Below, in pieces: positions 1 through 41,833 of a stretch of DNA of 41,833 nucleotides. Position numbers and translations under genes: made by a program. The notes under the pieces were generated by a model. The model saw only the letters and a program-made list of their open reading frames with translations, was not told the DNA's origin and did not search any database. The stretch covers positions 1-41,833 of the forward strand of contig CANMCY010000019.1 of NCBI GenBank assembly GCA_947496375.1, given 5' to 3'. The stretch comes from Flavobacteriales bacterium (lineage in GTDB: Bacteria > Bacteroidota > Bacteroidia > NS11-12g > UBA955). How positions within the stretch are numbered: the stretch's first letter is position 1; each line of letters begins with the position of its first letter.

Positions 1-100
1 CAAATTAGCATACCCATTTACATTCCTAACCCTAGCGGAAACCAAACGATTTCCAACGTGCGAAACGATATCCAACATCAAATTGGCATACCCATTTACA
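1..100. repeat. Short direct repeats in intergenic DNA
   Basis: Two 22-nt copies (1-22 and 79-100) differ at a single position, A versus G at the seventh base. Between them a 14-nt unit occurs twice (44-57, AAACGATTTCCAAC, and 63-76, with one T/A change). No reading frame or promoter box was recognised. The stretch lies downstream of the 3' end of the minus-strand gene at 221-1345 and next to the hairpins at 110-172. The function is unknown. Confidence 0.6.
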
Positions 101-109
101 ACCACACCT

Positions 110-172
110 GACCCCGGCGGGGTCACACATCTCTAGCCCGCCAGGGCGTTTCAATCGACCCCAATGGGGTCG
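110..172. repeat. Hairpin mini-array, left edge of window
   Basis: Three short inverted repeats lie close together. GACCCC/GGGGTC with loop GGC is at 110-124. GCCC/GGGC is at 136-147. CGACCCC/GGGGTCG with loop AAT is at 156-172. The design matches the hairpins at 8672-8783 and 14790-14852 (ACCCC-nnn-GGGGT, about 25 nt from the first to the second). They sit 3' of the gene ending at 221, so they could act as its 3' mRNA structure, but there is no T-run to call a classical terminator. Confidence 0.6.
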
Positions 173-220
173 CATATATACATATTACATGGTTTGTATT
201 GCGCCAATCACAAAATAAAC

Positions 221-1345
221 CTACCTCACCCCATGAAACCAAAAGCCACGATACGTGCGGTTTTCGGTATCCTGCAATTCCAATACGTATAATCCTGCAG
301 GAAACACGTGCGGCATGATGGGCTCACCGCTGTACAGTAACCGACCGTCTGTCTGGTAAATACGGCAAAGCTTTGGCTTAACCCCTCCCTCAAACCACCA
401 TCCCTTTCCGTCAAAATACCATGGCTTCCGTATCATTTTTACGCCCACGGCAGGGGGTGTTCTCCTAAAATCATAGCGTGCAGTAACCGGATAATGATCG
501 GAAGTATTGCTTCCATATCCTGAGATATAAGCATCGGCCCGAAAAACAGCCGCAGAGCCGGCCACAAAATAAGGCCTCATGCTTCGGTTAATCATCTGAT
601 GATCAATCATGTTGCTAAAGGAAACTGTACTGCGCTGCCCCGACAATGTAAGGGCCCTGCTTGGAAAATAATATTGCGACGTATCGCTCAGGATGCGTGC
701 AAATGGCGTGGCAAGATTGTTGTATATACTCACATCCAAATCATCGTTCCAATCGCCTATAACCAGGAATTTACGCGATTTTCTGGCATCCATGTATTCC
801 TTCAGCGCCTCGCTGCTTCGCTTGCGAAAATCATAGGATTCCGCTTTTTCAGCAGTGGTGCCGGTGTTGGCCTTTAGGTGCAATACAATGGCGTACATCG
901 TGTCTTTTTTAATCCCTGAGCTCACCTCCAGCATTACCTCCAGCGGCAAACGCCCGGAAGCAAATTCGCGCTCATACACCGCAAGGATATGCTGGGCATT
1001 CAGCACCCTAAACATACTTTTCCGATACAAGAGGGCCGTTTTTTGGGTCTGTGACCAGGTAGAAATTACCCCATCATATTCAGGAAGCCTTGCTTTAAGG
1101 GTATCCCAGGCCGCAGGACTGCTCACTTCGCACATTCCCCACAAGTCCATATCCATGCCCTTGATAACCGCCACCACATTCTTCATCTGGGTAACCTCGT
1201 TGGACGGCCCATTCTGTGCATCCCCCAGCCATTCGGTATTCCAGCAAACTACATCTACAGTGGTATCTGTACCTGTTTTAGGAATATTCTGGGCCGATAC
1301 AGCCGATACAAAACACAGTGCTATAAAAAAAATAACTGCCCTCAA
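221..1345 (-). CDS. Secreted endonuclease/exonuclease/phosphatase-family protein
   Basis: 374 aa. The N-terminus (about residues 1-18, ending VSA-Q) looks like a Sec signal peptide. The rest shows the DNase I-like EEP fold: the opening strand with WNTEWLGD (about 35-42), a CEVSS acid motif, IGDWNDDLD near residue 195 and the terminal SDHYPV motif (catalytic Asp-His). This family cleaves phosphodiesters in DNA, RNA or other substrates; the substrate here cannot be read. The last 60 residues (RIYQTDGRLLYSG...FPAGLYVLEL) resemble a short T9SS type A sorting domain. The start is TTG at 1345, inside the nadK stop (TTGA overlap), so it is the last gene of the folA operon and translation is probably coupled. 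An extracellular nuclease is the favoured reading. Confidence 0.8.
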   Translation of the reverse strand: MRAVIFFIALCFVSAVSAQNIPKTGTDTTVDVVCWNTEWLGDAQNGPSNEVTQMKNVVAVIKGMDMDLWGMCEVSSPAAWDTLKARLPEYDGVISTWSQTQKTALLYRKSMFRVLNAQHILAVYEREFASGRLPLEVMLEVSSGIKKDTMYAIVLHLKANTGTTAEKAESYDFRKRSSEALKEYMDARKSRKFLVIGDWNDDLDVSIYNNLATPFARILSDTSQYYFPSRALTLSGQRSTVSFSNMIDHQMINRSMRPYFVAGSAAVFRADAYISGYGSNTSDHYPVTARYDFRRTPPAVGVKMIRKPWYFDGKGWWFEGGVKPKLCRIYQTDGRLLYSGEPIMPHVFPAGLYVLELQDTENRTYRGFWFHGVR

Positions 1346-2220
1346 TTTCGCTTATCAAATCCCCAGCTGAGCTTGTTTCTTAGGGTGTCCATAAAATGAT
1401 CGCCGTGAAGGCGTAATATCTTGAGCTCATGATCGGCTTTGCGCACCGCCATGTGGGTTTCTCCGCTGATAGACTGACTTCGGGCATCCAATGACGTCAG
1501 GTAACTGCTGGCACGCCCTTCTATTTCAAAACTGATCACGAGGTTATCGCTCACCACCACGGGCCTCACATTGAGGTTATGCGGGGCTATGGGCGTAATT
1601 ACAAAATTGTCTGAACCCGGAAAAATGATAGGCCCGCCACAACTGAGGGAATAACCCGTAGAGCCGGTAGGCGTTGATATTATCAGCCCGTCGCTCCAGT
1701 AGCTGTTCATGAACTCCCCATTCAGATAGGTATGCACCACAATCATGCTGCTGGTTTCTTTTTTATGAATAACGAAGTCGTTCAGGGCAAATGCGTAATC
1801 AAACAATTTGGTGCTGGATTCAAGCTGCAGCAGGGAACGCCCTTCAATGCTGTAATTGCCGCGTTCAACATCCGCAATGGCTTTGTCTATGCCCTCCACT
1901 GAAATGCCGGCTAAAAAACCCAGCCGACCGGTATTCAGACCCAGCACAGGCACATTGCTATCGCGCACCAGGGATATCGCATCCAACATGGTACCGTCAC
2001 CACCCACACAAATCAGCAAATCAAGCAGGGGCTCCTGGGCAGACAAATGCTGAAAGGTTTCAAGTTTCAATCCGGTAGACCCGTGCATTTGCACATAATC
2101 TACCAATGACTGGGTACACCACACTTCATGACCGCGTCTGCTCAAGGTTTCAAGCAAAAGATTAAAACCCGACTCATGCTTATGATCTCTGACTGATTTG
2201 GCGTATACCCCTATTTTCAT
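1342..2220 (-). CDS. nadK: NAD kinase
   Basis: ATP-dependent phosphorylation of NAD to NADP in the cytoplasm. 292 aa, normal for the family. The GGDGT motif is at residues 73-77, NTGRLGFLAG at about 96-105, and the NAD-binding TPTGSTGYSLSCGGPI segment begins at about 183. I use the ATG at 2220, giving the usual family opening MKIGVYAKS. An in-frame TTG at 2226 overlaps the stop of the upstream barrel gene and would add two residues. It lies in the folA/outer-membrane/nadK/EEP operon, with a 4-nt overlap to the following gene. Confidence 0.96.
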   Translation of the reverse strand: MKIGVYAKSVRDHKHESGFNLLLETLSRRGHEVWCTQSLVDYVQMHGSTGLKLETFQHLSAQEPLLDLLICVGGDGTMLDAISLVRDSNVPVLGLNTGRLGFLAGISVEGIDKAIADVERGNYSIEGRSLLQLESSTKLFDYAFALNDFVIHKKETSSMIVVHTYLNGEFMNSYWSDGLIISTPTGSTGYSLSCGGPIIFPGSDNFVITPIAPHNLNVRPVVVSDNLVISFEIEGRASSYLTSLDARSQSISGETHMAVRKADHELKILRLHGDHFMDTLRNKLSWGFDKRN

Positions 2221-2222
2221 GC

Positions 2223-3614
2223 TCAAAAAGCGTTTACAAAAGACATATTAAATACCCATTCTCCCCGGTGATTGCGGCTAAGTTCCAGGCGCGACATGGC
2301 TGTGTACCAAAATATCACATCCAGACCTGCCCCTGCTCCGCTCAACCAGCGGGTATTCAAGGTATTTTCAGGCAACATAACCGGTTTGATTACGCGGCCT
2401 GCATCTGCAAAGATAGTGCACCAAACACTAACCGGAAGTGTACGATAATTTTTAAGTGCGGCTATGCCGGGAATTTTCTTGCCAGAATGCTGATACAACG
2501 GCCTTCTGAGACCCGTTTTCCCCAAAACAAAACCCATACCATCCGCCACATAGGATTCATATCCCCGAACATAACGACTTTCATATCCAAGCTGCCTGGT
2601 AAACACGTAGGGCAGCGCACCCTGAACCAACGCGTTCATGTCCGCATTGTAGGAAGTTTGAAAAGCATTGGTCCATACCCAACCGCCAACAGGTTTAAAA
2701 TAATTGGCCTTCATAAATCCCTGAACAATAGCGGGTGCGCGCTGTGCAGGATTTAACCGTGCATAGGAAAAGCCAGCCTTCCAATAATAACCATCAACCG
2801 GATAGTGCCGCTGTTTGCGATGGTCGATAGTGTAGGAAAAGGCCAAACCCACATAATTGCCCTGCTGCCCTGCCATATACTGCCTCACCGCTGTTTCATC
2901 TTTGATTACCGCAGAATCGGCATAGCGGTAGGTTCCATAATCGGTAGAGAATTCTGCAAAACTATAGTAGCTCAAACGCTTTCTCAGCATGGCACTCACC
3001 CAGGTATTTCGCTGCACAGGAACAGACTCCAGGCGAAGAAACTCCAGCTTATCATTTCGGGTTTTATACCACAATTCATGATTGCTCCAGTAACCCGCCG
3101 CTACCGCGTATGCATATCCCTTGTTGTAAGAAGGGAAAGGCCTGCTGAATTGTGCTGAATAACTGCGGTTGTAACCATGAATGGCCTGAATGCCCAATGA
3201 CTGATTCCGACCTCGTAGATTATTTAAAAATAAAGTGCCCCCATAAATCAATCGAGATGGATCTTTTTCCTTCCACCAAATATGAAAATTGCGGTCTGCC
3301 CAGGTGATTTCAGGTAAAAACCACGTGTATTTTCTTTCTTTTACTTCTATGAGAATTTCTCCGGGATCTCTTTTAATTTCTACATGCGTAAATAATCCTA
3401 AATCGCTGATTCGCTGAATCCACAATGTTTTTACGCTGTCATTAAAAATAAATACTGAATCCCTGCCCAAATCTAATTCACGAAGAATTACTTCTTTTTT
3501 CGTGATGCGGATACCAGCTATCGCAATATTACGATAAGTATTATCCGGCTGTGCTTTAAGCCAGGTAAAATTGAATAAAAATACAATCCCTATAATTCTA
3601 TAGCAATAACGCAT
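2223..3614 (-). CDS. BamA/TamA-like outer-membrane protein (POTRA + barrel)
   Basis: 463 aa with a signal peptide ending near LKAQ (residue 22). Residues 25-95 form one POTRA-like domain (IAIAGIRITKKEVILRELDL followed by a predicted alpha-beta pattern ending EILIEVKERK). Residues 100-463 are rich in alternating aromatic strands and end in Phe (NMSFVNAF), as expected of a transmembrane beta-barrel inserted by the Bam machinery. With one POTRA it is much shorter than BamA, so it is a surface-antigen (D15-like) relative; whether it moves proteins or lipids is unknown. Its ATG follows the folA stop with no gap, and its TGA ends 2 nt before the nadK ATG. Confidence 0.75.
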   Translation of the reverse strand: MRYCYRIIGIVFLFNFTWLKAQPDNTYRNIAIAGIRITKKEVILRELDLGRDSVFIFNDSVKTLWIQRISDLGLFTHVEIKRDPGEILIEVKERKYTWFLPEITWADRNFHIWWKEKDPSRLIYGGTLFLNNLRGRNQSLGIQAIHGYNRSYSAQFSRPFPSYNKGYAYAVAAGYWSNHELWYKTRNDKLEFLRLESVPVQRNTWVSAMLRKRLSYYSFAEFSTDYGTYRYADSAVIKDETAVRQYMAGQQGNYVGLAFSYTIDHRKQRHYPVDGYYWKAGFSYARLNPAQRAPAIVQGFMKANYFKPVGGWVWTNAFQTSYNADMNALVQGALPYVFTRQLGYESRYVRGYESYVADGMGFVLGKTGLRRPLYQHSGKKIPGIAALKNYRTLPVSVWCTIFADAGRVIKPVMLPENTLNTRWLSGAGAGLDVIFWYTAMSRLELSRNHRGEWVFNMSFVNAF

Positions 3615-4115
3615 TTATTTTTCCAGAATCACAAAATCAAAGGCGTAACCATGCCTGTCATCTTTGGGATGATGCTGCCTGTAAGACTCTTTCCAAATGG
3701 ACTTATCGTAGGCAGGGAAAAAAGTATCCGCGGCGGGAAAACGACCCTCAACCTCGGTAATATAAAGCTTATTGACAATATCCATCGATTGCTTATAGAT
3801 CTCACCTCCACCAATGATAAAAATCTCATCGTTAAATTGCGATTTAGCATATTCTACGGCCTCATCAATGCCGGATTTTGCATGAAAACCCTCCAAAACC
3901 TTATCCGGGTTTCGGGTTATGACGATATTCAGCCGATTTTTAAGGGGCTTACCCAGACTCTCCATGGTTTTTCGGCCCATAATAACGGGTTTGCCTTTGG
4001 TGTGTTGCACAAACCATGCAAAATCATCAGGAAGGTGCCACATCAAATCATTGCCTGCACCGAGTTCCAGGCCTTTTCCAACGGCTGCTATGGCTGAAAT
4101 ACATTGGGAAGTCAT
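3615..4115 (-). CDS. folA: Dihydrofolate reductase
   Basis: NADPH-dependent reduction of dihydrofolate to tetrahydrofolate. 166 aa, the standard size. Recognisable are the substrate loop with W26 and the acidic pair D30/D31 in MWHLPDDFAWF, the cofactor segment PVIMGRKTMESLGKPL, and IIGGGEIYKQ near the C-terminal half. A longer frame reaches an ATG at 4139, but the -7 box TACCTTTG at 4127-4120 lies inside that extension, so the ATG at 4115 (MTSQCISAIAAVG) must be the start. It is the first gene of a four-gene operon that also contains nadK. No thyA is adjacent. Confidence 0.96.
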   Translation of the reverse strand: MTSQCISAIAAVGKGLELGAGNDLMWHLPDDFAWFVQHTKGKPVIMGRKTMESLGKPLKNRLNIVITRNPDKVLEGFHAKSGIDEAVEYAKSQFNDEIFIIGGGEIYKQSMDIVNKLYITEVEGRFPAADTFFPAYDKSIWKESYRQHHPKDDRHGYAFDFVILEK

Positions 4116-4119
4116 ACTG

Positions 4120-4127
4120 CAAAGGTA
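4120..4127 (-). promoter_or_regulatory. folA operon -7 box (TACCTTTG)
   Basis: Exact match to the Bacteroidota -7 consensus TAnnTTTG read on the minus strand. It ends 4 nt before the folA ATG, so the mRNA should be leaderless or nearly so. No convincing -33 TTTG was seen at the usual distance. Confidence 0.7.
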
Positions 4128-4146
4128 AGCCCTGAACATTAAGCCG

Positions 4147-4154
4147 TATCTTTG
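4147..4154 (+). promoter_or_regulatory. der-rlmN -7 box (TATCTTTG)
   Basis: Exact TAnnTTTG match, 9 nt before the der ATG at 4164 and back to back with the folA box. It rules out the in-frame TTG at 4152 as the der start, because that codon is part of the promoter. Confidence 0.7.
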
Positions 4155-4163
4155 TGGCTAATT

Positions 4164-5474
4164 ATGAGTCGTTTAGTAGCCATAGTAGGGAGGCCCAATG
4201 TAGGAAAATCCACATTGTTCAATCGTTTGACCGGGGAGCGCAAAGCCATTGTAGATGACATGAGCGGCGTAACCCGCGACCGCCACTACGGCACTTCAGA
4301 GTGGAACGGCATTGAATTTTCAGTGGTAGATACCGGCGGATTTGTACCTGAGAGTGATGACATTTTTGAGGCCGCCATACGCGAGCAGGTGCACATTGCC
4401 ATTGAAGAAGCATCCGTGCTGCTGTTTGTGGTAGATGTAATGAGCGACGTTCACCCGCTGGATGAAGAGTTTGCACAGATTCTCAGGCGCAGTAAAAAAC
4501 CCGTACTGCTGGTGGTAAACAAGATCGACAACGAAAGGTTAAGTACGGAAGCCACCGTATTCTACTCGCTGGGTTTTGACCGATATTTTGAAATATCCTC
4601 CGCCAACGGTCACGGCACCGGCGATTTACTGGATGAAGTGGCTGCACAACTCAAGGAGGAAGCCCCGGATACCAGCATTGACGAAGATCTGCCCCGCATC
4701 GCAATCGTTGGCCGCCCGAATGTGGGCAAAAGCAGTCTGGTGAACGCCCTCACCGGCACCCAGCGCAACATCGTGACGAACATTGCAGGTACTACCCGCG
4801 ATTCACTGGACACCAAATACAAGGCCTACGGCAAAGAATTTATTTTGGTAGATACTGCCGGTATACGTCGTAAGAGCAAGGTGCATGAAAACATTGAATT
4901 TTACAGTGTAATGCGTTCCCTCAGGGCACTGGAAAACAGCGATGTAGTAGTATTGGTTATTGATGCCACCCAGGGTCTGGAATCGCAGGACCTGAACCTG
5001 TTCTGGATGGCACACCGCCTGGGTAAAGGCGTGGTAATACTGGTAAACAAATGGGATCTGGTGGAAAAAGACACCAACACCCACCTGGCTTACACCGAAG
5101 ATATAAAATCCAAAATTTCTCCGTTTGTGGATGTGCCGATTTTATTCATCTCGGCGGTAACCAAACAACGTATTTTTCAGGCACTGGAGACCATTTTGCA
5201 GGTATACGACGGCCTGACCATGAAAATCCCCACCCACAAGCTCAACGACTACCTGCTGCCCATCATGGAAGCATTCCCGCCCCCCAGCCGAAAGGGCAAG
5301 TTTGTGAAAATTAAGTTTGTAACCCAATTACCCTCCAAAAGACTGGCCATTGCCCTTTTCTGCAATCTGCCACAATACGTAGCCGACAGCTATTCCAGGT
5401 TCATTGAAAACAAACTGCGCGAAGCATTTCCGCTGACCGGCGTGCCGATAACGCTGTTTTTCCGCAAAAAATGA
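4164..5474 (+). CDS. der: Ribosome-assembly GTPase Der (EngA)
   Basis: 436 aa, a double-GTPase needed for 50S subunit maturation. First G domain: GRPNVGKS 9-16, DTGG 56-59, NKID 119-122. Second G domain: GRPNVGKS 183-190, DTAG 230-233, NKWD 295-298. The C-terminal KH-like domain runs to residue 436 (LPSKRLAIALFCNLPQ...). All G-motifs are intact. The start is the ATG downstream of the TATCTTTG box. Its TGA overlaps the rlmN ATG by 4 nt (ATGA), placing two ribosome-maturation genes in one operon. Confidence 0.97.
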   Translation: MSRLVAIVGRPNVGKSTLFNRLTGERKAIVDDMSGVTRDRHYGTSEWNGIEFSVVDTGGFVPESDDIFEAAIREQVHIAIEEASVLLFVVDVMSDVHPLDEEFAQILRRSKKPVLLVVNKIDNERLSTEATVFYSLGFDRYFEISSANGHGTGDLLDEVAAQLKEEAPDTSIDEDLPRIAIVGRPNVGKSSLVNALTGTQRNIVTNIAGTTRDSLDTKYKAYGKEFILVDTAGIRRKSKVHENIEFYSVMRSLRALENSDVVVLVIDATQGLESQDLNLFWMAHRLGKGVVILVNKWDLVEKDTNTHLAYTEDIKSKISPFVDVPILFISAVTKQRIFQALETILQVYDGLTMKIPTHKLNDYLLPIMEAFPPPSRKGKFVKIKFVTQLPSKRLAIALFCNLPQYVADSYSRFIENKLREAFPLTGVPITLFFRKK

Positions 5475-6517
5475 GCACCCCGCAGGATATCCGTTCACTT
5501 TCACTGCCACAACTGGAACAGGCCCTCAAAGACCTTGGGGAACCCGCTTTCCGGGGCAGACAGATATACGAATGGCTATGGAAGAAAGGGGCCCGGGAAT
5601 TTTCAGCCATGACCAACCTGTCGCTTGCGCTGAGAGACAAACTGCAAAGCCATTTCAGTCTGTTACCCGCCGGCATACACACCCAGCAAAAAAGCAAGGA
5701 TGGTACCATCAAATGCAGTTTCATGCTGCATGACGGCAACCTGATTGAAGGCGTGCTCATCCCCACTGACACCCGCGTTACCGCCTGTGTGAGCAGCCAG
5801 GTGGGGTGCAGTCTGGACTGTAAATTCTGCGCCACCGGCTACCTGAAACGTCAACGCAATCTGGAAGCCGGGGAAATCTATGATCAGGTGTGGCTATTGA
5901 ATGAACTGGCCGAAAAGCACTACGGCAAAGGGCTTGACAACATTGTGTATATGGGCATGGGCGAACCTTTGCTCAACTACGCCAATGTATGGCGCAGTGT
6001 GGCACTGATAACGGGCGAAGACGGCCTGAATATGAGTCCGCAGCGCATAACGGTCAGCACCGCAGGCATTGCCAAAATGATTGAAAAAATGGCCGATGAC
6101 GGCGCCAAATTCAACCTGGCCCTGAGTCTGCATGCCGCCAACAACGAAAAACGCACTGCCATTATGCCCATCAATGCCAGCAACAATCTGGAAATGCTGG
6201 CTGAGGCCTTGAAGCACTGGTACGACAAAACAGGCACCCGTCCCACGCTGGAATACACGGTGATAGACGGGGTGAATGACGACGCTGAGGAGATGCGCGA
6301 ACTGATAACCTTTGCGCGGAAGTTTCCCTGCAAAATCAACCTGATAGAATACAACCCCATAGGGGAACTGGCTCCTTACATGCCCACAGGAGATAATAAG
6401 CTGGAACGCTTTGCCAACGGACTTTCCGCTGCTAAGCTCATTGTGAATGTGAGAAGAAGTCGCGGCAAGGACATTGATGCCGCCTGCGGTCAATTGGCCA
6501 ACAAGCTGAGCGATTAA
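5471..6517 (+). CDS. rlmN: Dual-specificity 23S rRNA A2503 / tRNA A37 C2-methyltransferase RlmN
   Basis: Radical-SAM enzyme that methylates C2 of A2503 in 23S rRNA (and of A37 in some tRNAs). 348 aa. The 4Fe-4S ligands CxxxCxxC are C113, C117 and C120 (VGCSLDCKFC), followed by the GMGEPLLN SAM-binding motif. The conserved C-terminal methyl-carrying cysteine is at about 339 (DAACGQLA). It is translationally coupled to der (ATGA overlap). Its TAA overlaps the TAA of the convergent GNAT gene within a shared TTAA. Confidence 0.97.
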   Translation: MSTPQDIRSLSLPQLEQALKDLGEPAFRGRQIYEWLWKKGAREFSAMTNLSLALRDKLQSHFSLLPAGIHTQQKSKDGTIKCSFMLHDGNLIEGVLIPTDTRVTACVSSQVGCSLDCKFCATGYLKRQRNLEAGEIYDQVWLLNELAEKHYGKGLDNIVYMGMGEPLLNYANVWRSVALITGEDGLNMSPQRITVSTAGIAKMIEKMADDGAKFNLALSLHAANNEKRTAIMPINASNNLEMLAEALKHWYDKTGTRPTLEYTVIDGVNDDAEEMRELITFARKFPCKINLIEYNPIGELAPYMPTGDNKLERFANGLSAAKLIVNVRRSRGKDIDAACGQLANKLSD

Positions 6518-7002
6518 CGCTTCAGCAGCATGATAAAATCATTCATAAAATAGCCGTCGCCAATATCAAAATCGGCCACCAGTTCTATCACAAAACCCAT
6601 TTTAAAATAAAAATTAATGGCTTTATAATTTTGTCGGTTTACCTGCAACCTCAGTTCACTACAATCTGTATATTTTTCGAGGATGGCATGGATCACAAAA
6701 GCACCTACCCCTGAGCGCTGCGCGGCTGTTTTAATATAGCATTTATTTAAAAAATATTGTCCCGGAGATTTATTTTCTACTGCAGCAAAACCAATCGGTT
6801 TTTCGTCATTAATTACCAAGTAAAACGCCTGTCCGTCATGCATTTGTTTCAGCGTAGAAGATGCAGAATACATGCGTTCCAGCATATAATCCACCTGCTC
6901 CTGACCGATAATGGCGGGATAATGATCATTCCATATTTCGCGGGCAAGGGCCTGAATGGTGGAAATATCTTTTTCATCGGCGGTAGATAATTGCAAATTC
7001 AC
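6514..7002 (-). CDS. GNAT-family N-acetyltransferase
   Basis: 162 aa, a single GNAT fold. The opening strand/helix is LQLSTADEKDISTIQALAREIW, the core beta-4/acetyl-CoA loop is KCYIKTAAQRSGVGAFVIHAI (a Q/RxxGxG/A-like pyrophosphate loop), and the last part is LRLQVNRQNYKAINFYFKMGF. It would transfer an acetyl group from acetyl-CoA to a small molecule or protein; the substrate is not readable. The start is GTG at 7002, 4 nt after a CATTTTTG -7 box. The gene is divergent from the ABC ATPase, with a 12-bp palindrome between them. Confidence 0.85.
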   Translation of the reverse strand: MNLQLSTADEKDISTIQALAREIWNDHYPAIIGQEQVDYMLERMYSASSTLKQMHDGQAFYLVINDEKPIGFAAVENKSPGQYFLNKCYIKTAAQRSGVGAFVIHAILEKYTDCSELRLQVNRQNYKAINFYFKMGFVIELVADFDIGDGYFMNDFIMLLKR

Positions 7003-7006
7003 AGTA

Positions 7007-7026
7007 CAAAAATGCGCAAATTTGCG
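7007..7026. promoter_or_regulatory. Divergent promoters with 12-bp palindrome
   Basis: The 34 nt between the GNAT GTG (7002) and the ABC ATPase ATG (7037) hold CATTTTTG on the minus strand (7014-7007) and CAAATTTG on the plus strand (7017-7024). Each matches TAnnTTTG at 7 of 8 bases or similar. CGCAAATTTGCG (7015-7026) is a perfect palindrome covering the plus-strand box, so it could be an operator. Confidence 0.4.
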
Positions 7027-7036
7027 GGTCGAAAGT

Positions 7037-7762
7037 ATGTTTAAGGCAGAATCTCTGGAAAGCGGCTATGTAAAGGAAAACACACCCTGTGTATTGCACG
7101 GCCCCATGGATTTTGAAATGAAACCCGGCACACTGGTTTTATTGGCCGGGAAAAATGGTGCAGGGAAAAGCACACTCATGCAAATTCTGGGGGGATTGCA
7201 AAAGCCCGTAGGGGGCAGCGTGTCAGTCAATGGCACAGACATAGGCAGGGCTGATACAGAAACCCGTGCATCCCTCATCAGTCAGGTTTTTACCCATCTT
7301 CCGGACATGCCCCTGACGACAGCCAAAGAGGTAGTTTTTAGCAGCAGATTGCGCTTTTTATCCACCTGGAACAGCCACATGAAAAAACATGACCGGGAAC
7401 TGCTGCAAGCCCTGCAAATGTGTGGGATGGAAGCATTTGCCGAGCGGCAGTTCAACACCCTCAGCGACGGCGAAAAACAGAAGATTATGATTGCCCGGGC
7501 ATTGGCACAGGATACCCCGGTGATGCTGATGGACGAACCCCTCGCCTTTCTGGATTACCCCGGACGCAGGGAAATGCTGGCGAGAATGAAAAAATGGTGT
7601 GCCGAAACCGGGAAAATCATATTGTTTAGCAGCCACGATCTGGAACTGGCGTTGCAAAGCACGGATGCCATGCTGTTATTGCAAGAGAACCGCCAACACC
7701 GCTGGGAGTGGGATGCGGAAATCCTGCAAAAAACCAACCCTGCAGGTTTATTCAGTGCATGA
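7037..7762 (+). CDS. ABC transporter ATP-binding protein (FecE/BtuD-like)
   Basis: 241 aa with a complete nucleotide-binding domain: Walker A GKNGAGKST (38-46), a Q-loop at about residue 83, signature LSDGE (142-146), Walker B VMLMDEP (162-168), a D-loop (FLDYPG) and H-loop His200. The order and spacing look most like iron-siderophore/cobalamin importer ATPases, but that assignment is from general resemblance. No permease or binding-protein gene is adjacent, so its partner must be encoded elsewhere or it serves another role. I use the ATG at 7037; the frame extends upstream but would cross the divergent promoter. Its stop overlaps trmN6. Confidence 0.8.
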   Translation: MFKAESLESGYVKENTPCVLHGPMDFEMKPGTLVLLAGKNGAGKSTLMQILGGLQKPVGGSVSVNGTDIGRADTETRASLISQVFTHLPDMPLTTAKEVVFSSRLRFLSTWNSHMKKHDRELLQALQMCGMEAFAERQFNTLSDGEKQKIMIARALAQDTPVMLMDEPLAFLDYPGRREMLARMKKWCAETGKIILFSSHDLELALQSTDAMLLLQENRQHRWEWDAEILQKTNPAGLFSA

Positions 7763-8469
7763 AAAACCGAAAACCCTTTCGTTTTAAGCAGTTTGAGGTA
7801 TTGCAGTCTCCGGGCTGTATGCCCGTTACCACCGATGCCTGTATTTTTGGTGCCATAGCAGACATAGGAAACGCCAAAAGTGTGCTGGACATTGGCACCG
7901 GCACGGGTTTGCTTTCGTTGATGCTGGCGCAACGCTTTGCGGATGCAGTTTTTACAGCTATAGATATAGATGCGGAAAGCATAAAACAGGCCACAGAAAA
8001 TTTCAAAAATTCACCCTGGAAGCAACGTTTACAGGCCGAAACAGCCGATTTACGCACCAGGGAACCGGGGGTACAATATGATGCAATTGTTTGCAACCCA
8101 CCATTTTTTGACAACCAATTACTTAGCGAAAGCGATGACAAACGACGGGCACGGCATACGGTCACGCTGGACTTTGAAACCTTGTTTTATAAAATACAAT
8201 ATCTGTTAAAACAGGACGGCATTTGTATGCTATTAATTCCGATTTTGCATGTGGAATATTTGCAGGAATTATCTAAAAAGAACGCATTGTTTATACATCA
8301 TAAAATACAGATTCGATCTTTCACAGAATCTGCACCTCATGTAGTAATACTATACCTATCTAAAACCCAAGCAGCAGGATTTACAAGCGATTTTATTATC
8401 TATGAAAAACCGGGTGTATATTCCTCAGAAATGAAAGCATTAATGCAGGATTTTTATCTGGCGGGGTGA
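7759..8469 (+). CDS. trmN6: tRNA1(Val) (adenine(37)-N6)-methyltransferase
   Basis: 236 aa, SAM-dependent N6-adenine methyltransferase of the YfiC/TrmN6 family. It begins FRFKQFEVLQSPGCMPVTTDACIFGA, typical of the family. The SAM motif I is DIGTGTG (44-50) and the catalytic NPPF is at 113-116. The ATG at 7759 overlaps the ABC ATPase TGA (ATGA), which decides against the longer frame starting at 7708. Repeat array A begins just downstream. Confidence 0.93.
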   Translation: MKNRKPFRFKQFEVLQSPGCMPVTTDACIFGAIADIGNAKSVLDIGTGTGLLSLMLAQRFADAVFTAIDIDAESIKQATENFKNSPWKQRLQAETADLRTREPGVQYDAIVCNPPFFDNQLLSESDDKRRARHTVTLDFETLFYKIQYLLKQDGICMLLIPILHVEYLQELSKKNALFIHHKIQIRSFTESAPHVVILYLSKTQAAGFTSDFIIYEKPGVYSSEMKALMQDFYLAG

Positions 8470-8497
8470 TAGGGATTTCGCTAGTCGGATAATCAAG

Positions 8498-8684
8498 GAG
8501 ACGGATAATCATCCGTCTTTACGGGCTGGAGCGCAGCATATCCGACTGCATCGTTCCCGGGATGTACGGCTTGTGCGGATGGAGGGGATATGCTATATAT
8601 ACCACATACAGCGAGACGGATGAACATCCGTCTTTACGGCCTGCGGCACACATCAGCGGTGATGCATTACAACCCCGAAGGGGT
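8498..8684. repeat. 187-bp dispersed repeat block, copy A
   Basis: By eye it matches 14474-14660 over the same length with about 8 substitutions and no gaps. It contains two hairpins with arms AGACGGAT/ATCCGTCT (8499-8518, loop AATC; 8614-8633, loop GAAC). A 9-bp long-range inverted repeat AGCATATCC (8535-8543) / GGATATGCT (8586-8594) encloses further short pairings. Each AGACGGAT hairpin is followed by TTTACGG. No transposase or flanking target duplication was seen. It may be a non-autonomous mobile element or a structured RNA. Confidence 0.75.
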
Positions 8685-8783
8685 GCTATTATGCTAGCCC
8701 CACAGGGGCGATATCACCCAACCCCGGAGGGGTGGCATTATTCTGGCGCCAACGGCGCGGTATTCCCCGAACCCCGATGGGGT
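8672..8783. repeat. 25-nt-period hairpin array A (five units)
   Basis: Five 13-nt inverted repeats begin at 8672, 8697, 8721, 8746 and 8771. Arms and loops are ACCCC-GAA-GGGGT, GCCCC-ACA-GGGGC, ACCCC-GGA-GGGGT, GCGCC-AAC-GGCGC and ACCCC-GAT-GGGGT. Every arm pair is perfect although the arm sequence changes. Spacers are 11-12 nt, and three of the four contain ATT or ATATC. Too short and too variable for CRISPR. Confidence 0.8.
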
Positions 8784-8847
8784 GGTATAGAAAATGTATT
8801 AAATCACCCGAGGTTTTTGCAAAAAACCAAGCTTATAGTGACCGTTT

Positions 8848-9846
8848 TTACATCGGAAAACCGTTACGCATGGGTGCAGTAAAGCCTTTTCTGTTCAGTA
8901 GTAGGGATATCCCCAATTCGTGGGTACGTGGTGACCAAGCACTTAACTGCGATACCGTATGCTCATAGCTGTAATTCAATCGCAAGCTTTTGATGATAAA
9001 GCCTATATTCACAATCACTGCATCCGCATTGTTAGCCTGGTACCAGGCCCGTCTGTGCCCCATACCAAAACTAAATTCATTATTTGCCAACGCCATCCCC
9101 ATATTCATCTGTGAGAACGCACCCTGTAGCATGGCCATACCTTGAACATGCAAAGCTGTGTATTGGTTTTTTTCTACGTTTCTCAATACTATCACACCGC
9201 CAGTGTGCAGGGTGTACCTGCGTGGTATGCGGTTATCAACGACTCCTGCATAATCATACGCCGGTTTGGTGATATTATGGACCGCTAATCCGGCCTGAAA
9301 ATATTCATTGAAAACCACAGCTCCTGCTCCTACATCGGCATTTCCCTTGCGGTTTGAAGGGATTATCTCTGCCGTATTCCTCACCGTTCCTTGCGTATAA
9401 TCTATCTGGTCTTCAAACCTAAGTTTGGCAGCATTGATACCCTGATTTCTGTAACCCAGGCTTAATCCATATTGTGCTGACCACTTGCCGCGTTTAAAAG
9501 GCGTCTGATACGCATATACCGCATTGGCCTGTGTGGTGGTGAAGTTGCCATCACCTGCCACATCGTTTAATACGTACAGCCCCACATTGCTATAATTAAC
9601 GCCTATGCTTTGGTCATACTGAAACAATCCAGTATTAAAAGCAATATCCCTACCCCATTGGTTTCTGTATTGCAAACCCACCCTGGCAGCAGCATCCTTG
9701 TCCAGGGTATTGGCTGTGCCTGCCAGTGCAGGATTCAGGTAAGCGCCTGATTGTAGGTATTGGTTGAATACAGGATCCTGTGCAACGGCAATATTCAAGC
9801 TGCCTGCAAGCATTATGAATCCTAAGGTTTTTAATGTATGCCTCAT
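8848..9846 (-). CDS. PorP/SprF family T9SS membrane protein
   Basis: 332 aa. A signal peptide ends at NIAVAQ (about 23) and is followed by the family opening DPVFNQYLQSGAYLNPALAGT. The rest has the strand pattern of an outer-membrane barrel (VGLQYRNQWG, YGLSLGYRNQGINAAKLRFEDQID, FSFGMGHRRAWYQ) and a penultimate strand LRLNYSYEHTVSQL. SprF is required for secretion of SprB in Flavobacterium, and relatives usually sit beside type B cargo genes. Here the start overlaps the end of the giant type B gene by 4 nt, so this is presumably its dedicated export or anchoring partner. Confidence 0.92.
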   Translation of the reverse strand: MRHTLKTLGFIMLAGSLNIAVAQDPVFNQYLQSGAYLNPALAGTANTLDKDAAARVGLQYRNQWGRDIAFNTGLFQYDQSIGVNYSNVGLYVLNDVAGDGNFTTTQANAVYAYQTPFKRGKWSAQYGLSLGYRNQGINAAKLRFEDQIDYTQGTVRNTAEIIPSNRKGNADVGAGAVVFNEYFQAGLAVHNITKPAYDYAGVVDNRIPRRYTLHTGGVIVLRNVEKNQYTALHVQGMAMLQGAFSQMNMGMALANNEFSFGMGHRRAWYQANNADAVIVNIGFIIKSLRLNYSYEHTVSQLSAWSPRTHELGISLLLNRKGFTAPMRNGFPM

Positions 9847-12800
9847 TTGATTAATGCTACTTTACCGATGAAACTTACATCCTGAGTACTGCCTTTCAGC
9901 GTAGCGGTTATTTGATAGCTGTAACTGCCTGCCGGGGCCGGTTCGTTGCCCACATAACCATTCCACCTGGGGTTGGATGCGTTGCCTTTAAAGATAATTC
10001 CGCCCCATCTGTCGTACACATAAAACTCCTTTACTTCAAAAATATCGGGAATACCAAAACCCTCGTTCAGGCCATCCTTATTGGGCGAAAACGCATTGGG
10101 CATAATGTCTTTTAAGGGCTGAATCACTTCCACATCCAGACTATCTTTTGCTACACAACCATTTTTATTGGTCACTTTTAGCTTGAGTGTAACATTCTTT
10201 TCCAATTTAATGCTTGCATTCTGACTACCTGCCATAGCGCCAAACAATGAAGCAGGTTGCCAGCTATAGATGTGGTTGCCATTGGGTGTGGCAATTCCAC
10301 TTACATTCAGCGATTCACCCTTCATGGCGCGGTTTCCGGCCACAATACGGGCAATCAGCTCAGGTGGATCATTTAAATTGGCCGAGAATGAATCTCTACA
10401 GCCATAAGCATCACTCACCACCACTTTGTAAATTCCTGCGCCCAGGTTGTCTATTTTGAGGGTTTGTGCACCAGTATTCCAGCGGTAGTTAAGAGGCAGC
10501 GTTCCACCCGTTGCAGTAACAGTTATACTGCCATCTGTGAAGCGGTAGCAACGAATGGAATCCATTCTGCTCAGGGTTACGGTCAGTTTGGCAGGTTGTA
10601 ATACCGTGGCCGTTGCTGAATCAGCGCAGCCGTATTTATCGCTGACTTTCACCTTGTAATTTCCTGCTTTCAGCCCTGTTGCCTTAATGGTATTTTGTTT
10701 TGCAGGGTCGTTCCAAGCTACTATTACAGGTGCAAACCCACCCGATGTGCTTGCCGTTATGCTGCCATCGCTGCCATTAAAGCAATTTACGCTGTCTGTG
10801 GCTATCACCGTTACCTTTACCTTGCCGGGATTGATAAAGTATGTGGTATCGTAAGCAAAGCAGCCCACATTGTCCTGCACTTTTACTGAATATTTGCCGG
10901 TTGTTTTTAGGTTGATGGCTGTATCGGTTTTGCTGTTGCTCCACGCAACACTCTTCCAGCCTTTGCCCACACTCACTTTTAAGCTATCACGGTTGCACTT
11001 GGTAAACCGTAAGGTATCAGGGGCAAAGTTCACCTTGGGGTTGCTGATGCCCACCGTGGTAGTATCATAGCAGGAACCGATGCCGTTGTTGCTGCGCACC
11101 CACACCTTGGTTGTGCCGGTTGTTTGTATGCGGGTACTTGCGGCAACATCACCGGTTGACCATGTTACTATATTGCTGGTTCTAAGGTCAACCGGATTAC
11201 CGCTGCACACCACCGTATCACGGGGCAGTATGCGCGGGTTTTGAATGGACACCAAAGCAGTATCGGCTGCTTTGCAACCCAATGAATCGGTGGCGCTTAC
11301 CGATATTAAACCAGTTTTATTCACATAAGCAGAAGCGCCTGTTTTACCATTGCTCCATGCATAATTTTTAAAGCCGGTGGTTGCCTTAAGTTGCGCGCTG
11401 TCGGTACCACAAAAGCGCAAAGTATCCCCACCCAGAGAAACAGACGGTTTCTGAATGGTAACGGTGGTGGTATCGTAGCAGGTGCCTATGCCGTTATCTG
11501 TTTTAACCCAAACAGTTGACTTTCCCGATAAATTAATCGTTGTTTTTTGAACAGTATCCGCTGTGGACCATGTATATTTCAAATCACTGCCATATAAAGC
11601 TGTTATTTCATTATCTGTTAATGCGCGATTCCAAATTCCCACATCATCTAAAACACCATTCAAATATCCTGCCCAACCATCCGTATTGGTGTGCGACGAT
11701 CTCCCTAATCTAAAAATATTATTATTGGCAACTGTATTTACATCAGCAACAGTATTTGTGTAGACAAATTTAGAATTTATATAAAACTTGAATCGGCCGC
11801 TAACTTCATATGTAACAGCCAAATGATAAAAATTGATAGTATCAAAATTATTATTATATTTCAAATTTGAAAATGGAGTTGAAGTCCATGATGTCCAAAG
11901 ATCGAGGCTTTGCATGTTTTCATGCACAAAAAACCCGAATGCGGTGCCAAAGGAAGTGGAAGAGAAAGGTGTTCCTAAACCCCAAGAAGCTAAAAAATTT
12001 AGAAACTTAGGTGTTTTTGAATTAAATTTTACCCAACCAGAAATACTTCTAGCCGAGGCACCCAAAGGAAAATTATTGAATTTACCTTCAAGATAATCAT
12101 TTACGCCATCAAATAAATACGCACCATTTTGCATTCCAAATCTATCCTTTGTTAAAACAGGCCCATATACACTGGTATGGTTGCCATTCCCGCTTATATC
12201 ATTGGCGTTCCCACAAAATGGCCACCAACCCACTAAACCATTAGCCAAAGTTCCTGATGGTTTATTACAAGACAATGTTCCCGCCTGAGATGTGGCTGAC
12301 AACGCAACCATATTTGGATAGCACACAACCGTATCCCTAGGCTTTATTTTAGGATTCATAATAGAAATAACTGCGGTATCATAAACCGTGCAACCCTGGC
12401 TATCGGTAGCAGCTACAGAATAAACCCCGGTGTTTTTGGCATACAGAGAATTTCCCGTTTTTCCGGTGTTCCATACATAGGTCTTAAAGCCTTTAGTGGC
12501 GGTAAGATTTACGCTGTCTAGCCCGCAATATTTTTGGGTATTGTTGCCGATGGAAACAGCAGATGGTTTGGGGGTAACCACCTTTGCCTGGTAAAGGCTT
12601 GCAATTTCACAAGGGTCTAGGGCGCGGTTCCAAATGGCTATATCATCAATTTTCCCTTGATATGGATAATAGCTTCCATTAGTTCCGCCTGAGGCCATTG
12701 CTCCAATCGTTAAATCATAACTATTAACAATTGGCTTTTTTACAGTTCCTGTAGTTATAAATTTTCCATCTATGAATAAATTTCCAGAATCATTGTTGTT

Positions 12801-13307
12801 GTTTCTAGTGAATGTTAGCATAACCCACTTGGTAGTATCAACCTTGTAGTTGTAGCTTATGGCCCCCGCACCGCCTCCTCCAAAACCAACTCCATTAGGA
12901 CGCTGAATGCGTGAAAAGAATGATGTATTATCAGGACCTTTACCCAAGAGCTCTCCAACCTCGCAGTTACTTGAAACTTTAATCCACATATTTATAGTAT
13001 ATGATCTGTCAAAGTATAAGTTTTTATTATTTTTAATAGATATGTAAGGCCCAAGCTGATTCCAGTTTGGATTAGATTTAAAAGAAACTGAGCTATTGCT
13101 TTTTCCAGTGCGGTCTGCACTAAAAGTTATATTGCCATTGTTACCAGAATTTATCGTTCCATGATGCTGATTGCCGCTACTGTCATTGGTATTTCCATTG
13201 AAGGGCCACCACCCAACCAATCCATTTTTGGGCACATAGGAAGGGATTTGTGCCTGAACCCCCGCTAAATAAACAAAGCACGAGATTATAAATAACAGTT
13301 TTCGCAT
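9843..13307 (-). CDS. Giant T9SS type B surface protein with LamG and SprB repeats
   Basis: 1154 aa, probably a cell-surface adhesin. Signal peptide 1-20 (GVQAQ). LamG/concanavalin-like domain 1 is at about 25-240 (LVGWWPFNGNTNDSSGN...DDIAIWNRAL). A 135-residue repeat at 249-621 is interrupted by a second LamG at about 355-573. An uninterrupted copy is at 622-756 and a partial copy at 758-824. Two SprB-type repeats follow (about 828-905 and 908-981). The gliding-motility/type B sorting domain is at 1065-1154 (NAFSPNKDGLNEGF, FYVYDRWGGIIFKG). It is the middle gene of a three-gene operon: a 22-nt overlap with the upstream unknown gene and a 4-nt overlap with PorP/SprF. LamG-coding stretches are far more AT-rich than the repeats. 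Confidence 0.92.
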   Translation of the reverse strand: MRKLLFIISCFVYLAGVQAQIPSYVPKNGLVGWWPFNGNTNDSSGNQHHGTINSGNNGNITFSADRTGKSNSSVSFKSNPNWNQLGPYISIKNNKNLYFDRSYTINMWIKVSSNCEVGELLGKGPDNTSFFSRIQRPNGVGFGGGGAGAISYNYKVDTTKWVMLTFTRNNNNDSGNLFIDGKFITTGTVKKPIVNSYDLTIGAMASGGTNGSYYPYQGKIDDIAIWNRALDPCEIASLYQAKVVTPKPSAVSIGNNTQKYCGLDSVNLTATKGFKTYVWNTGKTGNSLYAKNTGVYSVAATDSQGCTVYDTAVISIMNPKIKPRDTVVCYPNMVALSATSQAGTLSCNKPSGTLANGLVGWWPFCGNANDISGNGNHTSVYGPVLTKDRFGMQNGAYLFDGVNDYLEGKFNNFPLGASARSISGWVKFNSKTPKFLNFLASWGLGTPFSSTSFGTAFGFFVHENMQSLDLWTSWTSTPFSNLKYNNNFDTINFYHLAVTYEVSGRFKFYINSKFVYTNTVADVNTVANNNIFRLGRSSHTNTDGWAGYLNGVLDDVGIWNRALTDNEITALYGSDLKYTWSTADTVQKTTINLSGKSTVWVKTDNGIGTCYDTTTVTIQKPSVSLGGDTLRFCGTDSAQLKATTGFKNYAWSNGKTGASAYVNKTGLISVSATDSLGCKAADTALVSIQNPRILPRDTVVCSGNPVDLRTSNIVTWSTGDVAASTRIQTTGTTKVWVRSNNGIGSCYDTTTVGISNPKVNFAPDTLRFTKCNRDSLKVSVGKGWKSVAWSNSKTDTAINLKTTGKYSVKVQDNVGCFAYDTTYFINPGKVKVTVIATDSVNCFNGSDGSITASTSGGFAPVIVAWNDPAKQNTIKATGLKAGNYKVKVSDKYGCADSATATVLQPAKLTVTLSRMDSIRCYRFTDGSITVTATGGTLPLNYRWNTGAQTLKIDNLGAGIYKVVVSDAYGCRDSFSANLNDPPELIARIVAGNRAMKGESLNVSGIATPNGNHIYSWQPASLFGAMAGSQNASIKLEKNVTLKLKVTNKNGCVAKDSLDVEVIQPLKDIMPNAFSPNKDGLNEGFGIPDIFEVKEFYVYDRWGGIIFKGNASNPRWNGYVGNEPAPAGSYSYQITATLKGSTQDVSFIGKVALIK

Positions 13308-13918
13308 AGATTATTTTGTTTTAGAAATTTGCAAATTGACTTGGGATAATTTCGGTATGCACCAAAACGATTATACCTGAAATCGGATGGAATTAATATT
13401 GGTTTTGGTAATAAATTAAGTCCACTACCCGCTATTTTAATATTGAAAATGCACTCATCACCAACAGCATTTTGATTTAATTGCTGCTGAAATACCTGTA
13501 TGGCATGCGCCCCATCAATGGGTGGGGCTATTTGTTGAAGCTGCTGCTGAAAATATTGAAAATTATTGGGTTGTAAGATAGTTTGTGATAAATACACCCT
13601 TTCCTGCACAGTTGCTAATTCATAATTATCAATATAACCAACCACATATTTTTGCCTGTTCGTAGGATCAAAACACCATAAAATCAAACGACAATAACCA
13701 TGTTTGTTAGGATTAAATCCCTGCCTAAACGCTTCAATATGCACGAATCGGTATTTATCGGTTACAAAAATGTTGTTGGGTGAATTCATCCACTCCTCAA
13801 ACCCAAAACCTGAGGTTGAAGCGAAATGGACGCCATGGCCATAATCAAGGCCACAGGGCTGTATCCAGCCATTATTGGATTGCACAACACGTACAAAAGC
13901 GCAGCATGGGGCTTTCAT
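13286..13918 (-). CDS. Unknown cytoplasmic protein coupled to the type B operon
   Basis: About 210 aa from the ATG at 13918; a GTG at 13957 would add 13 residues but overlaps likely promoter sequence. I see no signal peptide or membrane segment. An N-terminal part (FVRVVQSNNGWIQPCGLDYG, GFGFEEWMNSPN) is followed by a Gln-rich stretch (QYFQQQLQQ, VFQQQLNQN) and a Cys-rich tail (LCENCYL). The GFGFEEW segment loosely reminds me of N-terminal domains on some HNH/restriction-type proteins; this is recollection only. The last 22 nt overlap the start of the giant type B gene in another frame, so translation is likely coupled. Divergent from the XRE regulator. Confidence 0.6.
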   Translation of the reverse strand: MKAPCCAFVRVVQSNNGWIQPCGLDYGHGVHFASTSGFGFEEWMNSPNNIFVTDKYRFVHIEAFRQGFNPNKHGYCRLILWCFDPTNRQKYVVGYIDNYELATVQERVYLSQTILQPNNFQYFQQQLQQIAPPIDGAHAIQVFQQQLNQNAVGDECIFNIKIAGSGLNLLPKPILIPSDFRYNRFGAYRNYPKSICKFLKQNNLCENCYL

Positions 13919-13973
13919 GTTTTTAATTTTCAATACCTTACCACAAATAAACACCACAAAATAATATTGTAGG

Positions 13974-14005
13974 TTTGTTTTTATAACTATTGGTATGTAT
14001 TTTTG
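13974..14005 (+). promoter_or_regulatory. XRE regulator promoter
   Basis: A -33 TTTG (13974-13977) and a -7 TATTTTTG (13998-14005) are separated by 20 nt, the best complete Bacteroidota promoter in the window. The ATG follows 25 nt downstream. The divergent minus-strand operon starts within 60 nt, so autoregulation or joint regulation by the XRE protein is possible. Confidence 0.65.
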
Positions 14006-14030
14006 TCCTTACAGTTTATACATACATATC

Positions 14031-14426
14031 ATGAATACACCTAAAGAGCCAAACACCACCTTCCGTATTGCTGAGAAAATACGCAAACTGCGTGAGATCA
14101 AAGGCTACAAACAGGAAACCATGGCCAAAAAGATGGGGCTTACCACCAATGGCTACGGCAAGATTGAACGGGGTGAATCGGCCATAACGGTGGACCGCTT
14201 GGATCAGATTGCGCAGGTGCTGGAGGTGAGCACGCTGGATATTCTGCAGTTTGATGACAACTTCGTTTACAACATCACCAATATGCACCATTCGGCCACC
14301 AATGGCATTGTAAACAACTACAGTCTTTCGGATGACGAACGAACAGCGCTGATGAAACAAATAACCTCCATGCAGCAGCTCATAGAAAACCAAAACCGGC
14401 TGATAGCGATGCTGGTAAAGAAGTGA
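14031..14426 (+). CDS. XRE-family helix-turn-helix regulator
   Basis: 131 aa. The HTH_3 domain is at about residues 11-65 (IAEKIRKLREIKGYKQETMAKKMGLTTNGYGKIERGESAITVDRLDQIAQVL in sequence order; recognition helix around NGYGKIERG). The C-terminal half (about 100-131) is a helix able to form a coiled coil (MKQITSMQQLIENQNRLIAMLVKK region), probably for dimerisation. The ATG at 14031 is chosen over an upstream in-frame ATG that lies inside the -7 box. Targets are unknown; the divergent type B operon is the obvious candidate. It is not paired with a recognisable toxin. Confidence 0.88.
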   Translation: MNTPKEPNTTFRIAEKIRKLREIKGYKQETMAKKMGLTTNGYGKIERGESAITVDRLDQIAQVLEVSTLDILQFDDNFVYNITNMHHSATNGIVNNYSLSDDERTALMKQITSMQQLIENQNRLIAMLVKK

Positions 14427-14473
14427 GAATAAGAGATAGACGTTTTTACTACATAGACTTTACCGCATACAGC

Positions 14474-14660
14474 GAGACGGATAATCATCCGTCTTTACGG
14501 GCTGCAGCGCAGCATATCCGACTGCATCGTTCCCGCGATGTACGGCTTGTGCGGATGGAGGGGATATGCTATATATACCACATACAGCGAGGCGGATAAT
14601 CATCCGTCTTTACGGACTGCGGCACACATCGACGGTGATGCATTACAACCCCGAAGGGGT
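14474..14660. repeat. 187-bp dispersed repeat block, copy B
   Basis: Gap-free counterpart of 8498-8684 with about 8 substitutions by eye. Hairpin arms AGACGGAT/ATCCGTCT lie at 14475-14494. At 14590-14609 one arm has A-to-G, which still pairs as G-U in RNA. The long-range arms AGCATATCC (14511-14519) and GGATATGCT (14562-14570) are unchanged from copy A. Inside them CATCG/CGATG pairs fully here. It ends in ACCCC-GAA-GGGGT (14648-14660). Confidence 0.75.
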
Positions 14661-14723
14661 GACATATCTCCCAGCAGGTGCGGTATATGTGGATGGATGC
14701 GACATGCTAAACACGCCACCTAC

Positions 14724-14852
14724 ATATAGCGAGACGGATAATCATCCCTCTTTACGGCCTGCGGCACACATCAGCGGTTATGTATTACAACCCCGAAGGG
14801 GTGATAGTATACTAGCGCCAACGGCGCGGTATTCCACGAACCCCGAAGGGGT
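14724..14852. repeat. Partial third copy and 25-nt-period hairpin array B
   Basis: 14724-14803 repeats the second half of the 187-bp block, including an AGACGGAT hairpin at 14732-14751 with one arm mismatch. It runs into three hairpins at exactly 25-nt steps: ACCCC-GAA-GGGGT (14790), GCGCC-AAC-GGCGC (14815) and ACCCC-GAA-GGGGT (14840). A degenerate unit may sit near 14668-14681. Confidence 0.75.
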
Positions 14853-14944
14853 GAAATCTTACCCGTATCTGTTAATAAAATTTTAATTATAAAAACATGT
14901 ATGTTCTAATTTCCTGTTGTTTATTGCACTAATAAAAAAACATC

Positions 14945-15421
14945 ATGAAGCTCAAAAGAATTTTTATTTGCCTTCTATTTGTAGGATACATGCACGCATG
15001 GAATGCACAGCAATCCATTAACGCTGCAGGCACTACCGTTACCGGGGTAGACGGGCAAATATCTTTTAGCGTGGGACAGGTTTTTGTGGCCTATCAGCAA
15101 GGTGCCGACGCCAACATACAGGAAGGTGTTCAACAGGCCTACACCATCATCACCAATTCCACATCAAACATCCCCGGCAAAACTGATATTACCCTTTATC
15201 CCAATCCCACAGCCGGGGTTGCCTATCTGGCCGTCAATTCAACCACTGAAGACCTGCTAAAAATTGAAATATTTGACATGCAGGGCAAAATGCAATTTGG
15301 CGGCAAAATCCAAAACGGTATTAATTTACTACAGCTGAAAGACCTACCTTCAGGCATTTACATGGTATATATAAACCGCAATAATTACAAAATATTTACA
15401 CAAAAACTGATAAAAATATAA
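14945..15421 (+). CDS. Small secreted protein with T9SS type A sorting domain
   Basis: 158 aa. Signal peptide to about residue 21 (YMHAWNAQ). Residues 22-75 are a small beta-rich unit (INAAGTTVTGVDGQISFSVGQV) seen at the front of many short Bacteroidota T9SS proteins. About 85-158 is a type A sorting domain (ITLYPNPTAG, KIEIFDMQGKMQ, LPSGIYMVYI). There is no catalytic domain. The protein is exported and probably surface-attached. It ends 1 nt before the collagen-like gene, so the two are co-transcribed and probably act together. Confidence 0.85.
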   Translation: MKLKRIFICLLFVGYMHAWNAQQSINAAGTTVTGVDGQISFSVGQVFVAYQQGADANIQEGVQQAYTIITNSTSNIPGKTDITLYPNPTAGVAYLAVNSTTEDLLKIEIFDMQGKMQFGGKIQNGINLLQLKDLPSGIYMVYINRNNYKIFTQKLIKI

Positions 15422-15422
15422 C

Positions 15423-17021
15423 ATGAAAAAGAATATATTTTGGGGCTTTTTTCTCATGCCATTGCTTAGTGTTTTGGCACAGGCACCGGCAAAACTCAGC
15501 TACCAGGCCGTAATCCGCAACAGCAGTGGAGCGGTGGTAGCCAACACCCCCATAGGCATGCGCATCAGCATTTTGCAGGGCAGCAGCACCGGAGCCACCG
15601 TATACGCAGAAGTATACACCCCCAACCCCGTGAGCAACACCAATGGCCTCATCAGCGTTGAAATTGGCGGAGGCACCGTCATTACAGGCACCTGGGCGGG
15701 CATAGACTGGAGCAAAGGTCCCTTTTTCGTAAAAACCGAAACAGATATTAAAGGCGGAAATCAGTACACCCTCACCAGCATCAATCAGTTGCTAAGTGTG
15801 CCCTTTGCACTGTATGCCGAAAAATCCGGTTCCTCCACACCCGGACCGCAGGGACCACAGGGCCCGCAAGGTTTAAAAGGCGACACCGGTGCACGAGGCC
15901 CGCAGGGACTGCAAGGCGTTGCCGGTCCCAAAGGACTGGGAATTAAAGCCGCCAGCGTAAAAGGCGACAGCTTAATCATAACCTACACCGATTCCACCAA
16001 AACCAACGCCGGGCTGGTACGCGGCCCTCAAGGCGCGCAGGGACCCAAAGGAGATGCCGGCAAATCCGGTGAACCTGACACCATCCTCTACAACACCTGG
16101 GAAATTAAAAAAGGTACGCTCAGTAGCTGGATGAATACCAAATACATCATTTTCCAGGCCAACAACAATGTTAATTACCTCAATGAAGACGCCATCTATA
16201 AATTCCGCTCTCTAAGCAGCAGCAACGCGCTCATCACGCACAAACAAATGCTGATTTCCTGGACGGTTTACAACTACACCATTAAAAATGACACCCTGCG
16301 CATCAACAACTCCACTACCGATGTAGTGGCCGTTTTAAACCGCAGAGGCCCTGCCGTGAAAGACTGGGTCAACCTGGTTTCGTCTTTGGACAGCATCGAT
16401 GCACCTGTCTCCGGTGATCCCAGAACCGATATGGGCTATGACGGGCAAAACATACTGCTCACCAACGATGCCAATTCATCCACGCTCCACAAGGTAAATA
16501 CCATTAGCAAAACCGCTTCTACCGTGCGGTTGAGTAAAAACTTCTACTACTCCGCAACAGAATATGTGAACGGTGATGCGTGGATTACCAATTACAACCT
16601 CATTGAAAAAGTGGATCCATCCACCGGCAACACTATCTCTACGGGTGCCACCCTAAGCAACGGTGACCGCATTGATTTGGGAGGTCTGGCCTGGAGCGGC
16701 TCTGTATTCTATGCCAGCTCACGTCAGCGCATCTACACCTATGATCCCAGTGCCAACAGCTGGACCAACTATGCAGATGCAACCAACATCAATGCCATGA
16801 CCATGGTGGGAACAGATTTATTTGTGGTAAAAGATGGCCTCATTCACAAATGCACCACCTCCGGTAGCTTTGCAGCAACCAAGGCCTATAAAGTAATCAG
16901 TGCGTTAAATGATGGCTATGGTGAAGTAATGGGCTTAACCCACGATGGCAGCCGTTTCTGGGTGTACATCTACAATAAAAACACCAAAAAACGCGAAATG
17001 CACAAGGTAAACCTTAACTAA
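15423..17021 (+). CDS. Secreted collagen-like protein with C-terminal propeller-like region
   Basis: 532 aa. Signal peptide 1-20 (SVLAQ). An N-terminal beta domain (about 22-136) is common to Bacteroidota surface proteins ([16 protein letters not shown]...PFALYAEKS). Gly-X-Y triplets lie at 141-172 and again at 201-217, split by a 28-residue beta insert ([16 protein letters not shown]). Residues about 330-532 repeat short WxG/YDP-type strands ([18 protein letters not shown]) and look like a beta-propeller. I see no T9SS sorting domain at its own C-terminus, unlike its upstream partner. A role in surface fibres or attachment is inference. Confidence 0.85.
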
Positions 17022-17041
17022 TTTTCCAATAAATCAATACC

Positions 17042-17074
17042 AAAGGGGGGGCCATAATAAGCTCCCCTTTTTTT
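17042..17074 (+). terminator. Rho-independent terminator after the collagen-like gene
   Basis: AAAGGGG (17042-17048) pairs with CCCCTTT (17064-17070), followed by an uninterrupted T-run to 17074. It lies 20 nt after the stop of the collagen-like gene and before the convergent lipid-kinase stop, which it may also serve. Confidence 0.75.
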
Positions 17075-17103
17075 ATTGATTATTCAAATCCATATTGTCC
17101 GGT

Positions 17104-17931
17104 TCACAGCAGGGTAAGGCAGCCCGGAAGCACCTGCACCATTAGTTTATCCGCTTTGTACAACTCCCCGTCTGCTTGGAATGTTTCCACACCCTCCAGT
17201 TCGATACTGCAAGAAGACACCTGCCTAAATTCAACCGGCTTCAGCCTCAGATGCTTACCTACATTCACCATAAAAACATACAACAATCGCTGCCATAAAT
17301 TCGGGGGTTTTATCAGCAATAAGTCCAGTTTTCCGTCGTTAAGTTTCGCTTTTGGAAACAGCTTAAATCCCCCGCCTGCTTGCTCTCCGTTACCCATAGA
17401 CACCATAAAAACCCAATCGTGATAGTGGAAATTATCCGCTTCAATTTTAGCCCGAATGGGCTTATAAACAAACAAATTTCTCATCACCGGGATAATGTAT
17501 TTGAGTGAAGCGGGCTTGGTTTTTCTCGCTTTTTCGGCCACCAGTGCCTCAAACCCCACACCGCATACATTGTGTACGTATACCTCGTTGATGCGCATGA
17601 TATCGCATTGCACATATTGTTTGCACTTGATTTGTGCGGCCAGTTCAGCGATATCCCTACGTTTAAAATTAGACGCAAAATCATTGCCGCTGCCTACCGG
17701 CATGATGGAAAATGAATTGGTCTTTACATCAGCGTGATTGATGGCAGTATGAAAGGTGCCATCACCACCGGCCACGATAATATGGGCTTGTTGTAACAAC
17801 CGAAGTTGTGTGGGATCCGAAACTACCGTAACCTGTAGACCTTGAGATTCCAGTGTGCTGACCCATTGGGGAATCAGGGCAGAGTTAAATCTTCCGGAAA
17901 GCGGATTAAAAAACAACACAACCTGTTGCAT
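17104..17931 (-). CDS. Diacylglycerol kinase-family lipid kinase
   Basis: 275 aa, DAGK catalytic domain (DgkB/YegS/LCB5 type). It has NPLSG (9-13), GGDGT (55-59) and PVGSGNDFA (78-86), followed by the C-terminal beta-sandwich half (VHNVCGVGFEALVAEKARK, DGKLDLLLI, ELEGVETFQADGE). It phosphorylates a lipid hydroxyl such as diacylglycerol using ATP, for lipid recycling at the inner membrane; the exact lipid is not readable. The ATG at 17931 is preceded by a TATATTTG box 7 nt upstream. Confidence 0.92.
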   Translation of the reverse strand: MQQVVLFFNPLSGRFNSALIPQWVSTLESQGLQVTVVSDPTQLRLLQQAHIIVAGGDGTFHTAINHADVKTNSFSIMPVGSGNDFASNFKRRDIAELAAQIKCKQYVQCDIMRINEVYVHNVCGVGFEALVAEKARKTKPASLKYIIPVMRNLFVYKPIRAKIEADNFHYHDWVFMVSMGNGEQAGGGFKLFPKAKLNDGKLDLLLIKPPNLWQRLLYVFMVNVGKHLRLKPVEFRQVSSCSIELEGVETFQADGELYKADKLMVQVLPGCLTLL

Positions 17932-17938
17932 TCGTTTT

Positions 17939-17946
17939 CAAATATA
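17939..17946 (-). promoter_or_regulatory. Lipid kinase -7 box (TATATTTG)
   Basis: Exact TAnnTTTG match on the minus strand, 7 nt before the ATG at 17931 and back to back with the ABC-F promoter. Confidence 0.65.
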
Positions 17947-17960
17947 GCCCCATCCCTTCG

Positions 17961-17968
17961 TACCTTTG
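17961..17968 (+). promoter_or_regulatory. ABC-F -7 box (TACCTTTG)
   Basis: Exact TAnnTTTG match ending 4 nt before the ATG at 17973, which predicts a leaderless mRNA. Confidence 0.7.
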
Positions 17969-17972
17969 CACC

Positions 17973-19898
17973 ATGCTTGCCCTCGTAGATTTTTCCTTTG
18001 AATTTGCCGGAAGATATTTGTATAAAAACGCCAACTGGCACATAAAACCGGGAGAAAAAATCGGGCTGGTGGGGCTAAACGGAACCGGTAAATCCACCCT
18101 TTTGCGCCTTATTTCCGGTGATTACGAATTGCGGGAAGGCAGCATGAGCAAGCCATCCAACCTCAAAATCGGATTTCTGAACCAGGATTTGCTGAGTATT
18201 GATTATCAGGATCCGCTGCTGGAAGTAGTGTTGCAGGGCAGGGCAGATCTGGCAGCTCTTGATAAGGAAATCAACCGCCTGCTGGAAGAAATAGAGCGCA
18301 CTGCTGATGTAAACGCCATACAGCGGCTTACCGAACTTCAGGACCAGTTTGGCAACCTGGGAGGGTATGACTGGCATGCCGAAGCCGAAAAGTTACTGGA
18401 AGGCTTGGGCTTCAAAACCGAAGAACTGCAAAAACCCCTCAACCTGTTTTCAGGTGGATGGCGTATGCGGGCCATGCTGGCCAAACTGCTGCTGATGCAA
18501 CCCGATCTGCTGCTGCTTGACGAACCCACCAACCACTTGGATCTGCCTACCATTGAGTGGATTGAAGACTACCTGAAAACCTATAAAGGCACATTTGTGA
18601 TTGTGAGCCACGACCGCCTGTTTCTTGACAACACCGTCAATCGAATTGCTGAAGTGGCCCATCAACAGCTATATCATTACAAAGGCAATTTCAGCGAGTA
18701 CCTCGAACAAAAAGAGGAGCGGGATGAAATGCTGCAGCGTAGGTTTGATAACCAGCAGGATTATATCCGACAGCAAATGGCATTCATTCGCCGGTTCAAA
18801 GCCAAGGCCAGCAAAGCCACTGCGGTACAAAGCCGGGTGAAGATGCTGCAAAAGATGGAAAAAATCGAGCTTAAGGATGATGAAAAACGCGAAATGAATA
18901 TCCGTTTCAACATCCGAACCACGCCGGGAAAAACCATCTGCACCCTCAAGGATGTAAGCAAAAGCTACGATGATACAGAAATCATCCGCAGTGCCAATGC
19001 CCAGGTGCTCAGAGGCGATAAAATCGCACTGATTGGTGCCAACGGCAAAGGCAAGAGCACATTGCTTCGTATTATATTCGGCTCGGAACCGCACGGTGGT
19101 GAAGTGGAACCCGGATGGAATGTAGAAACCTCGTTTTTCGCGCAGCATCAGCTGGAAGCGCTTAACCTGCAAAGGGATTTACTCAATGAGCTTGGCACCG
19201 TAGACGCCGAATATACAGAAGCCGAACTGCGCACCGTGCTGGGCTGTTTTCTGTTCACAGGAGATGAAGTATTCAAGAAGATTAAAGTCCTTTCCGGTGG
19301 TGAAAAAAGTCGGGTAGCACTGGCCAAAACCCTGCTCACACGGGCTAATTTGCTGCTACTTGACGAACCCACCAACCACCTCGATATGTTCAGCACATCG
19401 GTACTGGCCGATGCCATTTCTCAATACAAGGGCACCTGCGTAATCGTGAGCCACGACAGAACATTTGTGAGCAATGTGGCTACTAAAATCTGGTGGATTG
19501 AAAACGGGATGCTGCGCGAGTATCCAGGAACCTATGATGAATGGAATGAATGGATGCAGCGCCGTGGTCCGGAAACCTATTTGCAGGAACCCTCTCAAAG
19601 CAAACCCAAATCCACCGATTCCAAAGGACAGGATAACGTTTCCGCAGAGCCCAAAAAACCGGGTAAAAACCGCATGCTACAACTGGAACAGGAAATGGCC
19701 GACCTGGAGAAGCAAATGGAGGCCGTACGTGCTGAAAAAGCAATGCATGAACAAAGACTGACAGACGAGGATGTTGCGGTAGATTTTGACAAAATCAACA
19801 CCCATACCCAGGCCTACCAGAAAGCAGAAACCCAGCTGAAAGAACTGCAAACTGCCTATGATGCCGTAATGGAGCAGTGGATAGCGGGGACGGAATAA
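17973..19898 (+). CDS. ABC-F family ribosome-associated ATPase
   Basis: 641 aa, two ATP-binding cassettes without membrane segments. Walker A is GLNGTGKST (about 34-42) and GANGKGKST (about 355-363). The signatures are FSGGW and LSGGEKS, and both Walker B motifs read LLLLDEPTNHLD. The linker between the cassettes is long and charged (FIRRFKAKASKATAVQSRVKML), as in translation factors of this class. The last 90 residues are a charged coiled-coil (LEQEMADLEKQMEAV) resembling Uup. Such proteins rescue or remodel stalled ribosomes, and some protect against antibiotics; I cannot assign the subgroup securely. Confidence 0.93.
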   Translation: MLALVDFSFEFAGRYLYKNANWHIKPGEKIGLVGLNGTGKSTLLRLISGDYELREGSMSKPSNLKIGFLNQDLLSIDYQDPLLEVVLQGRADLAALDKEINRLLEEIERTADVNAIQRLTELQDQFGNLGGYDWHAEAEKLLEGLGFKTEELQKPLNLFSGGWRMRAMLAKLLLMQPDLLLLDEPTNHLDLPTIEWIEDYLKTYKGTFVIVSHDRLFLDNTVNRIAEVAHQQLYHYKGNFSEYLEQKEERDEMLQRRFDNQQDYIRQQMAFIRRFKAKASKATAVQSRVKMLQKMEKIELKDDEKREMNIRFNIRTTPGKTICTLKDVSKSYDDTEIIRSANAQVLRGDKIALIGANGKGKSTLLRIIFGSEPHGGEVEPGWNVETSFFAQHQLEALNLQRDLLNELGTVDAEYTEAELRTVLGCFLFTGDEVFKKIKVLSGGEKSRVALAKTLLTRANLLLLDEPTNHLDMFSTSVLADAISQYKGTCVIVSHDRTFVSNVATKIWWIENGMLREYPGTYDEWNEWMQRRGPETYLQEPSQSKPKSTDSKGQDNVSAEPKKPGKNRMLQLEQEMADLEKQMEAVRAEKAMHEQRLTDEDVAVDFDKINTHTQAYQKAETQLKELQTAYDAVMEQWIAGTE

Positions 19899-20067
19899 AC
19901 AACCGCAGGGCTGACTGCGTCTGCATAAAGTTTACAAGTAAATATACGTAATTTTCCTCACATTTCCAAATCAGGGATTAGTGATTTCGGTATGTGTTTG
20001 ATTAATTTTTGCATTTTTATTATTGGCAAAAATTTTATAGTTTTAATGATTGCGTGTTTATCAAATA

Positions 20068-20541
20068 TTAAAACGTTCGGTTAATATTGATAACTCCTTT
20101 TTTGGCGATAATAAAAAACTCCGTAGTGTCTAGGGTTTTGTAATTGAATTTGCTTTTGTTGATGCAGTATTCCGGATAACCTGGTGCAAATTGCCATTTC
20201 CAGATATCCCGCATAGAGTCACAGAGGGTAACTCCGCTCCATAATTCCATGTGATAACGAATGGAGTATTTCCCTTCATTTAAAGGCATATTATAAATAT
20301 TTATTTGTCTTGCTCTTTTCGTGAAAACCACGTTTTCGTGGCTATCTTTTATCGTAATATTAGGTTCCCAATAGGCCCATAAATCTGAGGTTTTATTTAA
20401 ACAACCACAAGCAGTGTCAATCACACAAGGATAGTATTTAACATTAAAGGTTATATTAGCACTTACGCTCCCCCAATATTTATTATTATTTTTTTTGCAT
20501 GAAACAAAAAGTAAAATTACCACTGGGAAAAACAGTCTCAT
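20068..20541 (-). CDS. Putative lipoprotein of unknown function
   Basis: 157 aa from the ATG at 20541, giving a clean lipoprotein signal (MRLFFPVVILLFVSC; lipidated Cys at residue 15). The mature part begins with a KKNNN tether, has a Cys-rich segment (YYPCVIDTACGCLN) and ends in beta-type sequence (TTEFFIIAKKGVININ). I recognise no family. It is 23 nt downstream of the 20565-21335 gene, presumably the same transcript, in a stretch much richer in A/T than its neighbours. Confidence 0.7.
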   Translation of the reverse strand: MRLFFPVVILLFVSCKKNNNKYWGSVSANITFNVKYYPCVIDTACGCLNKTSDLWAYWEPNITIKDSHENVVFTKRARQINIYNMPLNEGKYSIRYHMELWSGVTLCDSMRDIWKWQFAPGYPEYCINKSKFNYKTLDTTEFFIIAKKGVININRTF

Positions 20542-20564
20542 ATTAACAGTTAACATATTAATTT

Positions 20565-21335
20565 TTATTTTATTCTATAGGTAAATGAATACTCAAAACC
20601 CTTATGTTGTTTTGGAATTACACTGTAAGAAATACGATAACCACAGCGTCTGTCTTTTTTTGAAATCAGCAGATTTGAAACACCCCATTGAAAATAGAGT
20701 CTTGAAAATTTTCGCTGTCTTAAATCCGGAAATGTAGTTCGATGGTTATAGAAAACGGTATTATGGTAAAGTCCCAAAATATTATAGTATGATTCTTCAG
20801 TGGTTATTTGAGAGCTGTAATGAAGAGCACCTATAAACTGCCATCCTGTGCGGAAAGACAATCCCAGATTTTTTGATCTGTTTGACCTTAAAAACGGTTT
20901 AGCATGAATACCGAACTGCGGAATAATGGCAATGGCTGTTAAATCATATCGATCATCTAATGACCGATATACATAATTAGCATGTGGGTAACCATTGGGG
21001 GTATGATAAAACTCCGATATATGCATTCCACACTGCAAATAACCTCCACTTAAAGAGAACAATGGATTTAACCAAGGAGACGATTTTTTATTTGAACGAT
21101 CTATTTCTTCTGTTAACGTAACGTAAAACATATTGCGATTGCGGATATTATTAAAATAATAATTTCGGATTATATATTTGATTTCTGAATAATTTCTCGC
21201 CAGTAAAACCTCCGCTGTCATTTTAAATTTTAACGTATCTCTTAGTCCATTGGCAAATAATTTACTACAGCAAAAAAACACCAATGTAAAAATTACAAGT
21301 TTTTGAAATATCTTATATCTAAAACTCATCAACAT
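20565..21335 (-). CDS. Unknown envelope protein, probable outer-membrane barrel
   Basis: 256 aa with an N-terminal signal peptide (LVIFTLVFFCCSKLFAN). The remainder has alternating short strands (LSGGYLQCGMHI, LGLSFRTGWQFIGALHY, LYFQWGVSNLLI) and ends in an aromatic strand (FEYSFTYRIK), compatible with a small outer-membrane beta-barrel. No named family was recognised. The ATG at 21335 or the one two codons later could be the start. Its base composition is low in GC (14 of 60 at 21121-21180), unlike the flanking ABC-F and dusB genes. Confidence 0.65.
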   Translation of the reverse strand: MLMSFRYKIFQKLVIFTLVFFCCSKLFANGLRDTLKFKMTAEVLLARNYSEIKYIIRNYYFNNIRNRNMFYVTLTEEIDRSNKKSSPWLNPLFSLSGGYLQCGMHISEFYHTPNGYPHANYVYRSLDDRYDLTAIAIIPQFGIHAKPFLRSNRSKNLGLSFRTGWQFIGALHYSSQITTEESYYNILGLYHNTVFYNHRTTFPDLRQRKFSRLYFQWGVSNLLISKKDRRCGYRISYSVIPKQHKGFEYSFTYRIK

Positions 21336-21417
21336 TTAGCCATAAAAAGTAAAATCGTTTCTCTAAATCTCTTGGAAACAAGTAATGCAATTTACGAATT
21401 TTGTCTGTATTTAACAG

Positions 21418-22410
21418 TCAGAGAATAGTCACATTTGCATAATTTTCATTCAGAGCATCCAGCAAATCATAAACCTCATCAGGCGTGCCGGCATTCACCA
21501 GCTGCGTTCTCCAGGGCTTAAAATCGGGCAACCCCCGAAAATACTGGGCATAGTGGCGGCGCATCTCAAAGACACCTACTTTATCGCCCTTCCAGGCCAC
21601 GCTTTTTTCAAAATGGGTTCGGCAAACCAACAACCTTTCCTCAAACGTAGGCGGTGGCAAGTGTTGTCCGGTTTTCAAAAAGTGCTTTACTTCCCTGAAT
21701 ATCCAGGGATACCCGATAGCAGCCCGGCCCATCATCACCCCATCTACCCCATACCGGTTTTTGTATTCCAGCGCTTTCTCAGGATTGTCAATATCGCCAT
21801 TGCCGAAGATGGGAATGTGTATGCGCGGATTGTTTTTCACCGCTGCTATCAGCGTCCAGTCTGCTTCTCCTTTATACATCTGTGCCCTTGTGCGACCGTG
21901 AATGGTAAGGGCTTTAATCCCCACATCCTGCAACCGCTCTGCTACCTCCATGATGTTTTTGCTATTTTCATCCCAGCCCAGGCGGGTTTTAACGGTAACC
22001 GGCAGATTCGTGCTTTTCACCACAGCATCGGTCAACCGCACCATCAAATCCACATCCTTCAGCACACCCGCACCGGCGCCTTTGCAAACCACTTTGCTCA
22101 CCGGGCATCCATAATTGATATCCAGTAAATCCGGGCCTGTAGCATCTACAATTTTGGCAGACAGGGCCATGGCTTCCTCGTCTCCACCAAAAATCTGAAT
22201 GCCAATGGGACGCTCGTAATCGAAAATATCGAGCTTTTGTCGACTTTTAATCGCATCACGGATAAGACCCTCTGAACTAATAAACTCGGTGTACATCAAA
22301 TCTGCTCCTGCCTGCTTGCACACATACCGGAAGGGCGGATCACTCACGTCCTCCATAGGCGCCAGCAACAGCGGAAATTCACCCAGTTCTATATCGGCAA
22401 TCTTCACCAT
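21418..22410 (-). CDS. dusB: tRNA-dihydrouridine synthase DusB
   Basis: 330 aa, FMN-dependent reduction of uridine to dihydrouridine in the tRNA D-loop. It shows the N-terminal LLAPMEDVSDPPFR, the catalytic-cysteine region NYGCPVSKVVCKGAGAGVL (about 98-116), VKTRLGWD, IHGRTRAQMYKGEADW, and the FMN-phosphate-binding GNGDI followed by DGVMMGRAAIGYPW. The ATG at 22410 is preceded by a TAATTTTG box 10 nt upstream. It appears to be monocistronic. Confidence 0.95.
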   Translation of the reverse strand: MVKIADIELGEFPLLLAPMEDVSDPPFRYVCKQAGADLMYTEFISSEGLIRDAIKSRQKLDIFDYERPIGIQIFGGDEEAMALSAKIVDATGPDLLDINYGCPVSKVVCKGAGAGVLKDVDLMVRLTDAVVKSTNLPVTVKTRLGWDENSKNIMEVAERLQDVGIKALTIHGRTRAQMYKGEADWTLIAAVKNNPRIHIPIFGNGDIDNPEKALEYKNRYGVDGVMMGRAAIGYPWIFREVKHFLKTGQHLPPPTFEERLLVCRTHFEKSVAWKGDKVGVFEMRRHYAQYFRGLPDFKPWRTQLVNAGTPDEVYDLLDALNENYANVTIL

Positions 22411-22420
22411 GATGCTGTTG

Positions 22421-22428
22421 CAAAATTA
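22421..22428 (-). promoter_or_regulatory. dusB -7 box (TAATTTTG)
   Basis: Exact TAnnTTTG match on the minus strand, 10 nt before the dusB ATG. It is divergent from the CPBP operon promoter about 40 nt away. Confidence 0.65.
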
Positions 22429-22469
22429 GGGCAGCCCAAACAGATGAACGTTCCTTGCGTAAAAAAATG

Positions 22470-22477
22470 TAGGTTTG
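22470..22477 (+). promoter_or_regulatory. CPBP-cdsA operon -7 box (TAGGTTTG)
   Basis: Exact TAnnTTTG match, 11 nt before the GTG at 22489. It lies inside the longer frame that begins at 22444 and so argues for the GTG start. Confidence 0.65.
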
Positions 22478-22488
22478 CAGTAATTATC

Positions 22489-23427
22489 GTGACCGAACCC
22501 ACTGAAACTGTCTCAACTTCATCAAACCCCTTCTACAGCAACTGGGGCTTGATGTTCATACTAATTTTTATTTTCCTTTTTAACATCATTTTTTCGGTGG
22601 CATCTTCCTTTATTGCCGGTGGTATTTATGGAATTTCATTCAACGAAGTACGAAACTTGCTGACAACTCCGGATGGAACCGCGCTGGCCATCAATGTTAA
22701 CAGGGTGTATCATCTCATCGCATTTATCGGATCCATGCTACTCCCATTCTGGCTTTTCACCATCGTAAATCGCAGCTCGTTTGCCAGGGAGGGAGGATTG
22801 AGAACCCCTTTCAAAAGCGCATTCTTATGGATGGGTCTGGTAACCGTTATCAGCGGTTTTTTTATGGTAAACGGGATCGACCAATTCATGCGCAGCATGG
22901 AATGGCCCCAGACCCTGCAATATTATGCACAGCGGCTTGATGCAGGCAGGCAGGAAATGACCAACACCCTAATGGATATGCAGGAATTGCACGAGTTACC
23001 TATTTGCTTGTTTCTTGTGGCCGTTATGCCTGCAGTAATCGAAGAATTGCTTTTCAGGGGGGCATTGCAAAACATCTTCAAAGGCATTACCGGCAGCACC
23101 ACGCGTGCCATTTTTCTTCAGGCATTTGTTTTTGCCACCCTGCATTTCAGTTTTTATGAATTACCCTCCATTTTCATACTGGGTATTGCACTGGGTTATT
23201 TGCGAAGCGCCTCCGGCAGCACAGTGTATGGAATGGTGGCCCATTTTGTGTTTAATGGAACTTCCGTGGTGCTCCACTACCTCAGTCAGCAGCATTTCCG
23301 TGAAACTGGCGTGAGCGGGGCTTATGACAGCATTCAATCCGGACACGTTTTTTCGCTACTGGCACTCATCCCATTCATCTACACCATCGTGTGGTACCGC
23401 AGGCATATAAATCATAACTTACAGTGA
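22489..23427 (+). CDS. CPBP-family intramembrane glutamic endopeptidase
   Basis: About 312 aa, polytopic, with a first membrane segment at about 20-45 (LMFILIFIFLFNIIFSVAS). The CPBP/Abi catalytic motifs are intact: EELLFRG (about 185-191), ATLHFSF (His about 219) and HFVFN (about 251-255). The family includes Rce1-type CaaX proteases and bacterial membrane proteins of mostly unknown substrate. I choose the GTG at 22489, just after a -7 box. It is the first gene of a four-gene operon with GTGA/ATGA overlaps. Confidence 0.9.
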   Translation: MTEPTETVSTSSNPFYSNWGLMFILIFIFLFNIIFSVASSFIAGGIYGISFNEVRNLLTTPDGTALAINVNRVYHLIAFIGSMLLPFWLFTIVNRSSFAREGGLRTPFKSAFLWMGLVTVISGFFMVNGIDQFMRSMEWPQTLQYYAQRLDAGRQEMTNTLMDMQELHELPICLFLVAVMPAVIEELLFRGALQNIFKGITGSTTRAIFLQAFVFATLHFSFYELPSIFILGIALGYLRSASGSTVYGMVAHFVFNGTSVVLHYLSQQHFRETGVSGAYDSIQSGHVFSLLALIPFIYTIVWYRRHINHNLQ

Positions 23428-24254
23428 GTAATTTCTGGGTAAGGACCATTTGGGGAACCGTATACGCCACAGTGGTGATCTTGGCACTCATGCAGGGATT
23501 TCTGGCACAGTGGACACTGGTTTGGGTAATCAGCACCTTTTGCATAAAAGAACTGCTCGCGCTTAAAAAGATTGACTCTGCCTTCAACCTCACCTTTGGC
23601 TGGGTACTAAATACCCTTATTTTACTCATCCATCCGGGAATTCCGGAAGCGTTGGGACTGGTTCATGTACAGGATTACTTCACCATGCCCATGATTGGAC
23701 AAACCATGTTGTTGCTGGTGGTGTATTTCGCCATACAGCTGTTTCGCAAAGGGATAACCTTGTTCGAAGAAACCGGCACAATGGTATTTGCATTGGTTTA
23801 CATCTCCGTACCTTCCCTCCTGTTTCTGCAAACCAGCGGCTATCAGGCAGGTCACCCCTACAATTGGCAGCTGCCCATGCTCGTATTTATCCTCACATGG
23901 AGCAGCGACACCTTCGCCTACCTTACCGGACGGGCGTTTGGCAAAATAAAATTATACGAAGCATTGAGCCCAAAAAAAACCATTGAAGGGTTTATTGGCG
24001 GAACAGTTCTAACCGCAGTTGTTGCGGCGGTTCTGGGCAATTTCTGGAATTACGGAATATGGCAAGGTGCTTTGCTTGGCGCAATGGTGTGTGTAGCCGG
24101 AACTGCAGGAGACCTTTTTGAAAGCGCCCTAAAAAGGCAAGCAGACATCAAAGACAGTGGCAGGTTTATTCCCGGACATGGTGGTGCACTGGATCGATTT
24201 GACGCTTTTTTGTTTGTGTCCGTTGTTGTTTATTCGTGGAGTCTTTTCAAATGA
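23424..24254 (+). CDS. cdsA: Phosphatidate cytidylyltransferase
   Basis: 276 aa integral membrane enzyme making CDP-diacylglycerol from CTP and phosphatidate, the entry point to phospholipid synthesis. It has about eight hydrophobic segments. The CdsA signature is at the C-terminal end (SPKKTIEGFIGG, GDLFESALKRQADIKDSG, and the metal-binding PGHGGALDRFD). The GTG start overlaps the CPBP stop (GTGA) and its TGA overlaps the next ATG. Confidence 0.95.
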   Translation: MSNFWVRTIWGTVYATVVILALMQGFLAQWTLVWVISTFCIKELLALKKIDSAFNLTFGWVLNTLILLIHPGIPEALGLVHVQDYFTMPMIGQTMLLLVVYFAIQLFRKGITLFEETGTMVFALVYISVPSLLFLQTSGYQAGHPYNWQLPMLVFILTWSSDTFAYLTGRAFGKIKLYEALSPKKTIEGFIGGTVLTAVVAAVLGNFWNYGIWQGALLGAMVCVAGTAGDLFESALKRQADIKDSGRFIPGHGGALDRFDAFLFVSVVVYSWSLFK

Positions 24255-25072
24255 GCATCAATCCTGTCATAATCCTCGTTAAACGGTCTCTGGCAATCCA
24301 GCTCCTACTATTCTCCGCAGCCATGCTGGGGGCACAAACCGAGCCGGTCTTTGTGAAAGGATTGCATGTTGAAACCCTGATTTTGAAGGAAAAATATGTA
24401 ATGAAGGCGGCCGGAACTACCGACAGCGCCCATTGCAATTATGACGTTACTTTTCAGATTTTTAAAGGAAAAGGAAAGCGCAAAAAACTGGCCGCAGGAT
24501 TAAACCAACTGATGCATAGCGCCATAACCACAGACACCGCACATCAGGATTTGCCGCTGGAAAAACGGGTAGAACAAGATGCCAGAGAGTTTAAAGCGGA
24601 ATGGGAACGGTTAAATTCGGACGCCAATGCCAGCTGGACTTTTAACTATACCAAAGAACAAACATTCAAAGCCATCCATTCCAACCGCAGTTTTGTATCG
24701 GTCAAAGATCAGGCATATTACTTTACCGGCGGTGCACACGGTTTTCGGGTTACCATTTACTCCCTCGTAGACAATAAAAATGGCGAAATCGTGGAAGACT
24801 GGCGTAAACTATTCAGTGACACAAGCGCCGTTTTAACATTGGCCGAGCAAATTTTCCGTAAAAATAAAAACATCCCCGACGCAGAACCCACCAACAAAAA
24901 CTGGTTCTGGAACGGACCCTTCTACCTACCCGATAATTTTGCCTACACCGAAAAAGGGATATTATTCTTTTACAATGTGTATGAAATTGCCCCCTACGAG
25001 CAAGGTGAAACCGAACTGCTACTGGACTATGAAACGCTGGGAAAACTACTGCTTAAGCCGGACCGAAAGTGA
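24251..25072 (+). CDS. DUF3298/DUF4163-family secreted protein, first of a tandem pair
   Basis: 273 aa from the ATG at 24251, which overlaps the cdsA stop (ATGA). Signal peptide to about residue 29 (AAMLGAQ). The DUF4163-like N-terminal part (about 30-140) is followed by a DUF3298 part (AYYFTGGAHGFRVTIYSLVD, NFAYTEKGILFFYNVYEIAPYEQG). In Bacillus RsiV this architecture forms the extracytoplasmic sensor of an anti-sigma factor; here there is no membrane or anti-sigma segment, so it would act free in the envelope. It is paralogous to the next gene. Confidence 0.85.
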   Translation: MSINPVIILVKRSLAIQLLLFSAAMLGAQTEPVFVKGLHVETLILKEKYVMKAAGTTDSAHCNYDVTFQIFKGKGKRKKLAAGLNQLMHSAITTDTAHQDLPLEKRVEQDAREFKAEWERLNSDANASWTFNYTKEQTFKAIHSNRSFVSVKDQAYYFTGGAHGFRVTIYSLVDNKNGEIVEDWRKLFSDTSAVLTLAEQIFRKNKNIPDAEPTNKNWFWNGPFYLPDNFAYTEKGILFFYNVYEIAPYEQGETELLLDYETLGKLLLKPDRK

Positions 25073-25866
25073 TAAAAAAGACATTTTGGTTGGTATTGCT
25101 GCTCTTGATTAGCCGGGAGGGCCAAACACAAGGATTGACATACAGCTACGACAGTCTAAACCTAAGGGTTTCGCGAACTGTGCAGCTTGAAGATGGCACT
25201 ACAGATACGGTGAGCTGCAGCAGATATTATCACTTCATTTGGTTTGATGAAACCAATGAAACCGCTAAAAACATTAACAAAATTTTGTATACAGATTTAT
25301 CAGATCAGGATATACAATCTGTAGCGGAATTACAGCAAATATTTAAAAACGATTTCAATGACTGGAAGGAGGAATGGATGGCACAGTTTAGCGCCGAAGA
25401 TACCGCTCCCATTGATTTTTCATTTGGTTTAAACTGGTATGAGGAAATTTTCATCGGTGTTTCACAACAGACTCAATCTACCCTGTGTACATTTCAATCT
25501 GTTGATGGCTTTTACGGAGGTGCACACCCTATAGGTAACAGCCAATATCATGTATTCTCCCTTCCGGAAGTAGTGAGGATAAAGCAATGGTCATCCCTCT
25601 TTAACAACGCTGATACCATGGCAATCATTAAAATGGCTGAAGAAATATTCCGTAAGGAAAAAGGCCTTAAACCATCGGTAAAACTGGATGAGGCTGGATA
25701 TTGGTTTAACGAAAACCGGTTTCACCTTACAGACAACTTCGGGCTTGATGACCAAGGACTGTTTTTCTTATTTAATGCCTATGAAGTGGCTTCCTACGCT
25801 GAAGGTCCCATCTATATTTCCATACCCTACAACAGGATCCGGAAGTATTTAAAAAAACCCCTGTAA
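25069..25866 (+). CDS. DUF3298/DUF4163-family secreted protein, second of a tandem pair
   Basis: 265 aa, beginning at a GTG that overlaps the previous stop (GTGA). Signal peptide to about 20 (REGQTQG). It shares the layout of its neighbour: a GFYGGAHPIGNSQYHVFSL motif, an IAEEIFRK-like helix (MAEEIFRKEKG), and the closing NFGLDDQGLFFLFNAYEVASYAEG. The pair looks like an old tandem duplication, since similarity is confined to motifs. It is the last gene of the CPBP-cdsA operon. Function unknown. Confidence 0.85.
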   Translation: MIKKTFWLVLLLLISREGQTQGLTYSYDSLNLRVSRTVQLEDGTTDTVSCSRYYHFIWFDETNETAKNINKILYTDLSDQDIQSVAELQQIFKNDFNDWKEEWMAQFSAEDTAPIDFSFGLNWYEEIFIGVSQQTQSTLCTFQSVDGFYGGAHPIGNSQYHVFSLPEVVRIKQWSSLFNNADTMAIIKMAEEIFRKEKGLKPSVKLDEAGYWFNENRFHLTDNFGLDDQGLFFLFNAYEVASYAEGPIYISIPYNRIRKYLKKPL

Positions 25867-25896
25867 TTTGATATGCCGAAAATGCGGCACAGTGCT

Positions 25897-25904
25897 TAAT
25901 TTTG
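25897..25904 (+). promoter_or_regulatory. sucA -7 box (TAATTTTG)
   Basis: Exact TAnnTTTG match, 16 nt before the ATG at 25921. It indicates that sucA has its own promoter although it follows the previous operon by only 54 nt. Confidence 0.6.
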
Positions 25905-25920
25905 CGGTTATATTCGCAAT

Positions 25921-28632
25921 ATGAGCCAGCCCGATGATTCCTACCTTCTGAACGCCGACCCATCGGCCATCGATCAATTGTATGAGCAATACCGCGCCGA
26001 CAAAGAAAGCGTTGATTTTGGCTGGCGAAAATTCTTTGAAGGATTCGACATGGGCTCCGGTAAAGCCGAAGCCGGCGGTCCTGTGAGTGAGGATGCCCTG
26101 AAAGAAATTCAGGTGCTGAACCTCATCAATGCCTACAGACAGCGCGGACATCTGTTTGCCAAAACCAACCCCCTGCGCGAGCGCCGCCAATACAGCCCTA
26201 CCCTGGATATTGAAAACTTCGGACTGAGCAAAGCCGATTTGGAAACCGCTTTCAGTGCAGGCGTTGAAGTAGGGCTGGGTCACGCCAAACTCAAAGACAT
26301 TATTGATTTACTCGAGCAAACCTATTGTCAGAGCATAGGGTGTGAGTTTTCATACATCCGCGATCCCCGCCGACGTGGCTGGCTGCAGGAGCGTTTCGAA
26401 AAAACCCGCAACAATCCTGATCTCACAACCGATGAAAAACGCCATTTTCTAAAAAAACTCAATCAGGCAACGGTTTTTGAGAGCTTTATACACACCAAAT
26501 ACATCGGACAAAAACGCTTTTCAGTAGAAGGCCTTGAATGTCTGATTCCCGCACTGGATGCCGTTATTCAATACGGTGCAGGCCTGGGCGTGGAGGAGTT
26601 TGTAATGGGCATGGCCCATCGGGGACGCCTGAATGTGCTGGCCAATGTCTTCAACAAACAATACAGCGCCATTTTTGGCGAATTTGAAGGCAAGGTTTTT
26701 CAAAATGAAGAGGACGAAGACTTTGAAGGCGACGTAAAATACCATTTGGGCTACAGCACCGATGTGCAGACCGCCAGTGGAAAAACCGTACACCTGCGCC
26801 TGGCTGACAATCCCAGCCACCTGGAAGCTGTGAACCCTGTAGTAAAAGGCCTCGCTAGGGCAAAACTTGATACCAAATACGGCAACGACGTAAGTAAAAT
26901 ATGCCCCATCCTGATTCATGGAGATGCCGCCATTGCCGGTCAGGGCATTGTGTATGAAGTGGTGCAGATGAGCGGACTGGAAGCGTATTACGTAGGAGGA
27001 ACCATCCATGTGGTAACCAACAACCAGATTGGCTTTACTACCAATTACAGCGATTCAAGAACCAGCACCTACTGTACTGATGTAGCCAAGGTAACACTTT
27101 GCCCCGTGCTGCACGTGAATGCCGATGATGTGGAAGCCGTGGTGCACGCAGTGAAGCTGGCCATGGCCTACCGCCTGGAATTTAACAGCGATATTTTCAT
27201 CGATTTGCTGGGCTACCGCAAATACGGGCACAATGAGGGCGATGAACCCCGTTTCACGCAGCCCCTGATGTATAAGCTGATTGACAAGCATCCCAATCCA
27301 CGTGAGATTTACAAGAAAAAACTGCTGGAAAGGGGTGAAATCGATGCGGAACTCGCTTCAGAAATGGAGATGCAGTTCAAACAGCTGTTGCAGGAAAAAT
27401 TTGAAGAAGCCAAAGGCGACTTAAAACCCGGTAAAAAGACTGTTAAAGACCGTTGGGATGGTTTCAGACACCCCACAGAAAAGGATTTCAGCAAAGAAGT
27501 TAACACCGGCATAAAAAAGAAGAAACTGCTGGAACTGGGTGATAAAATCACCGCTATACCCGAGGATAATCTGCCCATCAAAAAGGTACAGAATCTATTC
27601 GCAGACCGTAAAAAAATGTTGCAAAACGGCAACCTGGACTGGGCCATGGGAGAACTGCTCGCCTATGCCTCTCTGCTGGACCAGGGCCACCCTGTGCGCA
27701 TTGCCGGTCAGGACGTAGAACGCGGTACTTTCAGCCATAGGCATGCCGTGGTGAAAAAAGAAGACAGCGAACAGGAATTCATTCCGCTGCAGCATATATC
27801 GGAAAAACAGGCCCGTTTTGATGTGTACAACAGCTTGCTGAGTGAATATGCCGCCCTCGGTTTTGAATACGGCTACAGCTCCATGCTGCCGGAAGGCCTC
27901 ACCATCTGGGAAGCGCAATTTGGTGATTTTGCCAATGGCGCACAAATCATGATAGACCAGTTTATTGCCAGTGCAGAAACCAAATGGGGCAAATTCAGCG
28001 GTCTGACCATGCTGCTGCCTCACGGTTATGAAGGACAAGGTCCCGAGCACAGCAGTGCCCGTCCTGAGCGCTATCTGCAGCTTTGTGCCGGCGGCAATAT
28101 GCAGGTGGTTTATCCCAGCACGCCGGCCAACCTGTTTCATGCATTGCGTCGCCAGCTGAACCGCGATTTTCAGGTTCCGTTGATTATCATGAGCCCCAAG
28201 AGTTTGCTCAGACATCCCCTTTGCACCAGCAACCTGGAAGAATTTGAAGGTTCGTTCCATGATATCTACGCCGATACCGAAGTGACTAAAAAAGCCAAAC
28301 GGGTATTGTTCTGCACCGGCAAAATCTACTACGATTTACTGCAGGCCAGAAAAGAACGTAACATCAAGGATGTGGCCATTGTGCGTATAGAACAGCTATA
28401 TCCGCTGCCCGAATGGAAACTGCAGGAGATCTTCAAACAGTATAAAGGTGCCGAATTCTGCTGGGTGCAGGAAGAGCCCCGGAATCAGGGATACTGGTTC
28501 CACCTGATGCGCTACGACTGGCCTGTTCAGCTTAAATACATTGGCCGTGGAAACAGCGCAAGCCCTGCCACCGGTTACAAAAAGGTGCACGACAAAGAGC
28601 AGGCCGACATCATTGCGATGGCGCTGGCCTGA
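25921..28632 (+). CDS. sucA: 2-oxoglutarate dehydrogenase E1 component
   Basis: 903 aa, thiamine-diphosphate-dependent decarboxylation of 2-oxoglutarate in the TCA cycle. The N-terminal E1 segment is YEQYRADKESVDFGWRKFFEG. The ThDP/Mg region is around 333 (HGDAAIAGQG...NNQIGFTT), with GHNEGDEPRF at about 436. The transketolase-like pyrimidine domain has ERGTFSHRHAVV, and EGQGPEHSSARPERY is at about 703. The C-terminal domain has RIEQLYPLP and WVQEEPRNQGYW. No sucB (E2) follows: the next gene converges with 3 nt between stops, so the E2 subunit is encoded elsewhere. Confidence 0.97.
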   Translation: MSQPDDSYLLNADPSAIDQLYEQYRADKESVDFGWRKFFEGFDMGSGKAEAGGPVSEDALKEIQVLNLINAYRQRGHLFAKTNPLRERRQYSPTLDIENFGLSKADLETAFSAGVEVGLGHAKLKDIIDLLEQTYCQSIGCEFSYIRDPRRRGWLQERFEKTRNNPDLTTDEKRHFLKKLNQATVFESFIHTKYIGQKRFSVEGLECLIPALDAVIQYGAGLGVEEFVMGMAHRGRLNVLANVFNKQYSAIFGEFEGKVFQNEEDEDFEGDVKYHLGYSTDVQTASGKTVHLRLADNPSHLEAVNPVVKGLARAKLDTKYGNDVSKICPILIHGDAAIAGQGIVYEVVQMSGLEAYYVGGTIHVVTNNQIGFTTNYSDSRTSTYCTDVAKVTLCPVLHVNADDVEAVVHAVKLAMAYRLEFNSDIFIDLLGYRKYGHNEGDEPRFTQPLMYKLIDKHPNPREIYKKKLLERGEIDAELASEMEMQFKQLLQEKFEEAKGDLKPGKKTVKDRWDGFRHPTEKDFSKEVNTGIKKKKLLELGDKITAIPEDNLPIKKVQNLFADRKKMLQNGNLDWAMGELLAYASLLDQGHPVRIAGQDVERGTFSHRHAVVKKEDSEQEFIPLQHISEKQARFDVYNSLLSEYAALGFEYGYSSMLPEGLTIWEAQFGDFANGAQIMIDQFIASAETKWGKFSGLTMLLPHGYEGQGPEHSSARPERYLQLCAGGNMQVVYPSTPANLFHALRRQLNRDFQVPLIIMSPKSLLRHPLCTSNLEEFEGSFHDIYADTEVTKKAKRVLFCTGKIYYDLLQARKERNIKDVAIVRIEQLYPLPEWKLQEIFKQYKGAEFCWVQEEPRNQGYWFHLMRYDWPVQLKYIGRGNSASPATGYKKVHDKEQADIIAMALA

Positions 28633-28635
28633 TGC

Positions 28636-29502
28636 TTATTTAAACGATAATTTTATATGGCCCAGCTGTAAACCGGCCCAGCCCGCCTGACTCACAATTA
28701 CCGGACTGTTTTTCTTGTTGACCGCATTTATTGGCGCCTCCAGGAACGTGTGGGTATGTCCACCCAAAATCACATCAATCCCGTGGGTTTCAGCAGCCAG
28801 CCTGCGGTCACTGATCTGATTTCCGGGATATTCAAAACCCACGTGGGAAAGCACAACGACCACATCACATTTCTCTTTATTCCTGAGTATATCCACCTGT
28901 TCCTGAACCGATTTTACAGGATCCTTGTAGACGACACCCCGACACAGGTCTGCAGGTATCAGTCCTTCCGGATTCACCCCCACACCGGTAATTCCAATTT
29001 TTAATCGTCCTTTTTTAACCAGATGCCGAGGTTGAATCAGGGTGTTGAGAGGCGTATTCACCAGCCCGTAATTACAGTTAACAAAGCCGAATCGGGCATG
29101 GTTGCGAATCAATCCGGCAAGGTGCTCCATTCCCATGTCAAAATCATGATTGCCCAGGGTGGTGGCTTCGTAACCTGCCATATTCATCCACTTGTATTCA
29201 GGCACACCGCCAAATCGATTGAAATATGGGGTTCCCTGAAATACATCCCCGCAATCCAACAAAAGACAATGCTCGTTTTTACTGCGGGCCTCATCCATCA
29301 GGGTTTTCAGGCGGGCTATACCTCCCTGACCTGCATATTTAGGATGGTTATCGGGAAAGGAATCCAATCGACTGTGAAAATCATTGGTATGCAAAATCAT
29401 CAACGACTGCTCGGCACGCGCAGCCCAGAGTTCATCCGGAGTAAGCAACGCCCCACCGGCCAATATCGCGCTATTTCTTAGGAACTGCCGCCTCGTTGGC
29501 AT
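28636..29502 (-). CDS. 5'-nucleotidase metallophosphatase domain protein (Tat-exported)
   Basis: About 288 aa from the ATG at 29502 (MPTRRQFLRNS), a twin-arginine signal with RRQFLR. The calcineurin-like metal ligands of the UshA N-terminal domain are all visible: HTNDFHSR, LDCGDVFQGTP, TLGNHDFDMG, VVVLSHVGFE and GGHTHTF. The C-terminal substrate-binding domain of UshA is missing from this protein and is encoded by the overlapping upstream gene. It presumably dephosphorylates nucleotides in the periplasm. A longer frame to 29568 would place the Tat motif internally and is rejected. Confidence 0.9.
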   Translation of the reverse strand: MPTRRQFLRNSAILAGGALLTPDELWAARAEQSLMILHTNDFHSRLDSFPDNHPKYAGQGGIARLKTLMDEARSKNEHCLLLDCGDVFQGTPYFNRFGGVPEYKWMNMAGYEATTLGNHDFDMGMEHLAGLIRNHARFGFVNCNYGLVNTPLNTLIQPRHLVKKGRLKIGITGVGVNPEGLIPADLCRGVVYKDPVKSVQEQVDILRNKEKCDVVVVLSHVGFEYPGNQISDRRLAAETHGIDVILGGHTHTFLEAPINAVNKKNSPVIVSQAGWAGLQLGHIKLSFK

Positions 29503-30238
29503 ATACAATCCTCCTTTCTGTTCTTTTCTGTACCACACCCAATTTTGCGGTTTCGTGCTGTATGCCAACTGTCAGGGCCCTGCGCACCGATATTCCGGTG
29601 TACACAATATCCAATGGTTTGTTAAACATGGCGAATCCGTCTCCACCCAGCGCAAGATAATCGGACGTAGCAACCCAATAATCCCGCCGACTGTCGAAGC
29701 GCCGCTCACCCAAAATGGCAGTGTAATTTGGCTTCTCATCCACTTCCAGTTTCAGCCCTGATATCGGATCGCCTCCCCGCTTCAAAACATGCCGGAAAAG
29801 ACTGTCCATGGCCATTCCCGATAACTTAACCACCACCACATTGTTTTCAAAGGGCATTACCTCATACATATTGCCCATGGTGATGGTGCCTGAAGGCAAT
29901 GCCGTACGCAATCCTCCCAGGTTTAAAACCGACAAATCTGCATGCATACCGGTGTTGGCAAACAGCACCGAATCGCCTGTGCGCAAAACGAGATCGGCAC
30001 ACAAACTTCCCAGGTTTGATGAGGGCCTTTCCGCGAAGTACCCGGTATCCGTTTTACCCACAAGACCTGAAGTAAATACCGTAAGTGAATCTCTGTATGG
30101 TTTCAGATAGCTTAACATGGCTGAGTCCTGAGCAATTTTGGCTGAAACCGATACCGCTGGAAAGTAATAATAATTAACGTTGCGCACCCCGCAGGAAGCT
30201 GCCGCTAACATGATTAATCCCAACAGATGAAATCGCAT
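29471..30238 (-). CDS. 5'-nucleotidase C-terminal domain lipoprotein
   Basis: 255 aa. The lipoprotein signal ends LAAASC (Cys16). The body is the UshA C-terminal domain: RPSSNLGSLCADLVL, VLNLGGLRTALPSGTITMGNMYEVMPFENNVVVVKLSG in order, and the adenine-stacking region YWVATSDYLALGGDGFAMF. It specifies nucleotide binding but has no metal site, so it should need the metallophosphatase encoded just downstream, whose start it overlaps by 32 nt. Each half carries its own export signal (lipoprotein versus Tat). A TTAATTTG box lies 5 nt before the ATG. Confidence 0.9.
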   Translation of the reverse strand: MRFHLLGLIMLAAASCGVRNVNYYYFPAVSVSAKIAQDSAMLSYLKPYRDSLTVFTSGLVGKTDTGYFAERPSSNLGSLCADLVLRTGDSVLFANTGMHADLSVLNLGGLRTALPSGTITMGNMYEVMPFENNVVVVKLSGMAMDSLFRHVLKRGGDPISGLKLEVDEKPNYTAILGERRFDSRRDYWVATSDYLALGGDGFAMFNKPLDIVYTGISVRRALTVGIQHETAKLGVVQKRTERRIVYANEAAVPKK

Positions 30239-30243
30239 GACCG

Positions 30244-30324
30244 CAAATTAACAAGAATTAGACGCTTTGTGCGAAAAATGAACCCAAGTCTTAGCAATTT
30301 CATAATATAAATATACGAAATTTG
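30244..30324. promoter_or_regulatory. Divergent promoters between nucleotidase and nuclease operons
   Basis: On the minus strand TTAATTTG (30251-30244) precedes the 30238 ATG by 5 nt. On the plus strand GAAATTTG (30317-30324) precedes the 30339 ATG by 14 nt. Each matches the TAnnTTTG box at 7 of 8 positions. The shared 100-nt gap would allow joint control, for example by phosphate; I see no obvious Pho-box-like direct repeat. Confidence 0.4.
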
Positions 30325-30338
30325 CGTAACAATTCCCA

Positions 30339-31310
30339 ATGAAAAACACCCTTTTCGCCCTTATTGGCCTGCTAACAACCCTTGGAGTGCAGGCACAATG
30401 CAATGAACTGTTCATTTCCGAGTATGTGGAAGGAACCCGCAATAACAAAGCTTTGGAAATTTACAATCCGGGGAACAGCCCGATTGATTTGAGCAAATAC
30501 CGCGTTACCCGCTGGCAAAATGGCTCTGCTGTTTGGGGCAGCCAGTATAGCGATATTTTAACCGGTACCATTGGTGCAAATGAAGTAAAAGTGCTGATTA
30601 TTGACAGAAGAGACACAACCCAAACGGGAACAGATACTCCGGTAACCTATAATCTGCGTTCTAAAGGCGACTTATTCCTATCCAAAGACTACAACACTTC
30701 TTTCTCCATGAGTTTTAATGGGGATGATGCCCTGAGTCTGGATAAACTGAATCCGGCCAATAGCCAGTGGATACCCGTTGACATTTTTGGTAAAATCGGA
30801 CAGCAACCCCAATTGCCTTCAAACCCAAGCCGCACCATTGGCTGGAGTGATTCATTCCCTTACAATACGGGCCTGGGATTATGGTGCACCATTGACAAAA
30901 CCCTGATCCGCAAAAGCAGCATAAAACAGGGCGTAACCTCCAATCCTGCCAACTTTAACCCCAAAAAAGAATGGTCAGTGTATCCTGTCAACACCTTCGA
31001 TTCCCTGCGCACCCACATTTGTGATTGCAATAAGTTCGCTGCCTCGGTTGAAAAACTGACTACCAAAACCCTGCAAATCTTCCCAAATCCGGGTTCAACC
31101 ATGATCAATGCCTTTGTCGATGCGGATATAACCCGCATTTACGCCATAGATGCAACCGGAAGAAAAATCGAACTCAACGCCGAAATGCAACACCCCAATG
31201 GTTTTGCCATTGCAAACATCAATACCACCACTTTAAGTGCCGGTATTTATCATTTGCAGGCCATTACAGCCAATAATACAACCTACACCACACGGTTCAT
31301 CAAACAATGA
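30339..31310 (+). CDS. Secreted lamin-tail-domain protein with T9SS type A sorting domain
   Basis: 323 aa. Signal peptide 1-20 (GVQAQ). Residues 21-155 are a lamin-tail domain (LFISEYVEGTRNNKALEIYNP, SFNGDDALSL, VDIFGKIG). This variant is the one found at the front of extracellular nucleases such as ExeM-type enzymes (family knowledge, from memory). About 240-323 is a type A sorting domain (LQIFPNPGSTMIN, RIYAIDATGRKIE, LSAGIYHLQAI). There is no nuclease domain of its own, so it may dock a nuclease or DNA to the surface. It is the first gene of the operon with the TonB receptor (ATGA overlap) and endonuclease I. Confidence 0.88.
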   Translation: MKNTLFALIGLLTTLGVQAQCNELFISEYVEGTRNNKALEIYNPGNSPIDLSKYRVTRWQNGSAVWGSQYSDILTGTIGANEVKVLIIDRRDTTQTGTDTPVTYNLRSKGDLFLSKDYNTSFSMSFNGDDALSLDKLNPANSQWIPVDIFGKIGQQPQLPSNPSRTIGWSDSFPYNTGLGLWCTIDKTLIRKSSIKQGVTSNPANFNPKKEWSVYPVNTFDSLRTHICDCNKFAASVEKLTTKTLQIFPNPGSTMINAFVDADITRIYAIDATGRKIELNAEMQHPNGFAIANINTTTLSAGIYHLQAITANNTTYTTRFIKQ

Positions 31311-33991
31311 GATTTTCGCTAACCCTGGCGATCCTGTGCTTTTCACACTGGCTGCATGCACAGGTGAAAATCGTGGGCAAGGTAACCGATGCCCTCACCG
31401 GCGAAGGACTTAAGGGGGCTGTTGTCAGCAGCAGGGCTGTATCTGCCATTTCCGCTAACGACGGTAGTTTCACCCTGACCCTGGTAGGCGGCAACCACGT
31501 TTTGATAGCCAGTCTGGATGGATTCAGCAGCGACACCCTCTCTGTGTTGGGCGACCGCAGTCTGATACCCAACATCGTTTTCAGACTGGAAAACCTCAGC
31601 ACCGATGTGCAGGCCGTGCAGATTACCGCTTCCCTGGCCAAAGACCGCAAAACCCCTATTGCCTACAGCAATCTGAATGGAAAAACCATCAGCGAACAGC
31701 TGGGCAGCGCAGACATGCCCATGCTGCTGAATGCTACTCCGGGCGTGTATGCTACGCAGCAAGGCGGTGGAGCAGGCGATGCGCGAATTACCATCCGTGG
31801 TTTCAACCAGCGAAATATTGCGGTGATGATTGACGGGATACCGGTGAACGACATGGAAAACGGCGAAGTGTACTGGAGCAACTGGTTTGGCCTGAGCGAA
31901 GTAACCGCCCTTACCCAAGTTCAACGAGGACTTGGCAGCAGCCGCATTGCCAACCCTGCCGTGGGTGGCACCATGAACATCATCACCAAAGGCGTATCAT
32001 CCAAGTTTAAGGCGTCTGTGAATGCCGAATATGGAGATTCGCGCTACCAGAAGTATTCTGCCACCATCAATACAGGCCGGCTAAAAGGCAACTGGGGCGC
32101 TATTTTCAGTTTTACCAAAAGAAGTAGCACCGGCTATGTGGATGCATTGTTCGATGATATGTACAGCTACTACGGTCGCATTGAAAAGAAATTTGGCAAA
32201 AAACACACCCTCTCGCTAACCGCAGTAGGAGCACCGCAAAGCCATGGACAACGGAGCTTTCGGGCACGCCTAAGTCTTTACGACAGGGGACTGGCCATGA
32301 AACTGGGTATGGACACCATTGTGGGCAATATGCCTGTGAATCAGGGCAGAAAATACAACCAGCACTGGGGATGGCTGAATGAGGCGAGAATCACAGAGGA
32401 ATGGGATACTCTTTGGTCTAAAGATTACCGAAAAAACGAGAGGGTCAATGCCTTTCACAAGCCCCAGGTATACCTGAAACACGATTGGAAACCCTCTGAT
32501 AAAACAATAATCAGTAGTGTTGGGTATATTTCTATAGGCAACGGCGGTGGAACTTCAGGAACAAAAATTGGCCAAGATGGAACTTATGGATTGTATAATA
32601 TGCAATCTGCTTGGTGGGTAAATAATAGAAGAATTGATTTTCTTGGACAAAACCCCGATCCTACCTTCAGTTCAACTGAATTAAGATCCTTTGCTATTCT
32701 GCAACGCAGTGTTAATAATCATAGATGGATTGGAATGCTGAGCACGATTAATCATAAGATTAACAGATTTTGGAATATTACCGGCGGTATAGATGCAAGG
32801 ACATACAGAGCCCAGCACTATCGTGAAGTTTATGACCTCCTGGGTGGTGATTATTTTGTTCCACAAAACGGATTATTGGATCCCTACCGGAGCAAAGACG
32901 ATTTGATGTATCGCAAAGGGGACAAATTTGAATATAACAATGATGGTTTGGTTCGATGGATTGGTGCATTTTCGGAAATTGAATATTCACAGGGAAGAAC
33001 CACCGCTTTTTTCAATATAAGTTCAACGTATTGTGCATATCGTCGCATAGATTATTTTAGAAGAAACCAAGACAGCATGCCCCGTGTTTCTGACTGGGTA
33101 AACCGACCCGGATTTACTGTAAAGACTGGTTTAAACAGAAATTTAAATCGCCATCTGAATGTGTTTGGGAATTTGGGTTACCTGAACAGACCTACCCGAT
33201 TCAACAACGTTTTTGACAGAAATAATGCAGAAATTAAAGATGCCCAAAACGAAAAAGTATATTCTTTGGAAATTGGTTCAGGATATAAAAGTAGAATTTT
33301 TAGTTTAGACGTTAATGGATATTATACCTATTGGCAAAATCGACCCGCTAATTCCTTGCCAACCTACAGAGATGCTGATGACAATGTATTTACAGTAAAC
33401 ATAAATGGCATGAAAGCCCGGCACATGGGCGTTGAATTGGCGGGTGTATTAAAACCCGGCAATGGCATTACTATCCAGAGTGCATTAAGTTTAGCAGACT
33501 GGTTATGGCTATCGGGCGATGGCAGCGTAATACGCAATGATGCCGGAGACTCTGTAGGGTTTATTGATTTTGATGCCGGTGGCGTTCATGTTGGCGATGC
33601 GGCCCAATGCCAGTGGACCTGGAGCATACGTTGGGAGCCCACCCTGCTGAAAGGCGCATACATTTCAGCCCAATACGTGCATTTCTGGAAACATTTTGCC
33701 GATTTTGACCCACTTTCTTTGATAGATGACTATAAAGGCAAAGAATCATTCAGAATTCCTGCTTACTGGTATCTAAACCTGTCAGCTGGATACAATTTTA
33801 CGGCATTCAAACATGGGCAGTTATCCATTTATACCAATTGCCAGAACATCACCAATAACCTCTACATCAGCGATGCCCAGCATAGAGTTCAAACCGGCTG
33901 GCCACCTGCGTCTGTTTTTAATCCCAAAAACCTCGAAGTATTTGTTTCCCCCGGATTCCGCTACACCACCGGTATTCGCTATACCTTCTAA
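31307..33991 (+). CDS. TonB-dependent receptor
   Basis: 894 aa outer-membrane importer. Signal peptide 1-19 (LHAQ). A carboxypeptidase-regulatory-like domain is at about 20-95 (KIVGKVTDALTGEGLKGAVV). The plug is at about 112-228 (ITIRGFNQRNIAVMIDGIPVND, GTMNIITKG). A large barrel ends RYTTGIRYTF with the terminal aromatic. No SusD-like lipoprotein follows. Its place between a lamin-tail protein and a secreted endonuclease suggests DNA fragments or nucleotides as substrate (inference). Residues about 394-701 are coded by DNA much richer in A/T than the ends. Confidence 0.93.
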   Translation: MRFSLTLAILCFSHWLHAQVKIVGKVTDALTGEGLKGAVVSSRAVSAISANDGSFTLTLVGGNHVLIASLDGFSSDTLSVLGDRSLIPNIVFRLENLSTDVQAVQITASLAKDRKTPIAYSNLNGKTISEQLGSADMPMLLNATPGVYATQQGGGAGDARITIRGFNQRNIAVMIDGIPVNDMENGEVYWSNWFGLSEVTALTQVQRGLGSSRIANPAVGGTMNIITKGVSSKFKASVNAEYGDSRYQKYSATINTGRLKGNWGAIFSFTKRSSTGYVDALFDDMYSYYGRIEKKFGKKHTLSLTAVGAPQSHGQRSFRARLSLYDRGLAMKLGMDTIVGNMPVNQGRKYNQHWGWLNEARITEEWDTLWSKDYRKNERVNAFHKPQVYLKHDWKPSDKTIISSVGYISIGNGGGTSGTKIGQDGTYGLYNMQSAWWVNNRRIDFLGQNPDPTFSSTELRSFAILQRSVNNHRWIGMLSTINHKINRFWNITGGIDARTYRAQHYREVYDLLGGDYFVPQNGLLDPYRSKDDLMYRKGDKFEYNNDGLVRWIGAFSEIEYSQGRTTAFFNISSTYCAYRRIDYFRRNQDSMPRVSDWVNRPGFTVKTGLNRNLNRHLNVFGNLGYLNRPTRFNNVFDRNNAEIKDAQNEKVYSLEIGSGYKSRIFSLDVNGYYTYWQNRPANSLPTYRDADDNVFTVNINGMKARHMGVELAGVLKPGNGITIQSALSLADWLWLSGDGSVIRNDAGDSVGFIDFDAGGVHVGDAAQCQWTWSIRWEPTLLKGAYISAQYVHFWKHFADFDPLSLIDDYKGKESFRIPAYWYLNLSAGYNFTAFKHGQLSIYTNCQNITNNLYISDAQHRVQTGWPPASVFNPKNLEVFVSPGFRYTTGIRYTF

Positions 33992-34002
33992 CAATAAATT
34001 GC

Positions 34003-36189
34003 ATGAAAAAACTCATATTTTCTCTCATTACATTAACCTGCACCGGCCTATTTGGGCAGGCATCCCTCCCCACTAGCTGGGATATGAATAATGTAACCAC
34101 CCCTCCTACAGGATGGAGCCACAAACTAGACGTATTTGTGGGCAATCTCACCTACACCGGAGCCGGATACTTCAATTCAACGCCTCAAGCAATTCGCCTG
34201 GATGCGAATGGTGAATATCTGCAGGTATTTTTTGCAGGCCGCGCAGATACGGTGGAATATTACATACGAACCAACCCCGGAACAGACCCCGGAACCGTTT
34301 TTAACATCGAAGAAAGCGTAGATGGCACCACATGGACCAATGTGCGCAACTACACCAAGTCCTTGCCACAAACCATCACCAAACACATGGTGCGTCTAAA
34401 ACCAAGCAGTAGGTATCTGCGCTTTTTTTATACTACCAAACAAACCGGCTTTAACGTGGCGCTGGATGATGTGTTGGTAAAACCTGCAGGACCTTCTACC
34501 AACCCTGAAATCGCTCTATTTGAAGGCAGTAACCCGCTGATTAACGGTGGCAATTTCAACCCCGGAAATTCCGGCCTTTACCCTGTCACCATCAAAAACA
34601 CCGGGATAGGTGAGGCATTAAAAATCGACTCTGTCCGTTTCACCGGCCCTGATGCCCCGTACTTTAAAACCGGAGGAGTACCCGATACCATCCTGGCAAA
34701 ATCTGAAAAAAACATGATTATTCAGTTGATTGGGGCTCCCGCAGGTTCGGCCAAAGCTACCATGAAGATTTACAGCAACGATGGGGTTGGCAATGCCATG
34801 TATGCCCTTAACATACACGCCATTAGTGGCAGTTACGCTACTGAACCCACTGCCGTTCCCTCACTCAATTTCTCTACAGTGCGTGCATGGCAGCTAAAAG
34901 TTAACGCCGGCGTTACCAACGCAGAAAATCTCCTAATCCTGGTATCCAAAGACAGCATCACCGAAAGCCCCGCCGACGGCATGGCCTATGAAAAAGGTTC
35001 TTACATTGGCAAAGCCAGGGTCATTGGCAACGGACCTTCAGGCGAATACAGAATTGATCAGATACTAGCCAATACCACTTACCATGTAAAAGCTTTCGCA
35101 TGGAACGGATATGGTCAGTACATCAACTACAACCAAACCGGTTTTGCCACCAATAAAGAAACTACCCCGGGATTGAACACAGGTAGCTACTATGCAGGCA
35201 TCAGCCCTGCTGACACCCAATTTATTGCCAAGCTGCGCACCAGATTGAGGACCAACCATTTTCAAATCTACTACTCCAACTATGGAACCACCATGGTAGA
35301 AGATTTTGCCGCCTACGACACCACCGGAGGAAAACGCGTACTGACTTGCACCTACTCAGGATACAAACGCCTTTTCACACCCCCCATCATTTGGGATACC
35401 ATGAGCCGTGAACACGCCTATCCACGAAGCTGGATGCCCATTCCCTCCAGTGCAGCCACCGATAGTGCCTGCGGAACCGATTTTTACGCCCTTTTCCCGG
35501 TTCACCAAAACAAAGCCAATGCCGTAAGAAGCAACGTGCCCTACAATAACCTGAAAACAGTAACATTCCAGTTCCTGGAAGGAAAATATGGAATGGATAG
35601 TTCAGGGAACCTGGCCTATGAACCACCCAATCGCGTTAAAGGCATGATGGCTCGTGCCTGTTTCTACATCTGTGCGGCCTACCACACAGCAGCCAAACCC
35701 TTTACCCTTCCCACCTCCAACCAGTTCATCAACGATTTACAGGACCAACAAGTGTTAAAACGCTGGAACAACCAATTCCCACCCGATAAATTTGAAATGG
35801 CGAGACAGGAGTATGCAGCATTCAAACAAAACAGCCGCAATCCCTTTATTGATAACCCCAACTGGGCCTGCTTTATCGACTTCAAAAATATGGGATATGT
35901 GTCCAGCGGTGATTGTAACAAATTCAGCTCGGTAAAACCTGCCATTCAAACCCTGCAACTAACTGCCATGCCCAATCCTAGCAGCCAATACAGCATCATT
36001 AATCTTGAGGCATTTAAATCCCAAAATGTCTCATGGTTGCTCATGGATATCACCGGTGCGGTTATCATGGAAGGCAATACTGCAAATGCAACCTTACAGC
36101 TCAATATGGGCCACCTACCCGTGGGTGCGTACATGTTTTATGCCAAAGGAAACCAGGCGCATGCGGCCTTGAAAGTGGTTAAAAATTAA
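34003..36189 (+). CDS. Secreted endonuclease I with T9SS type A sorting domain
   Basis: 728 aa. Signal peptide 1-19. A beta-sandwich of the choice-of-anchor type is at about 22-162. An Ig/abnormal-spindle-like domain is at about 167-275 (NPEIALFEGSNPLINGG) and a fibronectin-like domain at about 280-385. The endonuclease I domain is at about 400-640, with REHAYPRSW (469-477), HQNKANAVRSNVPYNN (501-516), RVKGMMAR (544-551) and RNPFIDNP (612-619). The type A sorting domain is at 650-728. The family cleaves DNA or RNA non-specifically with a His-metal finger. It starts 11 nt after the TonB receptor stop and ends the operon before a strong terminator. Confidence 0.92.
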   Translation: MKKLIFSLITLTCTGLFGQASLPTSWDMNNVTTPPTGWSHKLDVFVGNLTYTGAGYFNSTPQAIRLDANGEYLQVFFAGRADTVEYYIRTNPGTDPGTVFNIEESVDGTTWTNVRNYTKSLPQTITKHMVRLKPSSRYLRFFYTTKQTGFNVALDDVLVKPAGPSTNPEIALFEGSNPLINGGNFNPGNSGLYPVTIKNTGIGEALKIDSVRFTGPDAPYFKTGGVPDTILAKSEKNMIIQLIGAPAGSAKATMKIYSNDGVGNAMYALNIHAISGSYATEPTAVPSLNFSTVRAWQLKVNAGVTNAENLLILVSKDSITESPADGMAYEKGSYIGKARVIGNGPSGEYRIDQILANTTYHVKAFAWNGYGQYINYNQTGFATNKETTPGLNTGSYYAGISPADTQFIAKLRTRLRTNHFQIYYSNYGTTMVEDFAAYDTTGGKRVLTCTYSGYKRLFTPPIIWDTMSREHAYPRSWMPIPSSAATDSACGTDFYALFPVHQNKANAVRSNVPYNNLKTVTFQFLEGKYGMDSSGNLAYEPPNRVKGMMARACFYICAAYHTAAKPFTLPTSNQFINDLQDQQVLKRWNNQFPPDKFEMARQEYAAFKQNSRNPFIDNPNWACFIDFKNMGYVSSGDCNKFSSVKPAIQTLQLTAMPNPSSQYSIINLEAFKSQNVSWLLMDITGAVIMEGNTANATLQLNMGHLPVGAYMFYAKGNQAHAALKVVKN

Positions 36190-36210
36190 CATTCTTTTAA
36201 AAATTATAGG

Positions 36211-36241
36211 GAAAGGGCCTCAAGTGGGGCCCTTTCTTTTT
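36211..36241 (+). terminator. Rho-independent terminator of the nuclease operon
   Basis: A perfect 9-bp stem, GAAAGGGCC (36211-36219) and GGCCCTTTC (36228-36236), with an 8-nt loop and five T residues immediately after. It lies 21 nt past the endonuclease I stop. Confidence 0.9.
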
Positions 36242-36284
36242 GTAAACCACTGTTTTTGGCATAATATTGGCAACAATTTAACCA

Positions 36285-36668
36285 ATGTTGCCCCCGATTT
36301 TTGCCGCTGTTGCCACCTTTTTAACATCCTTTACCGCAAGACCCGCCGAAGATGCCAACCGGCTCACACGCCTCTTTGGAGAAGGTAAATCAGAAGAAAT
36401 TGCTGCTTACTTCAGCGCCAGCGTGCAACTGACAACCCCCGGAAAACAAGGGGTTTACAGTAAAAGTCAGGCAAAAATGATTCTTTCCGGATTCTTTGAA
36501 CAGAATACAGCCGTTAAAGCCAAATCCTTGCAACAGGGTAAAAGTGAAAACGGTGCGCACTTTCTGGTGATTGCCCTCACCACCCGGTCAGGCGAATATA
36601 AAACAACCGTGTTTTATCGCGGCAGCGGCAAGGCCATCAGTATTCACGAACTGAAAATTGAGAAATAA
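36285..36668 (+). CDS. DUF4783-family secreted protein
   Basis: 127 aa. A short signal peptide (to about SFTARPA, residue 21) is followed by an NTF2-like small alpha-beta domain (LTRLFGEGKSEEIAAYFSASVQLTTPGKQGVYSKSQAKMIL in sequence order, later THFLVIALTTRSGEYKTTVFY-like strands). DUF4783 genes commonly precede nadC in Bacteroidota, as here (17-nt gap), but no function is known to me. TAATATTG at 36262-36269 is a near-match -7 box 15 nt before the ATG. Confidence 0.85.
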   Translation: MLPPIFAAVATFLTSFTARPAEDANRLTRLFGEGKSEEIAAYFSASVQLTTPGKQGVYSKSQAKMILSGFFEQNTAVKAKSLQQGKSENGAHFLVIALTTRSGEYKTTVFYRGSGKAISIHELKIEK

Positions 36669-36672
36669 CACT

Positions 36673-36680
36673 GAACTTTG
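36673..36680 (+). promoter_or_regulatory. nadC -7 box (GAACTTTG)
   Basis: Seven of eight matches to TAnnTTTG, 5 nt before the nadC ATG. It suggests an internal, leaderless promoter in addition to read-through from the DUF4783 gene. Confidence 0.5.
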
Positions 36681-36685
36681 CCGGC

Positions 36686-37546
36686 ATGGATTTTAACAGC
36701 CCGGAACTTATTGCTTTTATTAAAACCTGTATCCAGGAAGATTGCGGCGATGGTGACCACTCCTCACTGGCCAGTATTCCTGCGGGAACACAAGGACATT
36801 CACGGCTTTTGTTGAAAGAAACAGGCGTGATTGCGGGCATGGAACTGGCTCAAACCATACTCAACGTCATTGACCCTTCTATCGTTTTTACACCCTACCA
36901 CAGGGATGGAGAACACCTTACAAAGGGAACCCTGCTGGCAGAGGCCAAAGGTTCCGTGCACAGTCTGCTGCTGGCAGAACGCCTGCTGCTCAATTTTATG
37001 CAGCGTTTATCCGGAATTGCCACACAGACTGCCGAAATGGTAAAATTAACCGAAGGTTACAAAGCCAAAATCCTGGATACCCGCAAAACCACACCCGGTT
37101 TGCGTTTGCTGGAAAAATGGGCCGTAAAAACCGGTGGCGGAGAAAATCACCGCATCGGGCTGTATGACATGATCATGCTGAAAGACAACCATGTGGATTG
37201 TTCAGGAGGCATTACCTCTGCAGTAAATCGCACGGTTGATTACCTGCAAAAACACAACAAATCGCTGAAAATAGAGGTGGAAACCCGCAATATGGATGAA
37301 GTGAGAGAAGCCCTTGAAATCGGGAAAGTAGACCGCATTATGCTGGATAATTTTACCCCCGATGCCTGCAAAGAGGCGGTGGAATGGATTGCAGGCCGCT
37401 GCGAAACCGAGGCCTCCGGCGGAATTCATACCGGCAATCTGCGCGAATATGCCGCCACAGGCGTGGATTATATTTCACTCGGCGCCCTCACCCATTCTGT
37501 GAAAAGTCTGGATATCAGCATGAAAACCAAATCTATGATTGCTTGA
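36686..37546 (+). CDS. nadC: Nicotinate-nucleotide pyrophosphorylase (quinolinate PRTase)
   Basis: 286 aa, converting quinolinate and PRPP to nicotinate mononucleotide in de novo NAD synthesis. It has the opening EDCGDGDHSS, LLLAERLLLNFMQRLSGIAT, the substrate-binding DTRKTTPGLR (about 131-140), GGGENHR and KDNH (166-169), IEVETRN, MLDNF, and the phosphate-binding ASGGI followed by GVDYISLGALTHS. It is complete. Together with nadK at the other end, the window covers two NAD(P) steps in different operons. Its TGA overlaps the TTG start of the next gene. Confidence 0.96.
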   Translation: MDFNSPELIAFIKTCIQEDCGDGDHSSLASIPAGTQGHSRLLLKETGVIAGMELAQTILNVIDPSIVFTPYHRDGEHLTKGTLLAEAKGSVHSLLLAERLLLNFMQRLSGIATQTAEMVKLTEGYKAKILDTRKTTPGLRLLEKWAVKTGGGENHRIGLYDMIMLKDNHVDCSGGITSAVNRTVDYLQKHNKSLKIEVETRNMDEVREALEIGKVDRIMLDNFTPDACKEAVEWIAGRCETEASGGIHTGNLREYAATGVDYISLGALTHSVKSLDISMKTKSMIA

Positions 37547-38109
37547 AAAAAACAATAATTTATATCGCCATTGCCCTGTGCGCCTGTAAAACCCAGACAG
37601 CCGTTGCCGTTAAAGAACTTGCACCGTTTAGCGACAGCACGGCTGCAACACCCGCAAGCATTGCGCTGAGCTCACCCAAAACAGAACGCAGGATTCCTGT
37701 GCCACCCAAAACCCTTGTGTGGCTTGACTTTGAAACCGGCTACAAAAAAGCCGTGGCTGAAAACAAAATTATCCTGGTGGACATGTACACCACCTGGTGC
37801 TACTGGTGCAAGGTGATGGACAAAGAAACCTTTACCGATTCGGCAGTGATTGCGGAAATCAATACCCATTTTGTTCCCGTTAAAATGAATCCTGAAGTGG
37901 ATGCTACGTTCCGATTTGGCGATACCGTTATGAATAATGCTGAACTATACCTGTGGCTGGGTTATGGCAAACGATTCGGGTTCCCCACCTCCTACTTCTG
38001 GCTGCAACCGGGCAAATCCGAAGAACGATATTCCCTTGCCGGCTACCACGAACCCGCCGCATTCATGCAGATACTCAACCAAATCAAATCTAAAAAAGCC
38101 GCCAAATGA
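37543..38109 (+). CDS. Thioredoxin-like lipoprotein
   Basis: 188 aa from a TTG at 37543 overlapping the nadC stop (TTGA); this start gives a lipoprotein signal KKTIIYIAIALCAC (lipid on Cys15). A Ser/Thr/Pro-rich tether (about 16-55) precedes a thioredoxin-fold domain (DUF255/thioredoxin_7 type) with the redox pair in TTWCYWCKVMD, a cis-Pro region FGFPTSYFW and the last strand. It probably reduces or isomerises disulfides in the periplasm, anchored to a membrane. The longer upstream frame runs through nadC and is not the gene. Its stop overlaps rlmD. Confidence 0.82.
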   Translation: MKKTIIYIAIALCACKTQTAVAVKELAPFSDSTAATPASIALSSPKTERRIPVPPKTLVWLDFETGYKKAVAENKIILVDMYTTWCYWCKVMDKETFTDSAVIAEINTHFVPVKMNPEVDATFRFGDTVMNNAELYLWLGYGKRFGFPTSYFWLQPGKSEERYSLAGYHEPAAFMQILNQIKSKKAAK

Positions 38110-39506
38110 GACGGAAATTCAAAAAAATTCGCCTTATTGAAAACCTGGAAATACAGGCAGCAGTGGCAGAAGGAAACTGCATAGCCCGAACCGACAATCA
38201 GGTGGTGTTTGTGAAATTTGCGGCCCCCGGTGATGTAGCCGATGTACAGGTGGTGGCCAAGAAAAGAAACTACCAGGAAGGCCGCATTGTTAAGTTACAC
38301 AAGGCCTCCGACAAACGCGTTGAACCCTTCTGCAAACACTACCAGACCTGCGGCGGCTGCAAGTGGCAACACCTGGATTACAAGGAGCAACTGGAATTCA
38401 AACAACAGCAGGTAATTGATGCCTTCGAACGGCTCGCCGGGCTCTCCGGTTTTGAAGTGCTGCCCATTTTGGGATCTGCAAAAACCCGTGAATACCGAAA
38501 CAAACTGGATCTTACCTTCAGCAACCGCGGCTGGGTAACCACATTCGACCCAAACGCAGATACCAGGCCGAATGCGCTGGGGTTCCATATACCCGGCAGG
38601 TTTGACAAGGTGATGGACATTGAGAAATGCCATTTAATGACAAATTTTGTCAATGACATAAATTGTCATATTAAAACGTACTGTAATCAAAACGGCTATT
38701 CCTACTACGATTTAATCGCCCAGCAGGGGCTTATGCGCAACCTTATGCTGCGCTGCAACCGTAAAGGTGAATGGATGGTGCTGCTGAGCTTTTTTGAAAA
38801 TGATGAGCCCAAAATCAAGGCGCTGCTGGACAATATTAAAGATACGTTTCCGCAGGTTACCTCGCTGGTGTATGTCATCAATACCAAAAAGAACGACACC
38901 CTGCAGGATTTAACGGTTGAGTGCTACCATGGCAACGACCATTTGATAGAAGAACTGGGCGGACTGCATTTCAAAATCAGGCCACAAAGCTTTTTTCAGA
39001 CCAACACCGAGCAGGCCGAAGTGCTTTACAGCATTACCAAAGAATTTGCAGGATTAACCGGAAACGAGCTGGTGTATGACCTATACACCGGAACCGGTAG
39101 CATCGCCCTGTATGTGGCAGATAAAGCCCGCGAAGTGATAGGCATAGAATATGTGCCCGAAGCCATCATGGATGCCAAAGAAAACATGAAAATCAATGGC
39201 ATGGAACACCTGCAATTTTATGCGGGCGACATGAAGGAAATCCTCACAACCGAATTCATTGCGGCACATGGCAAACCCGATGTACTCATAACCGACCCGC
39301 CCCGCGACGGAATGCATCCCGATGTGGTGAAACGCATTCTGGAAACCGAACCGCCCCGCATTGTGTATGTGAGCTGCAACCCGGCTACCCAGGCCCGCGA
39401 TGCCAAACTGCTGGATGAAAAATACCGCCTGGTGAAGGTTCAGCCGGTAGACATGTTCCCCCACACCCACCACGTGGAAAATGTGGGGTTGTGGGAATTG
39501 CGGTAG
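38106..39506 (+). CDS. rlmD: 23S rRNA (uracil-1939-C5)-methyltransferase RlmD-like
   Basis: 466 aa, SAM-dependent RNA m5U methyltransferase (TrmA/RumA family). It has an N-terminal TRAM domain (about 8-65) and 4Fe-4S ligands C76, C82, C85 and C175 (FCKHYQTCGGC, DIEKCHL), as in RumA. The SAM motif is VYDLYTGTGSIALYVAD and the catalytic loop is ITDPPRDGMHPDV. The nucleophilic cysteine sits in YVSCNPATQARD, with the C-terminal VDMFPHTHHVENV. The ATG at 38106 overlaps the previous stop (ATGA). Paralogues acting on other uridines (RlmCD, TrmA) are possible, so the exact target base is inferred. Confidence 0.93.
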   Translation: MRRKFKKIRLIENLEIQAAVAEGNCIARTDNQVVFVKFAAPGDVADVQVVAKKRNYQEGRIVKLHKASDKRVEPFCKHYQTCGGCKWQHLDYKEQLEFKQQQVIDAFERLAGLSGFEVLPILGSAKTREYRNKLDLTFSNRGWVTTFDPNADTRPNALGFHIPGRFDKVMDIEKCHLMTNFVNDINCHIKTYCNQNGYSYYDLIAQQGLMRNLMLRCNRKGEWMVLLSFFENDEPKIKALLDNIKDTFPQVTSLVYVINTKKNDTLQDLTVECYHGNDHLIEELGGLHFKIRPQSFFQTNTEQAEVLYSITKEFAGLTGNELVYDLYTGTGSIALYVADKAREVIGIEYVPEAIMDAKENMKINGMEHLQFYAGDMKEILTTEFIAAHGKPDVLITDPPRDGMHPDVVKRILETEPPRIVYVSCNPATQARDAKLLDEKYRLVKVQPVDMFPHTHHVENVGLWELR

Positions 39507-39836
39507 TTATAAACCCAAAAAGATCCATTATAGCAGGTATTTTATACCGCACCTACGGCGCTGAGGGCTCGTGAGCGAGCAGGGTTAGTAATATTTCGCC
39601 CCCACGGGGCTTAATGTACCCTGCTTGGTGTAAATGCAGACCTTACAACTAATGGATTGGCATGGGTATTAGCTCCGTAGGAGCGGCATTTTAGTAGAAA
39701 ATGCCATCAAGAATACAACGAGCGCCGTAGGTGCGACATAACGAGGCAAGCCCCCAATGATGGTTGGTGGGGCCGCCAACCACACGGCTTTTGGATATAT
39801 ATTCCTGCACAGCAGCTCATGACCATGACAAACCAG
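39507..39836. other. Intergenic region with repeat region C
   Basis: 330 nt between the convergent rlmD and type B genes. It contains the hairpins listed at 39549-39734. No gene, promoter box or T-run terminator is evident in the remaining 100 nt before the type B stop codon. Confidence 0.75.
39549..39734. repeat. Hairpin repeat region C
   Basis: Short inverted repeats: GCACC-TAC-GGCGC (39549-39561; on the minus strand GCGCC-GTA-GGTGC with a G-U pair), GCTCG-TGAG-CGAGC (39567-39580), GCCCC-CAC-GGGGC (39598-39610), GCTCC-GTA-GGAGC (39672-39684), an 8-bp stem GGCATTTT/AAAATGCC (39685-39705), and GCGCC-GTA-GGTGC (39722-39734). The last and first units are the same sequence in opposite orientation. 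The two GTA-loop units at 39672 and 39722 are exactly 50 nt apart. Confidence 0.7.
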
Positions 39837-41833
39837 TCAATGGAGGGTGTTGACTGTACCGGAGTAATAGTGTCGTTTTCCGTCATTATCGCGGATGACA
39901 ATGCGATATACAAACACCTCAATACTAGGATAATTCTCTGGATTGAACGATATACCTTCGGCCAATTTCTCGCCCCAACGGGAATATATCACCATGTTCT
40001 CTAAAACTCCATTAAGCACCAGCGGTTTAAAAATTTTATTTTGTTGTTCGCGGCCAACAGCACTAGGTATATATACCTTTAAAAAATCCGAAACACGAAT
40101 TAATTGCATCGAACTATCAATGCATCCATTAATATTGGAGCCAATAAGTTTAATTAAATAATTTCCGGTATCTTCAAAGCGCGTAGTATAATTTTTTTCA
40201 TTTGAAACAAAATTTCCATTTTGATACCAATTTCTTTTAATAATACTTGTTGAATTATCAATAAAATTGACACGTGGTGTAGCCAAGTTAATTTGTGCTG
40301 GAGTGCTTGTGAAGGAAACTAATGGTTTTGGCAATACATATATTTTAGCTGTTAATGCAGGGCAATTAAATGAATCAACACTTGTAATTAAACTCAATTG
40401 ACGCATTCCAGGGCTTTCAAATATTTGGTGTATGTTAATATTATTCCCTGCCCCTTTGAAAATAGAACCTGCTGAAATGTTGCAAATCCAATTGCTTGGA
40501 TGCGTTAACTGCCATTTTTTAGAAAAAACCAATGGAGCACAGGCCTGAGTATCTTGAATTTTATGTTTAGATGTTCCCACAACTACAACATTAAAATAAG
40601 AAATTTTTTCTTGACACCCATCTGAAACACTCACCATAACTTTGTGATTGCTTTTGGGTTGATAGCGCAGGGTGCTGTCTTTGTTTTTAGAACCATCTTC
40701 TCCCTGTAATACCCAAGAACGATTTGGTAATCCGCCTACTGCGGCCGGATTTAAAATTATCGTGTCAGGGTAGCAACAATAGCGTGTGTTTGGCAAAATA
40801 AGTTTCAATGAGTCTGCAACAGGTCTATGAATTATTTGGGTGTCGGATAGGCTACATTGATCATGTATAGCAACCCATACTTTTTTGCGTGCAGGTGAAA
40901 TTATTTTTTGCAAGTGATATTTAGTTTCAAAACTGTCAATGTTACCATTATTGTCCCATATAACAATGGTTGTATTAATATTTGTATTTAATGTGCCCCT
41001 AATCGTATCACTTAATAAACAAACTGTTTTAGCACTTTGCCAATTAACAGCTGGAGGGGCAGGTATTTTAGGGCTAATTACTGTATCAATTGAGTAACAG
41101 CTAGTTATAAATTTAACAGATATTATTGCATTGTCAACAGGTCTGTATCTCCAAGATATTTGATTGCCTTTTAGCTCTTCCATAATCCTTCCATGATGAC
41201 TGATTTCCCAGCGGGAAAAGACAGTATCAGCGTTTAATGCGGTTAGTTGAATGTTTACACTTTGATTTCTACACCATTTTGCGGGCAAACCATTTATTAA
41301 TAATTTGGGTTTGGGTAAAATTTTAATGTTTAGGTTAACAGTATCCGGCTGTGAGCATCCATCTTCCGCAATAATCATGAATGAGGTGTCATTGTAGTTT
41401 GTGAATGATTTAGGTAATTGTATATTATTAATATGCATAAATCCAATCAATTTTGGATGACCACCGGAAATTTTTGGATATATTGTTATGGTTTTACCGC
41501 CACATAATCCTGTATCGGTGGGGTAGTTAATTTTAAGAGGACTGTAAGTGTTTAAAATGATAGTGTCTGTTATCAATGTATTGTAACACACATCTTCAGC
41601 AGCAGCTACTATTTTGGTTTGTTTTCCGATCCGTAGCCGCAAACTGTCTGCATTGGTTCCGTCATTCCAGACAATACCTTTTGTAAGAGAGTTGCCAGAA
41701 ATTTTTGCTTTTATCATAATAAGTTTTCCGTGACAAATCACGCTATCTGGTCCTATAATTTTAAGATTAAGGCTATCATAAACAAAAATTTGAATAGTAT
41801 CGGAAACAGTTACGCAACCAACCTTAGAAATAC
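39837..41833 (-). CDS. T9SS type B surface protein, N-terminal part outside window
   Basis: Partial: about 665 codons, open through the right window edge with no stop, so the GTG at 41741 is internal and the true start is outside. The visible part is a series of Ig/SprB-like repeats (VTVSDTIQIFVYDS, NTYSPLKINYPTDTGLCGGKTI in order, SVSDGCQEKISYF), then a PKD-like domain (RVNFIDNSTSIIKRNWYQNG). The C-terminal about 90 residues resemble the gliding-motility/type B sorting domain (MVIYSRWGEKLAEGISFNP) but lack the usual NAFTPNGDG-like loop. No PorP/SprF gene lies downstream. It is low in GC (12 of 60 at 40201-40260). Confidence 0.8.
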   Translation of the reverse strand, partial: ISKVGCVTVSDTIQIFVYDSLNLKIIGPDSVICHGKLIMIKAKISGNSLTKGIVWNDGTNADSLRLRIGKQTKIVAAAEDVCYNTLITDTIILNTYSPLKINYPTDTGLCGGKTITIYPKISGGHPKLIGFMHINNIQLPKSFTNYNDTSFMIIAEDGCSQPDTVNLNIKILPKPKLLINGLPAKWCRNQSVNIQLTALNADTVFSRWEISHHGRIMEELKGNQISWRYRPVDNAIISVKFITSCYSIDTVISPKIPAPPAVNWQSAKTVCLLSDTIRGTLNTNINTTIVIWDNNGNIDSFETKYHLQKIISPARKKVWVAIHDQCSLSDTQIIHRPVADSLKLILPNTRYCCYPDTIILNPAAVGGLPNRSWVLQGEDGSKNKDSTLRYQPKSNHKVMVSVSDGCQEKISYFNVVVVGTSKHKIQDTQACAPLVFSKKWQLTHPSNWICNISAGSIFKGAGNNINIHQIFESPGMRQLSLITSVDSFNCPALTAKIYVLPKPLVSFTSTPAQINLATPRVNFIDNSTSIIKRNWYQNGNFVSNEKNYTTRFEDTGNYLIKLIGSNINGCIDSSMQLIRVSDFLKVYIPSAVGREQQNKIFKPLVLNGVLENMVIYSRWGEKLAEGISFNPENYPSIEVFVYRIVIRDNDGKRHYYSGTVNTLH

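Follow-up and report, generated by a model that had tools for sequence, protein, structure and literature searches.

A lamin-tail protein, a TonB-dependent receptor and a secreted nuclease encoded together across Bacteroidota: a candidate nucleic-acid utilisation cassette

What function could unite a lamin-tail domain (LTD) protein, a TonB-dependent receptor and a secreted endonuclease I (EndoI) encoded side by side in a Flavobacteriales genome, and does the receptor import what the nuclease releases? The window (the whole stretch of DNA that was analysed, 41,833 nucleotides) corresponds to contig C19 of a nearly complete 2.49-Mb genome and contains a trio of intact same-strand ORFs at 30339-36189 (+). 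The first ORF (30339-31310, +) encodes a 323-aa protein with a signal peptide, an LTD of the ExeM/NucH type and a C-terminal T9SS type A tail; the second (31307-33991, +) encodes an 894-aa TonB-dependent receptor composed of a carboxypeptidase-regulatory-like N-terminal domain, a plug and a barrel; the third (34003-36189, +) encodes a 728-aa T9SS-secreted EndoI, with an N-terminal beta-sandwich and Ig/FN3-like region, the Endonuclease_1 domain and a T9SS tail. The LTD and receptor genes share a 4-nt ATGA overlap, the receptor and EndoI genes are separated by an 11-nt gap, and the trio is closed by an intrinsic terminator (36204-36245, +) followed by a U-tract, with a folding energy of -22.9 kcal/mol and a z-score of -3.9 that none of 200 shuffles equalled. 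The coordinates and the folding thus confirm the arrangement given in the original prediction, namely three co-oriented, tightly spaced genes ending at a strong terminator.

An inverted-repeat-like block (TAGCAATTTC-N15-GAAATTTGC, 30292-30325), a candidate promoter/operator, lies directly before the LTD start and is near-identical in four congeneric loci. The home genome contains no second exact copy, so the block does not tie the trio to other genes, and a search for a regulatory motif common to the trio and the phosphate genes found none. The two-part 5'-nucleotidase, which had been described as divergent from the trio, is indeed encoded there by two ORFs, one for the C-terminal half (29471-30238, -; PF02872) and one for the N-terminal, metallophosphatase half (28636-29568, -, likely true start 29502; PF00149). 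The halves are separate genes in relatives too, and the split is therefore no sequencing error; they are divergent from the trio in the window's relatives and co-directional with it in Crocinitomicaceae. The two halves carry different export signals (lipoprotein-like on the C-terminal half, Tat-like on the N-terminal half), and the enzyme is divided in this way throughout the family and in Crocinitomicaceae. The genes 3' of the trio (36285-39506, +) encode a DUF4783 protein, NadC, a thioredoxin-like protein and a RumA-type methyltransferase; the last three hold this position in most family genomes and DUF4783 in few, and all of them are probably unrelated to the cassette. A secreted-looking endonuclease/exonuclease/phosphatase family protein (PF03372; 221-1345, -), encoded 29 kb from the trio, is possibly another extracellular nuclease. 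The search against plasmid DNA gave no match.

The Pfam search assigns the LTD protein to PF00932 with 42 bits, and its homologues are the N-termini of ExeM/NucH endonucleases, in agreement with the nuclease-associated type proposed from the sequence; the match to the full-length ExeM model NF033680 (58 bits, cut-off 1300) is confined to residues 14-134. The T9SS tail is recognised in both secreted proteins by PF18962 (LTD 28.7 and EndoI 29.7 bits, cut-off 27) and by TIGR04183 (35.3 and 23.5 bits, cut-off 23), signal peptides can be read off both sequences, and the home genome carries a gene for the T9SS component SprA at another place. As a T9SS substrate, the LTD protein is therefore probably anchored at the surface. 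The predicted structure (pLDDT 91) has a lamin fold, with Z-scores of about 8 to lamin Ig domains, and its best structural match is the DUF4876 protein BT_1938 (Z 9.7 over 183 residues, rmsd 6.5); a PDB sequence search found weak relatives only. Of 60 LTD cores (median pI 4.3), 58 are acidic and two have a pI above 7; the LTD of the window has a pI of 7.8. The mostly acidic cores speak against simple binding of DNA by the LTD, which is therefore not claimed; the LTD could contact the receptor or the nuclease instead.

The receptor contains a plug domain (PF07715, 49 bits) and a sub-threshold CarbopepD_reg_2 match (Pfam), and its model (pLDDT 87) aligns with BtuB over 541 residues (VIA-align Z 35), so by predicted fold it is an ordinary TonB-dependent transporter. 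In the NCBIfam scan this protein matched models of other receptor families but none for SusC/RagA, and a PDB sequence search found no relative. The predicted fold resembles siderophore and B12 receptors, and BtuB-BtuG complexes are among the structural matches, which indicates that Bacteroidota receptors can employ surface partners other than SusD. Nothing in the modelled fold points to the cargo; the closest known transporter folds carry small ligands. The home genome contains 22 plug domains, three LTD-carrying ORFs and a single EndoI gene, and the window receptor alone has an LTD, EndoI or PLD gene beside it (0 of the 21 others). Two weak "LTD" matches near other receptors are located at the C-terminal ends of proteins and are read as tail matches, because the LTD profile includes the T9SS tail.

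EndoI enzymes cleave DNA and often RNA too. The domain in the third protein comprises residues 466-619 (PF04231, 82.7 bits, cut-off 25), and R469, E470 and H471, together with N506, R509, S510 and N511, are invariant across 14 aligned proteins, so the family motifs are as intact as had been stated; their catalytic roles (EH, and N as metal ligand) are presumed from knowledge of the family. The alternative nuclease found at related loci is a PLD-type enzyme with two HKD motifs. All 43 EndoI genes of the phylum loci encode the REH motif, and all 23 PLD genes encode two HxKx4D motifs. The closest solved structures to one PLD protein are mitochondrial cardiolipin hydrolase (Zucchini/MitoPLD group), the Nuc endonuclease and NucT; since these relatives include a lipid-hydrolase name, nuclease activity of the PLD proteins is considered likely, yet unproven. 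A DUF5689-type N-terminal domain is common to both kinds of nuclease (25 PLD, 16 EndoI). At locus L108, three consecutive EndoI genes are located 3' of the LTD-receptor pair, and both EndoI and PLD genes are present at L110 and L138.

Within the window's family, for which 58 related genomes were examined and 20 regions fully read, the order 5'-nucleotidase N-terminal half, C-terminal half, LTD, receptor and EndoI is maintained at receptor identities of approximately 52-80%. EndoI is present in 23 of 23 family genomes with the receptor versus 5 of 13 without it (Fisher p 4e-5, with kinship ignored), and no receptor without EndoI was found in this family. Genome G017 possesses the 5'-nucleotidase and EndoI with neither receptor nor LTD between them, and in genome G013 the LTD adjoins EndoI without the receptor; the persistence of EndoI in both genomes indicates that the nuclease is independent of the receptor. 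The idea that G013 had lost the LTD as well as the receptor was rejected, the LTD having been found next to EndoI.

Beyond the family, 80 named loci were selected solely on receptor similarity; they come from Crocinitomicaceae, Saprospiraceae, Salinivirgaceae, Prolixibacteraceae, marine Flavobacteriales and others. The LTD gene is immediately upstream of the receptor gene at 72 of 76 readable loci, or at 74 if frames skipped in gene calling are counted: the LTD of L082 is intact and masked by an over-extended neighbouring ORF, and that of L094 shares one ORF with the receptor. Re-inspection of the reading frames revealed no LTD at L084 and L115. The single 1318-aa frame of L094 (1967-5923) comprises the LTD, a cadherin domain and the receptor, and may be a natural fusion or an assembly artefact. 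A nuclease gene flanks the LTD-receptor pair at 65 of the 68 loci with readable downstream DNA, and this slot is filled by EndoI, by the PLD-type enzyme or by both (two loci); a count of downstream genes only had left six loci without a nuclease, and at L105, L111 and L151 the PLD gene is upstream of the LTD. The synteny check set in advance therefore found the trio conserved, and the proposal is not refuted on this point. Two loci of typical Bacteroidota appearance have titles that may be wrong, namely L117 (CP034120.1, titled Glaciecola amylolytica), with Crocinitomicaceae flanks, and L083 (VHBA01000075.1, titled Sphingomonadales), with the flanks of the window's genus.

Of 148 sampled Bacteroidota genomes, 26, the home genome among them, encode this LTD type (E<=1e-25), and LTD-receptor pairs beyond the home genome occur in G098, followed by EndoI, and in G102, followed by PLD. 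EndoI is fused to this LTD type at at least nine loci (L195, L200-L202, L204, L213 and L218-L220). In Flavobacterium johnsoniae, EndA1 and EndA2 have the composition fn3+LTD+EndoI and rise upon phosphate depletion alongside receptor systems (PMC8115612). The fusions and the nuclease flanking the pair support the predicted association of the locus with nucleic acid; the modularity of the nuclease slot (EndoI or PLD) and the spread of the cassette across the phylum go beyond the original prediction, whose interpretation as a whole is partly supported.

The receptor tree (94 rows) was built by a quick method with no bootstrap, and its starred branches are the well-supported ones. The LTD-associated receptors form one starred clade, and the receptors of L074, L162 and L163, which are 31-33% identical and have no LTD, mark its edge. 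Parsimony places about 10 switches between the EndoI and PLD labels on this tree, at least 4 of which are forced by starred branches; the figure of 4 is preferred because of the quick method and the lack of bootstrap. The receptors of L098 (EndoI) and L104 (PLD) are sisters. This repeated swap between unrelated phosphodiesterase folds next to one and the same pair is the strongest evidence that what the pair handles is a phosphodiester polymer and nothing incidental.

Taken together, the locus is probably a nucleic-acid utilisation cassette in which the LTD protein would occupy SusD's place and the receptor would import cleavage products. EndoI, secreted through the T9SS, would cleave extracellular DNA or RNA on the cell surface or close to it; the LTD protein would act as the external partner of the adjacent transporter, the position that SusD has in polysaccharide-utilisation loci (PULs). 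TonB-dependent transporters import, and the receptor would carry short oligonucleotides or nucleotides into the periplasm. 5'-Nucleotidases work in the periplasm, and the split enzyme would strip phosphate there, yielding phosphate and nucleosides; the scheme includes no periplasmic enzyme that would convert oligonucleotides into mononucleotides. We infer four elements of this scheme: that the LTD protein and the receptor form a complex, what they carry, which way it is transported and that the locus serves nutrition. Points that weigh against the scheme are the acidity of most LTD cores, the survival of EndoI without the receptor in G013 and G017, the fold match to BT_1938 from an iron-regulated receptor pair, the negative search for a motif common with phosphate genes and the small ligands of the closest transporter folds. 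A broader proposal is more tentative, its chance of being right judged slightly short of even: the LTD and this receptor clade may constitute a dedicated TonB-dependent importer of nucleic-acid fragments across Bacteroidota, with a T9SS-anchored LTD as its SusD and with any suitable secreted nuclease pluggable.

The layout recalls known nutrient loci. As in SusCD PULs, a surface partner and a TonB-dependent transporter are kept together with an exchangeable secreted depolymerase adjacent to them, but the cassette has a T9SS-exported LTD protein for SusD, a nuclease as the enzyme and a receptor with no SusC/RagA match. None of the proteins adjacent to the trio matched a SusD model, which agrees with the PUL-like layout without SusD suggested at the outset, and the lack of SusD and SusC/RagA matches is the reason why the cassette is placed with the kind of locus formed by PULs and phosphate utilisation systems (PUS) and is not called a PUL. 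In the Flavobacterium PUS, receptor systems are likewise clustered with phosphoesterases, and EndA1/EndA2, induced by phosphate depletion, contain LTD and EndoI in one chain; however, PusCD has a SusD, and EndA1/EndA2 appear there as orphans that lack a receptor partner (PMC8115612). ExeM/NucH endonucleases share the type of N-terminal domain with the cassette LTD, but there it forms part of a nuclease whose catalytic domain is of the EEP kind, whereas in the cassette it is a separate gene. BtuG-BtuB and the DUF4876-receptor pairs of Bacteroides also combine a receptor with a non-SusD surface partner, DUF4876 being the best fold match of the LTD, but these partners are lipoproteins for B12, or iron-regulated, and have no nuclease.

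The last comparison brings up an alternative, considered unlikely, in which the LTD-receptor pair takes up a complex of iron or of another metal and the nuclease is kept alongside through nutrient stress or the use of cell lysate. It could draw on the resemblance of the LTD model to BT_1938, on the siderophore- and B12-receptor-like fold and on a published table in which DUF4876-receptor pairs, BT_1938 with its neighbouring receptor among them, belong to the iron stimulons of both P. gingivalis and B. thetaiotaomicron (PMC10434189). However, DUF4876 proteins and their neighbours at six loci, the neighbours being partly covered, gave no match to the LTD or receptor profiles, so DUF4876 may be a different family, and metal uptake leaves unexplained both the nuclease of two unrelated folds in the flanks of the pair and the LTD-EndoI fusions. 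A channel for DNA uptake in natural transformation, rather than for feeding, is a still less probable reading. It is suggested by Riemerella anatipestifer, in which transformation requires both the receptor-like outer-membrane protein RA0C_RS04915 and its DUF5689/DUF5017 neighbour RS04920, a pair similar to the cassette by description and involved in DNA uptake (PMC8459023), and in which tonB mutants show impaired transformation (PMC8383284); moreover, DUF5689 recurs in the third genes of the cassette, and one receptor of the outgroup has a DUF5017 protein as its partner. The described Riemerella pair differs in having no nuclease and in its role, and a degradative endonuclease and a 5'-nucleotidase next to the receptor suit feeding; in the home genome, comEC (contig C6) adjoins neither the trio locus nor any receptor gene.

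Perhaps the LTD protein and the receptor only display or retain the nuclease at the surface, which would be of use in biofilms, in gliding or in getting free of DNA that traps the cell, with no import of anything derived from nucleic acid; such a role is improbable to much the same degree. LTD domains have been suggested to target proteins to membranes, and ExeM can largely do without its LTD when it degrades DNA in vivo (PMC6085458), but T9SS cargo has its own anchoring tail, display requires no TonB-dependent transporter, and the 5'-nucleotidase link indicates nutrition. Finally, the synteny might reflect nothing but the shared ancestry of a chromosomal region, given that conservation within the window's family extends to the wider surroundings (NadC, thioredoxin, RumA). 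This reading, which is deemed extremely improbable, is largely refuted by the flanks: the trio is intact in at least three unrelated contexts phylum-wide, which we take from family knowledge to be NadC/RumA, citrate synthase with a peptidase, and dihydroorotase, and the nuclease is replaced in place. The flanks vary from group to group, so the trio is either moved or preserved as a whole, which is not passive synteny; the 5'-nucleotidase halves accompany it in two of the three flank layouts.

The literature searched, which lay apart from subscription journals and preprints, contained no description of such a cassette and no account of how the products of DNA breakdown cross the outer membrane of Bacteroidota. 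Judged by that searchable literature, the parts are known already, and what is new is their combination in a cassette, the modularity of the nuclease slot and the spread across the phylum. Bacteroidota have been named as widespread degraders of extracellular DNA (PMC8289736), and extracellular DNA is a major source of phosphorus in water and sediment. For this process the locus offers candidates for the transporter and for its surface partner, along with exchangeable nucleases, and bacterial lamin-tail domains gain a concrete partner from it. As the carriers include cultured species (Brumimicrobium oceani), the question can be tested by deletion; if the proposed function is true, it would extend nutrient TonB-dependent transporters to a new class of substrate, nucleic acid.
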